DNA of 38,489 bases from Flavipsychrobacter sp. (GTDB lineage Bacteria > Bacteroidota > Bacteroidia > Chitinophagales > Chitinophagaceae): the NCBI GenBank assembly GCA_025963465.1, contig JAOQAP010000026.1, positions 1-38,489 on the forward strand. Direction: 5' to 3'. Under the pieces are notes generated by a model. The model searched no databases and had not been told where the DNA came from. It saw only the letters and a list, made by a program, of their open reading frames with translations. The position numbers and the translations under genes are program-made. Of the stretch, positions 1 through 38,489 are shown in pieces. Position 1 is the stretch's first letter. Each line of letters opens with the position of its first letter.

Positions 1-2334
1 AGTAAAGGCAGCAGTTCTAAAGACGGAAAAGACGCACCAACCATTATTGAAGATGAAAAGAAGTCGAAGCTTGCATTTTTAAAGCACAAATCAGTACATA
101 ATGAGGCTATACTGTGGCTGGCCCGCACCTATACGGAAGCACACCAGCCAGAGAATGCAGAAGCAGTATTATCACTACTTACGTCCGGTGTAAAAGTACC
201 GAAAGACCTTGTAGGAAGACTGGCCATAGAAAAAGCATTTGCTTACCTGATGGAGGATAACCTGCCTGCAGCATCTGAACAGCTAACCATAGCAGCGGAT
301 AATAGCAGCCTGCCAAACTGGTTAAGACTAAGAGCAGCTTTCCTGAACGGACAGATACAGCAAAACCTGGGCAACTATACAGATGCCGCTGAGAATTTTG
401 AAAAGGTAGTAAGCTACTTCCCTAAAATAGAAATGGACTTCTATGCCCGTAAATACATAGCATTTAATAAACTAATGGCCGGCGGTGATGTTGCCGAAGC
501 CATGAAGCCTTTGAAGAACATACTGCATGACGCCAAATACGTCAGCTACTATGACCAGGTATATTTTGTACTGGGCCAACTGGCAGCCAAAGCAAACAAG
601 ACAGATGAAGCGATCACTTACTTCACCAAGAGTACAACGACACCAAAGGCAACTAAAAAGCAGAAAGCCCTTTCTTTTGTAGCGCTGGGCGATGTGTACT
701 ATGCATCATCTGACTATGCAAGTGCAAAGAGAGCATATGACAGCGCGGGCAAATATTCTTCGGCTGCATCAAAGGACAAAACTGTGCTTGCATCGAAAGA
801 AAGAAGCAGGGGCCTGGAAGAAATATCGGGCCCTGCAAGGGTGATCGATGAGCAGGACAGCCTGATGGCTCTTTCACTGCTCAGCAAAAAGGAGCAGCAG
901 GCTGCAGCACGGGAGTACCTGCGTTACCTGCAAAAGAAACTTGCTGATAGTATCAGCAATGCTGAAAATTCAAAAGGTGCCGCACCTCTGGTACCAGAGC
1001 CTGAAGAGGACAAAGCCGGATCTGATGGCGGTAACTGGTATTTTAGCAATGCGACCCTGATACAGGCAGGCAGTGATGAATTTAAACGCAAATGGGGTAA
1101 CCGCAAGCTTACCGACAACTGGCGCAGGGCAGCAGCTGTGAGCATGTTTGGCAATAATACAGGCAACGGCAATGATAATGATGCAGACTCAGCAGACACC
1201 GATGCTGCTCAGGACAACGGGCTACCTTCCGAAGCACTGTTGCTGGCAAGGATACCTAATACACAGCAGCAAAAAGAGCTTTCTGTGAAGCTGGAAACAA
1301 GAGCTTATATACTACTGGCAAAAGGATATTTCCGCCAGTTGCAGGACTACCGTATGGCCATTAATACGTTGGATACACTGAATATCCGATTCCCGAACCA
1401 TAACCAGAAAGAAGAAGAACTATACCTGCGGTACCAGATAGCCATAAAACAAAACAAACTGGACAAAGCACAGGCCTACGCACAGGAGTTACTGGAGAAA
1501 TTCCCTAATTCGCAATATGCAAATGAGCTGAAACCAAAAACAAGTGAAAGCAACAGCAGTAACTCTAACCAGCTGGCAGGGCCATACTTTGATGAGACCT
1601 ACAACCTGATCATGCAGCACCAGTACACTGAAGCCCTCATGCATGTGGACATTGGCAAAAAACAATATGATGGCAACCCATTGTACAAAAAGCGTTTCCA
1701 GGTAGCAGAGGCTATGGCATATGCAGGTGCGGGTGATTTTGATAAGGCAGATACGGTCATTACCCGTTTCATTTCAGCTAACCCAACGGACACATTGACA
1801 CCGTGGGCTACAACTGTAAAACAATATATTAAACAGGTGCGCAACGGAGGTAAACCATCATGGTATTACGATACTATACCGGCTGTGCGCAAAGTAGGCA
1901 CCAAAGAAGCGGCACAGGAAGGACCAAAAGTTCCGCCCCCTCCACCGCCACCGGTTGTTGACATTCCATCTATGTATACTTATCACCCGGATAGTGAACA
2001 GTATTGCATTGTTATAACACCAGGTGTAGACTCGAGAACAGCAGCATTAAAGGCAGGCATTAAAAAATTCAATTCAAAAAATGATACTACCGCGAACCTG
2101 AACATGCTCTTTGACCTGTATAACATAGACCTGGGTGTATTTGTCATAAAGAAATTCCCTAATGCTGCGCAGGCTAAAATATACATGACGGGGCTGCTGG
2201 CTTCGCCTGCACTGCAGGACTTTAAACCCGGCGAGATACAGGTTTACTTAATAACTGCACCTGACTACAGGAAAATGTTCAATGACAAGAACGTTTCGCC
2301 TTATACCGGCTTTTATAATGCCAATTATAAATAG
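1..2334 (+). CDS. SprE/PorW-like TPR protein (5' partial)
   Basis: The reading frame is open from the first base, so the true start lies upstream of the window; 777 residues are visible. Tetratricopeptide-type helical pairs occupy the N-terminal part (for example around nt 310-420, 540-640 and 670-760). An Asn/Asp-rich low-complexity stretch lies near nt 1150-1220, more TPR-like helices follow at nt 1290-1530, and a proline run (nt 1927-1956) leads to a compact C-terminal domain (nt 1980-2331). That last domain, ending in a Tyr-rich tail after a DYRKMF-type motif, is the pattern I associate with SprE/PorW. This is a periplasmic lipoprotein that links the type IX secretion motor to its outer-membrane parts and is needed for gliding in some Bacteroidota. 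The lipobox would be in the missing 5' part. A generic TPR protein remains the alternative. Confidence 0.7.
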   Translation, partial: SKGSSSKDGKDAPTIIEDEKKSKLAFLKHKSVHNEAILWLARTYTEAHQPENAEAVLSLLTSGVKVPKDLVGRLAIEKAFAYLMEDNLPAASEQLTIAADNSSLPNWLRLRAAFLNGQIQQNLGNYTDAAENFEKVVSYFPKIEMDFYARKYIAFNKLMAGGDVAEAMKPLKNILHDAKYVSYYDQVYFVLGQLAAKANKTDEAITYFTKSTTTPKATKKQKALSFVALGDVYYASSDYASAKRAYDSAGKYSSAASKDKTVLASKERSRGLEEISGPARVIDEQDSLMALSLLSKKEQQAAAREYLRYLQKKLADSISNAENSKGAAPLVPEPEEDKAGSDGGNWYFSNATLIQAGSDEFKRKWGNRKLTDNWRRAAAVSMFGNNTGNGNDNDADSADTDAAQDNGLPSEALLLARIPNTQQQKELSVKLETRAYILLAKGYFRQLQDYRMAINTLDTLNIRFPNHNQKEEELYLRYQIAIKQNKLDKAQAYAQELLEKFPNSQYANELKPKTSESNSSNSNQLAGPYFDETYNLIMQHQYTEALMHVDIGKKQYDGNPLYKKRFQVAEAMAYAGAGDFDKADTVITRFISANPTDTLTPWATTVKQYIKQVRNGGKPSWYYDTIPAVRKVGTKEAAQEGPKVPPPPPPPVVDIPSMYTYHPDSEQYCIVITPGVDSRTAALKAGIKKFNSKNDTTANLNMLFDLYNIDLGVFVIKKFPNAAQAKIYMTGLLASPALQDFKPGEIQVYLITAPDYRKMFNDKNVSPYTGFYNANYK

Positions 2335-2336
2335 AG

Positions 2337-2344
2337 TAGCTTTG
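2337..2344 (+). promoter_or_regulatory. Candidate -7 element of the glutathione peroxidase gene
   Basis: TAGCTTTG fits the Bacteroidota -7 consensus TAnnTTTG. It begins 2 bases after the SprE-like stop codon and about 20 bases before the next start. No clear -33 TTG is seen at good spacing. Transcription would start near 2350, with a short leader. Confidence 0.4.
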
Positions 2345-2363
2345 CTTTCTAATCAATGAGGGG

Positions 2364-2897
2364 ATGGGTTTAGGTATGTTATTATTTTTCAATTTTCTTT
2401 TCGCGCCACAGCTACCCGTACCTAAAAGCATCTATGATTTTAAGGTAACCGCGATAGACAAAAGCATTATAGACTTTTCTAACTTTAAAGGTAAGAAGAT
2501 ACTCATCGTTAATACAGCTTCTAAGTGTGGTTTTACATCGCAGTATAAAGAGCTTGCAACGCTATCTGTGAAATATAAGGACAAACTGGTGGTGGTTGGC
2601 TTTCCCGCAAATGATTTTATGTTCCAGGAGCCCGGTTCTAATGAAAAGATCGCAAAATTCTGCCAGAGCAATTATGCGGTCAGCTTTCCTATGGCTGAGA
2701 AAATATCTGTAAAGGGAAGACGAATGGCGCCCATATACCACTGGCTTACAGAGAAAAAGTACAATGGGTATGAGGACAATAAAGTAAGGTGGAACTTTCA
2801 AAAATACCTTATTGACGAGCAAGGCAAGCTTGTCGCAATATTTGACCCCAGGACCACACCTGACAGTCCGGAAGTGATAGCCGCAATAGAAAAGTAA
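2364..2897 (+). CDS. Glutathione peroxidase family protein (thiol peroxidase), probably exported
   Basis: This 177-residue Cys-type glutathione peroxidase should reduce hydroperoxides. The peroxidatic Cys is C55 in the NTASKCGFT motif. The rest of the active-site tetrad is Q88 (in FQEPG), W143 and N144 (WNFQKY). C100 sits where thioredoxin-dependent members carry the resolving Cys, so thioredoxin rather than glutathione is the likely reductant. The conserved GFPCNQF Cys is Ala here (A82). The first 16 residues are hydrophobic and resemble a signal peptide or membrane anchor; BtuE-type enzymes lack this. The start at 2364 is the first usable one, because an ATG at 2356 runs quickly into a stop. 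It lies 29 bases behind the TPR gene and has a possible promoter of its own. Confidence 0.9.
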   Translation: MGLGMLLFFNFLFAPQLPVPKSIYDFKVTAIDKSIIDFSNFKGKKILIVNTASKCGFTSQYKELATLSVKYKDKLVVVGFPANDFMFQEPGSNEKIAKFCQSNYAVSFPMAEKISVKGRRMAPIYHWLTEKKYNGYEDNKVRWNFQKYLIDEQGKLVAIFDPRTTPDSPEVIAAIEK

Positions 2898-2902
2898 CCT
2901 GC

Positions 2903-3343
2903 CTATTGTGCCGGAGTCAACAACGTTTTAAGGGCATCATTCATATTTATTATTTTTCGTGTTTTGTAATCGAAGCAAGCCATCCCAGTCTTTGCATGGG
3001 CAATATCAGTTTCCATACCATTTCTTACCACAGATATATGGTACAACAGGTCGAACGACTTAGGGGTAAGCTCATCCACATATATCTTTACGATAAGGCT
3101 ATCTCCATAAAATGCTTCTCCACGATAGGAGATCATTACATCGGCCATTATCAGTGCACAACCGGCTATATCCAGCTCATTATAACCATACCGATGCAGC
3201 ATTTGCACTCGTGACTCCTGTATTATAGACAGTATAGCATCATTGCCTACATGATTGCCGTAGTTGATGTCTCCAATACGCACAGAAATAGTGGTAGTGA
3301 AAACAGGATTATCGTCAGGAAATTTTAACTTTACACGACCCAT
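2903..3343 (-). CDS. Acyl-CoA thioesterase, 4HBT/hotdog fold
   Basis: This is a 146-residue single hotdog domain of the 4-hydroxybenzoyl-CoA thioesterase/YbgC type, expected to hydrolyse acyl-CoA thioesters in the cytoplasm. The signature is RIGDINYGNHVGND followed by QESR, which corresponds to the family pattern with a catalytic Asp before a conserved GH/NHV turn and a helix carrying Glu. The frame stays open to an ATG at 3406, but that start would overlap the divergent neighbour and add a non-family leader. I therefore chose the Met at 3343 (MGRVKLKF). It converges with the peroxidase gene at its 3' end with only 5 bases between stops, and it is divergent from the FAH gene with 24 bases between starts. 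The physiological substrate cannot be read from the sequence. Confidence 0.82.
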   Translation of the reverse strand: MGRVKLKFPDDNPVFTTTISVRIGDINYGNHVGNDAILSIIQESRVQMLHRYGYNELDIAGCALIMADVMISYRGEAFYGDSLIVKIYVDELTPKSFDLLYHISVVRNGMETDIAHAKTGMACFDYKTRKIINMNDALKTLLTPAQ

Positions 3344-3367
3344 TCCGGTTAAAATATTATAAGCTGT

Positions 3368-3979
3368 ATGAAAATAATTTGTGTAGGACGAAATTACGCA
3401 GATCACGCCAAAGAATTACAAAATGATGTGCCTACAGTGCCTGTCATATTCATGAAGCCTAAAACGGCGTTGCTGTTACCGGAAAAGCCACTGTACTATC
3501 CTGAATTTACAGACGATCTTCAATATGAATGCGAGGTGGTGGTGAAAATATGCAAGAACGGCAAGCATATACAAGAGAAATTTGCTCACAAATATTACGA
3601 CCAGGTATCTCTGGGTATCGACTTCACTGCACGCGATATGCAGCGCGACCAGCAGAAAAAAGGACTGCCATGGGAGATCGCCAAAGCCTTTGATGGTTCT
3701 GCGGCCATTGGTGATTTTGTACCGATCACTGTAGAAACACAGGTAAGCAATCTTGCATTCCAATTGAAACTGAACGGTGAAACAGTGCAGGACGGCCATA
3801 CCCGCCACATGATATTTTCAGTTGACCGTGTGATAGCTTATGTTTCTCAATTCTTTACGATGCACATAGGAGACCTGATATATACGGGCACGCCGGCCGG
3901 CGTAGGTAAGGTAAAACCCGAAGATAAACTGGAAGGCTACCTGCAGGGGAATAAGGTGCTTGACGTAATGATAAAGTAA
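3368..3979 (+). CDS. Fumarylacetoacetate hydrolase family protein (YcgM/FAHD1-like)
   Basis: This 203-residue single-domain FAH-fold enzyme is close in length to E. coli YcgM and to FAHD1. Metal-binding acidic residues are recognisable: E54 and E56 in YECEVVV, and D85 in GIDFTARD. They are followed by the GLPWEIAKAFDG segment and the C-terminal TGTPAGVG loop typical of the fold. Known relatives act as acylpyruvase, oxaloacetate decarboxylase or oxaloacetate tautomerase. The sequence alone does not choose between these, and it should not be called a tyrosine-catabolism fumarylacetoacetase because the N-terminal domain of that enzyme is absent. The gene is divergent from the thioesterase, and its promoter must lie inside or next to that gene. 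Confidence 0.85.
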   Translation: MKIICVGRNYADHAKELQNDVPTVPVIFMKPKTALLLPEKPLYYPEFTDDLQYECEVVVKICKNGKHIQEKFAHKYYDQVSLGIDFTARDMQRDQQKKGLPWEIAKAFDGSAAIGDFVPITVETQVSNLAFQLKLNGETVQDGHTRHMIFSVDRVIAYVSQFFTMHIGDLIYTGTPAGVGKVKPEDKLEGYLQGNKVLDVMIK

Positions 3980-4009
3980 AGCGAAAGATTCTATTAGTAT
4001 TGGCTTTTT

Positions 4010-4384
4010 TTAAAATTCACAATGATCTTTCAACCAATCAACAATATCTGAATACCTCTTTTCATTTTTAGACATTGCGATCATAAAGTCATACAGTTCA
4101 GTATCTTTGATTACAATTTCTATTTTATATTCTTTCAATAAGGCAAACATTGCCAACATTGCTGTTCGCTTATTTCCGTCTACAAAAGGATGATTAATAA
4201 TAATACTTTCACCTAACGCTGCTGCTTTTTCAAAAGGTGTAAGATAAAGTTCCTTTCCGTCAAATGTTTGAAAGGGTCGACCAACAGCAGAGAGTAAAAG
4301 ATTGGAATCACGTAAACCCTCAGAACCACCAAAGTCAATAATGGAGAATTCATGTAGTAATAGTATGTCTGCTTCTGATATCAT
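4010..4384 (-). CDS. doc: Doc-type (Fic fold) toxin of a type II toxin-antitoxin module
   Basis: This 124-residue Fic/Doc protein carries the signature HPFVDGNKRTA at residues 65-75 (H65, D69, N71, K72, R73). A Lys in place of the second Gly of the AMPylating Fic motif (HPFxxGNGR) is the hallmark of Doc. Doc kinases inactivate translation by phosphorylating EF-Tu. The upstream segment LRDSNLLLSAVGRPFQTF is also typical of death-on-curing proteins. Its start overlaps the stop of the upstream antitoxin by four bases (ATGA), implying translational coupling, and the antitoxin-first order is normal. All catalytic residues are present, so the toxin looks intact. The gene ends 30 bases from the convergent FAH gene. 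Confidence 0.92.
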   Translation of the reverse strand: MISEADILLLHEFSIIDFGGSEGLRDSNLLLSAVGRPFQTFDGKELYLTPFEKAAALGESIIINHPFVDGNKRTAMLAMFALLKEYKIEIVIKDTELYDFMIAMSKNEKRYSDIVDWLKDHCEF

Positions 4385-4584
4385 TTCGCCAGTTTTTCCA
4401 ATACTGAAGCATACTTTACTTTAATGCTTTCGTAATGGCTGGACAAATTCATACTATTTTCTTCCTTTTTCCCTATACCGTTTAAAAAATCCAGGACTAT
4501 CTTTAAAGACGCTTCATCGTCCATTGCTTCTACTTTCAAAGCGAATTGGCGTATAGCTTCTTCTTTTATTGCAGATACACTCAT
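4381..4584 (-). CDS. Small antitoxin partner of Doc
   Basis: This 67-residue, mainly helical, charged protein lies immediately upstream of the Doc toxin and overlaps it by 4 bases. The context makes it the antitoxin. It does not show the beta-rich N-terminal DNA-binding pattern of Phd, the usual Doc partner. Instead it has an N-terminal helix (AIKEEAIRQFALKVEAMDDE) and a region LKIVLDFLNG of the kind seen in short unnamed Bacteroidota antitoxins, then a linker and a C-terminal segment around HYESIKVKYASVLEKLAK. By analogy the C-terminal part would bind the toxin cleft. Function is inferred from gene order and size, not from a recognised domain. Confidence 0.75.
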   Translation of the reverse strand: MSVSAIKEEAIRQFALKVEAMDDEASLKIVLDFLNGIGKKEENSMNLSSHYESIKVKYASVLEKLAK

Positions 4585-4602
4585 CTTATCTTATTTACCA
4601 CA

Positions 4603-4618
4603 TAAAGTTACAACTTTA
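4603..4618 (-). promoter_or_regulatory. Palindromic operator and -7 element of the toxin-antitoxin operon
   Basis: TAAAGTT-AC-AACTTTA is a perfect 7-bp-arm palindrome 18 bases upstream of the antitoxin start. On the minus strand its promoter-proximal arm is TAACTTTA, one base off the -7 consensus TAnnTTTG. A TTG lies 18 bases further upstream at -33-like spacing. An operator over the promoter is what autoregulation by an antitoxin/toxin complex requires. Confidence 0.5.
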
Positions 4619-4699
4619 ATTAATAGGTCAATTCGCCCCGTTAAAAATTCCGACTGCATTAATTATTATCTTTAATTTGCAAATTCAATTCCAAATAAA

Positions 4700-5377
4700 A
4701 TGGAAGTAGCCATAGAAGACAGCTGGAAACAAGAACTTAAAGAAGAATTCAGCAAGCCTTATTTTGAACATATTGTTCATTTCCTGAAAGAAGAAAAGAA
4801 AGCAGGCAAAACAATATACCCGCCGGGCAAGGAGATATTTAATGCGTTTGAGTTTACCCCATTCAATAAGGTAAAAGTTGTGATACTCGGACAGGATCCA
4901 TACCATGGCCCGGGACAGGCACATGGCCTGTCTTTCTCTGTACCTGAAGGAGTAAAGCCCCCACCCTCTCTTGTGAATATTTTTAAAGAACTACAGGAAG
5001 ACCTGGAGATACCAATACCTAATACCGGCAACCTGGAAAAATGGGCGAAACAAGGAGTGCTGCTGCTCAATGCATCACTTACCGTAGAAGCCAATACCCC
5101 AAACTCACATAGCCAGGCAGGCTGGCATACCTTTACCGATGAGGTCATTAAGCACATATCTGCGAATACAGATCATACTGTATTCCTGCTTTGGGGCAAA
5201 TTTGCACAGAATAAAGAAGTACTTATAGATGCAACAAAGCATAAAATATTAAAGGCGCCACACCCATCACCGTTCTCTGTTCATACCGGGTTCTTCGGGT
5301 GCAGGCATTTTAGTAAAGCCAACGCATGGCTGCGGGAGCATGGCGAAAAACAAATAGACTGGGACCTGAACGCATGA
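4700..5377 (+). CDS. ung: Uracil-DNA glycosylase, family 1
   Basis: This 225-residue protein is of normal length for family 1 UNG and removes uracil from DNA to start base-excision repair. The catalytic water-activating loop GQDPYHGPGQAHG contains D66 and H69. The DNA-intercalation loop HPSPFSVHTGFFG, with the catalytic His, lies near residue 188. The LLWGKFAQ segment also matches. It is the first gene of a tightly coupled run: its stop overlaps the start of plsC (ATGA). Upstream there is a 12-bp palindrome AATTTGCAAATT at 4674-4685 and a near-consensus -7 element, TAATTTG at 4673-4679. Confidence 0.97.
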   Translation: MEVAIEDSWKQELKEEFSKPYFEHIVHFLKEEKKAGKTIYPPGKEIFNAFEFTPFNKVKVVILGQDPYHGPGQAHGLSFSVPEGVKPPPSLVNIFKELQEDLEIPIPNTGNLEKWAKQGVLLLNASLTVEANTPNSHSQAGWHTFTDEVIKHISANTDHTVFLLWGKFAQNKEVLIDATKHKILKAPHPSPFSVHTGFFGCRHFSKANAWLREHGEKQIDWDLNA

Positions 5378-6132
5378 CAATGATAAAAAACATATTAGGG
5401 CGGATATACCTTGTCTATCTATTGATCGTGTTCATGATCACTATGCTCATCGTATTTGTGCCTATATGGATCATATCTATGCTGCCTGAGCCAAAAAGGG
5501 CGCGCGCACTGCATTCTGTATTCAAAGTCTGGATGGGTGCATTCATGCCGCTAATATTCTGCCCGGTATCAAGAAAGGGTAAAGAGAAATTTAAGAAGGG
5601 ACAGCAGTACGTAGTGGTGATCAATCATAATTCGTTCATGGACATTCCTGTATCCTCTCCATGGATACCGGGGCCAAATAAGACACTGGCTAAAATAGAA
5701 ATATCGAAAGTGCCGATCTTTGGTATTATCTATAAATGCGGATCTATACTGGTGGACAGGAAAAGTGAAAGCAGCCGTAAGGAAAGCTTCACTCAAATGC
5801 GGCAAACATTAAGCATGGGTATACATCTATGCCTTTACCCGGAGGGCACACGTAATAAGTCAACAGAAGCCATGCAACCTTTCTTTGATGGCGCGTTTGT
5901 GACTGCCATCAGGAGCCAGGCGCCAATAATGCCCGGCGTAATATTTAACACAGGAAAGATACTGCCTCATGATAAAAAGCTATTTGCATGGCCAATGCCT
6001 GTACGCTTTCACTTCCTGGATCCCATACCTACAGCAGGGCTGTCAATGAAAGACCTGCCCGAGCTGAAGAACAAGGTCCATAAGGTCATGTCTGAATACT
6101 ATATAGCCAATCAAAACAATAAAAAAGCATGA
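5374..6132 (+). CDS. plsC: 1-acyl-sn-glycerol-3-phosphate acyltransferase
   Basis: This 252-residue PlsC-family acyltransferase makes phosphatidic acid from lysophosphatidic acid at the inner membrane. Motif I is NHNSFMD (H-x4-D) and the EGTR motif appears in YPEGTRNKS. The VPIFGIIYKCGSILVDR block corresponds to the motif between them. A hydrophobic segment near the N-terminus (YLVYLLIVFMITMLIVFVPI) would anchor it. The frame opens at 5326, but the start at 5374 overlaps the ung stop as ATGA and removes an implausible leader; 5380 is a further alternative. The 3' end overlaps the next gene by 4 bases. Acyl donor specificity cannot be read. Confidence 0.93.
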   Translation: MTMIKNILGRIYLVYLLIVFMITMLIVFVPIWIISMLPEPKRARALHSVFKVWMGAFMPLIFCPVSRKGKEKFKKGQQYVVVINHNSFMDIPVSSPWIPGPNKTLAKIEISKVPIFGIIYKCGSILVDRKSESSRKESFTQMRQTLSMGIHLCLYPEGTRNKSTEAMQPFFDGAFVTAIRSQAPIMPGVIFNTGKILPHDKKLFAWPMPVRFHFLDPIPTAGLSMKDLPELKNKVHKVMSEYYIANQNNKKA

Positions 6133-6902
6133 AATTCTCTATAATAGGAACAGGAAATATTGCTTCATTTATAGGCACAAGACTTGTTACTGCCCGTCAC
6201 AAATGTATGGGGGTTTACAGCCGGGATACTGAAAAGGCCGGGGCTTTTGCGGAAACGCTGCTATGCGATAAATATGGTGCTATAACGGAGGTAGAAGACG
6301 GATCTGCAGATGTTTGCTTCCTGGCAGTATCAGATGCTGCTATCAGCGAAGTGGCAGCACAGCTTTCTTTCAAGCAGACCATATTGGTACACACTGCCGG
6401 TGCGGTAACAATAGATACTATACAAAATGCTGCTGCTGACTGCGCCATACTATGGCCTGTGTACTCTATATTAAAGAACAGCCTGCCGGCCCACAGGAAT
6501 ATTCCCTGTGCGTGGGAAGCATCAACCGACAAGGCGAAAAGAGTAATACTCACACTGGCACATGCCATAACGGATGAGTTGTTTGAAGCCCGGTATGATC
6601 AGCGGAGATGGCTACACCTTACCGCTGTAATGAGCAATAATTTCATTACCCACCTGATGGCTATATGCGAGCAGGTGTGTGCAGACAACGACCTGCCTTT
6701 CTCTACGCTGCTACCTATAATAGAACAGACCTTTGACCGGATAAAAAATGGCTCGCCACACGCGCTACAGACCGGCCCGGCAGTGCGCAACGATACTACT
6801 ACCATACAATCCCAAATAGCACTGCTGGAGCAACACCCGGAATGGCAGAATATTTATAAAGCTATGACGAACTCAATTCAGAAAGATTACACCAAAGACT
6901 GA
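6129..6902 (+). CDS. Rossmann-fold/DUF2520 family oxidoreductase-like protein
   Basis: This 257-residue protein starts with a dinucleotide-binding Rossmann motif (GTGNIASFIG, residues 7-16). The architecture then resembles pyrroline-5-carboxylate reductase/3-hydroxyisobutyrate dehydrogenase relatives. A helical C-terminal domain of the DUF2520 type follows, including HLTAVMSNNFITHL and the tail GPAVRNDTTT. NAD(P)-dependent oxidoreductase activity is likely from the fold; the substrate is unknown. It overlaps plsC by 4 bases (ATGA), giving a three-gene coupled unit with ung. It converges on the FadL-like gene with a 7-base gap. Confidence 0.8.
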   Translation: MKFSIIGTGNIASFIGTRLVTARHKCMGVYSRDTEKAGAFAETLLCDKYGAITEVEDGSADVCFLAVSDAAISEVAAQLSFKQTILVHTAGAVTIDTIQNAAADCAILWPVYSILKNSLPAHRNIPCAWEASTDKAKRVILTLAHAITDELFEARYDQRRWLHLTAVMSNNFITHLMAICEQVCADNDLPFSTLLPIIEQTFDRIKNGSPHALQTGPAVRNDTTTIQSQIALLEQHPEWQNIYKAMTNSIQKDYTKD

Positions 6903-6909
6903 TCTGAAC

Positions 6910-8469
6910 TTAGAATTTCACTCCTAATGTTAGCGCTATGTTGTTGATACCGTAATTGATCTTAGCTCCGGGTATTACTGCCGCCGACGCAGATGTAATA
7001 CCTCCGTAATCTACGCTATATGGCTGTTCATAACCCTGGTACATACTGTGTACATAGCCGAGATCTGCAAAGAAATGATCGAAACGGAAACCGACACCTG
7101 CACTCAGGTCTATACGCTCAGTGTTGTAGTACGAATTGGCAGTAGACTGGCCGTATGCAGTGTACGCATTGCCATAATAGCCGAAACCTGCACGGGCCAT
7201 AAAGTATTTCGCCAGCCGGGCTTCACCACCCAGGCGGAAGTTAGACGTGCCTTTATACGTTTTTTTGATCTCCTGGTTCATGGCATCCTGCTCCGCCTGC
7301 AATGAATAGCCGTAAGCATCAGCAGAGTACTGGTAGCGCATGGAGTTGTAACCCACATACTCAAAGTCAGCAGTAATAAAGCCTACTTTATCAATGATCA
7401 TTGTAGCGCTCAGTATACTCTTCCATGGTGTGGTAAGCGTATAATTGAACCTGCTGGCCAAAGTATATCCGTTATCTTCAGAAATAGTTGCTACAGTATC
7501 ATTGTGTACGGTAGTAAGCATTGGGTTATACAGATCAGTAATAGAATAGTATGTAGGAGTATGGAAAGATGCACCTATGCGAAACATATCATTGACCTTA
7601 TAAATAGCGCCGATCTTGGCATTGATACCATCACCCGTAATATCTGAATGCTGGCTGTATTTTAAGGAAGTAAATCCATAAGGATTAGGTGCGTTATTAT
7701 CACCTGCCAGTGTTTCTGTATAGCTGATATCACGTACATAATTAAATGTAGGCATACCAATAGTCATACCCAGCATCAGCCTTTCTTTATAGTTACCACC
7801 TAATGAAATTGTGTATTCGCTTGCGCCACCGCGCTCCTGCACACTGCGCATTTGATTCACACTGGAATTGGGGTGTACTATTGAATAATAGTTGCCATTT
7901 GCGTCCAGATTGAGCAGGTAAGATTGGTACCCCATAAAGCCAAGCGTACCACCATCTGAACTACCCGCACTTACTTTGTCATAATTGGCATCAGCCTCAA
8001 ATACCTGTGAGCCTGAGCTGGTTACATTTTTGCCTGAATAGCTATAATTACGATTAAAATCAGCTGTCCTGTTCATACCTAAAGCAAAGGATACTGTTTT
8101 CCAGTTCCTTTCATCATATCGTTTGCCCCTGGGCGCATTCGTAAATATCAGGCCAAAGCTATTGATATTGAAACGGGTATTATTATCAGGAGTAGTATTG
8201 CCTGTGTACTGGCTGTTAGTAGCATTTATCCTTAATGAAGGTGTAAACGTAAGCTCTGAGGTTCTGTATATGCCCAGCCCTGCAGGATTGACACTAACCG
8301 AGCTAAAGTCGCCACCTACTGACCCGAGGGCATTGCCAAAACCCATAGAACGTGCAGAGCCCTGCACTGTGCTGTTAGCTATATTGTATGCAGAAGCAAC
8401 GTCCTGTGCTGAGGCAGCAAAAAAACCAAGTAACAAAGCAGGCAACAATAAAGGTTTGAAAGAGCGCAT
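6910..8469 (-). CDS. OmpP1/FadL-family outer membrane transport protein
   Basis: This 519-residue beta-barrel has an N-terminal signal peptide (hydrophobic run LLLPALLLGFFAASA before QDV). FadL-family features follow: an early SARSMGFGNALGSVGGD segment, the SVNPAGL motif, alternating aromatic and polar strands, and a C-terminal strand ending in Phe (LGVKF) suited to BAM recognition. Homologues transport long-chain fatty acids or other hydrophobic compounds across the outer membrane. An acyl-CoA ligase lies in the same window about 10 kb away, but no direct link is shown. It sits downstream of the Gly-rich gene on the same strand, behind that gene's terminator, so it probably uses its own promoter. 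Confidence 0.85.
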   Translation of the reverse strand: MRSFKPLLLPALLLGFFAASAQDVASAYNIANSTVQGSARSMGFGNALGSVGGDFSSVSVNPAGLGIYRTSELTFTPSLRINATNSQYTGNTTPDNNTRFNINSFGLIFTNAPRGKRYDERNWKTVSFALGMNRTADFNRNYSYSGKNVTSSGSQVFEADANYDKVSAGSSDGGTLGFMGYQSYLLNLDANGNYYSIVHPNSSVNQMRSVQERGGASEYTISLGGNYKERLMLGMTIGMPTFNYVRDISYTETLAGDNNAPNPYGFTSLKYSQHSDITGDGINAKIGAIYKVNDMFRIGASFHTPTYYSITDLYNPMLTTVHNDTVATISEDNGYTLASRFNYTLTTPWKSILSATMIIDKVGFITADFEYVGYNSMRYQYSADAYGYSLQAEQDAMNQEIKKTYKGTSNFRLGGEARLAKYFMARAGFGYYGNAYTAYGQSTANSYYNTERIDLSAGVGFRFDHFFADLGYVHSMYQGYEQPYSVDYGGITSASAAVIPGAKINYGINNIALTLGVKF

Positions 8470-8562
8470 GATGGTGAATTTATGCTTTTGACAAAAAATA
8501 GTTGTAAATGTTTAAAATAAGCTGGGAAATATTCGCATTTAAAAATCACCCGGCTGCTTTAA

Positions 8563-8599
8563 GAAAAAGAGGCGTTATCACCATAGTAACAACGCCTCT
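8563..8599 (-). terminator. Rho-independent terminator of the Gly-rich gene
   Basis: The stem AGAGGCGTT/AACGCCTCT (9 bp, 14-base loop) is followed on the minus strand by TTTTTC. It lies 23 bases past the stop of the Gly-rich gene and upstream of the FadL-like gene. Confidence 0.85.
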
Positions 8600-8621
8600 G
8601 AAATAAGATCTGGGATACTTA

Positions 8622-9779
8622 TTAGCGACGTCCGCCACCGCCATGCGAACCACCACCACCACCGCCGCCACGTGAGCCGCCACCGCCACCTGAGCTATGA
8701 CCACCACCACCGCCGCCAAATGAACGACCGCCACCTGAATTACCGCCACCGAATGAACGGGCACCACCACCGGCGTTGCCACCGCCGAAGCTACGAGCTG
8801 CGCCGCCACCACCCATACTACGGGCACCTGCATTACCACCGCCGAAACTGCGGGCTACGCCGCCACCGGCATTACCACCACGATTACCGCCGCCATAGTT
8901 ACGTGCCACCGAGCCATTACCCTGGGCGCGGTTGCCACCACCAAAGAAACCACGGCCACCACGGGCGCCTGCCTGGTTACTCATTTGCTGTGCCTGGCCG
9001 CCACCTCTTTGTGACGCGCCATTATTATTTTGTGATACACCTCTGTTGTTTCCATAAGCTCTGCCGCCACCATAAGGCGCAGAACTCCTGTAACCATTAT
9101 GACTTGCTGCAGCAAGTGGCGCAGTCCTCAATCCCATCTGGTTGTTGCCGGTGGTTTTAAAGCCGCTGCCATGTGAGCTGATCCTGTTGCCGATACTTGT
9201 TTGCCTTGGTCCGTAAGCATACCTGCCGCCACGGCCATACCTGCCACCTTCATAACCACTGTAATACCTGTTCCAGTAGCCGCCATTATAATGACCGTAC
9301 CAGCCACCGGCATATATCGGGTAATTCCAGCAGCCGAAGCCGCCATAACCGCACCATGTATTCCAGCCCCAGCCACCGCTCCAGTAGGGTCCGTAGCCGA
9401 AACTCAGGCTAAGGCCCGGGCTCCAAGGGTTATATCCCCAGTACGGGTCATACCAGTAACGGTTGTACCAAAAGGGGTTATAGAATGTGCTGTAATAACC
9501 CATGTTATAAAAATCATTATCAAACCTGTTGATACGTGAGCTGTATGAATCATCATCATAGTCCACATAATCGTCAGGATCATTATAGCTCTGGTAATTA
9601 TCCGGCGCATTATTGTCGTAATTACTGTTATTACGATTTTCCCGCCTGTACTGGCGGCCGCTATCTGCACCCTGTGCCCCACGCTGATCTGATCCGGTAG
9701 CATAAATATCATCCGTCTGCGCATTAGTAACTGGCGACATCCCGATGAGCAACAGACCGATTAAAACAAACCGTTTCAT
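8622..9779 (-). CDS. Secreted Gly/Tyr-rich low-complexity protein, function unknown
   Basis: This 385-residue protein begins with a clear signal peptide (MKRFVLIGLLLIGMSPVTNA, then QTDD). Three compositional zones follow. The first is polar and Asn/Asp/Tyr-rich (about 25-90). The second is Tyr/Trp/Gly-rich (about 90-190) with repeated WYxPYWGY-like units and a single Cys pair (WCGYGGFGCW). The third is a long Gly/Ser/Arg/Asn-rich tail with ARSFGGGNAG-type repeats ending in GGGGSHGGGGRR. No catalytic domain is visible. Such composition fits an extracellular, self-associating or surface-coating protein, but that is inference. Opposite-strand and shifted frames stay open only because of the biased GGN codons. 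It is divergent from proS with 97 bases between starts. Confidence 0.75.
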   Translation of the reverse strand: MKRFVLIGLLLIGMSPVTNAQTDDIYATGSDQRGAQGADSGRQYRRENRNNSNYDNNAPDNYQSYNDPDDYVDYDDDSYSSRINRFDNDFYNMGYYSTFYNPFWYNRYWYDPYWGYNPWSPGLSLSFGYGPYWSGGWGWNTWCGYGGFGCWNYPIYAGGWYGHYNGGYWNRYYSGYEGGRYGRGGRYAYGPRQTSIGNRISSHGSGFKTTGNNQMGLRTAPLAAASHNGYRSSAPYGGGRAYGNNRGVSQNNNGASQRGGGQAQQMSNQAGARGGRGFFGGGNRAQGNGSVARNYGGGNRGGNAGGGVARSFGGGNAGARSMGGGGAARSFGGGNAGGGARSFGGGNSGGGRSFGGGGGGHSSGGGGGSRGGGGGGGSHGGGGRR

Positions 9780-9819
9780 ATTGAATTGTTTTTTTACGTA
9801 AAATCCCTAGTGAAATTAC

Positions 9820-9827
9820 TACTTTTG
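9820..9827 (+). promoter_or_regulatory. Candidate -7 element of proS
   Basis: TACTTTTG fits TAnnTTTG exactly and lies about 50 bases before the proS start, giving a leader of roughly 43 bases. A matching -33 TTG at proper spacing is not evident. Confidence 0.4.
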
Positions 9828-9876
9828 CCACACTTCACCAATTGAGTAGACTCCCCAAAACGTGTAAGGTTTAGTT

Positions 9877-11355
9877 ATGTCGAAAATTTTAACAAATAGG
9901 AAAGATGATTATGCCCAGTGGTATAATGATATAGTATTGAAAAGCGGTCTTGCAGACTATTCCGCAGTGAAAGGCTGCATGGTAATAAAGCCTCATGGTT
10001 TTGCCCTTTGGGAAAATATGCGTGATGAGCTGGATAAGCAATTTAAAGCGACTGGCCACCAGAACGCCTACTTCCCGCTATTCATCCCCAAGAGCTTTTT
10101 GAGCAAGGAAGCTGCCCACGTAGAAGGATTTGCCAAAGAATGTGCCGTAGTGACCCACTACCGCCTGAAAAACGATCCTAATGGTGGCGGCGTAATAGTA
10201 GACCCTGATGCCAAGCTGGAAGAAGAGCTGATAGTAAGGCCAACCTCTGAGACCATTATCTGGAATACCTATAAGGACTGGATACAATCTTACCGCGACC
10301 TGCCGCTGCTCATCAATCAATGGGCAAACGTTGTACGCTGGGAGATGCGTACCCGCCTGTTCCTGCGCACTACAGAGTTTCTGTGGCAGGAAGGGCATAC
10401 TGCACACGCTACCAAGGAAGAAGCAATAGAGGAAACAAAGAAAATGCTGGAAGTATATGCCACTTTCGCAGAAGAATTTATGGCTATGCCTGTGGTACGT
10501 GGTGTAAAATCTGCTAATGAACGTTTTGCCGGTGCAGAAGATACTTATTGTATAGAAGCGCTGATGCAGGACGGCAAAGCACTGCAGGCAGGTACTTCCC
10601 ACTTCCTGGGACAGAATTTCGCCAAAGCATTCGATGTTACATTCAGGGATAAGGAAAATAACCTTGACTTTGTTTGGGCTACATCATGGGGTGTTTCCAC
10701 ACGTCTTATAGGTGCACTGGTAATGGCACATAGTGACGATGAGGGCCTTGTGCTACCACCAAAACTGGCACCACTGCAGGTTGTCATTATACCTATCTAT
10801 AACAAGGACCCTGAGACAAGAACTAAAATAGACAACATAGCACAGGAGATGATCTCCATCCTGAAAAAGCATGATGTACGTGTGAAGTATGACAATGACG
10901 ACAACACACGCCCGGGCTTTAAGTTTGCAGAGTACGAACTTAAGGGAGTGCCTGTCCGCATCACCCTTGGCGCAAGGGATATAGAGAATGGCATAGTGGA
11001 AGTAGCACGCCGTGATACCAAAGAGAAGGCCAACTACCCTCTTGAAGGCATAGCAGAAAAGATGCCGCAGCTACTAACTGATATACAGGCCAACATGTTC
11101 CAGACCGCGCTGAAGTTCCGTACAGATAATACTACGGAAGTGAACAGCTGGGATGAATTTGTGAAGGTGCTTGATGAGAAAGCGGGCTTCGTATCAGCGC
11201 ATTGGGACGGCACGAGCGAAACTGAAGAAAAGATAAAAGAGCTGACCAAAGCTACTATACGCTGCATACCGCTGAACAATAAAATGGAAGAAGGTAAGTG
11301 TATACATAGCGGCAGGCCATCGGGACAAAGAGTATTGTTTGCACGGGCTTACTAA
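9877..11355 (+). CDS. proS: Prolyl-tRNA synthetase, archaeal/eukaryal-like short form
   Basis: This 492-residue class II aminoacyl-tRNA synthetase charges tRNA-Pro. The short length, the lack of the bacterial editing insertion, and the C-terminus ending in an aromatic residue (VLFARAY) identify the archaeal/eukaryal-like ProS form common in Bacteroidota. Class II motifs are visible: the [16 protein letters not shown] region, motif 2 around [24 protein letters not shown], and motif 3 near [21 protein letters not shown]. An anticodon-binding domain follows from about residue 295 (LQVVIIPIY). It has a strong terminator and is probably monocistronic. Confidence 0.97.
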
Positions 11356-11372
11356 GTGTTGTTGTATAATTT

Positions 11373-11402
11373 AAAAAGGTCCTGCGTATGCAGGACCTTT
11401 TT
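11373..11402 (+). terminator. Rho-independent terminator after proS
   Basis: A 13-bp perfect stem, AAAAAGGTCCTGC with GCAGGACCTTTTT, and a GTAT loop start 18 bases past the proS stop. The A-tract/T-tract flanks could let it act on either strand, but no convergent gene is present. Confidence 0.93.
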
Positions 11403-11532
11403 AATGTCCGCTATGTATATAAGTTTAGCTATAGTGAGATTTTTTACAACAAAATCGTGCCAAATACTAATTGCCTGTAATAGTTCTTTAGTACATAAAA
11501 TAAGCTAAATTCGTTTCAACAAGAGGTAATAA

Positions 11533-14500
11533 ATGAGCGTAAGCGTATCTGAAAAAAACATTCAATTCCTGGCAGGCGGTGGTGAAATGGGCGAACTGAC
11601 CCGTAATTACGACTGGGACCAAACAGCTCTGGGCGCTCCGGACCAATGGCCGCAAAGCCTGAAGACCACGCTGGGAATCATTCTTAATTCCCGGTTTCCC
11701 ATGTTCCTTTTCTGGGGCAAAGATCTTACCTGCTTTTATAATGACGCTTACCGTCCCAGCCTTGGTGATAATGGCAAACACCCCTATGCGCTGGGACAGC
11801 CTGCAGAAAAAATATGGCCGGAGATATGGGGAGATATAAAACCACTGATAGACCAGGTAATGGCAGGTGGACCGGCAACATGGAGCGAGGACCAGTTATT
11901 ACCTATATACCGCAACGGTCAACTGGAAGATGTCTACTGGACCTTTAGCTATAGCCCTATAATTGGGGAAACTGGTAAACCCGCCGGCGTGTTTGTAACA
12001 TGCACAGAAACAACACAGAAAGTGCTCACACTGGAACAATTGCGTATCTCTGAGCAACGGCTAAGCAGTGTGGTGAATGAAGCGCCTGTACCAACAGCAC
12101 TATATACTTTACAACACGGAGAATTGATATTGTCAATGGCCAATGATGTTGCGCTGGACCTTTGGTGCAAAGACAGGTCCGTAGTGGGGAAACCACTGGT
12201 AGAGGCAGTACCGGAAATAAAAGACCAGCCGTTTCCCGAGCTGATCAAAAATGTTTTCATTTCAGGTGAATCTTACACCGATGAAGAGGCAGTGATATAC
12301 AGGGTGAAAGATGGAAAACGTGTACTTAATTACACTGACCTCCATTACAAACCATTGAAAGACAATGACGGAAAAGTAACGGGCGTGCTGGCAACAGCAA
12401 TGGACGTAACAGAAAAAATGCGCAACCGTCAAAAACTCGAGGAAGCAAATGATCAATTGGAATTTGCAATAGACGCTGCTGAATTAGGGACATTCGATTA
12501 TGACCCCATTACAAAAAAAATTTCAGCAAATGAACGCCTGAAAGAATGGTTTGGCTTACCCGGCACCACAGAAACCGACCTACAGGTGGCAGTCGACATG
12601 ATAGCAGAACAAGACAGACAAAGAGTAACCGATGCCATTGCCGCAGCATTAGACTATTCATCCGGCCGGAAATTTGATATTGTATATACAATAGTAACCC
12701 CGGGCAGCGAAAAGGAAGTAATTGTGCATGCTAAAGGGAAAGCTTCTTTTAATGATAAGAACGAAGCGTACAGGTTTAACGGTACACTGCAGGATATAAC
12801 AAAGGATACAATAGCGAGAAAGAAAATTGAAGAGAGCGAGCGCAATATAAGGCTCATTATTCACCAGGCTCCCGTGTCTATTGCGATATTCAGAGGCCCT
12901 GATTATACTATAGAGACTGTGAATGAAAAGGCGCTGGAGTTATGGGGGCGCACATCGGAAGAAGTAATGGGTAAGCCCATAATGGACGCTATGCCCGAAT
13001 TGCAGCGACAGGGAATAAAAGACCTATTGGACGATGTATATACTACAGGTAAGCCTTTCTCTGCCGCAGAACTACCAGTGAGCATTATACGAAATGGGGC
13101 GCCGGCAAAGATCTATGTCAATTTCACTTACGACCCACTGTATGATCTTAATGGCAAAGTAGATGGAATATTTATTGCAGGTATAGAAGTTACAGAACAG
13201 GTATTGTCGCGCCATAAGATCGAGGAAAGTGAACAACAAGTAAGGCTTTTAGTGGAAAGTGCTCCACTTCCAATAGCAGTGTATACAGGTAAAGAATTAC
13301 GTATAGAACTAGCCAACCAGGCAATACTGGATATCTGGGGGAAAGGGAATAATGTCATTGGAAAACTTTATTCAGATATACTACCCGAGCCGGAGAACCA
13401 GAAGGTATTCGATCAGTTGAACGAGGTATATGCTACAGGCAATTCATTTCATGCGCAAAATCAACGGTTTGTCCTGGGCGTAAACGGAACGGAAAAACCA
13501 TTCTATTTCAATTACAGTTTTACTCCGCTATTCGATTCGTTCGGGCATGTATACGGTATTATGAATACCGCAGCCGATGTTACAGACCTCAATATTGCCA
13601 AACAAAAAATGGAAGAGGCCGTAGAAGAGCTGTCTAAAACCACACAGCGGTTGCAGCTGGCCCTGGAAGCAGGTAACCTTGGCTCATACGAACTCCATGT
13701 CCCAACAGGCACTGTACACTGCACCCAGCAATGCAAACAAAATTTTGGCAGAGCAGATGATAGCGAGGTCACTTACCCGGAACTGCTGGAAATGGTTATA
13801 CCGGAAGACAGGGAACAACGGCAGGCTATCATGAAGGATGCACTGGCCAATAAAAAGGTGTACGATGCAGAATACAGGATAAAGTGGCCGGATGGATCTA
13901 TACATTGGATCCATGCAGCTGGAATACCCCTTTATGACGACCATGATAACGTGATCAATATAATAGGGGTAACATCAGACATTACCAAACAAAAACTGTT
14001 TGAAGAAGAGCTAAGCAGGCAGGTACAGGAGCGCACTAAAGAGCTTGGCTATAAGAATATAGAACTGGAGAAAATGAACGATGAGCTTAAATCGTTTGCT
14101 TATGTATCCAGTCATGATCTGCAGGAGCCACTTAGAAAAATACAAACCTTCTCTGACCGCATACTGGAAAAAGAACACCATAATCTCTCTGATACGGGCA
14201 AAGACTATTTCAGCAGGATGCAGAATGCTGCAAAGCGTATGCAAACACTGATAGAGGATCTCCTTGCCTACTCACGCACTAACAGTGCTGAACGTATATT
14301 TGAAACTACCGACCTGAACCAGGTAGTGAAGGAAGTGAAGGACGATTTTAAAGATGTACTGCAAACGAAACATGCTACTATTAAAGCGGACAAACTATGT
14401 GAAGCGAATATCATTCCTTTCCAGTTTCGCCAGCTGATGCAGAACATGGTCAGCAACGCATTGAAGTTTTCCAGCCCCGATAGAGATCCGGTCATTACTA

Positions 14501-14784
14501 TAAGTGCTGAGGTGGCAACAGGGAGCGCATTGCACCAGCCAAGGCTTTCAGACAAAAAGAACTATTGCCATATTACCATTGCCGATAATGGTATTGGCTT
14601 TGAGCCTGAATATAATGAGCGGATATTTGAGATATTCCAGAGATTGCACTCTGTGAGTGAATACCAGGGAACAGGCATAGGGCTTGCTATTGTAAAGAAA
14701 ATAGTGGAAAACCATAATGGACTTATTACCGCCACAAGCGAATTGGATAAGGGCGCGGTTTTTGATATCTATCTTCCTGCATAA
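11533..14784 (+). CDS. Soluble multi-PAS hybrid-sensor histidine kinase
   Basis: This 1083-residue kinase has no transmembrane segment, so it is likely cytoplasmic. A PAS/GAF-like N-terminal sensor (about 20-160) is followed by five PAS domains starting near residues 170, 302, 429, 561 and 704. Each ends in a DVTEK/DITK-type PAC tail. A short coiled coil (about 818-850) leads to a HisKA domain with phospho-acceptor H861 in SSHDLQEPLRKI. The ATPase domain (about 965-1083) has N-box QNMVSNALKF, G1 DNGIGF and G2 GTGIGLAIVKK. There is no receiver domain, so a separate response regulator must accept the phosphate. The ATG at 11533 follows AAGAGGT, a plausible ribosome site. The gene ends 12 bases before the monooxygenase, suggesting co-transcription. 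Confidence 0.93.
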   Translation: MSVSVSEKNIQFLAGGGEMGELTRNYDWDQTALGAPDQWPQSLKTTLGIILNSRFPMFLFWGKDLTCFYNDAYRPSLGDNGKHPYALGQPAEKIWPEIWGDIKPLIDQVMAGGPATWSEDQLLPIYRNGQLEDVYWTFSYSPIIGETGKPAGVFVTCTETTQKVLTLEQLRISEQRLSSVVNEAPVPTALYTLQHGELILSMANDVALDLWCKDRSVVGKPLVEAVPEIKDQPFPELIKNVFISGESYTDEEAVIYRVKDGKRVLNYTDLHYKPLKDNDGKVTGVLATAMDVTEKMRNRQKLEEANDQLEFAIDAAELGTFDYDPITKKISANERLKEWFGLPGTTETDLQVAVDMIAEQDRQRVTDAIAAALDYSSGRKFDIVYTIVTPGSEKEVIVHAKGKASFNDKNEAYRFNGTLQDITKDTIARKKIEESERNIRLIIHQAPVSIAIFRGPDYTIETVNEKALELWGRTSEEVMGKPIMDAMPELQRQGIKDLLDDVYTTGKPFSAAELPVSIIRNGAPAKIYVNFTYDPLYDLNGKVDGIFIAGIEVTEQVLSRHKIEESEQQVRLLVESAPLPIAVYTGKELRIELANQAILDIWGKGNNVIGKLYSDILPEPENQKVFDQLNEVYATGNSFHAQNQRFVLGVNGTEKPFYFNYSFTPLFDSFGHVYGIMNTAADVTDLNIAKQKMEEAVEELSKTTQRLQLALEAGNLGSYELHVPTGTVHCTQQCKQNFGRADDSEVTYPELLEMVIPEDREQRQAIMKDALANKKVYDAEYRIKWPDGSIHWIHAAGIPLYDDHDNVINIIGVTSDITKQKLFEEELSRQVQERTKELGYKNIELEKMNDELKSFAYVSSHDLQEPLRKIQTFSDRILEKEHHNLSDTGKDYFSRMQNAAKRMQTLIEDLLAYSRTNSAERIFETTDLNQVVKEVKDDFKDVLQTKHATIKADKLCEANIIPFQFRQLMQNMVSNALKFSSPDRDPVITISAEVATGSALHQPRLSDKKNYCHITIADNGIGFEPEYNERIFEIFQRLHSVSEYQGTGIGLAIVKKIVENHNGLITATSELDKGAVFDIYLPA

Positions 14785-14796
14785 CGTACCGGTCTT

Positions 14797-16029
14797 ATGA
14801 ATAAAGAACTGAACACCACCTGTTGCATTGCCGGCGGTGGCCCTGCAGGCATGATGATGGGCCTGCTTTTAGCACGGGCAGGGATACAAGTAATTGTGTT
14901 AGAGAAACATGGCGACTTCTTTCGCGACTTCCGTGGCGACACTATTCACCCATCCACGTTCACTATAATGGACGAACTGGGATTATTAGATGATTTTTTA
15001 TTGATCCCTCATGATGAGCAGACAGAGGTAAAAGGAACTTTCAGCGGTAAACAATACTGTATAGCAAATTTCGCCCGCTTACCTGTAGTGCATAAGGTAA
15101 TAGGATTTATGCCTCAATGGGATTTTCTTGATTTTCTATTGAAAGAGGCGAAAAAATATTCCACCTTTCAATTGATGCTCCATGCAGAAGCTACAGGCGT
15201 GATAAAAAACGGCAGCAAAGTGACCGGGGTAAGTGTAAATACTCCCGAAGGAAAACTGACGATCAATACCCGCCTGCTGGTTGCGGCAGACGGAAGAGGC
15301 TCAATTGTTACCCGGAGCGCAGGCTTTACACCTATAGAAACAAGTGCGCCAATGGATGTTTTATGGTTCAGGGTATCGCGCAAAGAAGGCGATCCCGAAC
15401 AACCTTTGTTAAACCTGGTGCAGAACAACATTTTTATAGCTATCACAAGGAAAGAATATTACCAGAGTGGTTTCCTGATAAAAAAAGGCGACTTTGACCG
15501 TATAAAGAAAGAGGGCCTTGCAGCCTTTAAAGAGCGACTGAGGAAGGTAATACCTTTCGCGGCAACAAGACTGGATGAGTTAGAAGACTGGAGTGATGTA
15601 AAATTATTAAGCGTGTCGGTAAGCCATTTAGCCCAATGGTACCTCGACGGCTTTCTATGCATCGGCGATGCTGCGCATACCATGTCGCCATTGGGAGGGG
15701 TGGGTATTAATCTTGCATTGCAGGATGCCGTAGCAGCTGCAAACATCCTTTATGAACCACTCGGCAACAAAACGCTCACACTTACCGATCTTAAAAAAGT
15801 GCAGGACAGGCGCGCACTACCCTCCCGTCTGGTGCAGAAAATGCAGGTGATCCTGCAGAATATGATAATATCACCGGTGCTGCTGCACCCGGATAAAGAG
15901 GTGAAGGCACCATTATTTATCAGACTACTGCAATACTTGCCGCTATTACGAACATTTCTTGGCAGGTTTATTGGTATGGGCATCCGTCCGGAACATGTAC
16001 GCACTCCTGTAAAAACTAACGCCAATTAG
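14797..16029 (+). CDS. FAD-dependent monooxygenase (PHBH fold)
   Basis: This 410-residue flavoprotein is of the aromatic-hydroxylase/PHBH group. The FAD-binding GGGPAG is at residues 13-18, followed by the VLEKHGDF strand-end acidic residue. The DG motif AADGRGS lies near residue 165, and the GD motif CIGDAAHTMSPLGGVGIN near 288-305. Members use NAD(P)H and O2 to hydroxylate aromatic or polyketide-like substrates, and some inactivate antibiotics; the substrate here is unknown. It starts 12 bases after the kinase gene, on the same strand and without a terminator, so it is probably the last gene of that transcript. Its 3' end overlaps the convergent small gene by 14 bases. Confidence 0.88.
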   Translation: MNKELNTTCCIAGGGPAGMMMGLLLARAGIQVIVLEKHGDFFRDFRGDTIHPSTFTIMDELGLLDDFLLIPHDEQTEVKGTFSGKQYCIANFARLPVVHKVIGFMPQWDFLDFLLKEAKKYSTFQLMLHAEATGVIKNGSKVTGVSVNTPEGKLTINTRLLVAADGRGSIVTRSAGFTPIETSAPMDVLWFRVSRKEGDPEQPLLNLVQNNIFIAITRKEYYQSGFLIKKGDFDRIKKEGLAAFKERLRKVIPFAATRLDELEDWSDVKLLSVSVSHLAQWYLDGFLCIGDAAHTMSPLGGVGINLALQDAVAAANILYEPLGNKTLTLTDLKKVQDRRALPSRLVQKMQVILQNMIISPVLLHPDKEVKAPLFIRLLQYLPLLRTFLGRFIGMGIRPEHVRTPVKTNAN

Positions 16030-16342
16030 CTACCATATCCATAAATTGACTGCTGTCCTTATCAAATAGTTCTGGGTTAAAAAGCTCCCTGGGCAGTATG
16101 AACCATGATGGCATTCCTTTTAACGATGGCGATCCATCACAAATTACTTTGCCTGATGCCTTTGCATCGTCAACCTGTTCTTTTATAGCTACATTCCACC
16201 TGACACCAACATGCGCTAATCCTTCGCACGTAAGCATAGCCAGCGAAAATCCTTCTGCACCGCCATCATACAAGATCGTTATATTATTTATTACCGTTTT
16301 CGGGTTTGTAACAGTCGCAGGATCGTGGTATATAAATGGCAT
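16016..16342 (-). CDS. Small conserved-looking protein of unknown function
   Basis: This 108-residue soluble protein has no signal peptide and no domain I recognise. It contains the segments NNITILYDGGAEGFSLAML and GVRWNVAIKEQVDDAK, a GSPSLKGMPSWFILP turn-rich region, and a Trp near the C-terminus. Composition and codon use look like a real gene. It begins 9 bases after the stop of the ClC gene on the same strand, which indicates one operon. It overlaps the 3' end of the convergent monooxygenase gene by 14 bases. A role with the chloride transporter is only a neighbourhood guess. Confidence 0.65.
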   Translation of the reverse strand: MPFIYHDPATVTNPKTVINNITILYDGGAEGFSLAMLTCEGLAHVGVRWNVAIKEQVDDAKASGKVICDGSPSLKGMPSWFILPRELFNPELFDKDSSQFMDMVANWR

Positions 16343-16351
16343 ATCGTTTTT

Positions 16352-18247
16352 TTAGTTCCGGTTAAACAACTGCTTTCCTTTCAAAATTACTTTAATCCCT
16401 CTGCGCTTTAGCGATATAGCACGCTGATAGTTTTCACCTTCATGCCTCCTTTTACTGTATGCACTCAGTATTTCTTTGTGCGACAATACACCGATCACAG
16501 GCTTATTATTACCCTGTGCAATTACCGGTAGCATATCCAGCTCATACTTCGTCATAAGGTCTACTGCAAGGCTAAGCCTGCTCTCCTCATATACATACGG
16601 GCCTATATCAGTGATCACTTCTGTCAGCAACGTATTATCCGCATATTGCTTGCCAAAAACCTGCTTGCGCTGTATAGTACCAGACAGTCCACCCTCATTA
16701 TCTACTAATACAAAAGCAGTAGCCTGTCCTTCATTTATACCATTCTCCTTTATCCATTCACGGGCTTCCTTTATAGTATTCTCTTTGTTCAGCACAGTAG
16801 ATTCTTCATTCAGCACTTCTTTTACTAATACCTGCTGCAATACATCAGGTTCAAAGGCAGTAGGTGTTGAGACACCCCTGCGCTCAATTTTTTCTGTCAT
16901 TATACTACCCTTCATCAGGAAAAATGATATAAAGTATGATGCCGTGCATGCACCCATAAGTGGCAAAAGCCCATGAGGCTGCATGGTGCATTCCAATGCA
17001 AACACAATGGATGTAAGCAATGCTCTTGATGCACCGGCAAACATAGCGGCCATACCTATAAGCGCACAAGTCATTATATTTATCTCACAACCCGGGAATA
17101 ACCTTAACGTAGCCATCCCAAGCAAGCTACCTAATGCACCACCTATAGTAAGCAATGGCGCTAGCGTACCGCCTGATGTACCACTACCTAAGGAGATGCA
17201 CCACGAAAAGAATTTCAAAAAGCAAAGCGTACAGATAGTATATAATGGCAAGGACCCGGAAAGCAGGTTCTGGATATTGCTATATCCTACGCCCAATGTT
17301 AATGGTGCAAAGTAACCTACAACACCTACCACCACTGCACCTATTGCCGGCCACCACATCCAGTGCATAGGAATATGCTCGAACATATCTTCTACAAAAT
17401 AAACAGCTTTGCTGACCACAGATGCTGCAACACCAATGATAACGCCCAATAGCACATACATGACCATGGCAATACTTGATGGTTCAGGTATTGCAGGCAT
17501 AGCAAATGCCGGTGCTGTACCAAAGAAAATAAAGTGCATCGCCGCCCCGGTGATGCAAGCTAATGAAACAGGAATAATAGATCGTGGAGAAAATTCGAAC
17601 AGCAACAACTCAATAGCTAAAAGCACAGCAGATAATGGCGTGCCGAATATGGCAGACATACCCGCGCATGCACCGGCAGCAAGTATTATCTTTCTTTCAT
17701 TTGGCGTTACTTTCAGTAATTGCCCCGTCAGTGAACCAAAAGCACCACCTGTTGAAATGATCGGCCCCTCGGCACCAAATGGGCCACCCGTACCTATGGA
17801 TATTGCAGCTGAAATAGGTTTTAGAAAAATGATGATCGGGTTGATCTTGCTTTCATTCAGCAGTATCTGCTCCATAGCTTCCGGTATGCCGTGACCTCTT
17901 ATGGCCGGAGAACCAAATCTTGCCATTACGCCTACAATAAGCCCTCCGATCACGGGTAGTATGATCACAAACAATCCCAGATGATTACCAGCCGGGGATG
18001 TTTCTTCAAACGACCATTTCCCATAAAATGAAATGTTGGTAATGAAGCTAATAAGGCCAACCAGTAATTTGGCTACTATACCTATCAGTATCGCGTTGAA
18101 AATAGCCTGTATACTCAGGTAGAAGACTCGCTTGCCTACGGGGTAATTTTTCTGTTCAAATATTTCATGTTCTATTTCTCCCAAAGATGGAGATACAGGT
18201 ATTGCGCCTGCATGTCCTTTAACCGTATTTACCGACATAGAATGCAC
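16352..18247 (-). CDS. ClC-family chloride channel/antiporter with C-terminal CBS pair
   Basis: This 631-residue ClC protein has a polytopic membrane domain (about 40-460) and two CBS domains (about 470-600). The selectivity motif that is GSGIPE in E. coli ClC reads GHGIPE here, placing H119 at the central Ser position. The gating-glutamate motif is kept as GAEGP (E160), which is the residue expected in a proton-coupled or gated member. The third motif, GSGTSGGTLAPLL, lies near residue 355. The CBS pair may sense nucleotides. An alternative start is Met4. It has its own candidate promoter and palindromes upstream and is followed at 9 bases by a small unknown gene. Whether it is a channel or an exchanger, and which anion it carries, are not settled. 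Confidence 0.92.
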   Translation of the reverse strand: MHSMSVNTVKGHAGAIPVSPSLGEIEHEIFEQKNYPVGKRVFYLSIQAIFNAILIGIVAKLLVGLISFITNISFYGKWSFEETSPAGNHLGLFVIILPVIGGLIVGVMARFGSPAIRGHGIPEAMEQILLNESKINPIIIFLKPISAAISIGTGGPFGAEGPIISTGGAFGSLTGQLLKVTPNERKIILAAGACAGMSAIFGTPLSAVLLAIELLLFEFSPRSIIPVSLACITGAAMHFIFFGTAPAFAMPAIPEPSSIAMVMYVLLGVIIGVAASVVSKAVYFVEDMFEHIPMHWMWWPAIGAVVVGVVGYFAPLTLGVGYSNIQNLLSGSLPLYTICTLCFLKFFSWCISLGSGTSGGTLAPLLTIGGALGSLLGMATLRLFPGCEINIMTCALIGMAAMFAGASRALLTSIVFALECTMQPHGLLPLMGACTASYFISFFLMKGSIMTEKIERRGVSTPTAFEPDVLQQVLVKEVLNEESTVLNKENTIKEAREWIKENGINEGQATAFVLVDNEGGLSGTIQRKQVFGKQYADNTLLTEVITDIGPYVYEESRLSLAVDLMTKYELDMLPVIAQGNNKPVIGVLSHKEILSAYSKRRHEGENYQRAISLKRRGIKVILKGKQLFNRN

Positions 18248-18253
18248 TTTAAT

Positions 18254-18270
18254 AGGATAAGAATTATCCT
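18254..18270 (-). repeat. Inverted repeat in the clc leader
   Basis: AGGATAA-GAA-TTATCCT has 7-bp arms and a 3-base spacer. It lies 6 to 23 bases upstream of the ClC start, between the -7 element and the start, so it could be an operator or a leader hairpin near the ribosome site. Confidence 0.5.
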
Positions 18271-18282
18271 CTGAGTAGTGTG

Positions 18283-18290
18283 CAAAGTTA
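18283..18290 (-). promoter_or_regulatory. Candidate -7 element of the ClC gene
   Basis: The minus strand reads TAACTTTG, an exact TAnnTTTG match, 36 bases upstream of the ClC start. The predicted leader of about 28 bases contains the 18254-18270 inverted repeat. Confidence 0.45.
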
Positions 18291-18331
18291 TAAGCAAAGC
18301 GCGGTGACTAAGAAAAGAAAATCATTTTTAA

Positions 18332-18358
18332 GCAAAGTAATTTGCTATTAGATAATAG
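18332..18358. repeat. Two abutting inverted repeats between acyl-CoA ligase and ClC genes
   Basis: GCAAA-gtaa-TTTGC (18332-18345) shares its last base with CTATTA-ga-TAATAG (18345-18358). They lie downstream of the ligase stop and upstream of the ClC promoter. They may be a weak terminator for the ligase gene (a T-rich stretch follows on the minus strand) or protein-binding sites. Confidence 0.4.
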
Positions 18359-18418
18359 TCAGAATTTTACAACTGACATTAGTACTTTATATGTAACAGC
18401 ATTATCGCAAACTTGCTG

Positions 18419-20197
18419 TTATGAGGCATATATCTGCTCTATTTCTTTTGAGAATTTCTGCTCTATTACCTTCCTCTTCACTTTTAGCGATGGTGTCAGC
18501 TCACCGGTATCTATGGTCCATTCTTCAGGTAAAAGAGCGATCTTCTTTATTTGCTCAGGGTGGCTGAACATCACATTGTATTTGTCTATTTGTTTTTGCA
18601 TCTGCGCTGTCACTTCCGGCATTTTTATCAGCTCGCTGTTATTGTCAGTTATGCTCATATTCGGGTAGTTGTCGCGCATGTACTTTCTCAGCTGCATAAA
18701 GCTGGGCACTACCAGTGCACTCACAAATTTCCTGTCAGCGCCCACCACCATCATCTGCTCTATAAATGGGCTTTCCTTCATTTTGTTTTCCAGCACCTGC
18801 GGCGCTACATATTTGCCACCCGACGTTTTGAATATCTCTTTCTTCCTGTCAGTTATCTTCAGGAAACGGCCCTCTACCCACTGGCCTATATCACCAGTAT
18901 GGAACCAACCATCCTGCATAGCAGCTGCCGTAAGCTCGGGATGCTTATAATAACCAATAGCCACGTTAGGGCCCTTTATCAGCATTTCCCCGTCCTCAGC
19001 TATTTTCACCTGTACATTATCTATCAGTGTACCTATTGAGCCTACCCTGCGGTCTTTGCTTTCAAACCTGTTCACAGACACAACAGGAGATGTCTCGGTG
19101 AGTCCGTACCCTTCCATGATCACAATATTTGCTGCGGAGAATATACGTGTCAGTCTTTCCTGGCAGGCGGCTGACCCTACAACTATAGCCTTTACATTAC
19201 CACCCAGCGCTTCCCTCCATTTGCTGAAAATGATCTTATTGGCCAGCCACAACTGGAACTGGTACCACGGATTGCCGGGCTTTGCATTATCATATCTTTT
19301 TCCCAGGTCCAGCGCCCAGAAGAACAATACCCGCTTGATACCTTTCAGGTCCATAGCAGTGTTCATGATGCGTTCGTACACCTTTTCCAGCAGTCGTGGC
19401 ACGGTAGTGAACACCAGTGGTTTTACTTCCTTCAGGTTCAGGCCTATTGTATCCATGTTCTCTGCATAGTATACCGCAACACCTGAGTGTATGTATACGT
19501 AAGTTACCATGCGCTCAAAAATGTGATTGAGCGGTAAGAAGCTCAATGCCTTACTCCCCTTTTCTGCAAAGGTGAAGGCCGGTATGGAATCACGCACATT
19601 GGATGTAATGTTATCATGGGTCAGCATGACCCCTTTAGGATTTCCGGTAGTGCCTGATGTGTATATGATAGTAGCCAGTGTTCCGGGCTTTATACGGGCT
19701 ATCACGCTTTCATCCGGCTGCAGGTTTTTATTGATCAGTTCCTTCCAGTTAGGAACGCCCTCTATTACATCAAATGAATATACACTTTTCAGTGTAGGTA
19801 TTTCCTTCAGTGCGTCTTTAAAACGCTCATATATCTCGGCATTGGCTACAAAACATATCTGCACACCGGCTTCACTCAATACATAGGCAAGTTCCGCAGG
19901 GCTGATAGTAGGATATACAGGTGTCAATACTGCACCGGTAAGCTGTACGCCTATATCTGTCATCATCCACTCCGGCCTGTTTGGCGAAATGATTGCGATC
20001 TTTTCCTGCTGTTCTGGTTCCAGCACCTGGTTAGCTATACCCAGCGACAGTAAACCTCCGGCCAGCTTACGTGCAGTTTGCCACACCTCGCTGCTACTGT
20101 AGGTACGCCACTGGCCGTTCTCCTTCGCAGCCAGCATTATGGCATCAGGTGCCTGCTTGCTCTGCTGTTCTGCTATATCAAATAGACGCTGAATCAT
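18419..20197 (-). CDS. Long-chain fatty acid--CoA ligase (AMP-forming)
   Basis: This 592-residue ANL-superfamily enzyme activates fatty acids to acyl-CoA through an acyl-AMP intermediate. The P-loop-like A3 motif YTSGTTGNPKG is at residues 179-189. The adenylate-binding GYGLTETSPV lies in the middle, and the FACS region DGWFHTGDIG is followed by the DRKKEIFKTSGGKYVAPQ hinge and catalytic-Lys segment. Length and motifs fit the long-chain FadD/eukaryotic ACSL-like branch. No signal peptide is seen. It is divergent from the BlaI-type repressor gene; the 156-base gap carries three palindromes, which could also affect this gene. A -7-like TATTTTG (minus strand, 20262-20268) lies upstream. Confidence 0.94.
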   Translation of the reverse strand: MIQRLFDIAEQQSKQAPDAIMLAAKENGQWRTYSSSEVWQTARKLAGGLLSLGIANQVLEPEQQEKIAIISPNRPEWMMTDIGVQLTGAVLTPVYPTISPAELAYVLSEAGVQICFVANAEIYERFKDALKEIPTLKSVYSFDVIEGVPNWKELINKNLQPDESVIARIKPGTLATIIYTSGTTGNPKGVMLTHDNITSNVRDSIPAFTFAEKGSKALSFLPLNHIFERMVTYVYIHSGVAVYYAENMDTIGLNLKEVKPLVFTTVPRLLEKVYERIMNTAMDLKGIKRVLFFWALDLGKRYDNAKPGNPWYQFQLWLANKIIFSKWREALGGNVKAIVVGSAACQERLTRIFSAANIVIMEGYGLTETSPVVSVNRFESKDRRVGSIGTLIDNVQVKIAEDGEMLIKGPNVAIGYYKHPELTAAAMQDGWFHTGDIGQWVEGRFLKITDRKKEIFKTSGGKYVAPQVLENKMKESPFIEQMMVVGADRKFVSALVVPSFMQLRKYMRDNYPNMSITDNNSELIKMPEVTAQMQKQIDKYNVMFSHPEQIKKIALLPEEWTIDTGELTPSLKVKRKVIEQKFSKEIEQIYAS

Positions 20198-20284
20198 ACC
20201 TAAATTTATACAATTATTCTTTTCATCTACCGTTAATTATTTATACCTGCCGCTCACAGAACAAAATATTTATTTTCATCTTTT

Positions 20285-20340
20285 AACTAAATAATTAGTT
20301 AATTAACTAAATAGTTAGTACATTTACTAAAAACTTAGTT
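20285..20340. promoter_or_regulatory. Three phased palindromic operators upstream of the BlaI-type repressor
   Basis: Three sites match ACTAA-N4-TTAGT exactly: 20286-20299 (spacer ATAA), 20306-20319 (ATAG) and 20326-20339 (AAAC). Their starts are exactly 20 bp apart, about two helical turns, so all face the same side of the helix. Sites 1 and 2 also create a second perfect palindrome at 20295-20310. The -7-like TACATTTA (20319-20326) lies between sites 2 and 3, ending 27 bases before the repressor start. Autorepression by the adjacent BlaI-family protein is the straightforward reading. The motif differs from the classical BlaI/MecI/CopY core TACAnnTGTA. Confidence 0.8.
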
Positions 20341-20353
20341 TAACGAACTGTTA

Positions 20354-20734
20354 ATGAAGACAAATTTCAAACCACTGACCAAAGCTGAAGAAGAAATAAT
20401 GCAGGTGCTCTGGCGGCTGGAACAGGCCTTTGTAAAAGATATAGTAGATGAGCTGCCAGACCCCAAACCACACTATAATACCATAAGCACTATTATAAAA
20501 ATATTGGTAGACAAGGGCATAGTAGCTTCAGAATCTTTTGGAAAATCGAACCGGTACTATCCTCTTGTAAAAAAAGATGAGTACACAAAAAAGACCATGA
20601 AGCAATTTCTGAAAGGATACTTCAATGGCTCTTATGCAAACATGCTGTCCTTCTTTGCCAAAGAAAAAGACATCAGCATAGAAGAGCTGGAAAGCATATT
20701 GAAAGAATTAAAAAATGATAAACCTAAAAAATAG
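20354..20734 (+). CDS. BlaI/MecI-family transcriptional repressor
   Basis: This 126-residue protein has the winged-helix pattern of the family: LTKAEEEIMQVLWRLE, then a recognition region HYNTISTIIKILVDKGIV and a wing with NRYYPLV. A C-terminal dimerisation helix segment (SIEELESILKELK) follows. Classical members dimerise on palindromes upstream of their own gene and are cleaved when a partner membrane protease senses a signal. The M56 protease gene starts 6 bases after its stop, matching that arrangement. Three palindromes lie 14 to 68 bases upstream of the start. No beta-lactamase is nearby, so the regulon is unlikely to be simple beta-lactam resistance. Confidence 0.93.
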   Translation: MKTNFKPLTKAEEEIMQVLWRLEQAFVKDIVDELPDPKPHYNTISTIIKILVDKGIVASESFGKSNRYYPLVKKDEYTKKTMKQFLKGYFNGSYANMLSFFAKEKDISIEELESILKELKNDKPKK

Positions 20735-20740
20735 ACCATC

Positions 20741-21973
20741 ATGCTTTATCTATTTCAAGTTACCGTTTATTCAGCACTGCTGTATGTTATATACATCACA
20801 GTAATAAAAGATCGCGCTGCCCACAGTTTCAGCCGTGCGTATTTGCTATTATGCGCCACTTTACCGCTGGCAATCCCTTTCATGTACATACCGGCATTGG
20901 CTGACAACATAATTCAGCTGCCAGGCATCACCAGGATATTGTTACCGGACGTAACCATTTTATCAAAGGGCGGTATAGCAACAGCCAATGGAGGGCTGAC
21001 ATTCAATATACTCGCCGCATCATATCTGCTTATAACATTGGTACTCATTGCCCGCACTGCAATACAGTATATTTCCTTTATCCGCTTTGTAAAAAGACAT
21101 GAGTACAAAACGATCAACGGAGTAAAAGTGCTACTGAATACCCAGACAGGCCCCGGCAGCTTTATGCAATACATATTTCTCCCTGGCAGCTCTATTGATC
21201 CTGTCATCTACGAGCATGAACTGGCACATATAAGATCAAAGCACAGCGTGGATATTCTGTTCATGCGTATACTCCGGGCATGCTTCTGGCCAAACGTGGT
21301 CTTATACTTCATTAATAAGGAACTGAAGATCATACATGAATTCCAGGCTGATGCCCGTTCTGTAAGCAATAAAGAGACATACATCAATGCCCTGCTCAAC
21401 GATACATTCAACACCAACTGCTTCGCTTTATCACATACCTTCTTTTATCATCCTTTAAAACGTAGAATCATGATGTTACAAAAAGCACCGTTAAGCCACG
21501 CAAAATTGCGCAATACTGTGCTGAAAACATGTTTTTCAGCCGTCGTTGTGCTCTCAGGCATTATATACCTGCAAAGCTGTAAGCCACAGGCAGAGCCGCA
21601 GAAAGATAAGCCTGCTGCCATGAAAACTGTATATGATACAATAAGTGCCGGAAAAATATCGGGGCACAGGGAAGTCCTGACATTTGCTGAGAAAATGCCA
21701 ACTACAAACTACGATCTTGGCAAATATTTGGGGCAAAACATCAAATACCCTGAAAATGCACGTAAAAAAGGCATACAGGGCCGGGTTATAGTCAGGTTCA
21801 TTGTAAATGAAAATGGGGCGGTTTCTGATGCCAGCGTAGTGAACGCGGCAGATCCCGAACTGGCAGCTGAAGCACTGAGAGTTATATCTGCTATGCCACC
21901 ATGGACACCTGCTGAGCAAAAAGGGCAAAAAGTAGCAGTATATTTTACACAGCCTATAAGTTTCAAAATTTAA
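20741..21973 (+). CDS. M56 (BlaR1-like) membrane metalloprotease with C-terminal TonB-C domain
   Basis: This 410-residue protein is fused from two parts. The first 280 residues are a BlaR1/MecR1-type M56 gluzincin with several transmembrane segments. Its zinc site is HELAH (H159, E160, H163), with a further acidic ligand in the HEFQAD segment near residue 201, and a final TM helix lies near 262-280. After a short charged linker the C-terminal 85 residues form a TonB C-terminal-like domain (QGRVIVRFIVNENG to FTQPISFKI). This domain takes the place of the penicillin-binding sensor of true BlaR1. It is likely to cleave or inactivate the adjacent repressor in response to an envelope signal. The signal is unknown, and penicillin sensing is not supported. 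Confidence 0.9.
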   Translation: MLYLFQVTVYSALLYVIYITVIKDRAAHSFSRAYLLLCATLPLAIPFMYIPALADNIIQLPGITRILLPDVTILSKGGIATANGGLTFNILAASYLLITLVLIARTAIQYISFIRFVKRHEYKTINGVKVLLNTQTGPGSFMQYIFLPGSSIDPVIYEHELAHIRSKHSVDILFMRILRACFWPNVVLYFINKELKIIHEFQADARSVSNKETYINALLNDTFNTNCFALSHTFFYHPLKRRIMMLQKAPLSHAKLRNTVLKTCFSAVVVLSGIIYLQSCKPQAEPQKDKPAAMKTVYDTISAGKISGHREVLTFAEKMPTTNYDLGKYLGQNIKYPENARKKGIQGRVIVRFIVNENGAVSDASVVNAADPELAAEALRVISAMPPWTPAEQKGQKVAVYFTQPISFKI

Positions 21974-21986
21974 TAATAGTATTCCT

Positions 21987-22012
21987 AAAACCCCGGTAAA
22001 TCCGGGGTTTTT
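21987..22012 (+). terminator. Rho-independent terminator of the repressor/M56 operon
   Basis: The stem AAAACCCCGG/CCGGGGTTTT with a TAAAT loop is followed by T residues. It starts 13 bases past the M56 stop and just before trpS. Confidence 0.92.
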
Positions 22013-22059
22013 ACTATCTATTTCTTTACGTTCCTGCCCTTTTGTATCTTGCAGCCCTT

Positions 22060-23058
22060 ATGAGTAAGGAAATTGTTGTGAGCGGCATACGCTCTACCGG
22101 GCATTTGCACCTGGGTAATTATTTTGGGGCTATACAGAACTACGTGATGATGCAGGAAAATTATGACTGCTACTTCTTCGTGGCAGATTATCATGCCCTC
22201 ACCACACATCCCGATCCAAAGGAGCTTAAAACAAATGTCTTTCGTGTACTGGCAGAAAATATAGCCAGCGGCCTGGACCCTGAAAAAGTAGCGCTATATG
22301 CACAAAGCGATGTGCCGGAGATACCTGAGCTGTACCTGTTGCTGAATATGAGCGCCTACAAAGGCGAGCTGGAAAAAGTTCCTACGTTTAAAGATAAAGT
22401 ACGTCAGCACCCTGATAATGTGAATGCAGGCCTGCTCACCTACCCCGTACTTATGGCCGCGGACATACTCATACACCGTGCTGTGAAAGTACCTGTGGGC
22501 AAAGACCAGGAGCAACACCTGGAAATGGCGCGCAACTTCGCACAGCGCTTTAATGGCCGCTATAGTGAATTCTTCCCTGAACCACAGGTATTCCGGTTCA
22601 ATAACGATACCGTAAAGATCATGAGCCTGGATGGTAATGGTAAAATGAGCAAAAGTGAAAATGCCAATAACACCATATTCCTGAGCGATGATGACGACCT
22701 GATAAAGAAAAAAATAATGAAGGCAAAAACAGATGCCGGCCCTACAGAGCCCAATGCTGTAATGCCCGATTATATACAGAACCTGTTCCTGCTTATGCAC
22801 CTTACCTCCAAACCGGAAATAGTGGATATATACAGGAGCCAGTACAATAATTGCAACATCCGTTACGGCGATATGAAAAAACAGCTTGCTGAAGACATGG
22901 CGGCATTTGTGCGCCCTATTCGCGAGCATGCAGCAGAATTGCAGAAAGATGAAGCATTGCTGAAGAAAATACTGAAGCAGGGTGCCGAAAAGGCACGTGC
23001 CAGTGCATCAGTAACTATAGATGGCGCAAGAAAGTTGATGGGAATAAACTATTATTAA
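22060..23058 (+). CDS. trpS: Tryptophanyl-tRNA synthetase
   Basis: This 332-residue class I synthetase charges tRNA-Trp. The HIGH-like signature is TGHLHLGN (residues 13-20) and the KMSKS loop is GKMSKSEN near residues 194-201. The PVLMAADIL and GKDQEQHLE segments are typical of the tryptophan/ATP site. The frame can be extended to a TTG at 22042, but the ATG at 22060 starts directly at the conserved MSKEIVVSGIRSTG region and is preferred. It follows a terminator, so it needs its own promoter; none matching the -7 consensus at a sensible distance is obvious. Confidence 0.97.
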   Translation: MSKEIVVSGIRSTGHLHLGNYFGAIQNYVMMQENYDCYFFVADYHALTTHPDPKELKTNVFRVLAENIASGLDPEKVALYAQSDVPEIPELYLLLNMSAYKGELEKVPTFKDKVRQHPDNVNAGLLTYPVLMAADILIHRAVKVPVGKDQEQHLEMARNFAQRFNGRYSEFFPEPQVFRFNNDTVKIMSLDGNGKMSKSENANNTIFLSDDDDLIKKKIMKAKTDAGPTEPNAVMPDYIQNLFLLMHLTSKPEIVDIYRSQYNNCNIRYGDMKKQLAEDMAAFVRPIREHAAELQKDEALLKKILKQGAEKARASASVTIDGARKLMGINYY

Positions 23059-23106
23059 TTATTTAATTTGTTAATCCCTGACCGCTATTTAATATTCGCC
23101 CTATCT

Positions 23107-23114
23107 TACGTTTG
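23107..23114 (+). promoter_or_regulatory. Candidate -7 element of the deoxynucleoside kinase gene
   Basis: TACGTTTG fits TAnnTTTG exactly and lies 25 bases before the start codon, in the 81-base gap after trpS. Confidence 0.45.
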
Positions 23115-23139
23115 AATATTTACTGTTGAACTTGTACTC

Positions 23140-23784
23140 ATGCCTCCAAAGAACATCACCAAACATATAGCCGTAGCAGGAAACATTGGCTCCGGTAAGA
23201 CAACATTGACAGGCATGCTTGCGAAGCATTACAAATGGCAACCCCATTTTGAAGATGTGGAGCACAACCCTTACCTCGTAGATTTTTATGAGGACATGCG
23301 CCGCTGGTCTTTCAACCTGCAGGTGTACTTCCTCAACAACCGTATAAAGAACCTGATAGAAATAAGGGAAGGTAAGGATACTGTTATCCAGGACCGTACC
23401 ATCTATGAGGATGCCTATATTTTTGCGCCCAACTTATTCGAGATGGGCCTGATGACCAAACGCGATTTTGAGAACTATACCTCGTTCTTTCAAAATCTGA
23501 AATCGCTCATTAAGCCACCTGATCTCCTTATTTATCTTAAAGCCTCTGTACCTGCTCTTGTAGACCAGATACAGAAACGCGGCAGGGATTATGAAGAGAA
23601 CCTTAGGCTCGATTACCTGAAACGCCTGAACGGCTTCTACAATAACTGGATAGATAATTATAAAGATGGCCCGCTTTTAGTAATAGATGTAGACAACTGC
23701 AATTTTGCAGACAAAGAAGACGACCTTGCTGATGTGGTACGCAAAATAGACGCACAGCTGCATGGCCTCTTCAGCAAAAAGTGA
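23140..23784 (+). CDS. Deoxynucleoside kinase (dNK/dGK-dAK family)
   Basis: This 214-residue nucleotide-salvage kinase phosphorylates deoxynucleosides with ATP. The P-loop GNIGSGKT is at residues 14-21. The substrate-side acidic/DR motif appears as QDRTIYED, and the lid region as QKRGRDYEENLRLDYL. These place it in the deoxynucleoside kinase family rather than thymidylate kinase. Base preference (A, G, C or T) cannot be decided by eye. It is followed by the DUF5686 gene with a 10-base gap, so the two are probably co-transcribed. Confidence 0.92.
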   Translation: MPPKNITKHIAVAGNIGSGKTTLTGMLAKHYKWQPHFEDVEHNPYLVDFYEDMRRWSFNLQVYFLNNRIKNLIEIREGKDTVIQDRTIYEDAYIFAPNLFEMGLMTKRDFENYTSFFQNLKSLIKPPDLLIYLKASVPALVDQIQKRGRDYEENLRLDYLKRLNGFYNNWIDNYKDGPLLVIDVDNCNFADKEDDLADVVRKIDAQLHGLFSKK

Positions 23785-23794
23785 TCCATCTTCT

Positions 23795-26356
23795 ATGGCT
23801 AATTTCAGATACCTGCTCATATGCATTTGCTTGTTTATTCCCTCTTTTGTTTCAGCAGGGGTATTGAAAGGAAAGGTGACTGATGAGAAAGGGGTATCCC
23901 TTCCGTATGCTACCGTATTTGTACAAGGTACTACCCTTGGCACCAGCGCCAACGGCAATGGCGATTTTGAGCTCATGCTTGCTCCGGGGCTGTACAAAGT
24001 GGTCTGCCAGTACATTGGTTATAAACAGGGGGCCTTTAATTGTTCTTTTGTGGGCGATGAAGTAAAAACACACACCTTCGTATTAAAAGACCAAAGCCTG
24101 GAAATGAAAGAGGTAGTGGTACATGCCAATACCGAAGACCCCGCCTACCCCATTATCCGCAATGCTATTAAGAAAAGGAAGTTCCACCTGGACCAGGTAC
24201 GTTCTTTCCAGACAGCTATTTACCTGAAAGGCGTTGCCCGCTCCCGCCAGCTGCCAAATAAAATACTGGGACAAAAAGTAAAGGACGAGCAGACCATTGT
24301 AGATAGCGCAGGCAAGGGTGTACTATACCTGACCGAAGAAGATGCTGACTACTATTCTGAAGGGAATAAAGATAAGACAGTCATACACTCCGTACATGAA
24401 AGCGGCAATAATAACGGGCTTGGGTTTTCTCAATTCCCCTCGGTAATTACTTTTTATGACAATAATGTAAACATGCTTGGCGGCTCCAGTCGCGGGTTTA
24501 TATCGCCTATCAGTGATAATGCGCTCAACTATTACAAGTATAAATTACTCGGCCAGTTTGATGAGCAGGGACACACTATTTATAAAATACGGGTATTGCC
24601 TAAAAGGTCTTTTGAGCCATGCTATACAGGTACCGTATACATAGTAGATGAAGACTGGGCTATTCACAGCCTGGACCTGACACTGGCCAAAAAATCGGGC
24701 ATGGATGTGTTTGACACAATGAAAGTGGCCCAGGTATATCTGCCACTGAGAAAAGATACATGGGTAATAAAAAACCAGGTACAGTATGTAACCGTTAATC
24801 TATTGGGCTTCGACATTACCGCCAATTTCGTGACGGTGTATAACAAGCAAAAAGTGAATGAACCTATACCCGACTCTATATTTGCAGACAAGGTAGTCAG
24901 CACTTACGACCGCACAGCCAATAAAAAAGATTCATCGTACTGGACCACTGCAAGGCCGGTGCCGCTGGAGCTGGACGAGAAAAGGGATTTTGTATCGAAA
25001 GACAGTTTATTTAAAATAGTAACAGCGCCTAACTATCTCGATTCTCTAAGAAGAGAAGCTAATAAAATAAAAGCCTTGGGGCCGTTTATAGGAGGCTTCT
25101 CATTCAGCTCAAAAGACTATAAAAATATATACACTACTAACTCTTTATTGCTCGGTCTTTTATCTGAGAATATGATCAATTACAATATTGTAGAAGGTGT
25201 AGATATAGCACCAAAACTACACTGGAAACATGCGGTAGATACAGGAAAGACCATTATTGGAGATGTTGCAGTTCGTTATGGTTTCAGCAATACCCATTTC
25301 AACTCCGTTGCCCGCCTTTATTATAGCTCCCGCAACAAGGAATTTCTTGCCCGTCAGTGGCTTTACGGTATAGAAGGCGGTCAATATGTTTACCAGTACA
25401 ATCCTCACAATCCCGTATCTGCATGGTTCAATACGTATACGTCGTTGCTCTTTCGTCAGAATGACATCAAGCTGTATGAGCGCAGGGAAGCATCAGCTTT
25501 TGTAAGCCGCAACTACGGTACAGGATTCAGTTGGATGCTGAAAGCATCTTACCAGCAGCGGCTGCCGCTGAGCAATACCAGCTCCTACAGCTTCTTCAAC
25601 CTGGCAGGAACAGGCAATGAGGGTTTTACACCCAATATACCGCCGCACCTGCTGACGGAAGCCACCGCATGGCAAAAACATGACGCCGCTGTTATTTACG
25701 CATCTGTATCCTACAGGCCGGGAATTACGTATACTCAGTTCCCTGATTACAAAGTAGCCAACCGCAGCAAATGGCCGCTGTTTACCCTTACCTACGATAA
25801 AGGTATCCCGGGCGTATTCAACAGTATCTCAGATTTCGACAAGTGGCGGTTCAATGTGATAGACGAGGTAAGCTTAAAACTATTAGGTAACCTGAAATAT
25901 AACTTCGTTGCGGGCGGCTTTTTAAATACCAGGTATGTATCGGTTCCTGACCTGATGCACATTGACGGTGACCGTGGCGTAGGCTATGCAGCACCTTACC
26001 TGCAAAGCTTCCAGTTCGCACAGTATTACGATTTCAGCAACAAGGCACCATTGTATGGCGAAGCGCATATAGAGTACCACCTGAACGGACTGCTCAGCAA
26101 CAAGATACCGCTGCTACGCCAGGCAAGGTATTACCTGCTCTTTGGTGGTAATGCCTTCTATGCAAATCCCGGTCTTTACTATACGGAAGCATTCATAGGT
26201 ATCGACAATATAGGCTGGAAACTGTTCCGCATATTGCGTATAGACTTTGTACAGTCGTGGGACAGCTACAAAGGCAATAACTCCGGTATCAGGTTCGGGC
26301 TAAACCTGCCCGGCATACCGGCGGCAAAGAGCAATCCTACCCATAGTGAATGGTAA
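23795..26356 (+). CDS. DUF5686 outer membrane protein with N-terminal carboxypeptidase-regulatory-like domain
   Basis: This 853-residue envelope protein has a signal peptide (MANFRYLLICICLFIPSFVSA). It is followed by a CarboxypepD_reg-like beta-sandwich (about 22-105: GKVTDEKGVSLPYATVFV to LKDQSLEMKEVVV) of the kind that also precedes SusC-like barrels. The rest fits the DUF5686 family, with many alternating aromatic beta-strands and a barrel-like C-terminal half, and no TonB plug. An upstream in-frame ATG at 23762 overlaps the kinase gene and would spoil the signal peptide, so 23795 is chosen. Function is unknown; it is widespread in Bacteroidota. Confidence 0.85.
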   Translation: MANFRYLLICICLFIPSFVSAGVLKGKVTDEKGVSLPYATVFVQGTTLGTSANGNGDFELMLAPGLYKVVCQYIGYKQGAFNCSFVGDEVKTHTFVLKDQSLEMKEVVVHANTEDPAYPIIRNAIKKRKFHLDQVRSFQTAIYLKGVARSRQLPNKILGQKVKDEQTIVDSAGKGVLYLTEEDADYYSEGNKDKTVIHSVHESGNNNGLGFSQFPSVITFYDNNVNMLGGSSRGFISPISDNALNYYKYKLLGQFDEQGHTIYKIRVLPKRSFEPCYTGTVYIVDEDWAIHSLDLTLAKKSGMDVFDTMKVAQVYLPLRKDTWVIKNQVQYVTVNLLGFDITANFVTVYNKQKVNEPIPDSIFADKVVSTYDRTANKKDSSYWTTARPVPLELDEKRDFVSKDSLFKIVTAPNYLDSLRREANKIKALGPFIGGFSFSSKDYKNIYTTNSLLLGLLSENMINYNIVEGVDIAPKLHWKHAVDTGKTIIGDVAVRYGFSNTHFNSVARLYYSSRNKEFLARQWLYGIEGGQYVYQYNPHNPVSAWFNTYTSLLFRQNDIKLYERREASAFVSRNYGTGFSWMLKASYQQRLPLSNTSSYSFFNLAGTGNEGFTPNIPPHLLTEATAWQKHDAAVIYASVSYRPGITYTQFPDYKVANRSKWPLFTLTYDKGIPGVFNSISDFDKWRFNVIDEVSLKLLGNLKYNFVAGGFLNTRYVSVPDLMHIDGDRGVGYAAPYLQSFQFAQYYDFSNKAPLYGEAHIEYHLNGLLSNKIPLLRQARYYLLFGGNAFYANPGLYYTEAFIGIDNIGWKLFRILRIDFVQSWDSYKGNNSGIRFGLNLPGIPAAKSNPTHSEW

Positions 26357-26412
26357 CAAATCTATCAGCAGTCTGAATAATTTGTATATTTAAAGTAAAT
26401 AAACACACTTTT

Positions 26413-26946
26413 ATGAGGGTTACATGCTTATTGCTGACACTTGCTTTTATGCAAAATGCTACCGCACAGGATTTCTGTAAACGCATAAAAAAAGAAGTAT
26501 CGGATGATAAAACCACATTCACATATACCTCCCCTTTCGATGAGAGCGACAAACCTGTTATCAGTGTAAAAAGGATGTTCAATTTAAACCCCGAAGAGGG
26601 CATGGACAACTTCCTGCTGCAGCTGCGTATTTCCGGCCCTCTGGACGATATCTATACTAAGAACGCCGAAGGCGGCCAGGTAGAGAAAGATGAAAAATCT
26701 GTAGTGATAGAATTTGACGACCACTCAAATTTTACCGATGAAACAATACCTGTGGACCACGATATTTCTGACGACCGAATATTTGCGATAAGATACCTGA
26801 ACCTGCCGCTTACAGATGACAACATCAAAGCATTTACATCAAAGAAGATCGTAAAATTCAGCCTGGCAGGAAGCCCCCAGGCAATAGTAGCAGATACCGC
26901 CAATGCTATTATGCATTACATTCAATGCATAAAAACAGTAAAATAA
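26413..26946 (+). CDS. Secreted protein of unknown function
   Basis: This 177-residue protein has a short signal peptide (MRVTCLLLTLAFMQNATA, then QDFCKR). The mature part is acidic with alternating beta-strand-like segments (KTTFTYTSPFDE, KPVISVKRMF, LLQLRISGPL, SVVIEFDDHSNF, KIVKFSLAGS) and a final helix with one Cys (MHYIQCIKTVK). The two Cys of the mature chain, one near each end, could form a disulfide. No known domain is recognised. It stands alone: 56 bases after the DUF5686 gene, with a -7-like TAATTTG at 26378-26384. Confidence 0.75.
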   Translation: MRVTCLLLTLAFMQNATAQDFCKRIKKEVSDDKTTFTYTSPFDESDKPVISVKRMFNLNPEEGMDNFLLQLRISGPLDDIYTKNAEGGQVEKDEKSVVIEFDDHSNFTDETIPVDHDISDDRIFAIRYLNLPLTDDNIKAFTSKKIVKFSLAGSPQAIVADTANAIMHYIQCIKTVK

Positions 26947-27152
26947 ATTACCGGAGTTACATTTAACGCACCCGAAAACATACCTATTGGCATGATTATT
27001 ATGCAGTTGTGCAATAACTTGTCATTAAAAAATTTACTGGCACAAAATATAAAATAAGCGATTGAAATCTTTTATTTTTAACACTGTGCTATTAGATCAT
27101 AAACCCTTTGAGTGGCTTAGAGGGAAAATATTATCGGACCGTGCCTACAAAA
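26947..27152. other. 206-base gene-free stretch
   Basis: AT-rich sequence between the secreted protein and the second multi-PAS kinase. It holds an imperfect inverted repeat, ATTATGCA-gttg-TGCAAT (near 26992-27013), but no TAnnTTTG match and no terminator-like hairpin. A frame can be extended here from a TTG at 27108, but I regard it as leader. Confidence 0.5.
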
Positions 27153-30100
27153 ATGCTCACAGATAGTAATACCAATACTGCACCTAAAGCTGATAAATGG
27201 CTGTTTGAACGTTTGCCTGCCTATGCCGGCTTTTTAAGAGACAATTTCCTTATTCCTTATGTACAGGAACAATTACGTATATCAAGAGAAGTAGAGCTAC
27301 CCATGCTGAAATACCTGGCTGGCATTTCAGACGATGACCTGTTCAATATGTCTGTTATTTCTACACGGGAATTTCTTACCGCTGTCGAAAAAAATGAGAT
27401 ACAGGATCATGTAGAGCGATCGCTGATGAGGTGGCTTGCTGATGATTTTGGAATCATAAAACAGGATGAAATATCAGCAGAAGATATTTTGCTTGCGGGC
27501 TACCTCCGCAAAAAGACCATGACCAAATTTCTTTCTTCTTATACAGCCGATGTAAGCACCGCCATTGAAATAATTAAAGAGATAGACGACTACACAAAAG
27601 AAAGTGACCTGGCATTCAGCAATGTTTACATCACTTTGCTCAAAGACAGGATAAGCGAACAGGCACGATTCACAGAGGTGGTATCTAATACTACACCAGT
27701 CATCAATTACACATTCAATCTTTCAACAAGAACAATAAAATACGCTAATAAGAACTTCATGAAGTTCTTTGGGTATAGCAGGCAGGATATAGATATTGCA
27801 GGTGACAGCATCATGCAAAACCTGATCTATGCCGAAGATATACCTCTTACCATTGAAGAATTGGGAAAGTTTACTCACGCAGCTGATGAAGAAATAATAT
27901 CGTGGGAACTGCGGCTGCTATCATCCGTCGGCGAGTATACCTGGATGAAAAATTATTCATCCGTTTTTAAAAGAGACGAAGACGGCGTACCAACAGAAAT
28001 AGTAGGTATCATACTTGATATAAGCACGGAAAAAGATGTTGCCGAAAAACTACTGCTAAGAGAAAGCCAGTTGCTGGATGCGCAGGCACAGGCACAGGTG
28101 GGAAGTTTTGAACTGGATGTGGAAACCGGAAGAATGGAAGTCACACCCCAATTCAAAGAGATCTATGAGCTTTCTGATTTTGACCTGAACAAACTGATAG
28201 ACCATGTACATCCTGCTGATCGTGACCGTGTCAATGCGAATAGGGATAAAGCCATAGCCGATGGCACACTATATGACAATGAATACCGCTACCTGATAAA
28301 CGGTAAAGAGAAAATCATCAGGTCAAGGGGATTTGCATCTGTTAAGAATGGAAGAACTGTCCTGACAGGAACAGCAGCTGATGTGACCGACAGGCATAGC
28401 ATGGTGCAAAAGCTATTGGAAAGTGAAGCGCAGTCGCGCAAGGCACAGGAAATGGCCCATATAGGCAACTGGCGCTGGAACCTCGTCACTAATGAATGTA
28501 CCTGGTCGAACGAGTTGTTCCGGATATATGAAATGGAAATTCCTGACGATGCAAAGATAGACCCGAATGTAACTAAGACCTATAGGCACCCCGATGACAC
28601 ACAAATGATAGATGATACTATGGCACAGCTGATGCAGCGTCATGTACCGTGTGACTTTACTTATCGTATCATTATACCAGCAAAAAGTAAAATAAAGTAC
28701 CTGAACGTAAAAGCGAACGTGTTTTATAGTGAAGATAATGTAGCAACCGACATTTATGGTACGGTGCAGGATATCACAGAGAAGCAAGTACTCATTGAGC
28801 AACTGCAGGAAAGTGAACAACTATTCAAAGAGGCACAGGCACGCACCCATATCGGCAACTGGACATGGGACATTGCCGCGGATAAAGTAACATGGTCAGA
28901 CGAAATGTTCAGGGTATATGGCCTGGAACCTCAATCTGAAGAGGTCAACTACGAAACATATATATCGCACATCCATCCTGATGACAAAGAAGAAAGGATG
29001 AGGCAAGTGCAGCTGGTACTGGAAACCGGAAAAGAGGAAGACAATTATTACCGTATCGTAAGGCCTGATGGTAACATAACTATCCTTCATACCAAGAGCG
29101 AGCTGCAACGCAACGAAAATGGCATACCAATAAGAATGACCGGCACCTGCCAGGACGTGACAGAAAAGCAACTGCTCATTGAAAAATTGCAACGCAGCGA
29201 ACAGCTGTATAAGCAGGCGCAGGCGATAAGCCATATTGGCAACTGGACATGGGATATGAAGACCAAACACATCGAATGGTCTGATGAGATCTATCGCATC
29301 TATGAGCTGGAGCTTCAGTCGCTAAGCGATACAAATTCCCTGGATCAATATAACCATCCTGATGACAGCACAAAAATTACTGACATTATCAGGGAAGCCG
29401 TAGAAGGTAATAAACCTTTTGATTTTAATTATCGCATTATTCTTGCCGGTGGTAAAGTAAAAACATTGCACGCAAAAGGTGAAGTACTCAAAACAACAGG
29501 AAATATAAAAATATACGGTACCCTCCAGGATATAACAGAGCAGAAAGCAGTAGAAAAGCAAATACAGGATTACAAAGAATTCATTGAAAAGATAACAGAC
29601 GTAACACCGTCGATAATTGCTGCATACAATATACATACCGGCAAGTATTCTTTTATAAACGACGCAATAGAAAAAATGCTTGGTTACCCTGTATCAAAGA
29701 TCTTAGCGGAAGGTCTGGAATTCATGCTGACAGTTCTGCATCCCGATGATATGGCTTATATCATGGAGAAGAATACGCTGGCGCTTGAAGAAGCCAATAA
29801 AATGGGAATTGCAGAAAATGAACCTATTACTGAATTTAAATATCGTATGCGCAATGCAAAGGGTGAGTACCGCTGGTTCCATACTTACGGTACTATCTTT
29901 GAGCGCAATGAAAAAGGAGAGGTAGAAAGTGTGCTTAATGTATCGGTAGACATCACAGACCAGGAAGTTGCAGAGCAAATGGTATACCAGAAAAATTTAC
30001 AGCTGCAAAGGTCAAATACCAGCCTGGAAGAGTATGCATATGTAGCCAGTCATGACCTGAAAGAACCGTTACGCAAAATAGCAACTTTCAGCGACAGGAT

Positions 30101-30719
30101 CCTAACTACACAATATGACTCACTTAATGCAGACGGGCAGACTTACCTGAATAAAATAATCGATGCTTCCAAACGCATGCAAAAAATGGTCAGCGATCTC
30201 TTGTCTGTATCTACTATATCAGGTAATGCGGCCTATGAACAATGTGACTTAAAATTCATTCTGACCGAAGCACTGGTACCGCTGGAATACAAGATAGAAG
30301 AAAGTAAAGCTATTATAGAAACCGATGAGCTACCTTCAATTTATGGAGTGCCGTCACAGTTCATGCAATTGTTTCAGAACCTCATTAGTAATTCTCTGAA
30401 ATTTGCACGTGAAGGTGTGCCGTCACATATTAAGATCACCCACAAATACATAAGCCCAAAATCTGTCGGCCAATACGACCTGCCGAAAGCTAAGAAGTAT
30501 CTGCAGCTGCAACTGGAAGATAATGGTATCGGCTTTGCCAATGAATATGCCGGTAAGATATTCGCTATCTTCCAACGGCTACATGGCAAATCCGAATATG
30601 AAGGTACAGGCATAGGACTGGCGATCTGTAAAAAGATCATTGAAAATCACGGCGGCGTTATTTTCGCTGAGGGAGAGCCCGGCAAAGGTGCTGTTTTCAC
30701 TATGATCATGCCTGTATAA
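27153..30719 (+). CDS. Soluble histidine kinase with six PAS domains
   Basis: This 1188-residue cytoplasmic-looking kinase has no TM helix. A helical N-terminal domain (about 10-165, beginning KWLFERLPAYAGFLRDN) resembles RsbR-type sensor N-termini, but I cannot assign it. Six PAS domains follow, starting near 171, 309, 429, 559, 685 and 812. Numbers 3-5 are strikingly alike (HIGNW-W, WS-E, IY/VY repeats). HisKA carries H967 in ASHDLKEPLRKI, and HATPase (about 1070-1188) has QNLISNSLKF, DNGIGF and GTGIGLAICKK. The frame opens with a TTG at 27108, but the ATG at 27153 is the better start. The response regulator gene begins 85 bases downstream and is its probable partner. Confidence 0.92.
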   Translation: MLTDSNTNTAPKADKWLFERLPAYAGFLRDNFLIPYVQEQLRISREVELPMLKYLAGISDDDLFNMSVISTREFLTAVEKNEIQDHVERSLMRWLADDFGIIKQDEISAEDILLAGYLRKKTMTKFLSSYTADVSTAIEIIKEIDDYTKESDLAFSNVYITLLKDRISEQARFTEVVSNTTPVINYTFNLSTRTIKYANKNFMKFFGYSRQDIDIAGDSIMQNLIYAEDIPLTIEELGKFTHAADEEIISWELRLLSSVGEYTWMKNYSSVFKRDEDGVPTEIVGIILDISTEKDVAEKLLLRESQLLDAQAQAQVGSFELDVETGRMEVTPQFKEIYELSDFDLNKLIDHVHPADRDRVNANRDKAIADGTLYDNEYRYLINGKEKIIRSRGFASVKNGRTVLTGTAADVTDRHSMVQKLLESEAQSRKAQEMAHIGNWRWNLVTNECTWSNELFRIYEMEIPDDAKIDPNVTKTYRHPDDTQMIDDTMAQLMQRHVPCDFTYRIIIPAKSKIKYLNVKANVFYSEDNVATDIYGTVQDITEKQVLIEQLQESEQLFKEAQARTHIGNWTWDIAADKVTWSDEMFRVYGLEPQSEEVNYETYISHIHPDDKEERMRQVQLVLETGKEEDNYYRIVRPDGNITILHTKSELQRNENGIPIRMTGTCQDVTEKQLLIEKLQRSEQLYKQAQAISHIGNWTWDMKTKHIEWSDEIYRIYELELQSLSDTNSLDQYNHPDDSTKITDIIREAVEGNKPFDFNYRIILAGGKVKTLHAKGEVLKTTGNIKIYGTLQDITEQKAVEKQIQDYKEFIEKITDVTPSIIAAYNIHTGKYSFINDAIEKMLGYPVSKILAEGLEFMLTVLHPDDMAYIMEKNTLALEEANKMGIAENEPITEFKYRMRNAKGEYRWFHTYGTIFERNEKGEVESVLNVSVDITDQEVAEQMVYQKNLQLQRSNTSLEEYAYVASHDLKEPLRKIATFSDRILTTQYDSLNADGQTYLNKIIDASKRMQKMVSDLLSVSTISGNAAYEQCDLKFILTEALVPLEYKIEESKAIIETDELPSIYGVPSQFMQLFQNLISNSLKFAREGVPSHIKITHKYISPKSVGQYDLPKAKKYLQLQLEDNGIGFANEYAGKIFAIFQRLHGKSEYEGTGIGLAICKKIIENHGGVIFAEGEPGKGAVFTMIMPV
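28440..29550 (+). repeat. Tandem triplicated PAS-coding segment
   Basis: Three successive PAS domains of the second kinase start near 28440, 28830 and 29208 and share HIGNW(R/T)W, then W-S-(N/D)-E with R-(I/V)-Y, an FNYRI/NYYRI-type block and QDITE/QDVTE tails. The DNA of copies 2 and 3 is nearly identical over the segment GGCAACTGGACATGGGA (near 28853 and 29237). This indicates duplication inside the gene. Confidence 0.75.
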
Positions 30720-30804
30720 CTGTGCATGCCTGTACGTACACCCAATGTTATAAATTCTCATTTTCTTGTTTTATATTGTGCTACATCATGTAAATTTGCT
30801 TCCC

Positions 30805-31209
30805 ATGACTCAGATCATAAAACACTCTGTTTTTATTGTTGACGATGACCCGGACGACCGGGAATCTATAAGGGATGCCTTTATTGAAAATAAGCATCAC
30901 CAGGATTATACATTTATGGTAAACGGGGATCAGCTCATTGTACATCTTAATGAAGCGTCTGATAAAAAACACCCGTCGCTCATTTTGTTAGACCTGAACA
31001 TGCCGGGCAAAGGGGGTACTGAAGTATTGAGGCAGATAAAAAACGATGATAACCTGAAGTCCATTCCTATTATTGTTATCACAACATCTTCTTCCACCAA
31101 AGACAGGGAAACCTCCTACAAACTAGGAGCTAACTGTTTCCTGACAAAACCTGATTCCTATAAAGAGCTGCTTGCGATAACCGATTCTATCGCTCGTCTT
31201 TGGCTTTAA
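30805..31209 (+). CDS. Single-domain response regulator (CheY/Rcp1-like)
   Basis: This 134-residue protein consists only of a receiver domain. The acidic pocket is VDDDPDD (residues 12-18), the phospho-acceptor is D63 in LLDLNMPG, the switch Thr is in VITTSSS, and the conserved Lys is in LTKP. The long loop before the acceptor and the absence of an output domain fit Rcp1-like regulators that commonly accompany multi-PAS or phytochrome-type kinases. A TTG at 30766 extends the frame, but the ATG at 30805 begins at the normal receiver boundary. It lies 85 bases after the kinase. TAAATTTG at 30791-30798 matches the -7 consensus but sits too close to the start for a normal leader. Confidence 0.93.
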   Translation: MTQIIKHSVFIVDDDPDDRESIRDAFIENKHHQDYTFMVNGDQLIVHLNEASDKKHPSLILLDLNMPGKGGTEVLRQIKNDDNLKSIPIIVITTSSSTKDRETSYKLGANCFLTKPDSYKELLAITDSIARLWL

Positions 31210-31305
31210 TTTGTTAAAATATGCTCACATCGTATTTTAGTAGGCTCCATTATATGTTGCTAATTAAAATAATGCAGATGTAATAATAATTTGTATGTTA
31301 TTTCG

Positions 31306-31335
31306 TGCCTCACTATGCAGTGAGGCATGGTTTTG
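31306..31335 (+). terminator. Stem-loop, possible terminator between regulator and efflux genes
   Basis: TGCCTCACT-ATGC-AGTGAGGCA forms a perfect 9-bp stem with a 4-base loop, followed by TGGTTTTG. The T-tract is short and interrupted, so termination may be partial. It lies about 100 bases past the response regulator and just upstream of the RND promoter. Confidence 0.6.
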
Positions 31336-31350
31336 TAGGTACATACTGAT

Positions 31351-31358
31351 TACATTTG
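31351..31358 (+). promoter_or_regulatory. Candidate -7 element of the RND efflux gene
   Basis: TACATTTG is an exact TAnnTTTG match, 17 bases before the RND start and just after the stem-loop. TTTTG at 31331-31335 is a possible -33 element, but the spacing of 15 bases is short. Confidence 0.45.
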
Positions 31359-31375
31359 ATCATCACAACACCTGA

Positions 31376-34300
31376 ATGAGCCTACCATCATTATCACTTC
31401 GTCGGCCGGTACTCGCTATTGTACTCAACATTATTATTATAGTGTTTGGCGGCATTGGCTTTCATTACCTAGGTATCCGCGACTACCCTTCTATTGATCC
31501 GCCGATAATCAACGTAAGGACGAGTTATGCCGGCGCCAATCCCGATGTAATAGAATCGCAGATAACAGAGCCTATTGAAAAATCTATTAACGGTATTGCA
31601 GGTATTAAAAACGTTTCTTCTACCAGTTCACAGGGCTCCAGTAGCATCAGTGTCGAATTCGACCTGGGCGTTGACCTTGAAGCAGCAGCTAATGACGTGC
31701 GTGATAAAGTATCACAATCCACAAAAAATCTTCCGCAAAATATAGATGCTCCACCAGTAGTTACAAAAGCCGATGCCAGCGCCACACCTATCATATCCAT
31801 GACGGTGCAGAGCATGACCAAGAACCCGATGGAGCTGACTGACTATGCAGAAAATGTACTGGTAGAACGGCTGCAAACCATACCCGGTGTAAGTAGTATA
31901 CAGGTATGGGGTGAAAAATTGTACTCTATGCGCCTTTGGCTCGATCCTTTGAAAATGGCTGGCTACAGCATTACCTTCCAGGATATACAGGATGCGCTTA
32001 CAGGCCAGAACGTGGAGCTGCCGGCAGGTAAAATATCAGGATCGCATACTGAGCTGTCTGTACGTACACTGGGCAAGCTTACTAACGAAACAGAATTCAA
32101 TAACCTCATTGTAAAAAATATTGATGGCAGGGACATACGGCTTAAAGATATTGGAGAAGCTGTATTAGGACCCGCAAATGAAGAAACACAGCTTAAGGAA
32201 AGCGGCGTACCAATGGTGGCCCTGGCCATTATACCACAGCCCGGCTCCAACTACGTAGCCATTGCCGATGAATTTTACAAACGTTATAACCAGCTAAAAA
32301 AGGACATTCCCAAAGACTTTAAAGTAGATATAGCGCAGGACAATACGGCGTTCATTAAAAAGTCCATTTCAGAAGTAGAGGAAACGCTCATCATTGCCTT
32401 CTCGCTTGTTATCATTATCATCTACTTATTCTTCCGCGACTGGCTTATTGCTTTCCGCCCTCTTATAGATATCCCGGTAAGCCTTATCGGTGCGTTCTTC
32501 ATCATGTATATTATGGGCTTTACCATCAATATACTTAGCCTGCTGGCCATAGTATTGGCCACTGGCCTCGTGGTAGACGATGGTATCGTGGTCACGGAAA
32601 ATATATTCAAGAAGATAGAACAGGGCATGAACAAGCATAAAGCGGCCCGGGAAGGCAGCGAAGAAATATACTTCGCCGTTATCTCCACTTCTATTACGCT
32701 TGCTGTTGTATTTCTTCCTATCATCTTCCTGCAGGGTTTTACCGGCAGGCTATTCCGAGAGTTTGGTATAGTGGTGGCAGGCGCTGTATTAATTTCTGCA
32801 TTCGTATCTCTTACACTTACTCCGGTGCTCAATGTACTTATGACAAAGGATGTACATAAGGCATCTAAGTTCTACACTAAAACAGAACCTTTCTTCGTAG
32901 GCATGGAGCATAAGTATCGCCAGGGCCTTGAGTGGATCATGAAGCACCGTTGGGTGGCACTTACCGGTATTGCTGTTTCATTTGTTCTGATAATACTTAT
33001 AGGCAGAGGCATGCAAAGTGAGCTGGCACCATTGGAAGACCGCAGTCGTTTCCGCTTGCAGGCAACGGCGCCGGAAGGTACTTCTTACGATGCTATGGAC
33101 AACTATATGGACAAGCTGGTAAACCTGGTCAGGGACAGTGTGCCTGAGGCTTTGGTCAACTTATCCATTACAGCACCCGGGTCTTCCGGTACTGTCAATT
33201 CCGGTTCGCTCAACATCAGGCTATCTGATGCAGGAGACCGTAAGCGCAGCCAGGCGCAGATAGTTGATGCGCTGGGTAAAGATCTGAAACGGTTCAGTTT
33301 TGGCAAGGCATTTCCTATACAGGAACCTACTATAGCCGTAAAACGCGGAGGAAGTGCATTCCCTGTAGTATTTGTGTTGCAGAACATCGACTTTGAAAAA
33401 CTGGAAAAAGTACTGCCCCGCTTCCTTGATGAAGCTAATAACAACAAAACTTTCCAGGGGGTTGACGTAGATCTTAAATTCAATAAGCCTGAGCTATCTG
33501 TAAACATTGATCGTGCAAAAGCATCTGATATGGGCATCTCCATCAATGACGTATCGCAGACATTGCAGTTTGCGCTTAGCAATGGTCGTCTCGGTTATTT
33601 CACCATCAGCGGCAAGCAATACCAGGTAATCGCCCAGGTATTCCGCGGCAGCAGGGATGCACCGGTAGACCTTACACAATATAATGTACGGGCAAAGAAT
33701 GGGCAATTGGTGTCAATAGATAATGTGGTACAGATAAAAGAGTCTACCAGCCCGTCACAGATATTCCACTACAATCGTTACAAATCTGCAACCATATCTG
33801 CAAATCTTGCCGCAGGTAAGACCATAGGAGATGGCATAGCAGCAATGCAGGATATCTATACTAAGCTGAAGAATGAAAAGGTCATAGATGACACTTTCAA
33901 TTCAACGCTCTCCGGCTCCTCGCTCGATTATGCAGAAAGTTCTTCCAATACATCATTCGCGTTCCTGCTGGCATTAGCGCTTATTTATCTTATCCTGGCC
34001 GCCCAGTTCGAAAGCTTTATGGACCCGCTTATCATTATGCTCACTGTGCCACTGGCGCTTGCGGGTGCATTGTTATCACTGTGGATATACGGTCAAACGC
34101 TCAATATATTCTCTGAGATAGGTATGATCATGCTCATAGGGCTTGTAACCAAAAATGGTATACTTATAGTAGAGTATGCAAACCACATCCGTGAAAAAGG
34201 CAGCAGCAAAATGGAGGCGGCGATAGAAGCGGCCACCATGCGTTTGCGTCCTATATTAATGACCAGTCTTGCGATGGTATTTGGCGCTTTGCCTATTGCG

Positions 34301-34468
34301 TTGTCACTGGGTGCAGCTTCTACCAGCCGCAAGCCACTGGGTATTGTTATTGTGGGTGGTGTTATGTTCTCTTTGGTATTATCTTTATTTATTGTGCCGG
34401 TCATCTATTCTTACCTTTCGCGAAGGAAAGACGTAGTGCCATCGGCAATAGCAAAGCTGGATGAATAA
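31376..34468 (+). CDS. RND multidrug efflux permease (AcrB/HAE1-like)
   Basis: This 1030-residue inner-membrane proton/drug antiporter has the full RND layout: an N-terminal TM helix (PVLAIVLNIIIIVFGGIGF), two large periplasmic porter loops, and two TM bundles. The proton-relay residues are present: D401-D402 in VVDDGIVV and K926 in TKNGILIVEYA, with Arg in MRLRPILMTSLAM. The IRDYPSIDPP and SYAGANPDVIE segments are typical of the HAE1 (hydrophobe/amphiphile) group rather than the CusA heavy-metal group. It overlaps the TolC-like gene by 8 bases. The adaptor gene is not upstream as usual but is convergent, beyond the TolC-like gene. Substrates are unknown. Confidence 0.96.
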   Translation: MSLPSLSLRRPVLAIVLNIIIIVFGGIGFHYLGIRDYPSIDPPIINVRTSYAGANPDVIESQITEPIEKSINGIAGIKNVSSTSSQGSSSISVEFDLGVDLEAAANDVRDKVSQSTKNLPQNIDAPPVVTKADASATPIISMTVQSMTKNPMELTDYAENVLVERLQTIPGVSSIQVWGEKLYSMRLWLDPLKMAGYSITFQDIQDALTGQNVELPAGKISGSHTELSVRTLGKLTNETEFNNLIVKNIDGRDIRLKDIGEAVLGPANEETQLKESGVPMVALAIIPQPGSNYVAIADEFYKRYNQLKKDIPKDFKVDIAQDNTAFIKKSISEVEETLIIAFSLVIIIIYLFFRDWLIAFRPLIDIPVSLIGAFFIMYIMGFTINILSLLAIVLATGLVVDDGIVVTENIFKKIEQGMNKHKAAREGSEEIYFAVISTSITLAVVFLPIIFLQGFTGRLFREFGIVVAGAVLISAFVSLTLTPVLNVLMTKDVHKASKFYTKTEPFFVGMEHKYRQGLEWIMKHRWVALTGIAVSFVLIILIGRGMQSELAPLEDRSRFRLQATAPEGTSYDAMDNYMDKLVNLVRDSVPEALVNLSITAPGSSGTVNSGSLNIRLSDAGDRKRSQAQIVDALGKDLKRFSFGKAFPIQEPTIAVKRGGSAFPVVFVLQNIDFEKLEKVLPRFLDEANNNKTFQGVDVDLKFNKPELSVNIDRAKASDMGISINDVSQTLQFALSNGRLGYFTISGKQYQVIAQVFRGSRDAPVDLTQYNVRAKNGQLVSIDNVVQIKESTSPSQIFHYNRYKSATISANLAAGKTIGDGIAAMQDIYTKLKNEKVIDDTFNSTLSGSSLDYAESSSNTSFAFLLALALIYLILAAQFESFMDPLIIMLTVPLALAGALLSLWIYGQTLNIFSEIGMIMLIGLVTKNGILIVEYANHIREKGSSKMEAAIEAATMRLRPILMTSLAMVFGALPIALSLGAASTSRKPLGIVIVGGVMFSLVLSLFIVPVIYSYLSRRKDVVPSAIAKLDE

Positions 34469-35768
34469 GTATATGACAAAACCGCTAACCATATTATTGC
34501 TATTATTGTGCGGTGCCGCTCGTGCGCAGCAGCATCTTTCTCTGGAGGAGGCTATTGCCAAAGCGCTCAAACGCAACTTTGATATTAATATAGCAGACCT
34601 TGCAGCACAACAGGCCGCAAGGAACAATACGTTAGGCAATGCCGGCTTTTCACCTTATGTATTCCTCAATGCATCGGTTACTGAAAGCAGGAACAATGTG
34701 CGCAGCGACCTTGCCAGTGGTGCAGTACAAAACAATCCCCGTGCGGTAAGCTCTAACTACAATCCTTATCTGGTCGTTAACTGGACCATATTTGATGGCG
34801 GTAAAATGTTCCTGGTAAAAAAGGAATTAGGAGAGCTGGAAGCTATGAGCCAGGTGCAGCTGAAAGCGCAAATGCAGACCGTTATCTCGCGTACCATACA
34901 GACTTACGCACAAGTCGTGCTGGACAATAAACAAGTAGCCGCAGTAAGTACGGCCCTTGCGCTTGCAAAGGTGCGTATGCAGATATCTGATATCAAATTC
35001 AGAACCGGTGCCGGTGCCAAAATAGATTACCTGCAGGCAAGAGTAGATTATAATGCCCGCCAATCAGATTCATTGACATTTATTGCCAACCTCACACAGG
35101 CAAGGGATTCCTTAAGTGTGCTGATGGGCGAAAATGATGGCTATGAATACGAAATAGACGATAGCCTGGATCTGAATACCGGTCTGCAGCCACTAAGCGG
35201 AGACCGCGTGGCAGATGTAAACCTCAACTTGAGCGTTTATCGTTACAATGCGCAGGTATCACACCTGAATGCTAAGATAGCCAACACTTATTTTCTTCCT
35301 ACCGTTGCCTTATCCACCGGCTACAACTATTCGCATACGTCCAACTCTACGGGCTTTGCCCTGTTCAGCCAAAGCTATGGGCCCAGCGGATCGCTCACGT
35401 TTAGTTTACCCATATTCGAAGGTGGCAACCTGCGCAGGCAATCTAAAGTAGCATCCCTGCAGGCAATGCGCGATGACCTGCTTTTTGAACGGCAGAACAC
35501 GATACTGGGCAGGCAATACCGTACCGCATGGAGAAACTATGAATTATCAGTAGCTGCTTACAAACTGGAGCATGAGAACATCACATTTGCCAAAGAGAAC
35601 CTCGATGTACAGGTAGCACGTTTCAAAGTAGGTATAGGCACTACGCTTGAGGCCCGCCAGGCAGAGAATGACTATGTCACAGCCTTGCAGCGACTATATA
35701 CAGCTGCTTACAACCTGAAAGTCGATGAAACAATTGTTCTTGAACTGGAGAACCAACTGGTGAAATAG
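34461..35768 (+). CDS. TolC-family outer membrane efflux protein
   Basis: This 435-residue outer-membrane channel component has a signal peptide (hydrophobic run before GAARAQQ) and the OEP pattern HLSLEEAIAKALKRN. The two internally related OEP halves each contain an AxxxLxxAxxxxxxxxxxxxxG-type helical region (around 34840-35060 and 35440-35680). It would complete the pump by linking the adaptor and permease to the outside. The start at 34461 overlaps the permease gene by 8 bases; an ATG at 34473 (MTKPLTIL) is equally possible and also gives a good signal peptide. It converges on the adaptor gene with a 9-base gap. Confidence 0.93.
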   Translation: MNKYMTKPLTILLLLLCGAARAQQHLSLEEAIAKALKRNFDINIADLAAQQAARNNTLGNAGFSPYVFLNASVTESRNNVRSDLASGAVQNNPRAVSSNYNPYLVVNWTIFDGGKMFLVKKELGELEAMSQVQLKAQMQTVISRTIQTYAQVVLDNKQVAAVSTALALAKVRMQISDIKFRTGAGAKIDYLQARVDYNARQSDSLTFIANLTQARDSLSVLMGENDGYEYEIDDSLDLNTGLQPLSGDRVADVNLNLSVYRYNAQVSHLNAKIANTYFLPTVALSTGYNYSHTSNSTGFALFSQSYGPSGSLTFSLPIFEGGNLRRQSKVASLQAMRDDLLFERQNTILGRQYRTAWRNYELSVAAYKLEHENITFAKENLDVQVARFKVGIGTTLEARQAENDYVTALQRLYTAAYNLKVDETIVLELENQLVK

Positions 35769-35777
35769 AAACAGAGA

Positions 35778-36875
35778 TTATCGTACTGTATCCGAACCAT
35801 GAGGGGAAGCCCCTTTAGGGGTTTGGGGTATCCTCACCCTCACCTGCATATTCGGTTTCACCTGCATGATGCCGGTTGTAATGATGGTGTCGCCTTCTTT
35901 TAACCCCTGTACTATCTCTACCATATCATTGGTACGTGTACCTATCTTTACTACTACCATTTTTGCTTTACCCCCGCTAACCACAGCTACTTCCTTGTCC
36001 CTGCTGGTTGGGATGATAGCCTCCGATGGTATCAGCAGCGCATTCTTATTATTTTCAAACGGGATGATAACATGAGTAAATGATCCGGCTGTCAACTTAT
36101 GTTCCTGGTTTTGTACCAGCGCACGCACTTTCAGTGTGCGTGTTATGACATCAGCAGCGGGCTCTACAGCACTTATCACTGCTGAAAAAGTATCCAGTTT
36201 GCCTGTCACTGTAAATGTGATCTTTTTGCCCGGGTTTACTTCATCCCGGTATTGGTCAGGAATTGTAAAATCCATCTTCAGTATTTTCGTCTGCTGTAAG
36301 GTAGCTATTACGGTTGTGGGTGTCACCACAGCCCCTTTGCTCACATTCCTGATACCGATACGTCCGGAGAATGGCGCAACGATGGTCGTCTTACGCAGCA
36401 ATGCATCAGAATAGGCCAGGTCTGCGTTTATTGATTGTATCTGTGCCGTAGTGGTTTCGTAGTCCTGCTGGCTGATGCCACCTATGCGTAGCAGTTCTAC
36501 CTGTCTCAACTTTATCTTTTCCTGCAGCTCACGCTGTGCTTTCGATTTTTGTATCTGGGCCCTTATATCATCATTGTATATTTTCAGCAACACCTGTCCC
36601 GCACTTACATGAGTACCCTCTTCAAATGATATGTTCGTTACCCTACCCGACACCTCCGGCAATATCTGTATCTCTTCATTAGGCAGCAATGAGCCGCTTG
36701 CAGTATAATCACTTTGAAATGCCTGCGGCTTTACTACATATCCTTCCGCATTCAGTATATTGGTCTTTGGCTTTGCTTCTTCCTCTTCCTTCTTTTTACT
36801 GTTACATGCAGCAAGGCTATACAGCAGACTTATACTAACAACTGGTATCAGGAAACGTAGCGAGGTCATTTTCAT
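35778..36875 (-). CDS. RND efflux adaptor lipoprotein (membrane fusion protein)
   Basis: This 365-residue periplasmic adaptor is of the HlyD/AcrA family. It has a lipoprotein signal with lipobox LAAC (C24), followed by a Lys/Glu-rich tether. A lipoyl-like half-motif (LPEVSGRVTNISFEEGTHV) comes next, then a helical hairpin (about 105-165), the second lipoyl half (IVAPFSGRIGIRNVSKG), a beta-barrel, and a membrane-proximal domain ending near VKPNMQVRVRI. It clearly belongs with the permease and TolC-like genes next door, yet it is on the opposite strand and therefore separately transcribed. Its 3' end contains overlapping CCCC/GGGG hairpin-forming sequence at 35802-35821. Confidence 0.94.
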   Translation of the reverse strand: MKMTSLRFLIPVVSISLLYSLAACNSKKKEEEEAKPKTNILNAEGYVVKPQAFQSDYTASGSLLPNEEIQILPEVSGRVTNISFEEGTHVSAGQVLLKIYNDDIRAQIQKSKAQRELQEKIKLRQVELLRIGGISQQDYETTTAQIQSINADLAYSDALLRKTTIVAPFSGRIGIRNVSKGAVVTPTTVIATLQQTKILKMDFTIPDQYRDEVNPGKKITFTVTGKLDTFSAVISAVEPAADVITRTLKVRALVQNQEHKLTAGSFTHVIIPFENNKNALLIPSEAIIPTSRDKEVAVVSGGKAKMVVVKIGTRTNDMVEIVQGLKEGDTIITTGIMQVKPNMQVRVRIPQTPKGASPHGSDTVR

Positions 36876-37147
36876 GGACGGAGGTAAAGGTTTTTGTAAA
36901 GATATTCATTGATAAAACACGACATGCTATCATGAACGCTTAATATCAATAGTAAAAAGTTAAAAAATATTATGCCCAAAAAACATTAATAAAATACCCA
37001 TAACTCAACCCAGTCCATATATACAGAAACTCAGGTCATATTATATTGTCCGTCAATGCTATACGTTTGTTAAGCATCGTTCAAAGCAGCTAAGGGTATG
37101 TAATTATCATTACCTTTAAACAAATTACTGAAAGTCCTCAGACATTT
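36876..37147. other. 272-base gene-free stretch
   Basis: AT-rich divergent region between the adaptor gene (minus) and a two-TM protein (plus). It contains TACGTTTG at 37062-37069, a -7 match for the plus gene. A near match for the adaptor gene, TAACTTTT on the minus strand, lies near 36955-36962. I see no RNA gene or strong hairpin. Confidence 0.5.
37062..37069 (+). promoter_or_regulatory. Candidate -7 element of the two-TM protein gene
   Basis: TACGTTTG is an exact TAnnTTTG match, 78 bases upstream of the start at 37148. It predicts a leader of about 70 bases. Confidence 0.35.
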
Positions 37148-37657
37148 ATGCTTTTTACAAGAACACGCAGATACCAGTTTTCCGTACCTAAAGAACACCT
37201 GAGGTACAGGTTGCTGGGCAGTCATGTGAAGATACATAACATGGACTTCGAAGTGCTGGAAAAAGAACAAAAGCTGCACATAATACCTCATGCCGAGCAG
37301 GTGAACACGATCAAGACCTTACCTATTACCTATGTAGAGCTTAAAGAGGACGGTAACAAGACCAAAGTGGTCATTACGTCTGAAATGCGGAAGCTGGATA
37401 CAGGTGGCCCTTTGCTCATTATCATCTTCTGCGCCTTCCTGCTGGCTGCCTCTATAGTGTTATTGTATATAGGCAAAGACCCCATGCTTACCTATGCTAT
37501 GTGGGGTGTTGCCGTGTTTATCTTTACCCTGTTCCTTATACGCATGCAACTGGGCTATTTCGACTATGTTCGTAAGATACGGAGCTATATGCAGCTGACA
37601 GGTGACCAGATCACCAAAGACGTGAGGCAACAGCTCTTCAAGCATAAGCTGAAGTAA
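37148..37657 (+). CDS. Two-TM membrane protein of unknown function
   Basis: This 169-residue protein has a charged N-terminal half (RRYQFSVPKEHLRYRLLG; KTLPITYVELKEDGNKTKV) that looks like a small beta-rich domain. Two transmembrane helices form a hairpin (about 80-104, LLIIIFCAFLLAASIVLLYI; about 113-131, MWGVAVFIFTLFLI). A basic amphipathic tail (KDVRQQLFKHKLK) ends the chain. No known domain is recognised and there is no signal peptide. It is separated from mdh by 156 bases that carry an mdh promoter, so it is probably its own unit. Length and codon use support a real gene. Confidence 0.75.
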   Translation: MLFTRTRRYQFSVPKEHLRYRLLGSHVKIHNMDFEVLEKEQKLHIIPHAEQVNTIKTLPITYVELKEDGNKTKVVITSEMRKLDTGGPLLIIIFCAFLLAASIVLLYIGKDPMLTYAMWGVAVFIFTLFLIRMQLGYFDYVRKIRSYMQLTGDQITKDVRQQLFKHKLK

Positions 37658-37767
37658 TTGTAGCCAGCCTGTCAACAAATTACCCCTTCGACCGCCATAG
37701 CGGCTATATGATAACACAATTTGCCGCGAAGGAGAATTAACTAATTTACCAATTAACCAATTACCCT

Positions 37768-37775
37768 TATATTTG
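37768..37775 (+). promoter_or_regulatory. Candidate -7 element of mdh
   Basis: TATATTTG is an exact TAnnTTTG match, 38 bases before the mdh start. The leader would be about 32 bases and A-rich before the ATG, as is usual for Bacteroidota initiation regions. Confidence 0.5.
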
Positions 37776-37813
37776 CGCCTTAATTGCAATTTTAACCTCA
37801 AAAACATATATAA

Positions 37814-38489
37814 ATGAAAGTAACTGTAGTGGGCGCCGGTGCCGTTGGCGCTACCTGTGCCGACAACATTGCCCGCAAAGAGCTGGCTGAAGAACTGGTA
37901 TTAGTAGACATCAAAGAAGGCTTTGCTGAAGGTAAAGCCCTGGACATTACCCAGACAGCATCATTGCTGGGCTTTGATACACGTGTGATAGGTGTTACCG
38001 GCGATTACAGCAAAACGGCTAACTCTGATGTTTGTGTGATCACTTCAGGTATACCACGTAAACCGGGTATGACACGTGAAGAGCTGATAGGCACTAACGC
38101 CAAGATAGTAGAAGGCGTTTGCAAAAACCTGCTGCAGTACTCTCCTAATGCGATCATAGTGGTTATATCTAACCCTATGGATACTATGACCTACCTGGCA
38201 CTTAAATCTACAGGTATTGATAAACACCGTATCATAGGCATGGGCGGTATACTGGACAGCGCACGTTTCAAGTGCTACATCCAGAAAGAACTGAACTGCT
38301 CACAGAACGACCTGCATGCTGTAGTAGTAGGCGGTCATGGCGATACTACCATGATACCACTTACACGTCTTGCTACAGTGAACGGTACACCGGTATCTAA
38401 CATGCTGGGCGCTGACCAACTGAAGAAAATAGCTGCTGACACAATGGTAGGCGGCGCTACACTTACCGGCCTGCTGGGCACATCTGCAT
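37814..38489 (+). CDS. mdh: Malate dehydrogenase, LDH-like type (3' partial)
   Basis: 225 codons are visible before the window ends. It oxidises malate to oxaloacetate with NAD in the TCA cycle. The Rossmann motif GAGAVGA starts at residue 7. The active-site loop reads IPRKPGMTREEL; its first Arg (R82) is the residue that selects malate/oxaloacetate over lactate, and R88 is the second substrate Arg. ISNPMDTMTY follows, and the catalytic His is H175 in GGHGD. This is the LDH-like tetrameric group typical of Bacteroidota, not the E. coli-type dimer. The start is preceded by an A-rich leader. Confidence 0.96.
   Translation, partial: MKVTVVGAGAVGATCADNIARKELAEELVLVDIKEGFAEGKALDITQTASLLGFDTRVIGVTGDYSKTANSDVCVITSGIPRKPGMTREELIGTNAKIVEGVCKNLLQYSPNAIIVVISNPMDTMTYLALKSTGIDKHRIIGMGGILDSARFKCYIQKELNCSQNDLHAVVVGGHGDTTMIPLTRLATVNGTPVSNMLGADQLKKIAADTMVGGATLTGLLGTSA

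Follow-up and report, generated by a model that had tools for sequence, protein, structure and literature searches.

The window, a stretch of 38,489 nucleotides from Flavipsychrobacter sp. (contig JAOQAP010000026.1, positions 1 to 38,489), contains a BlaI-type repressor gene with three palindromes directly upstream and a membrane protease gene directly downstream. The features at the locus are as follows.

18419-20197, minus strand: AMP-binding acyl-CoA ligase gene, divergent (Pfam)
20286-20299, no strand: putative operator site 1 (ACTAA-ATAA-TTAGT), reaching into the -33 region; predicted span -45 to -32
20306-20319, no strand: putative operator site 2, ACTAA-ATAG-TTAGT; predicted -25 to -12
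20319-20326, plus strand: predicted -7 box TACATTTA, in the linker between sites 2 and 3
20326-20339, no strand: putative operator site 3 (ACTAA-AAAC-TTAGT), spanning the predicted transcription start; predicted span -5 to +9
20354-20734, plus strand: BlaI/MecI-type winged-helix repressor, 126 aa (PF03965, sequence and fold)
20741-21973, plus strand: M56 (BlaR1-like) membrane metalloprotease with a C-terminal TonB domain (Pfam, HELAH)

The repressor carries the Penicillinase_R family domain (PF03965, 114.3 bits against a cut-off of 22.6), and its recognition helix comprises residues 41-53, with Asn42 encoded at 20477-20479 and Ile50 at 20501-20503. A structure model of the protein (mean pLDDT 73, weaker in the C-terminal part) predicted a winged helix and a C-terminal dimerisation fold like those of MecI and BlaI, the top Foldseek matches being MecI (1okr, E 1.1e-6) and DNA-bound BlaI (1xsd, E 2.4e-6). 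The M56-TonB gene starts 6 bp after the repressor gene, and the two likely form one operon. As in BlaI-BlaR1 pairs, the adjacent gene encodes an M56 metalloprotease, based on a Peptidase_M56 score of 28.8 bits (just below the curated cut-off of 31) together with a HELAH motif in the protein sequence; TonB_C scored 72.6 bits. This protein is presumed to be the sensor that inactivates the repressor. Pfam detected no penicillin-binding sensor domain on it, and no beta-lactamase or PBP2a target was found among the seven other window proteins scanned, which included both neighbours and one protein without a family. The Phe100-Phe101 bond of the repressor aligns with the Asn101-Phe102 bond at which S. 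aureus BlaR1 is described to cleave BlaI (PMC9834060). Phe101 thereby falls at the aligned P1' position, at which 3 of 11 aligned relatives have another residue (Tyr, Leu or Met; L039 is one of the three).

The sequence-only reading had reported ACTAA-N4-TTAGT at 20286, 20306 and 20326 with spacers ATAA, ATAG and AAAC, and the positions, spacers and perfect arms were all confirmed. Site 3 ends 14 bp before the ATG of the 126-aa Penicillinase_R protein. The exact motif matched three times in the whole window, always within the array, and five times in the whole genome (4.18 Mb, 277 contigs), three of them being the array; the reversed control pattern matched twice. When the 156-bp intergenic region was dinucleotide-shuffled 20,000 times, one site appeared in 56 of the shuffled sequences and two sites in none.

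Palindromes upstream of BlaI genes

To compare the array with those of relatives, we used the window BlaI protein to search 117 genomes of the family (an even sample of a larger group, its own genome being one of the 117), and read the upstream regions of all 140 matches (82 genomes, E up to 1e-20). An HExxH-bearing ORF followed BlaI in 128 of the 140 loci. At least one exact ACTA-N6-TAGT site lay within 150 bp of BlaI in 77 members and a 20-bp pair in 47, and 100 dinucleotide shuffles of the 140 regions gave a mean of 0.6 sites (maximum 3) and no pairs. Searched without reference to genes, tandem ACTAW-N4-WTAGT at 20 bp occurred at 56 places in 48 of the 117 genomes (reversed control 0), representing 51 distinct arrays, that of the window included, because five three-site arrays give two places each. 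Fifty-one of the 56 places were within 300 bp upstream of a BlaI match, and two further places head BlaI operons, in which a TPR gene (G096) or a membrane-protein-like ORF (G070) precedes BlaI. In total, 48 of the 51 distinct arrays were at a BlaI gene or operon. The three at other genes therefore suggest a wider regulon in some species; one array away from BlaI adjoins a redoxin/AhpC-TSA gene (L231:2540-2573), and another separates a peptidase M1 gene from a 368-aa ORF (L229:2959-2992).

The same association was obtained from named genomes (best 80 of 592 relatives, with Chitinophaga, Pontibacter, Rufibacter and Sunxiuqinia among them), at least one of which overlaps the family set, L248 being the same contig as family genome G050. 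The sequence-only reading had assigned the palindromes to the adjacent BlaI and named absence of the motif upstream of orthologous pairs as evidence against this; the check came out the opposite way, with at least one ACTA-N6-TAGT site within 250 bp upstream in 73 of these 80 loci, two or more in 70 and three or more in 20, and 79 of their 92 intervals were 20 bp. Best-matching loci outside the family had a site in 19 of 25 cases, 6 of the 19 with an 18-bp pair. Among BlaIs with Asn42 and Ile50, 151 of 179 were preceded by a site pair (up to one mismatch each, 17-32 bp apart), against a mean of 0.45 in mononucleotide shuffles searched in the same way; an exact site was missing at 25 of the 179, and a near-match pair was present in only 4 of these 25. 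The comparison thus ties the motif to the repressor gene.

TPR-like proteins recurred with BlaI-M56 pairs, either behind a 20-bp array or as the third gene of the operon (L230:2969-3002, L232:2582-2615, L263, L272 and L312; the Pfam check covered L230, L232 and L263). A second 20-bp pair was seen about 130-150 bp further upstream of BlaI at L312 (3753-3786), L263 and L272, the one at L312 being immediately ahead of a divergent gene.

The array lies in the intergenic region shared with the divergent acyl-CoA ligase gene, and the sequence-only reading had suggested co-regulation of the ligase, which did not hold up in relatives. A ligase homologue was found upstream in 1 of the 140 family regions, that of the window itself (about 250-1500 bp upstream covered), and directly beside the array in none of the 80 named loci. 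At L256, whose BlaI is the closest among the best 80 of 592 (89% identity), the ligase is about 1.2 kb off with two ORFs between; at L246 it is 2.9 kb away, and at the other 78 named loci none was found within the DNA covered. The three-site members L241 and L242 have non-ligase upstream ORFs, and in the window 88 bp separate the ligase start from the nearest site. Divergent co-regulation may occur elsewhere, as the divergent gene at L312 has its own 20-bp pair near its start. Control of the ligase through a shared operator is improbable.

The genome encodes four PF03965 proteins, each with different palindromes just upstream.

Window BlaI: three ACTAA sites
Paralogue BlaI-B, contig C142: two ACTA-type sites, 25 bp apart
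Paralogue on contig C31: ACGT-type palindromes
Paralogue on contig C239: ACGAA-type palindromes

The cell thus seems to hold several insulated BlaI circuits. Among the matches listed, a pair of the C142 kind also occurred at C174 and C133. Paralogue-B-type pairs with 24-25 bp spacing were located before a regulator-propeller protein gene (L025:3423-3460) and in the gap that separates an outer-membrane beta-barrel gene from a Por-secretion-tail protein gene (L024:3684-3722), and are candidates for a BlaI-B regulon. The receptor beside BlaI-B (L026:2400-4007) combines an M56 protease and an N-acetylmuramoyl-L-alanine amidase domain in one protein (Amidase_3, 105.5 bits), a fusion that hints at a signal from peptidoglycan. 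A wider regulon of the window repressor was sought and rejected: a 20-bp pair with up to three mismatches was detected genome-wide only at the array (two overlapping matches; reversed control 1). Of the two exact single sites elsewhere, that at L029:2492 falls within an ORF in a group of ribosomal-protein-like ORFs, and that at L030:2269 precedes a 290-aa ORF by 31 bp; their number is no excess over the reversed control (2). Relaxed ACTA-N6-TAGT singles were uninformative, with 56 matches versus 181 for the reversed control among the matches listed, and pairs of such sites pointed to the BlaI-B targets instead. Within this genome, the regulon of the window repressor is probably limited to its own operon.

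It could be argued, with nothing specific in its favor, that the palindromes form RNA hairpins or serve some other regulator not linked to this locus, and that their position here is accidental. Such a coincidence is very hard to credit, given the 48 of 51 distinct arrays at BlaI, the separate palindromes just upstream of all four BlaI paralogues of this genome, and motif variants that track the recognition-helix residues of BlaI (see below).

Promoter position, spacing and proposed mechanism

The Bacteroidota -7 box is described as TAnnTTTG (PMC9723704, PMC7366714) and as spanning -12 to -5 (PMC9723704). With the box between sites 2 and 3 placed accordingly, transcription would start near 20331 and the sites would span -45 to -32, -25 to -12 and -5 to +9. 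The array is thus predicted to tile the core promoter of the repressor gene, with site 2 between the -33 and -7 elements and sharing one base with the latter, so that repeated dyads would cover the repressor's own promoter as in BlaI operators. The window box ends in A, not G, no clear -33 TTTG was seen at the array, and a sigma-70 scan of 20150-22100 returned no match between the two genes, sigma-70 not being the promoter type expected here.

The position of the sites relative to a -7-like box was recovered by comparison. Among the 43 relatives that carry a single 20-bp pair, the consensus two bases after site 2 was TA-N-N-TT-T/C-G. Of the 48 family members whose 20-bp pair lies within 200 bp, 26 had an exact TAnnTTYG after site 2 in the stretch searched and 22 had none. 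Of 17 unique 20-20 arrays, 13 had TAnnTTYA joining site 2 to site 3, where only the inner A and TTY are informative because the first T and last A are site bases; the other four (L281, L289, L300 and L307) had a box-like sequence after the third site. Site 1 had the same position in the three-site relatives. At L240 (BlaI 84% identical), sites 1 and 2 are kept and followed by a perfect TACATTTG and site 3 is absent, and L246 likewise has two sites, suggesting that the -7 box stayed in place while a third site was acquired or lost next to it.

The spacing was analyzed for 203 unique BlaIs whose residue 50 is Ile, Thr or Val, counting adjacent intervals of up to 60 bp. Of 186 intervals, 129 were 20 bp, 11 were 24 bp, 9 were 18 bp, 8 were 25 bp and 2 were 21 bp, with the others scattered; intervals of 24-31 bp were also present in other members. 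This preference points to a fixed arrangement but not to one of exactly two turns. The sequence-only reading had taken an "exact two-turn spacing" to suggest cooperative binding, which was overstated, as two turns would be 21 bp. Cooperative binding of dimers to one helix face, at the same repressor sites, is a possible but rather unlikely source of the phasing. The predominance of 20 bp and the 17 unique 20-20 loci, four of which have the third site differently placed relative to the -7-like box, are in its favor. Against it, 20 bp is 1.9 turns of 10.5-bp DNA, both 18-bp pairs and 24-31-bp intervals exist, a site directly before the -7-like box recurs in the 20-bp and 18-bp layouts inspected, and CopY with two operators is reported to show no cooperativity (PMC7253601). 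Promoter geometry can explain the spacing at least as well, and no cooperativity is needed to impose it.

We infer, with a probability of roughly 0.87, that the adjacent BlaI-type repressor uses the array as its operator and that the array serves promoter-occluding autorepression relieved by the M56-TonB protease. A repressor dimer would bind each 14-bp palindrome via its recognition helices, and three dimers would cover the core promoter of the blaI-M56/TonB pair from about -45 to +9. With the promoter covered, RNA polymerase would be blocked, and the gene pair is therefore proposed to repress itself. An envelope signal would activate the M56-TonB membrane protein, which may then cleave within the repressor's C-terminal domain, close to the conserved Phe; this cut would derepress the operon.

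Half-site bases, recognition-helix residues and known operators

The motif had been described as distinct from the classical TACAnnTGTA, which is correct in that the window has ACTAANNNNTTAGT with A at base -3; the two motifs share the same 14-bp frame, however, and most of their difference lies at bases 3 and 7, counted from the dyad. In an alignment with MecI, Ile50 of the window protein corresponds to Arg51 and Asn42 to Lys43, and the model places both residues inside the recognition helix of the MecI/BlaI fold. The window motif, without the C of TACA, thus goes with Ile at the position of MecI Arg51, and relatives with Arg50 have CTACAnnTGTAG. In PadR regulators, an Arg of helix 3 is described as the same residue that makes sequence-specific DNA contacts in RTP or BlaI (PMC3506622), and the BlaI residue meant would be the Arg aligned here with residue 50.

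The half-site counts cover the 244 unique sequences among 245 upstream regions and come from a search that allowed any nucleotide at base -3. Base -3 was A in 569 of 668 half-sites with Ile50 (T 87, G 6, C 6), C in 21 of 24 with Arg50 and T in 14 of 20 with Thr50; it was mixed with Val50 (two BlaIs) and Asn50, the latter having a site of the searched form in 2 of 31. At base 7 of symmetrical sites, Asn42 was accompanied by A (352/355) and Thr/Ser42 with Arg50 by T (10/10), and the single Ser42/Ile50 site had A. The sole BlaI combining Asn42 and Arg50, in G085, had ACTACAATTGTAGT, which combines both bases, plus a second, mixed site; this protein does not belong to the clade formed by the remaining Arg50 proteins, its exact place in the tree being poorly supported. 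Other palindromes in the 140 family members were ACGTA-N4-TACGT (11), CGAAA types (20), CCTAA (7) and CTACA (8), with 12 members fitting no motif class and 5 only a loose one.

Motif and helix residues co-vary in this comparison. Mutual information over all columns was confounded by clade, with the top columns outside the helix, and positions 42 and 50 were singled out because of their location in the recognition helix. As the motif classes largely follow clades, few independent changes support a residue-base rule. We consider it an even bet that Bacteroidota BlaIs use a two-position code in which residue 42 sets base 7 (Asn gives A; Thr/Ser with Arg50 gives T) and residue 50 sets base 3 (Ile gives A, Arg C, Thr mostly T), with the promoter tiled through gain or loss of additional dimer sites, permitting insulated circuits to coexist. 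If so, an Ile50-to-Arg repressor should prefer ACTACAnnTGTAGT over ACTAAnnnnTTAGT, and several BlaI circuits, four in this genome, would coexist, each with its own operator.

The analysis assigns a putative operator to the large, little-studied Bacteroidota BlaI-M56 group and places it on their unusual promoter, which may explain why the textbook BlaI motif would miss targets of these pairs. The residue-to-base rule is testable, and the regulons of these presumed envelope-sensing systems could be predicted from sequence. Searches of the literature for the literal motif strings found no paper, and no title among the matches listed for Bacteroidota BlaI/M56/TonB operators concerned this operator.

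The locus resembles those of S. aureus and B. licheniformis BlaI/MecI in the Pfam family and fold of the repressor, the adjoining BlaR1-type membrane protease gene and the dyad frame of the operator, the OP1 oligonucleotide containing TTACATATGTAA. It differs in the half-site (ACTAA here, TTACA there), in Ile50 at the recognition-helix position of MecI Arg51, in the TonB domain of the receptor, and in having no beta-lactamase or mecA partner among the neighbours scanned. The consensus of M. tuberculosis BlaI (Rv1846c), TACTACAnnTGTAGTA, has ACTA in the same register, with C at -3, unlike the window. In the B. licheniformis bla divergon, dimers bind repeated operators, three in number (PMC3305447), as is proposed for the window array. 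CopR/CopY has two operators upstream of 67 of 88 cop operons, for which a block of promoter elements was proposed (PMC7253601), but the cop consensus is RNYKACANNTGTMRNY, the distances between two operators are mostly 24-39 with a mode of 26, and control is by metal rather than by a protease. The DAP-seq half-sites of C. thermocellum BlaI_0696 and BlaI_1845 are given as GTCTAT and GACTAT, the latter containing ACTA, and these proteins likewise have ordered inverted-repeat pairs upstream of their own operon, and small regulons; unlike the window, they have two dyads rather than three, and the arms for BlaI_0696 are five nucleotides apart (PMC8457756). Repeated dyads are thus already known from C. 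thermocellum, CopY and B. licheniformis, and the window array is a variant of this arrangement.
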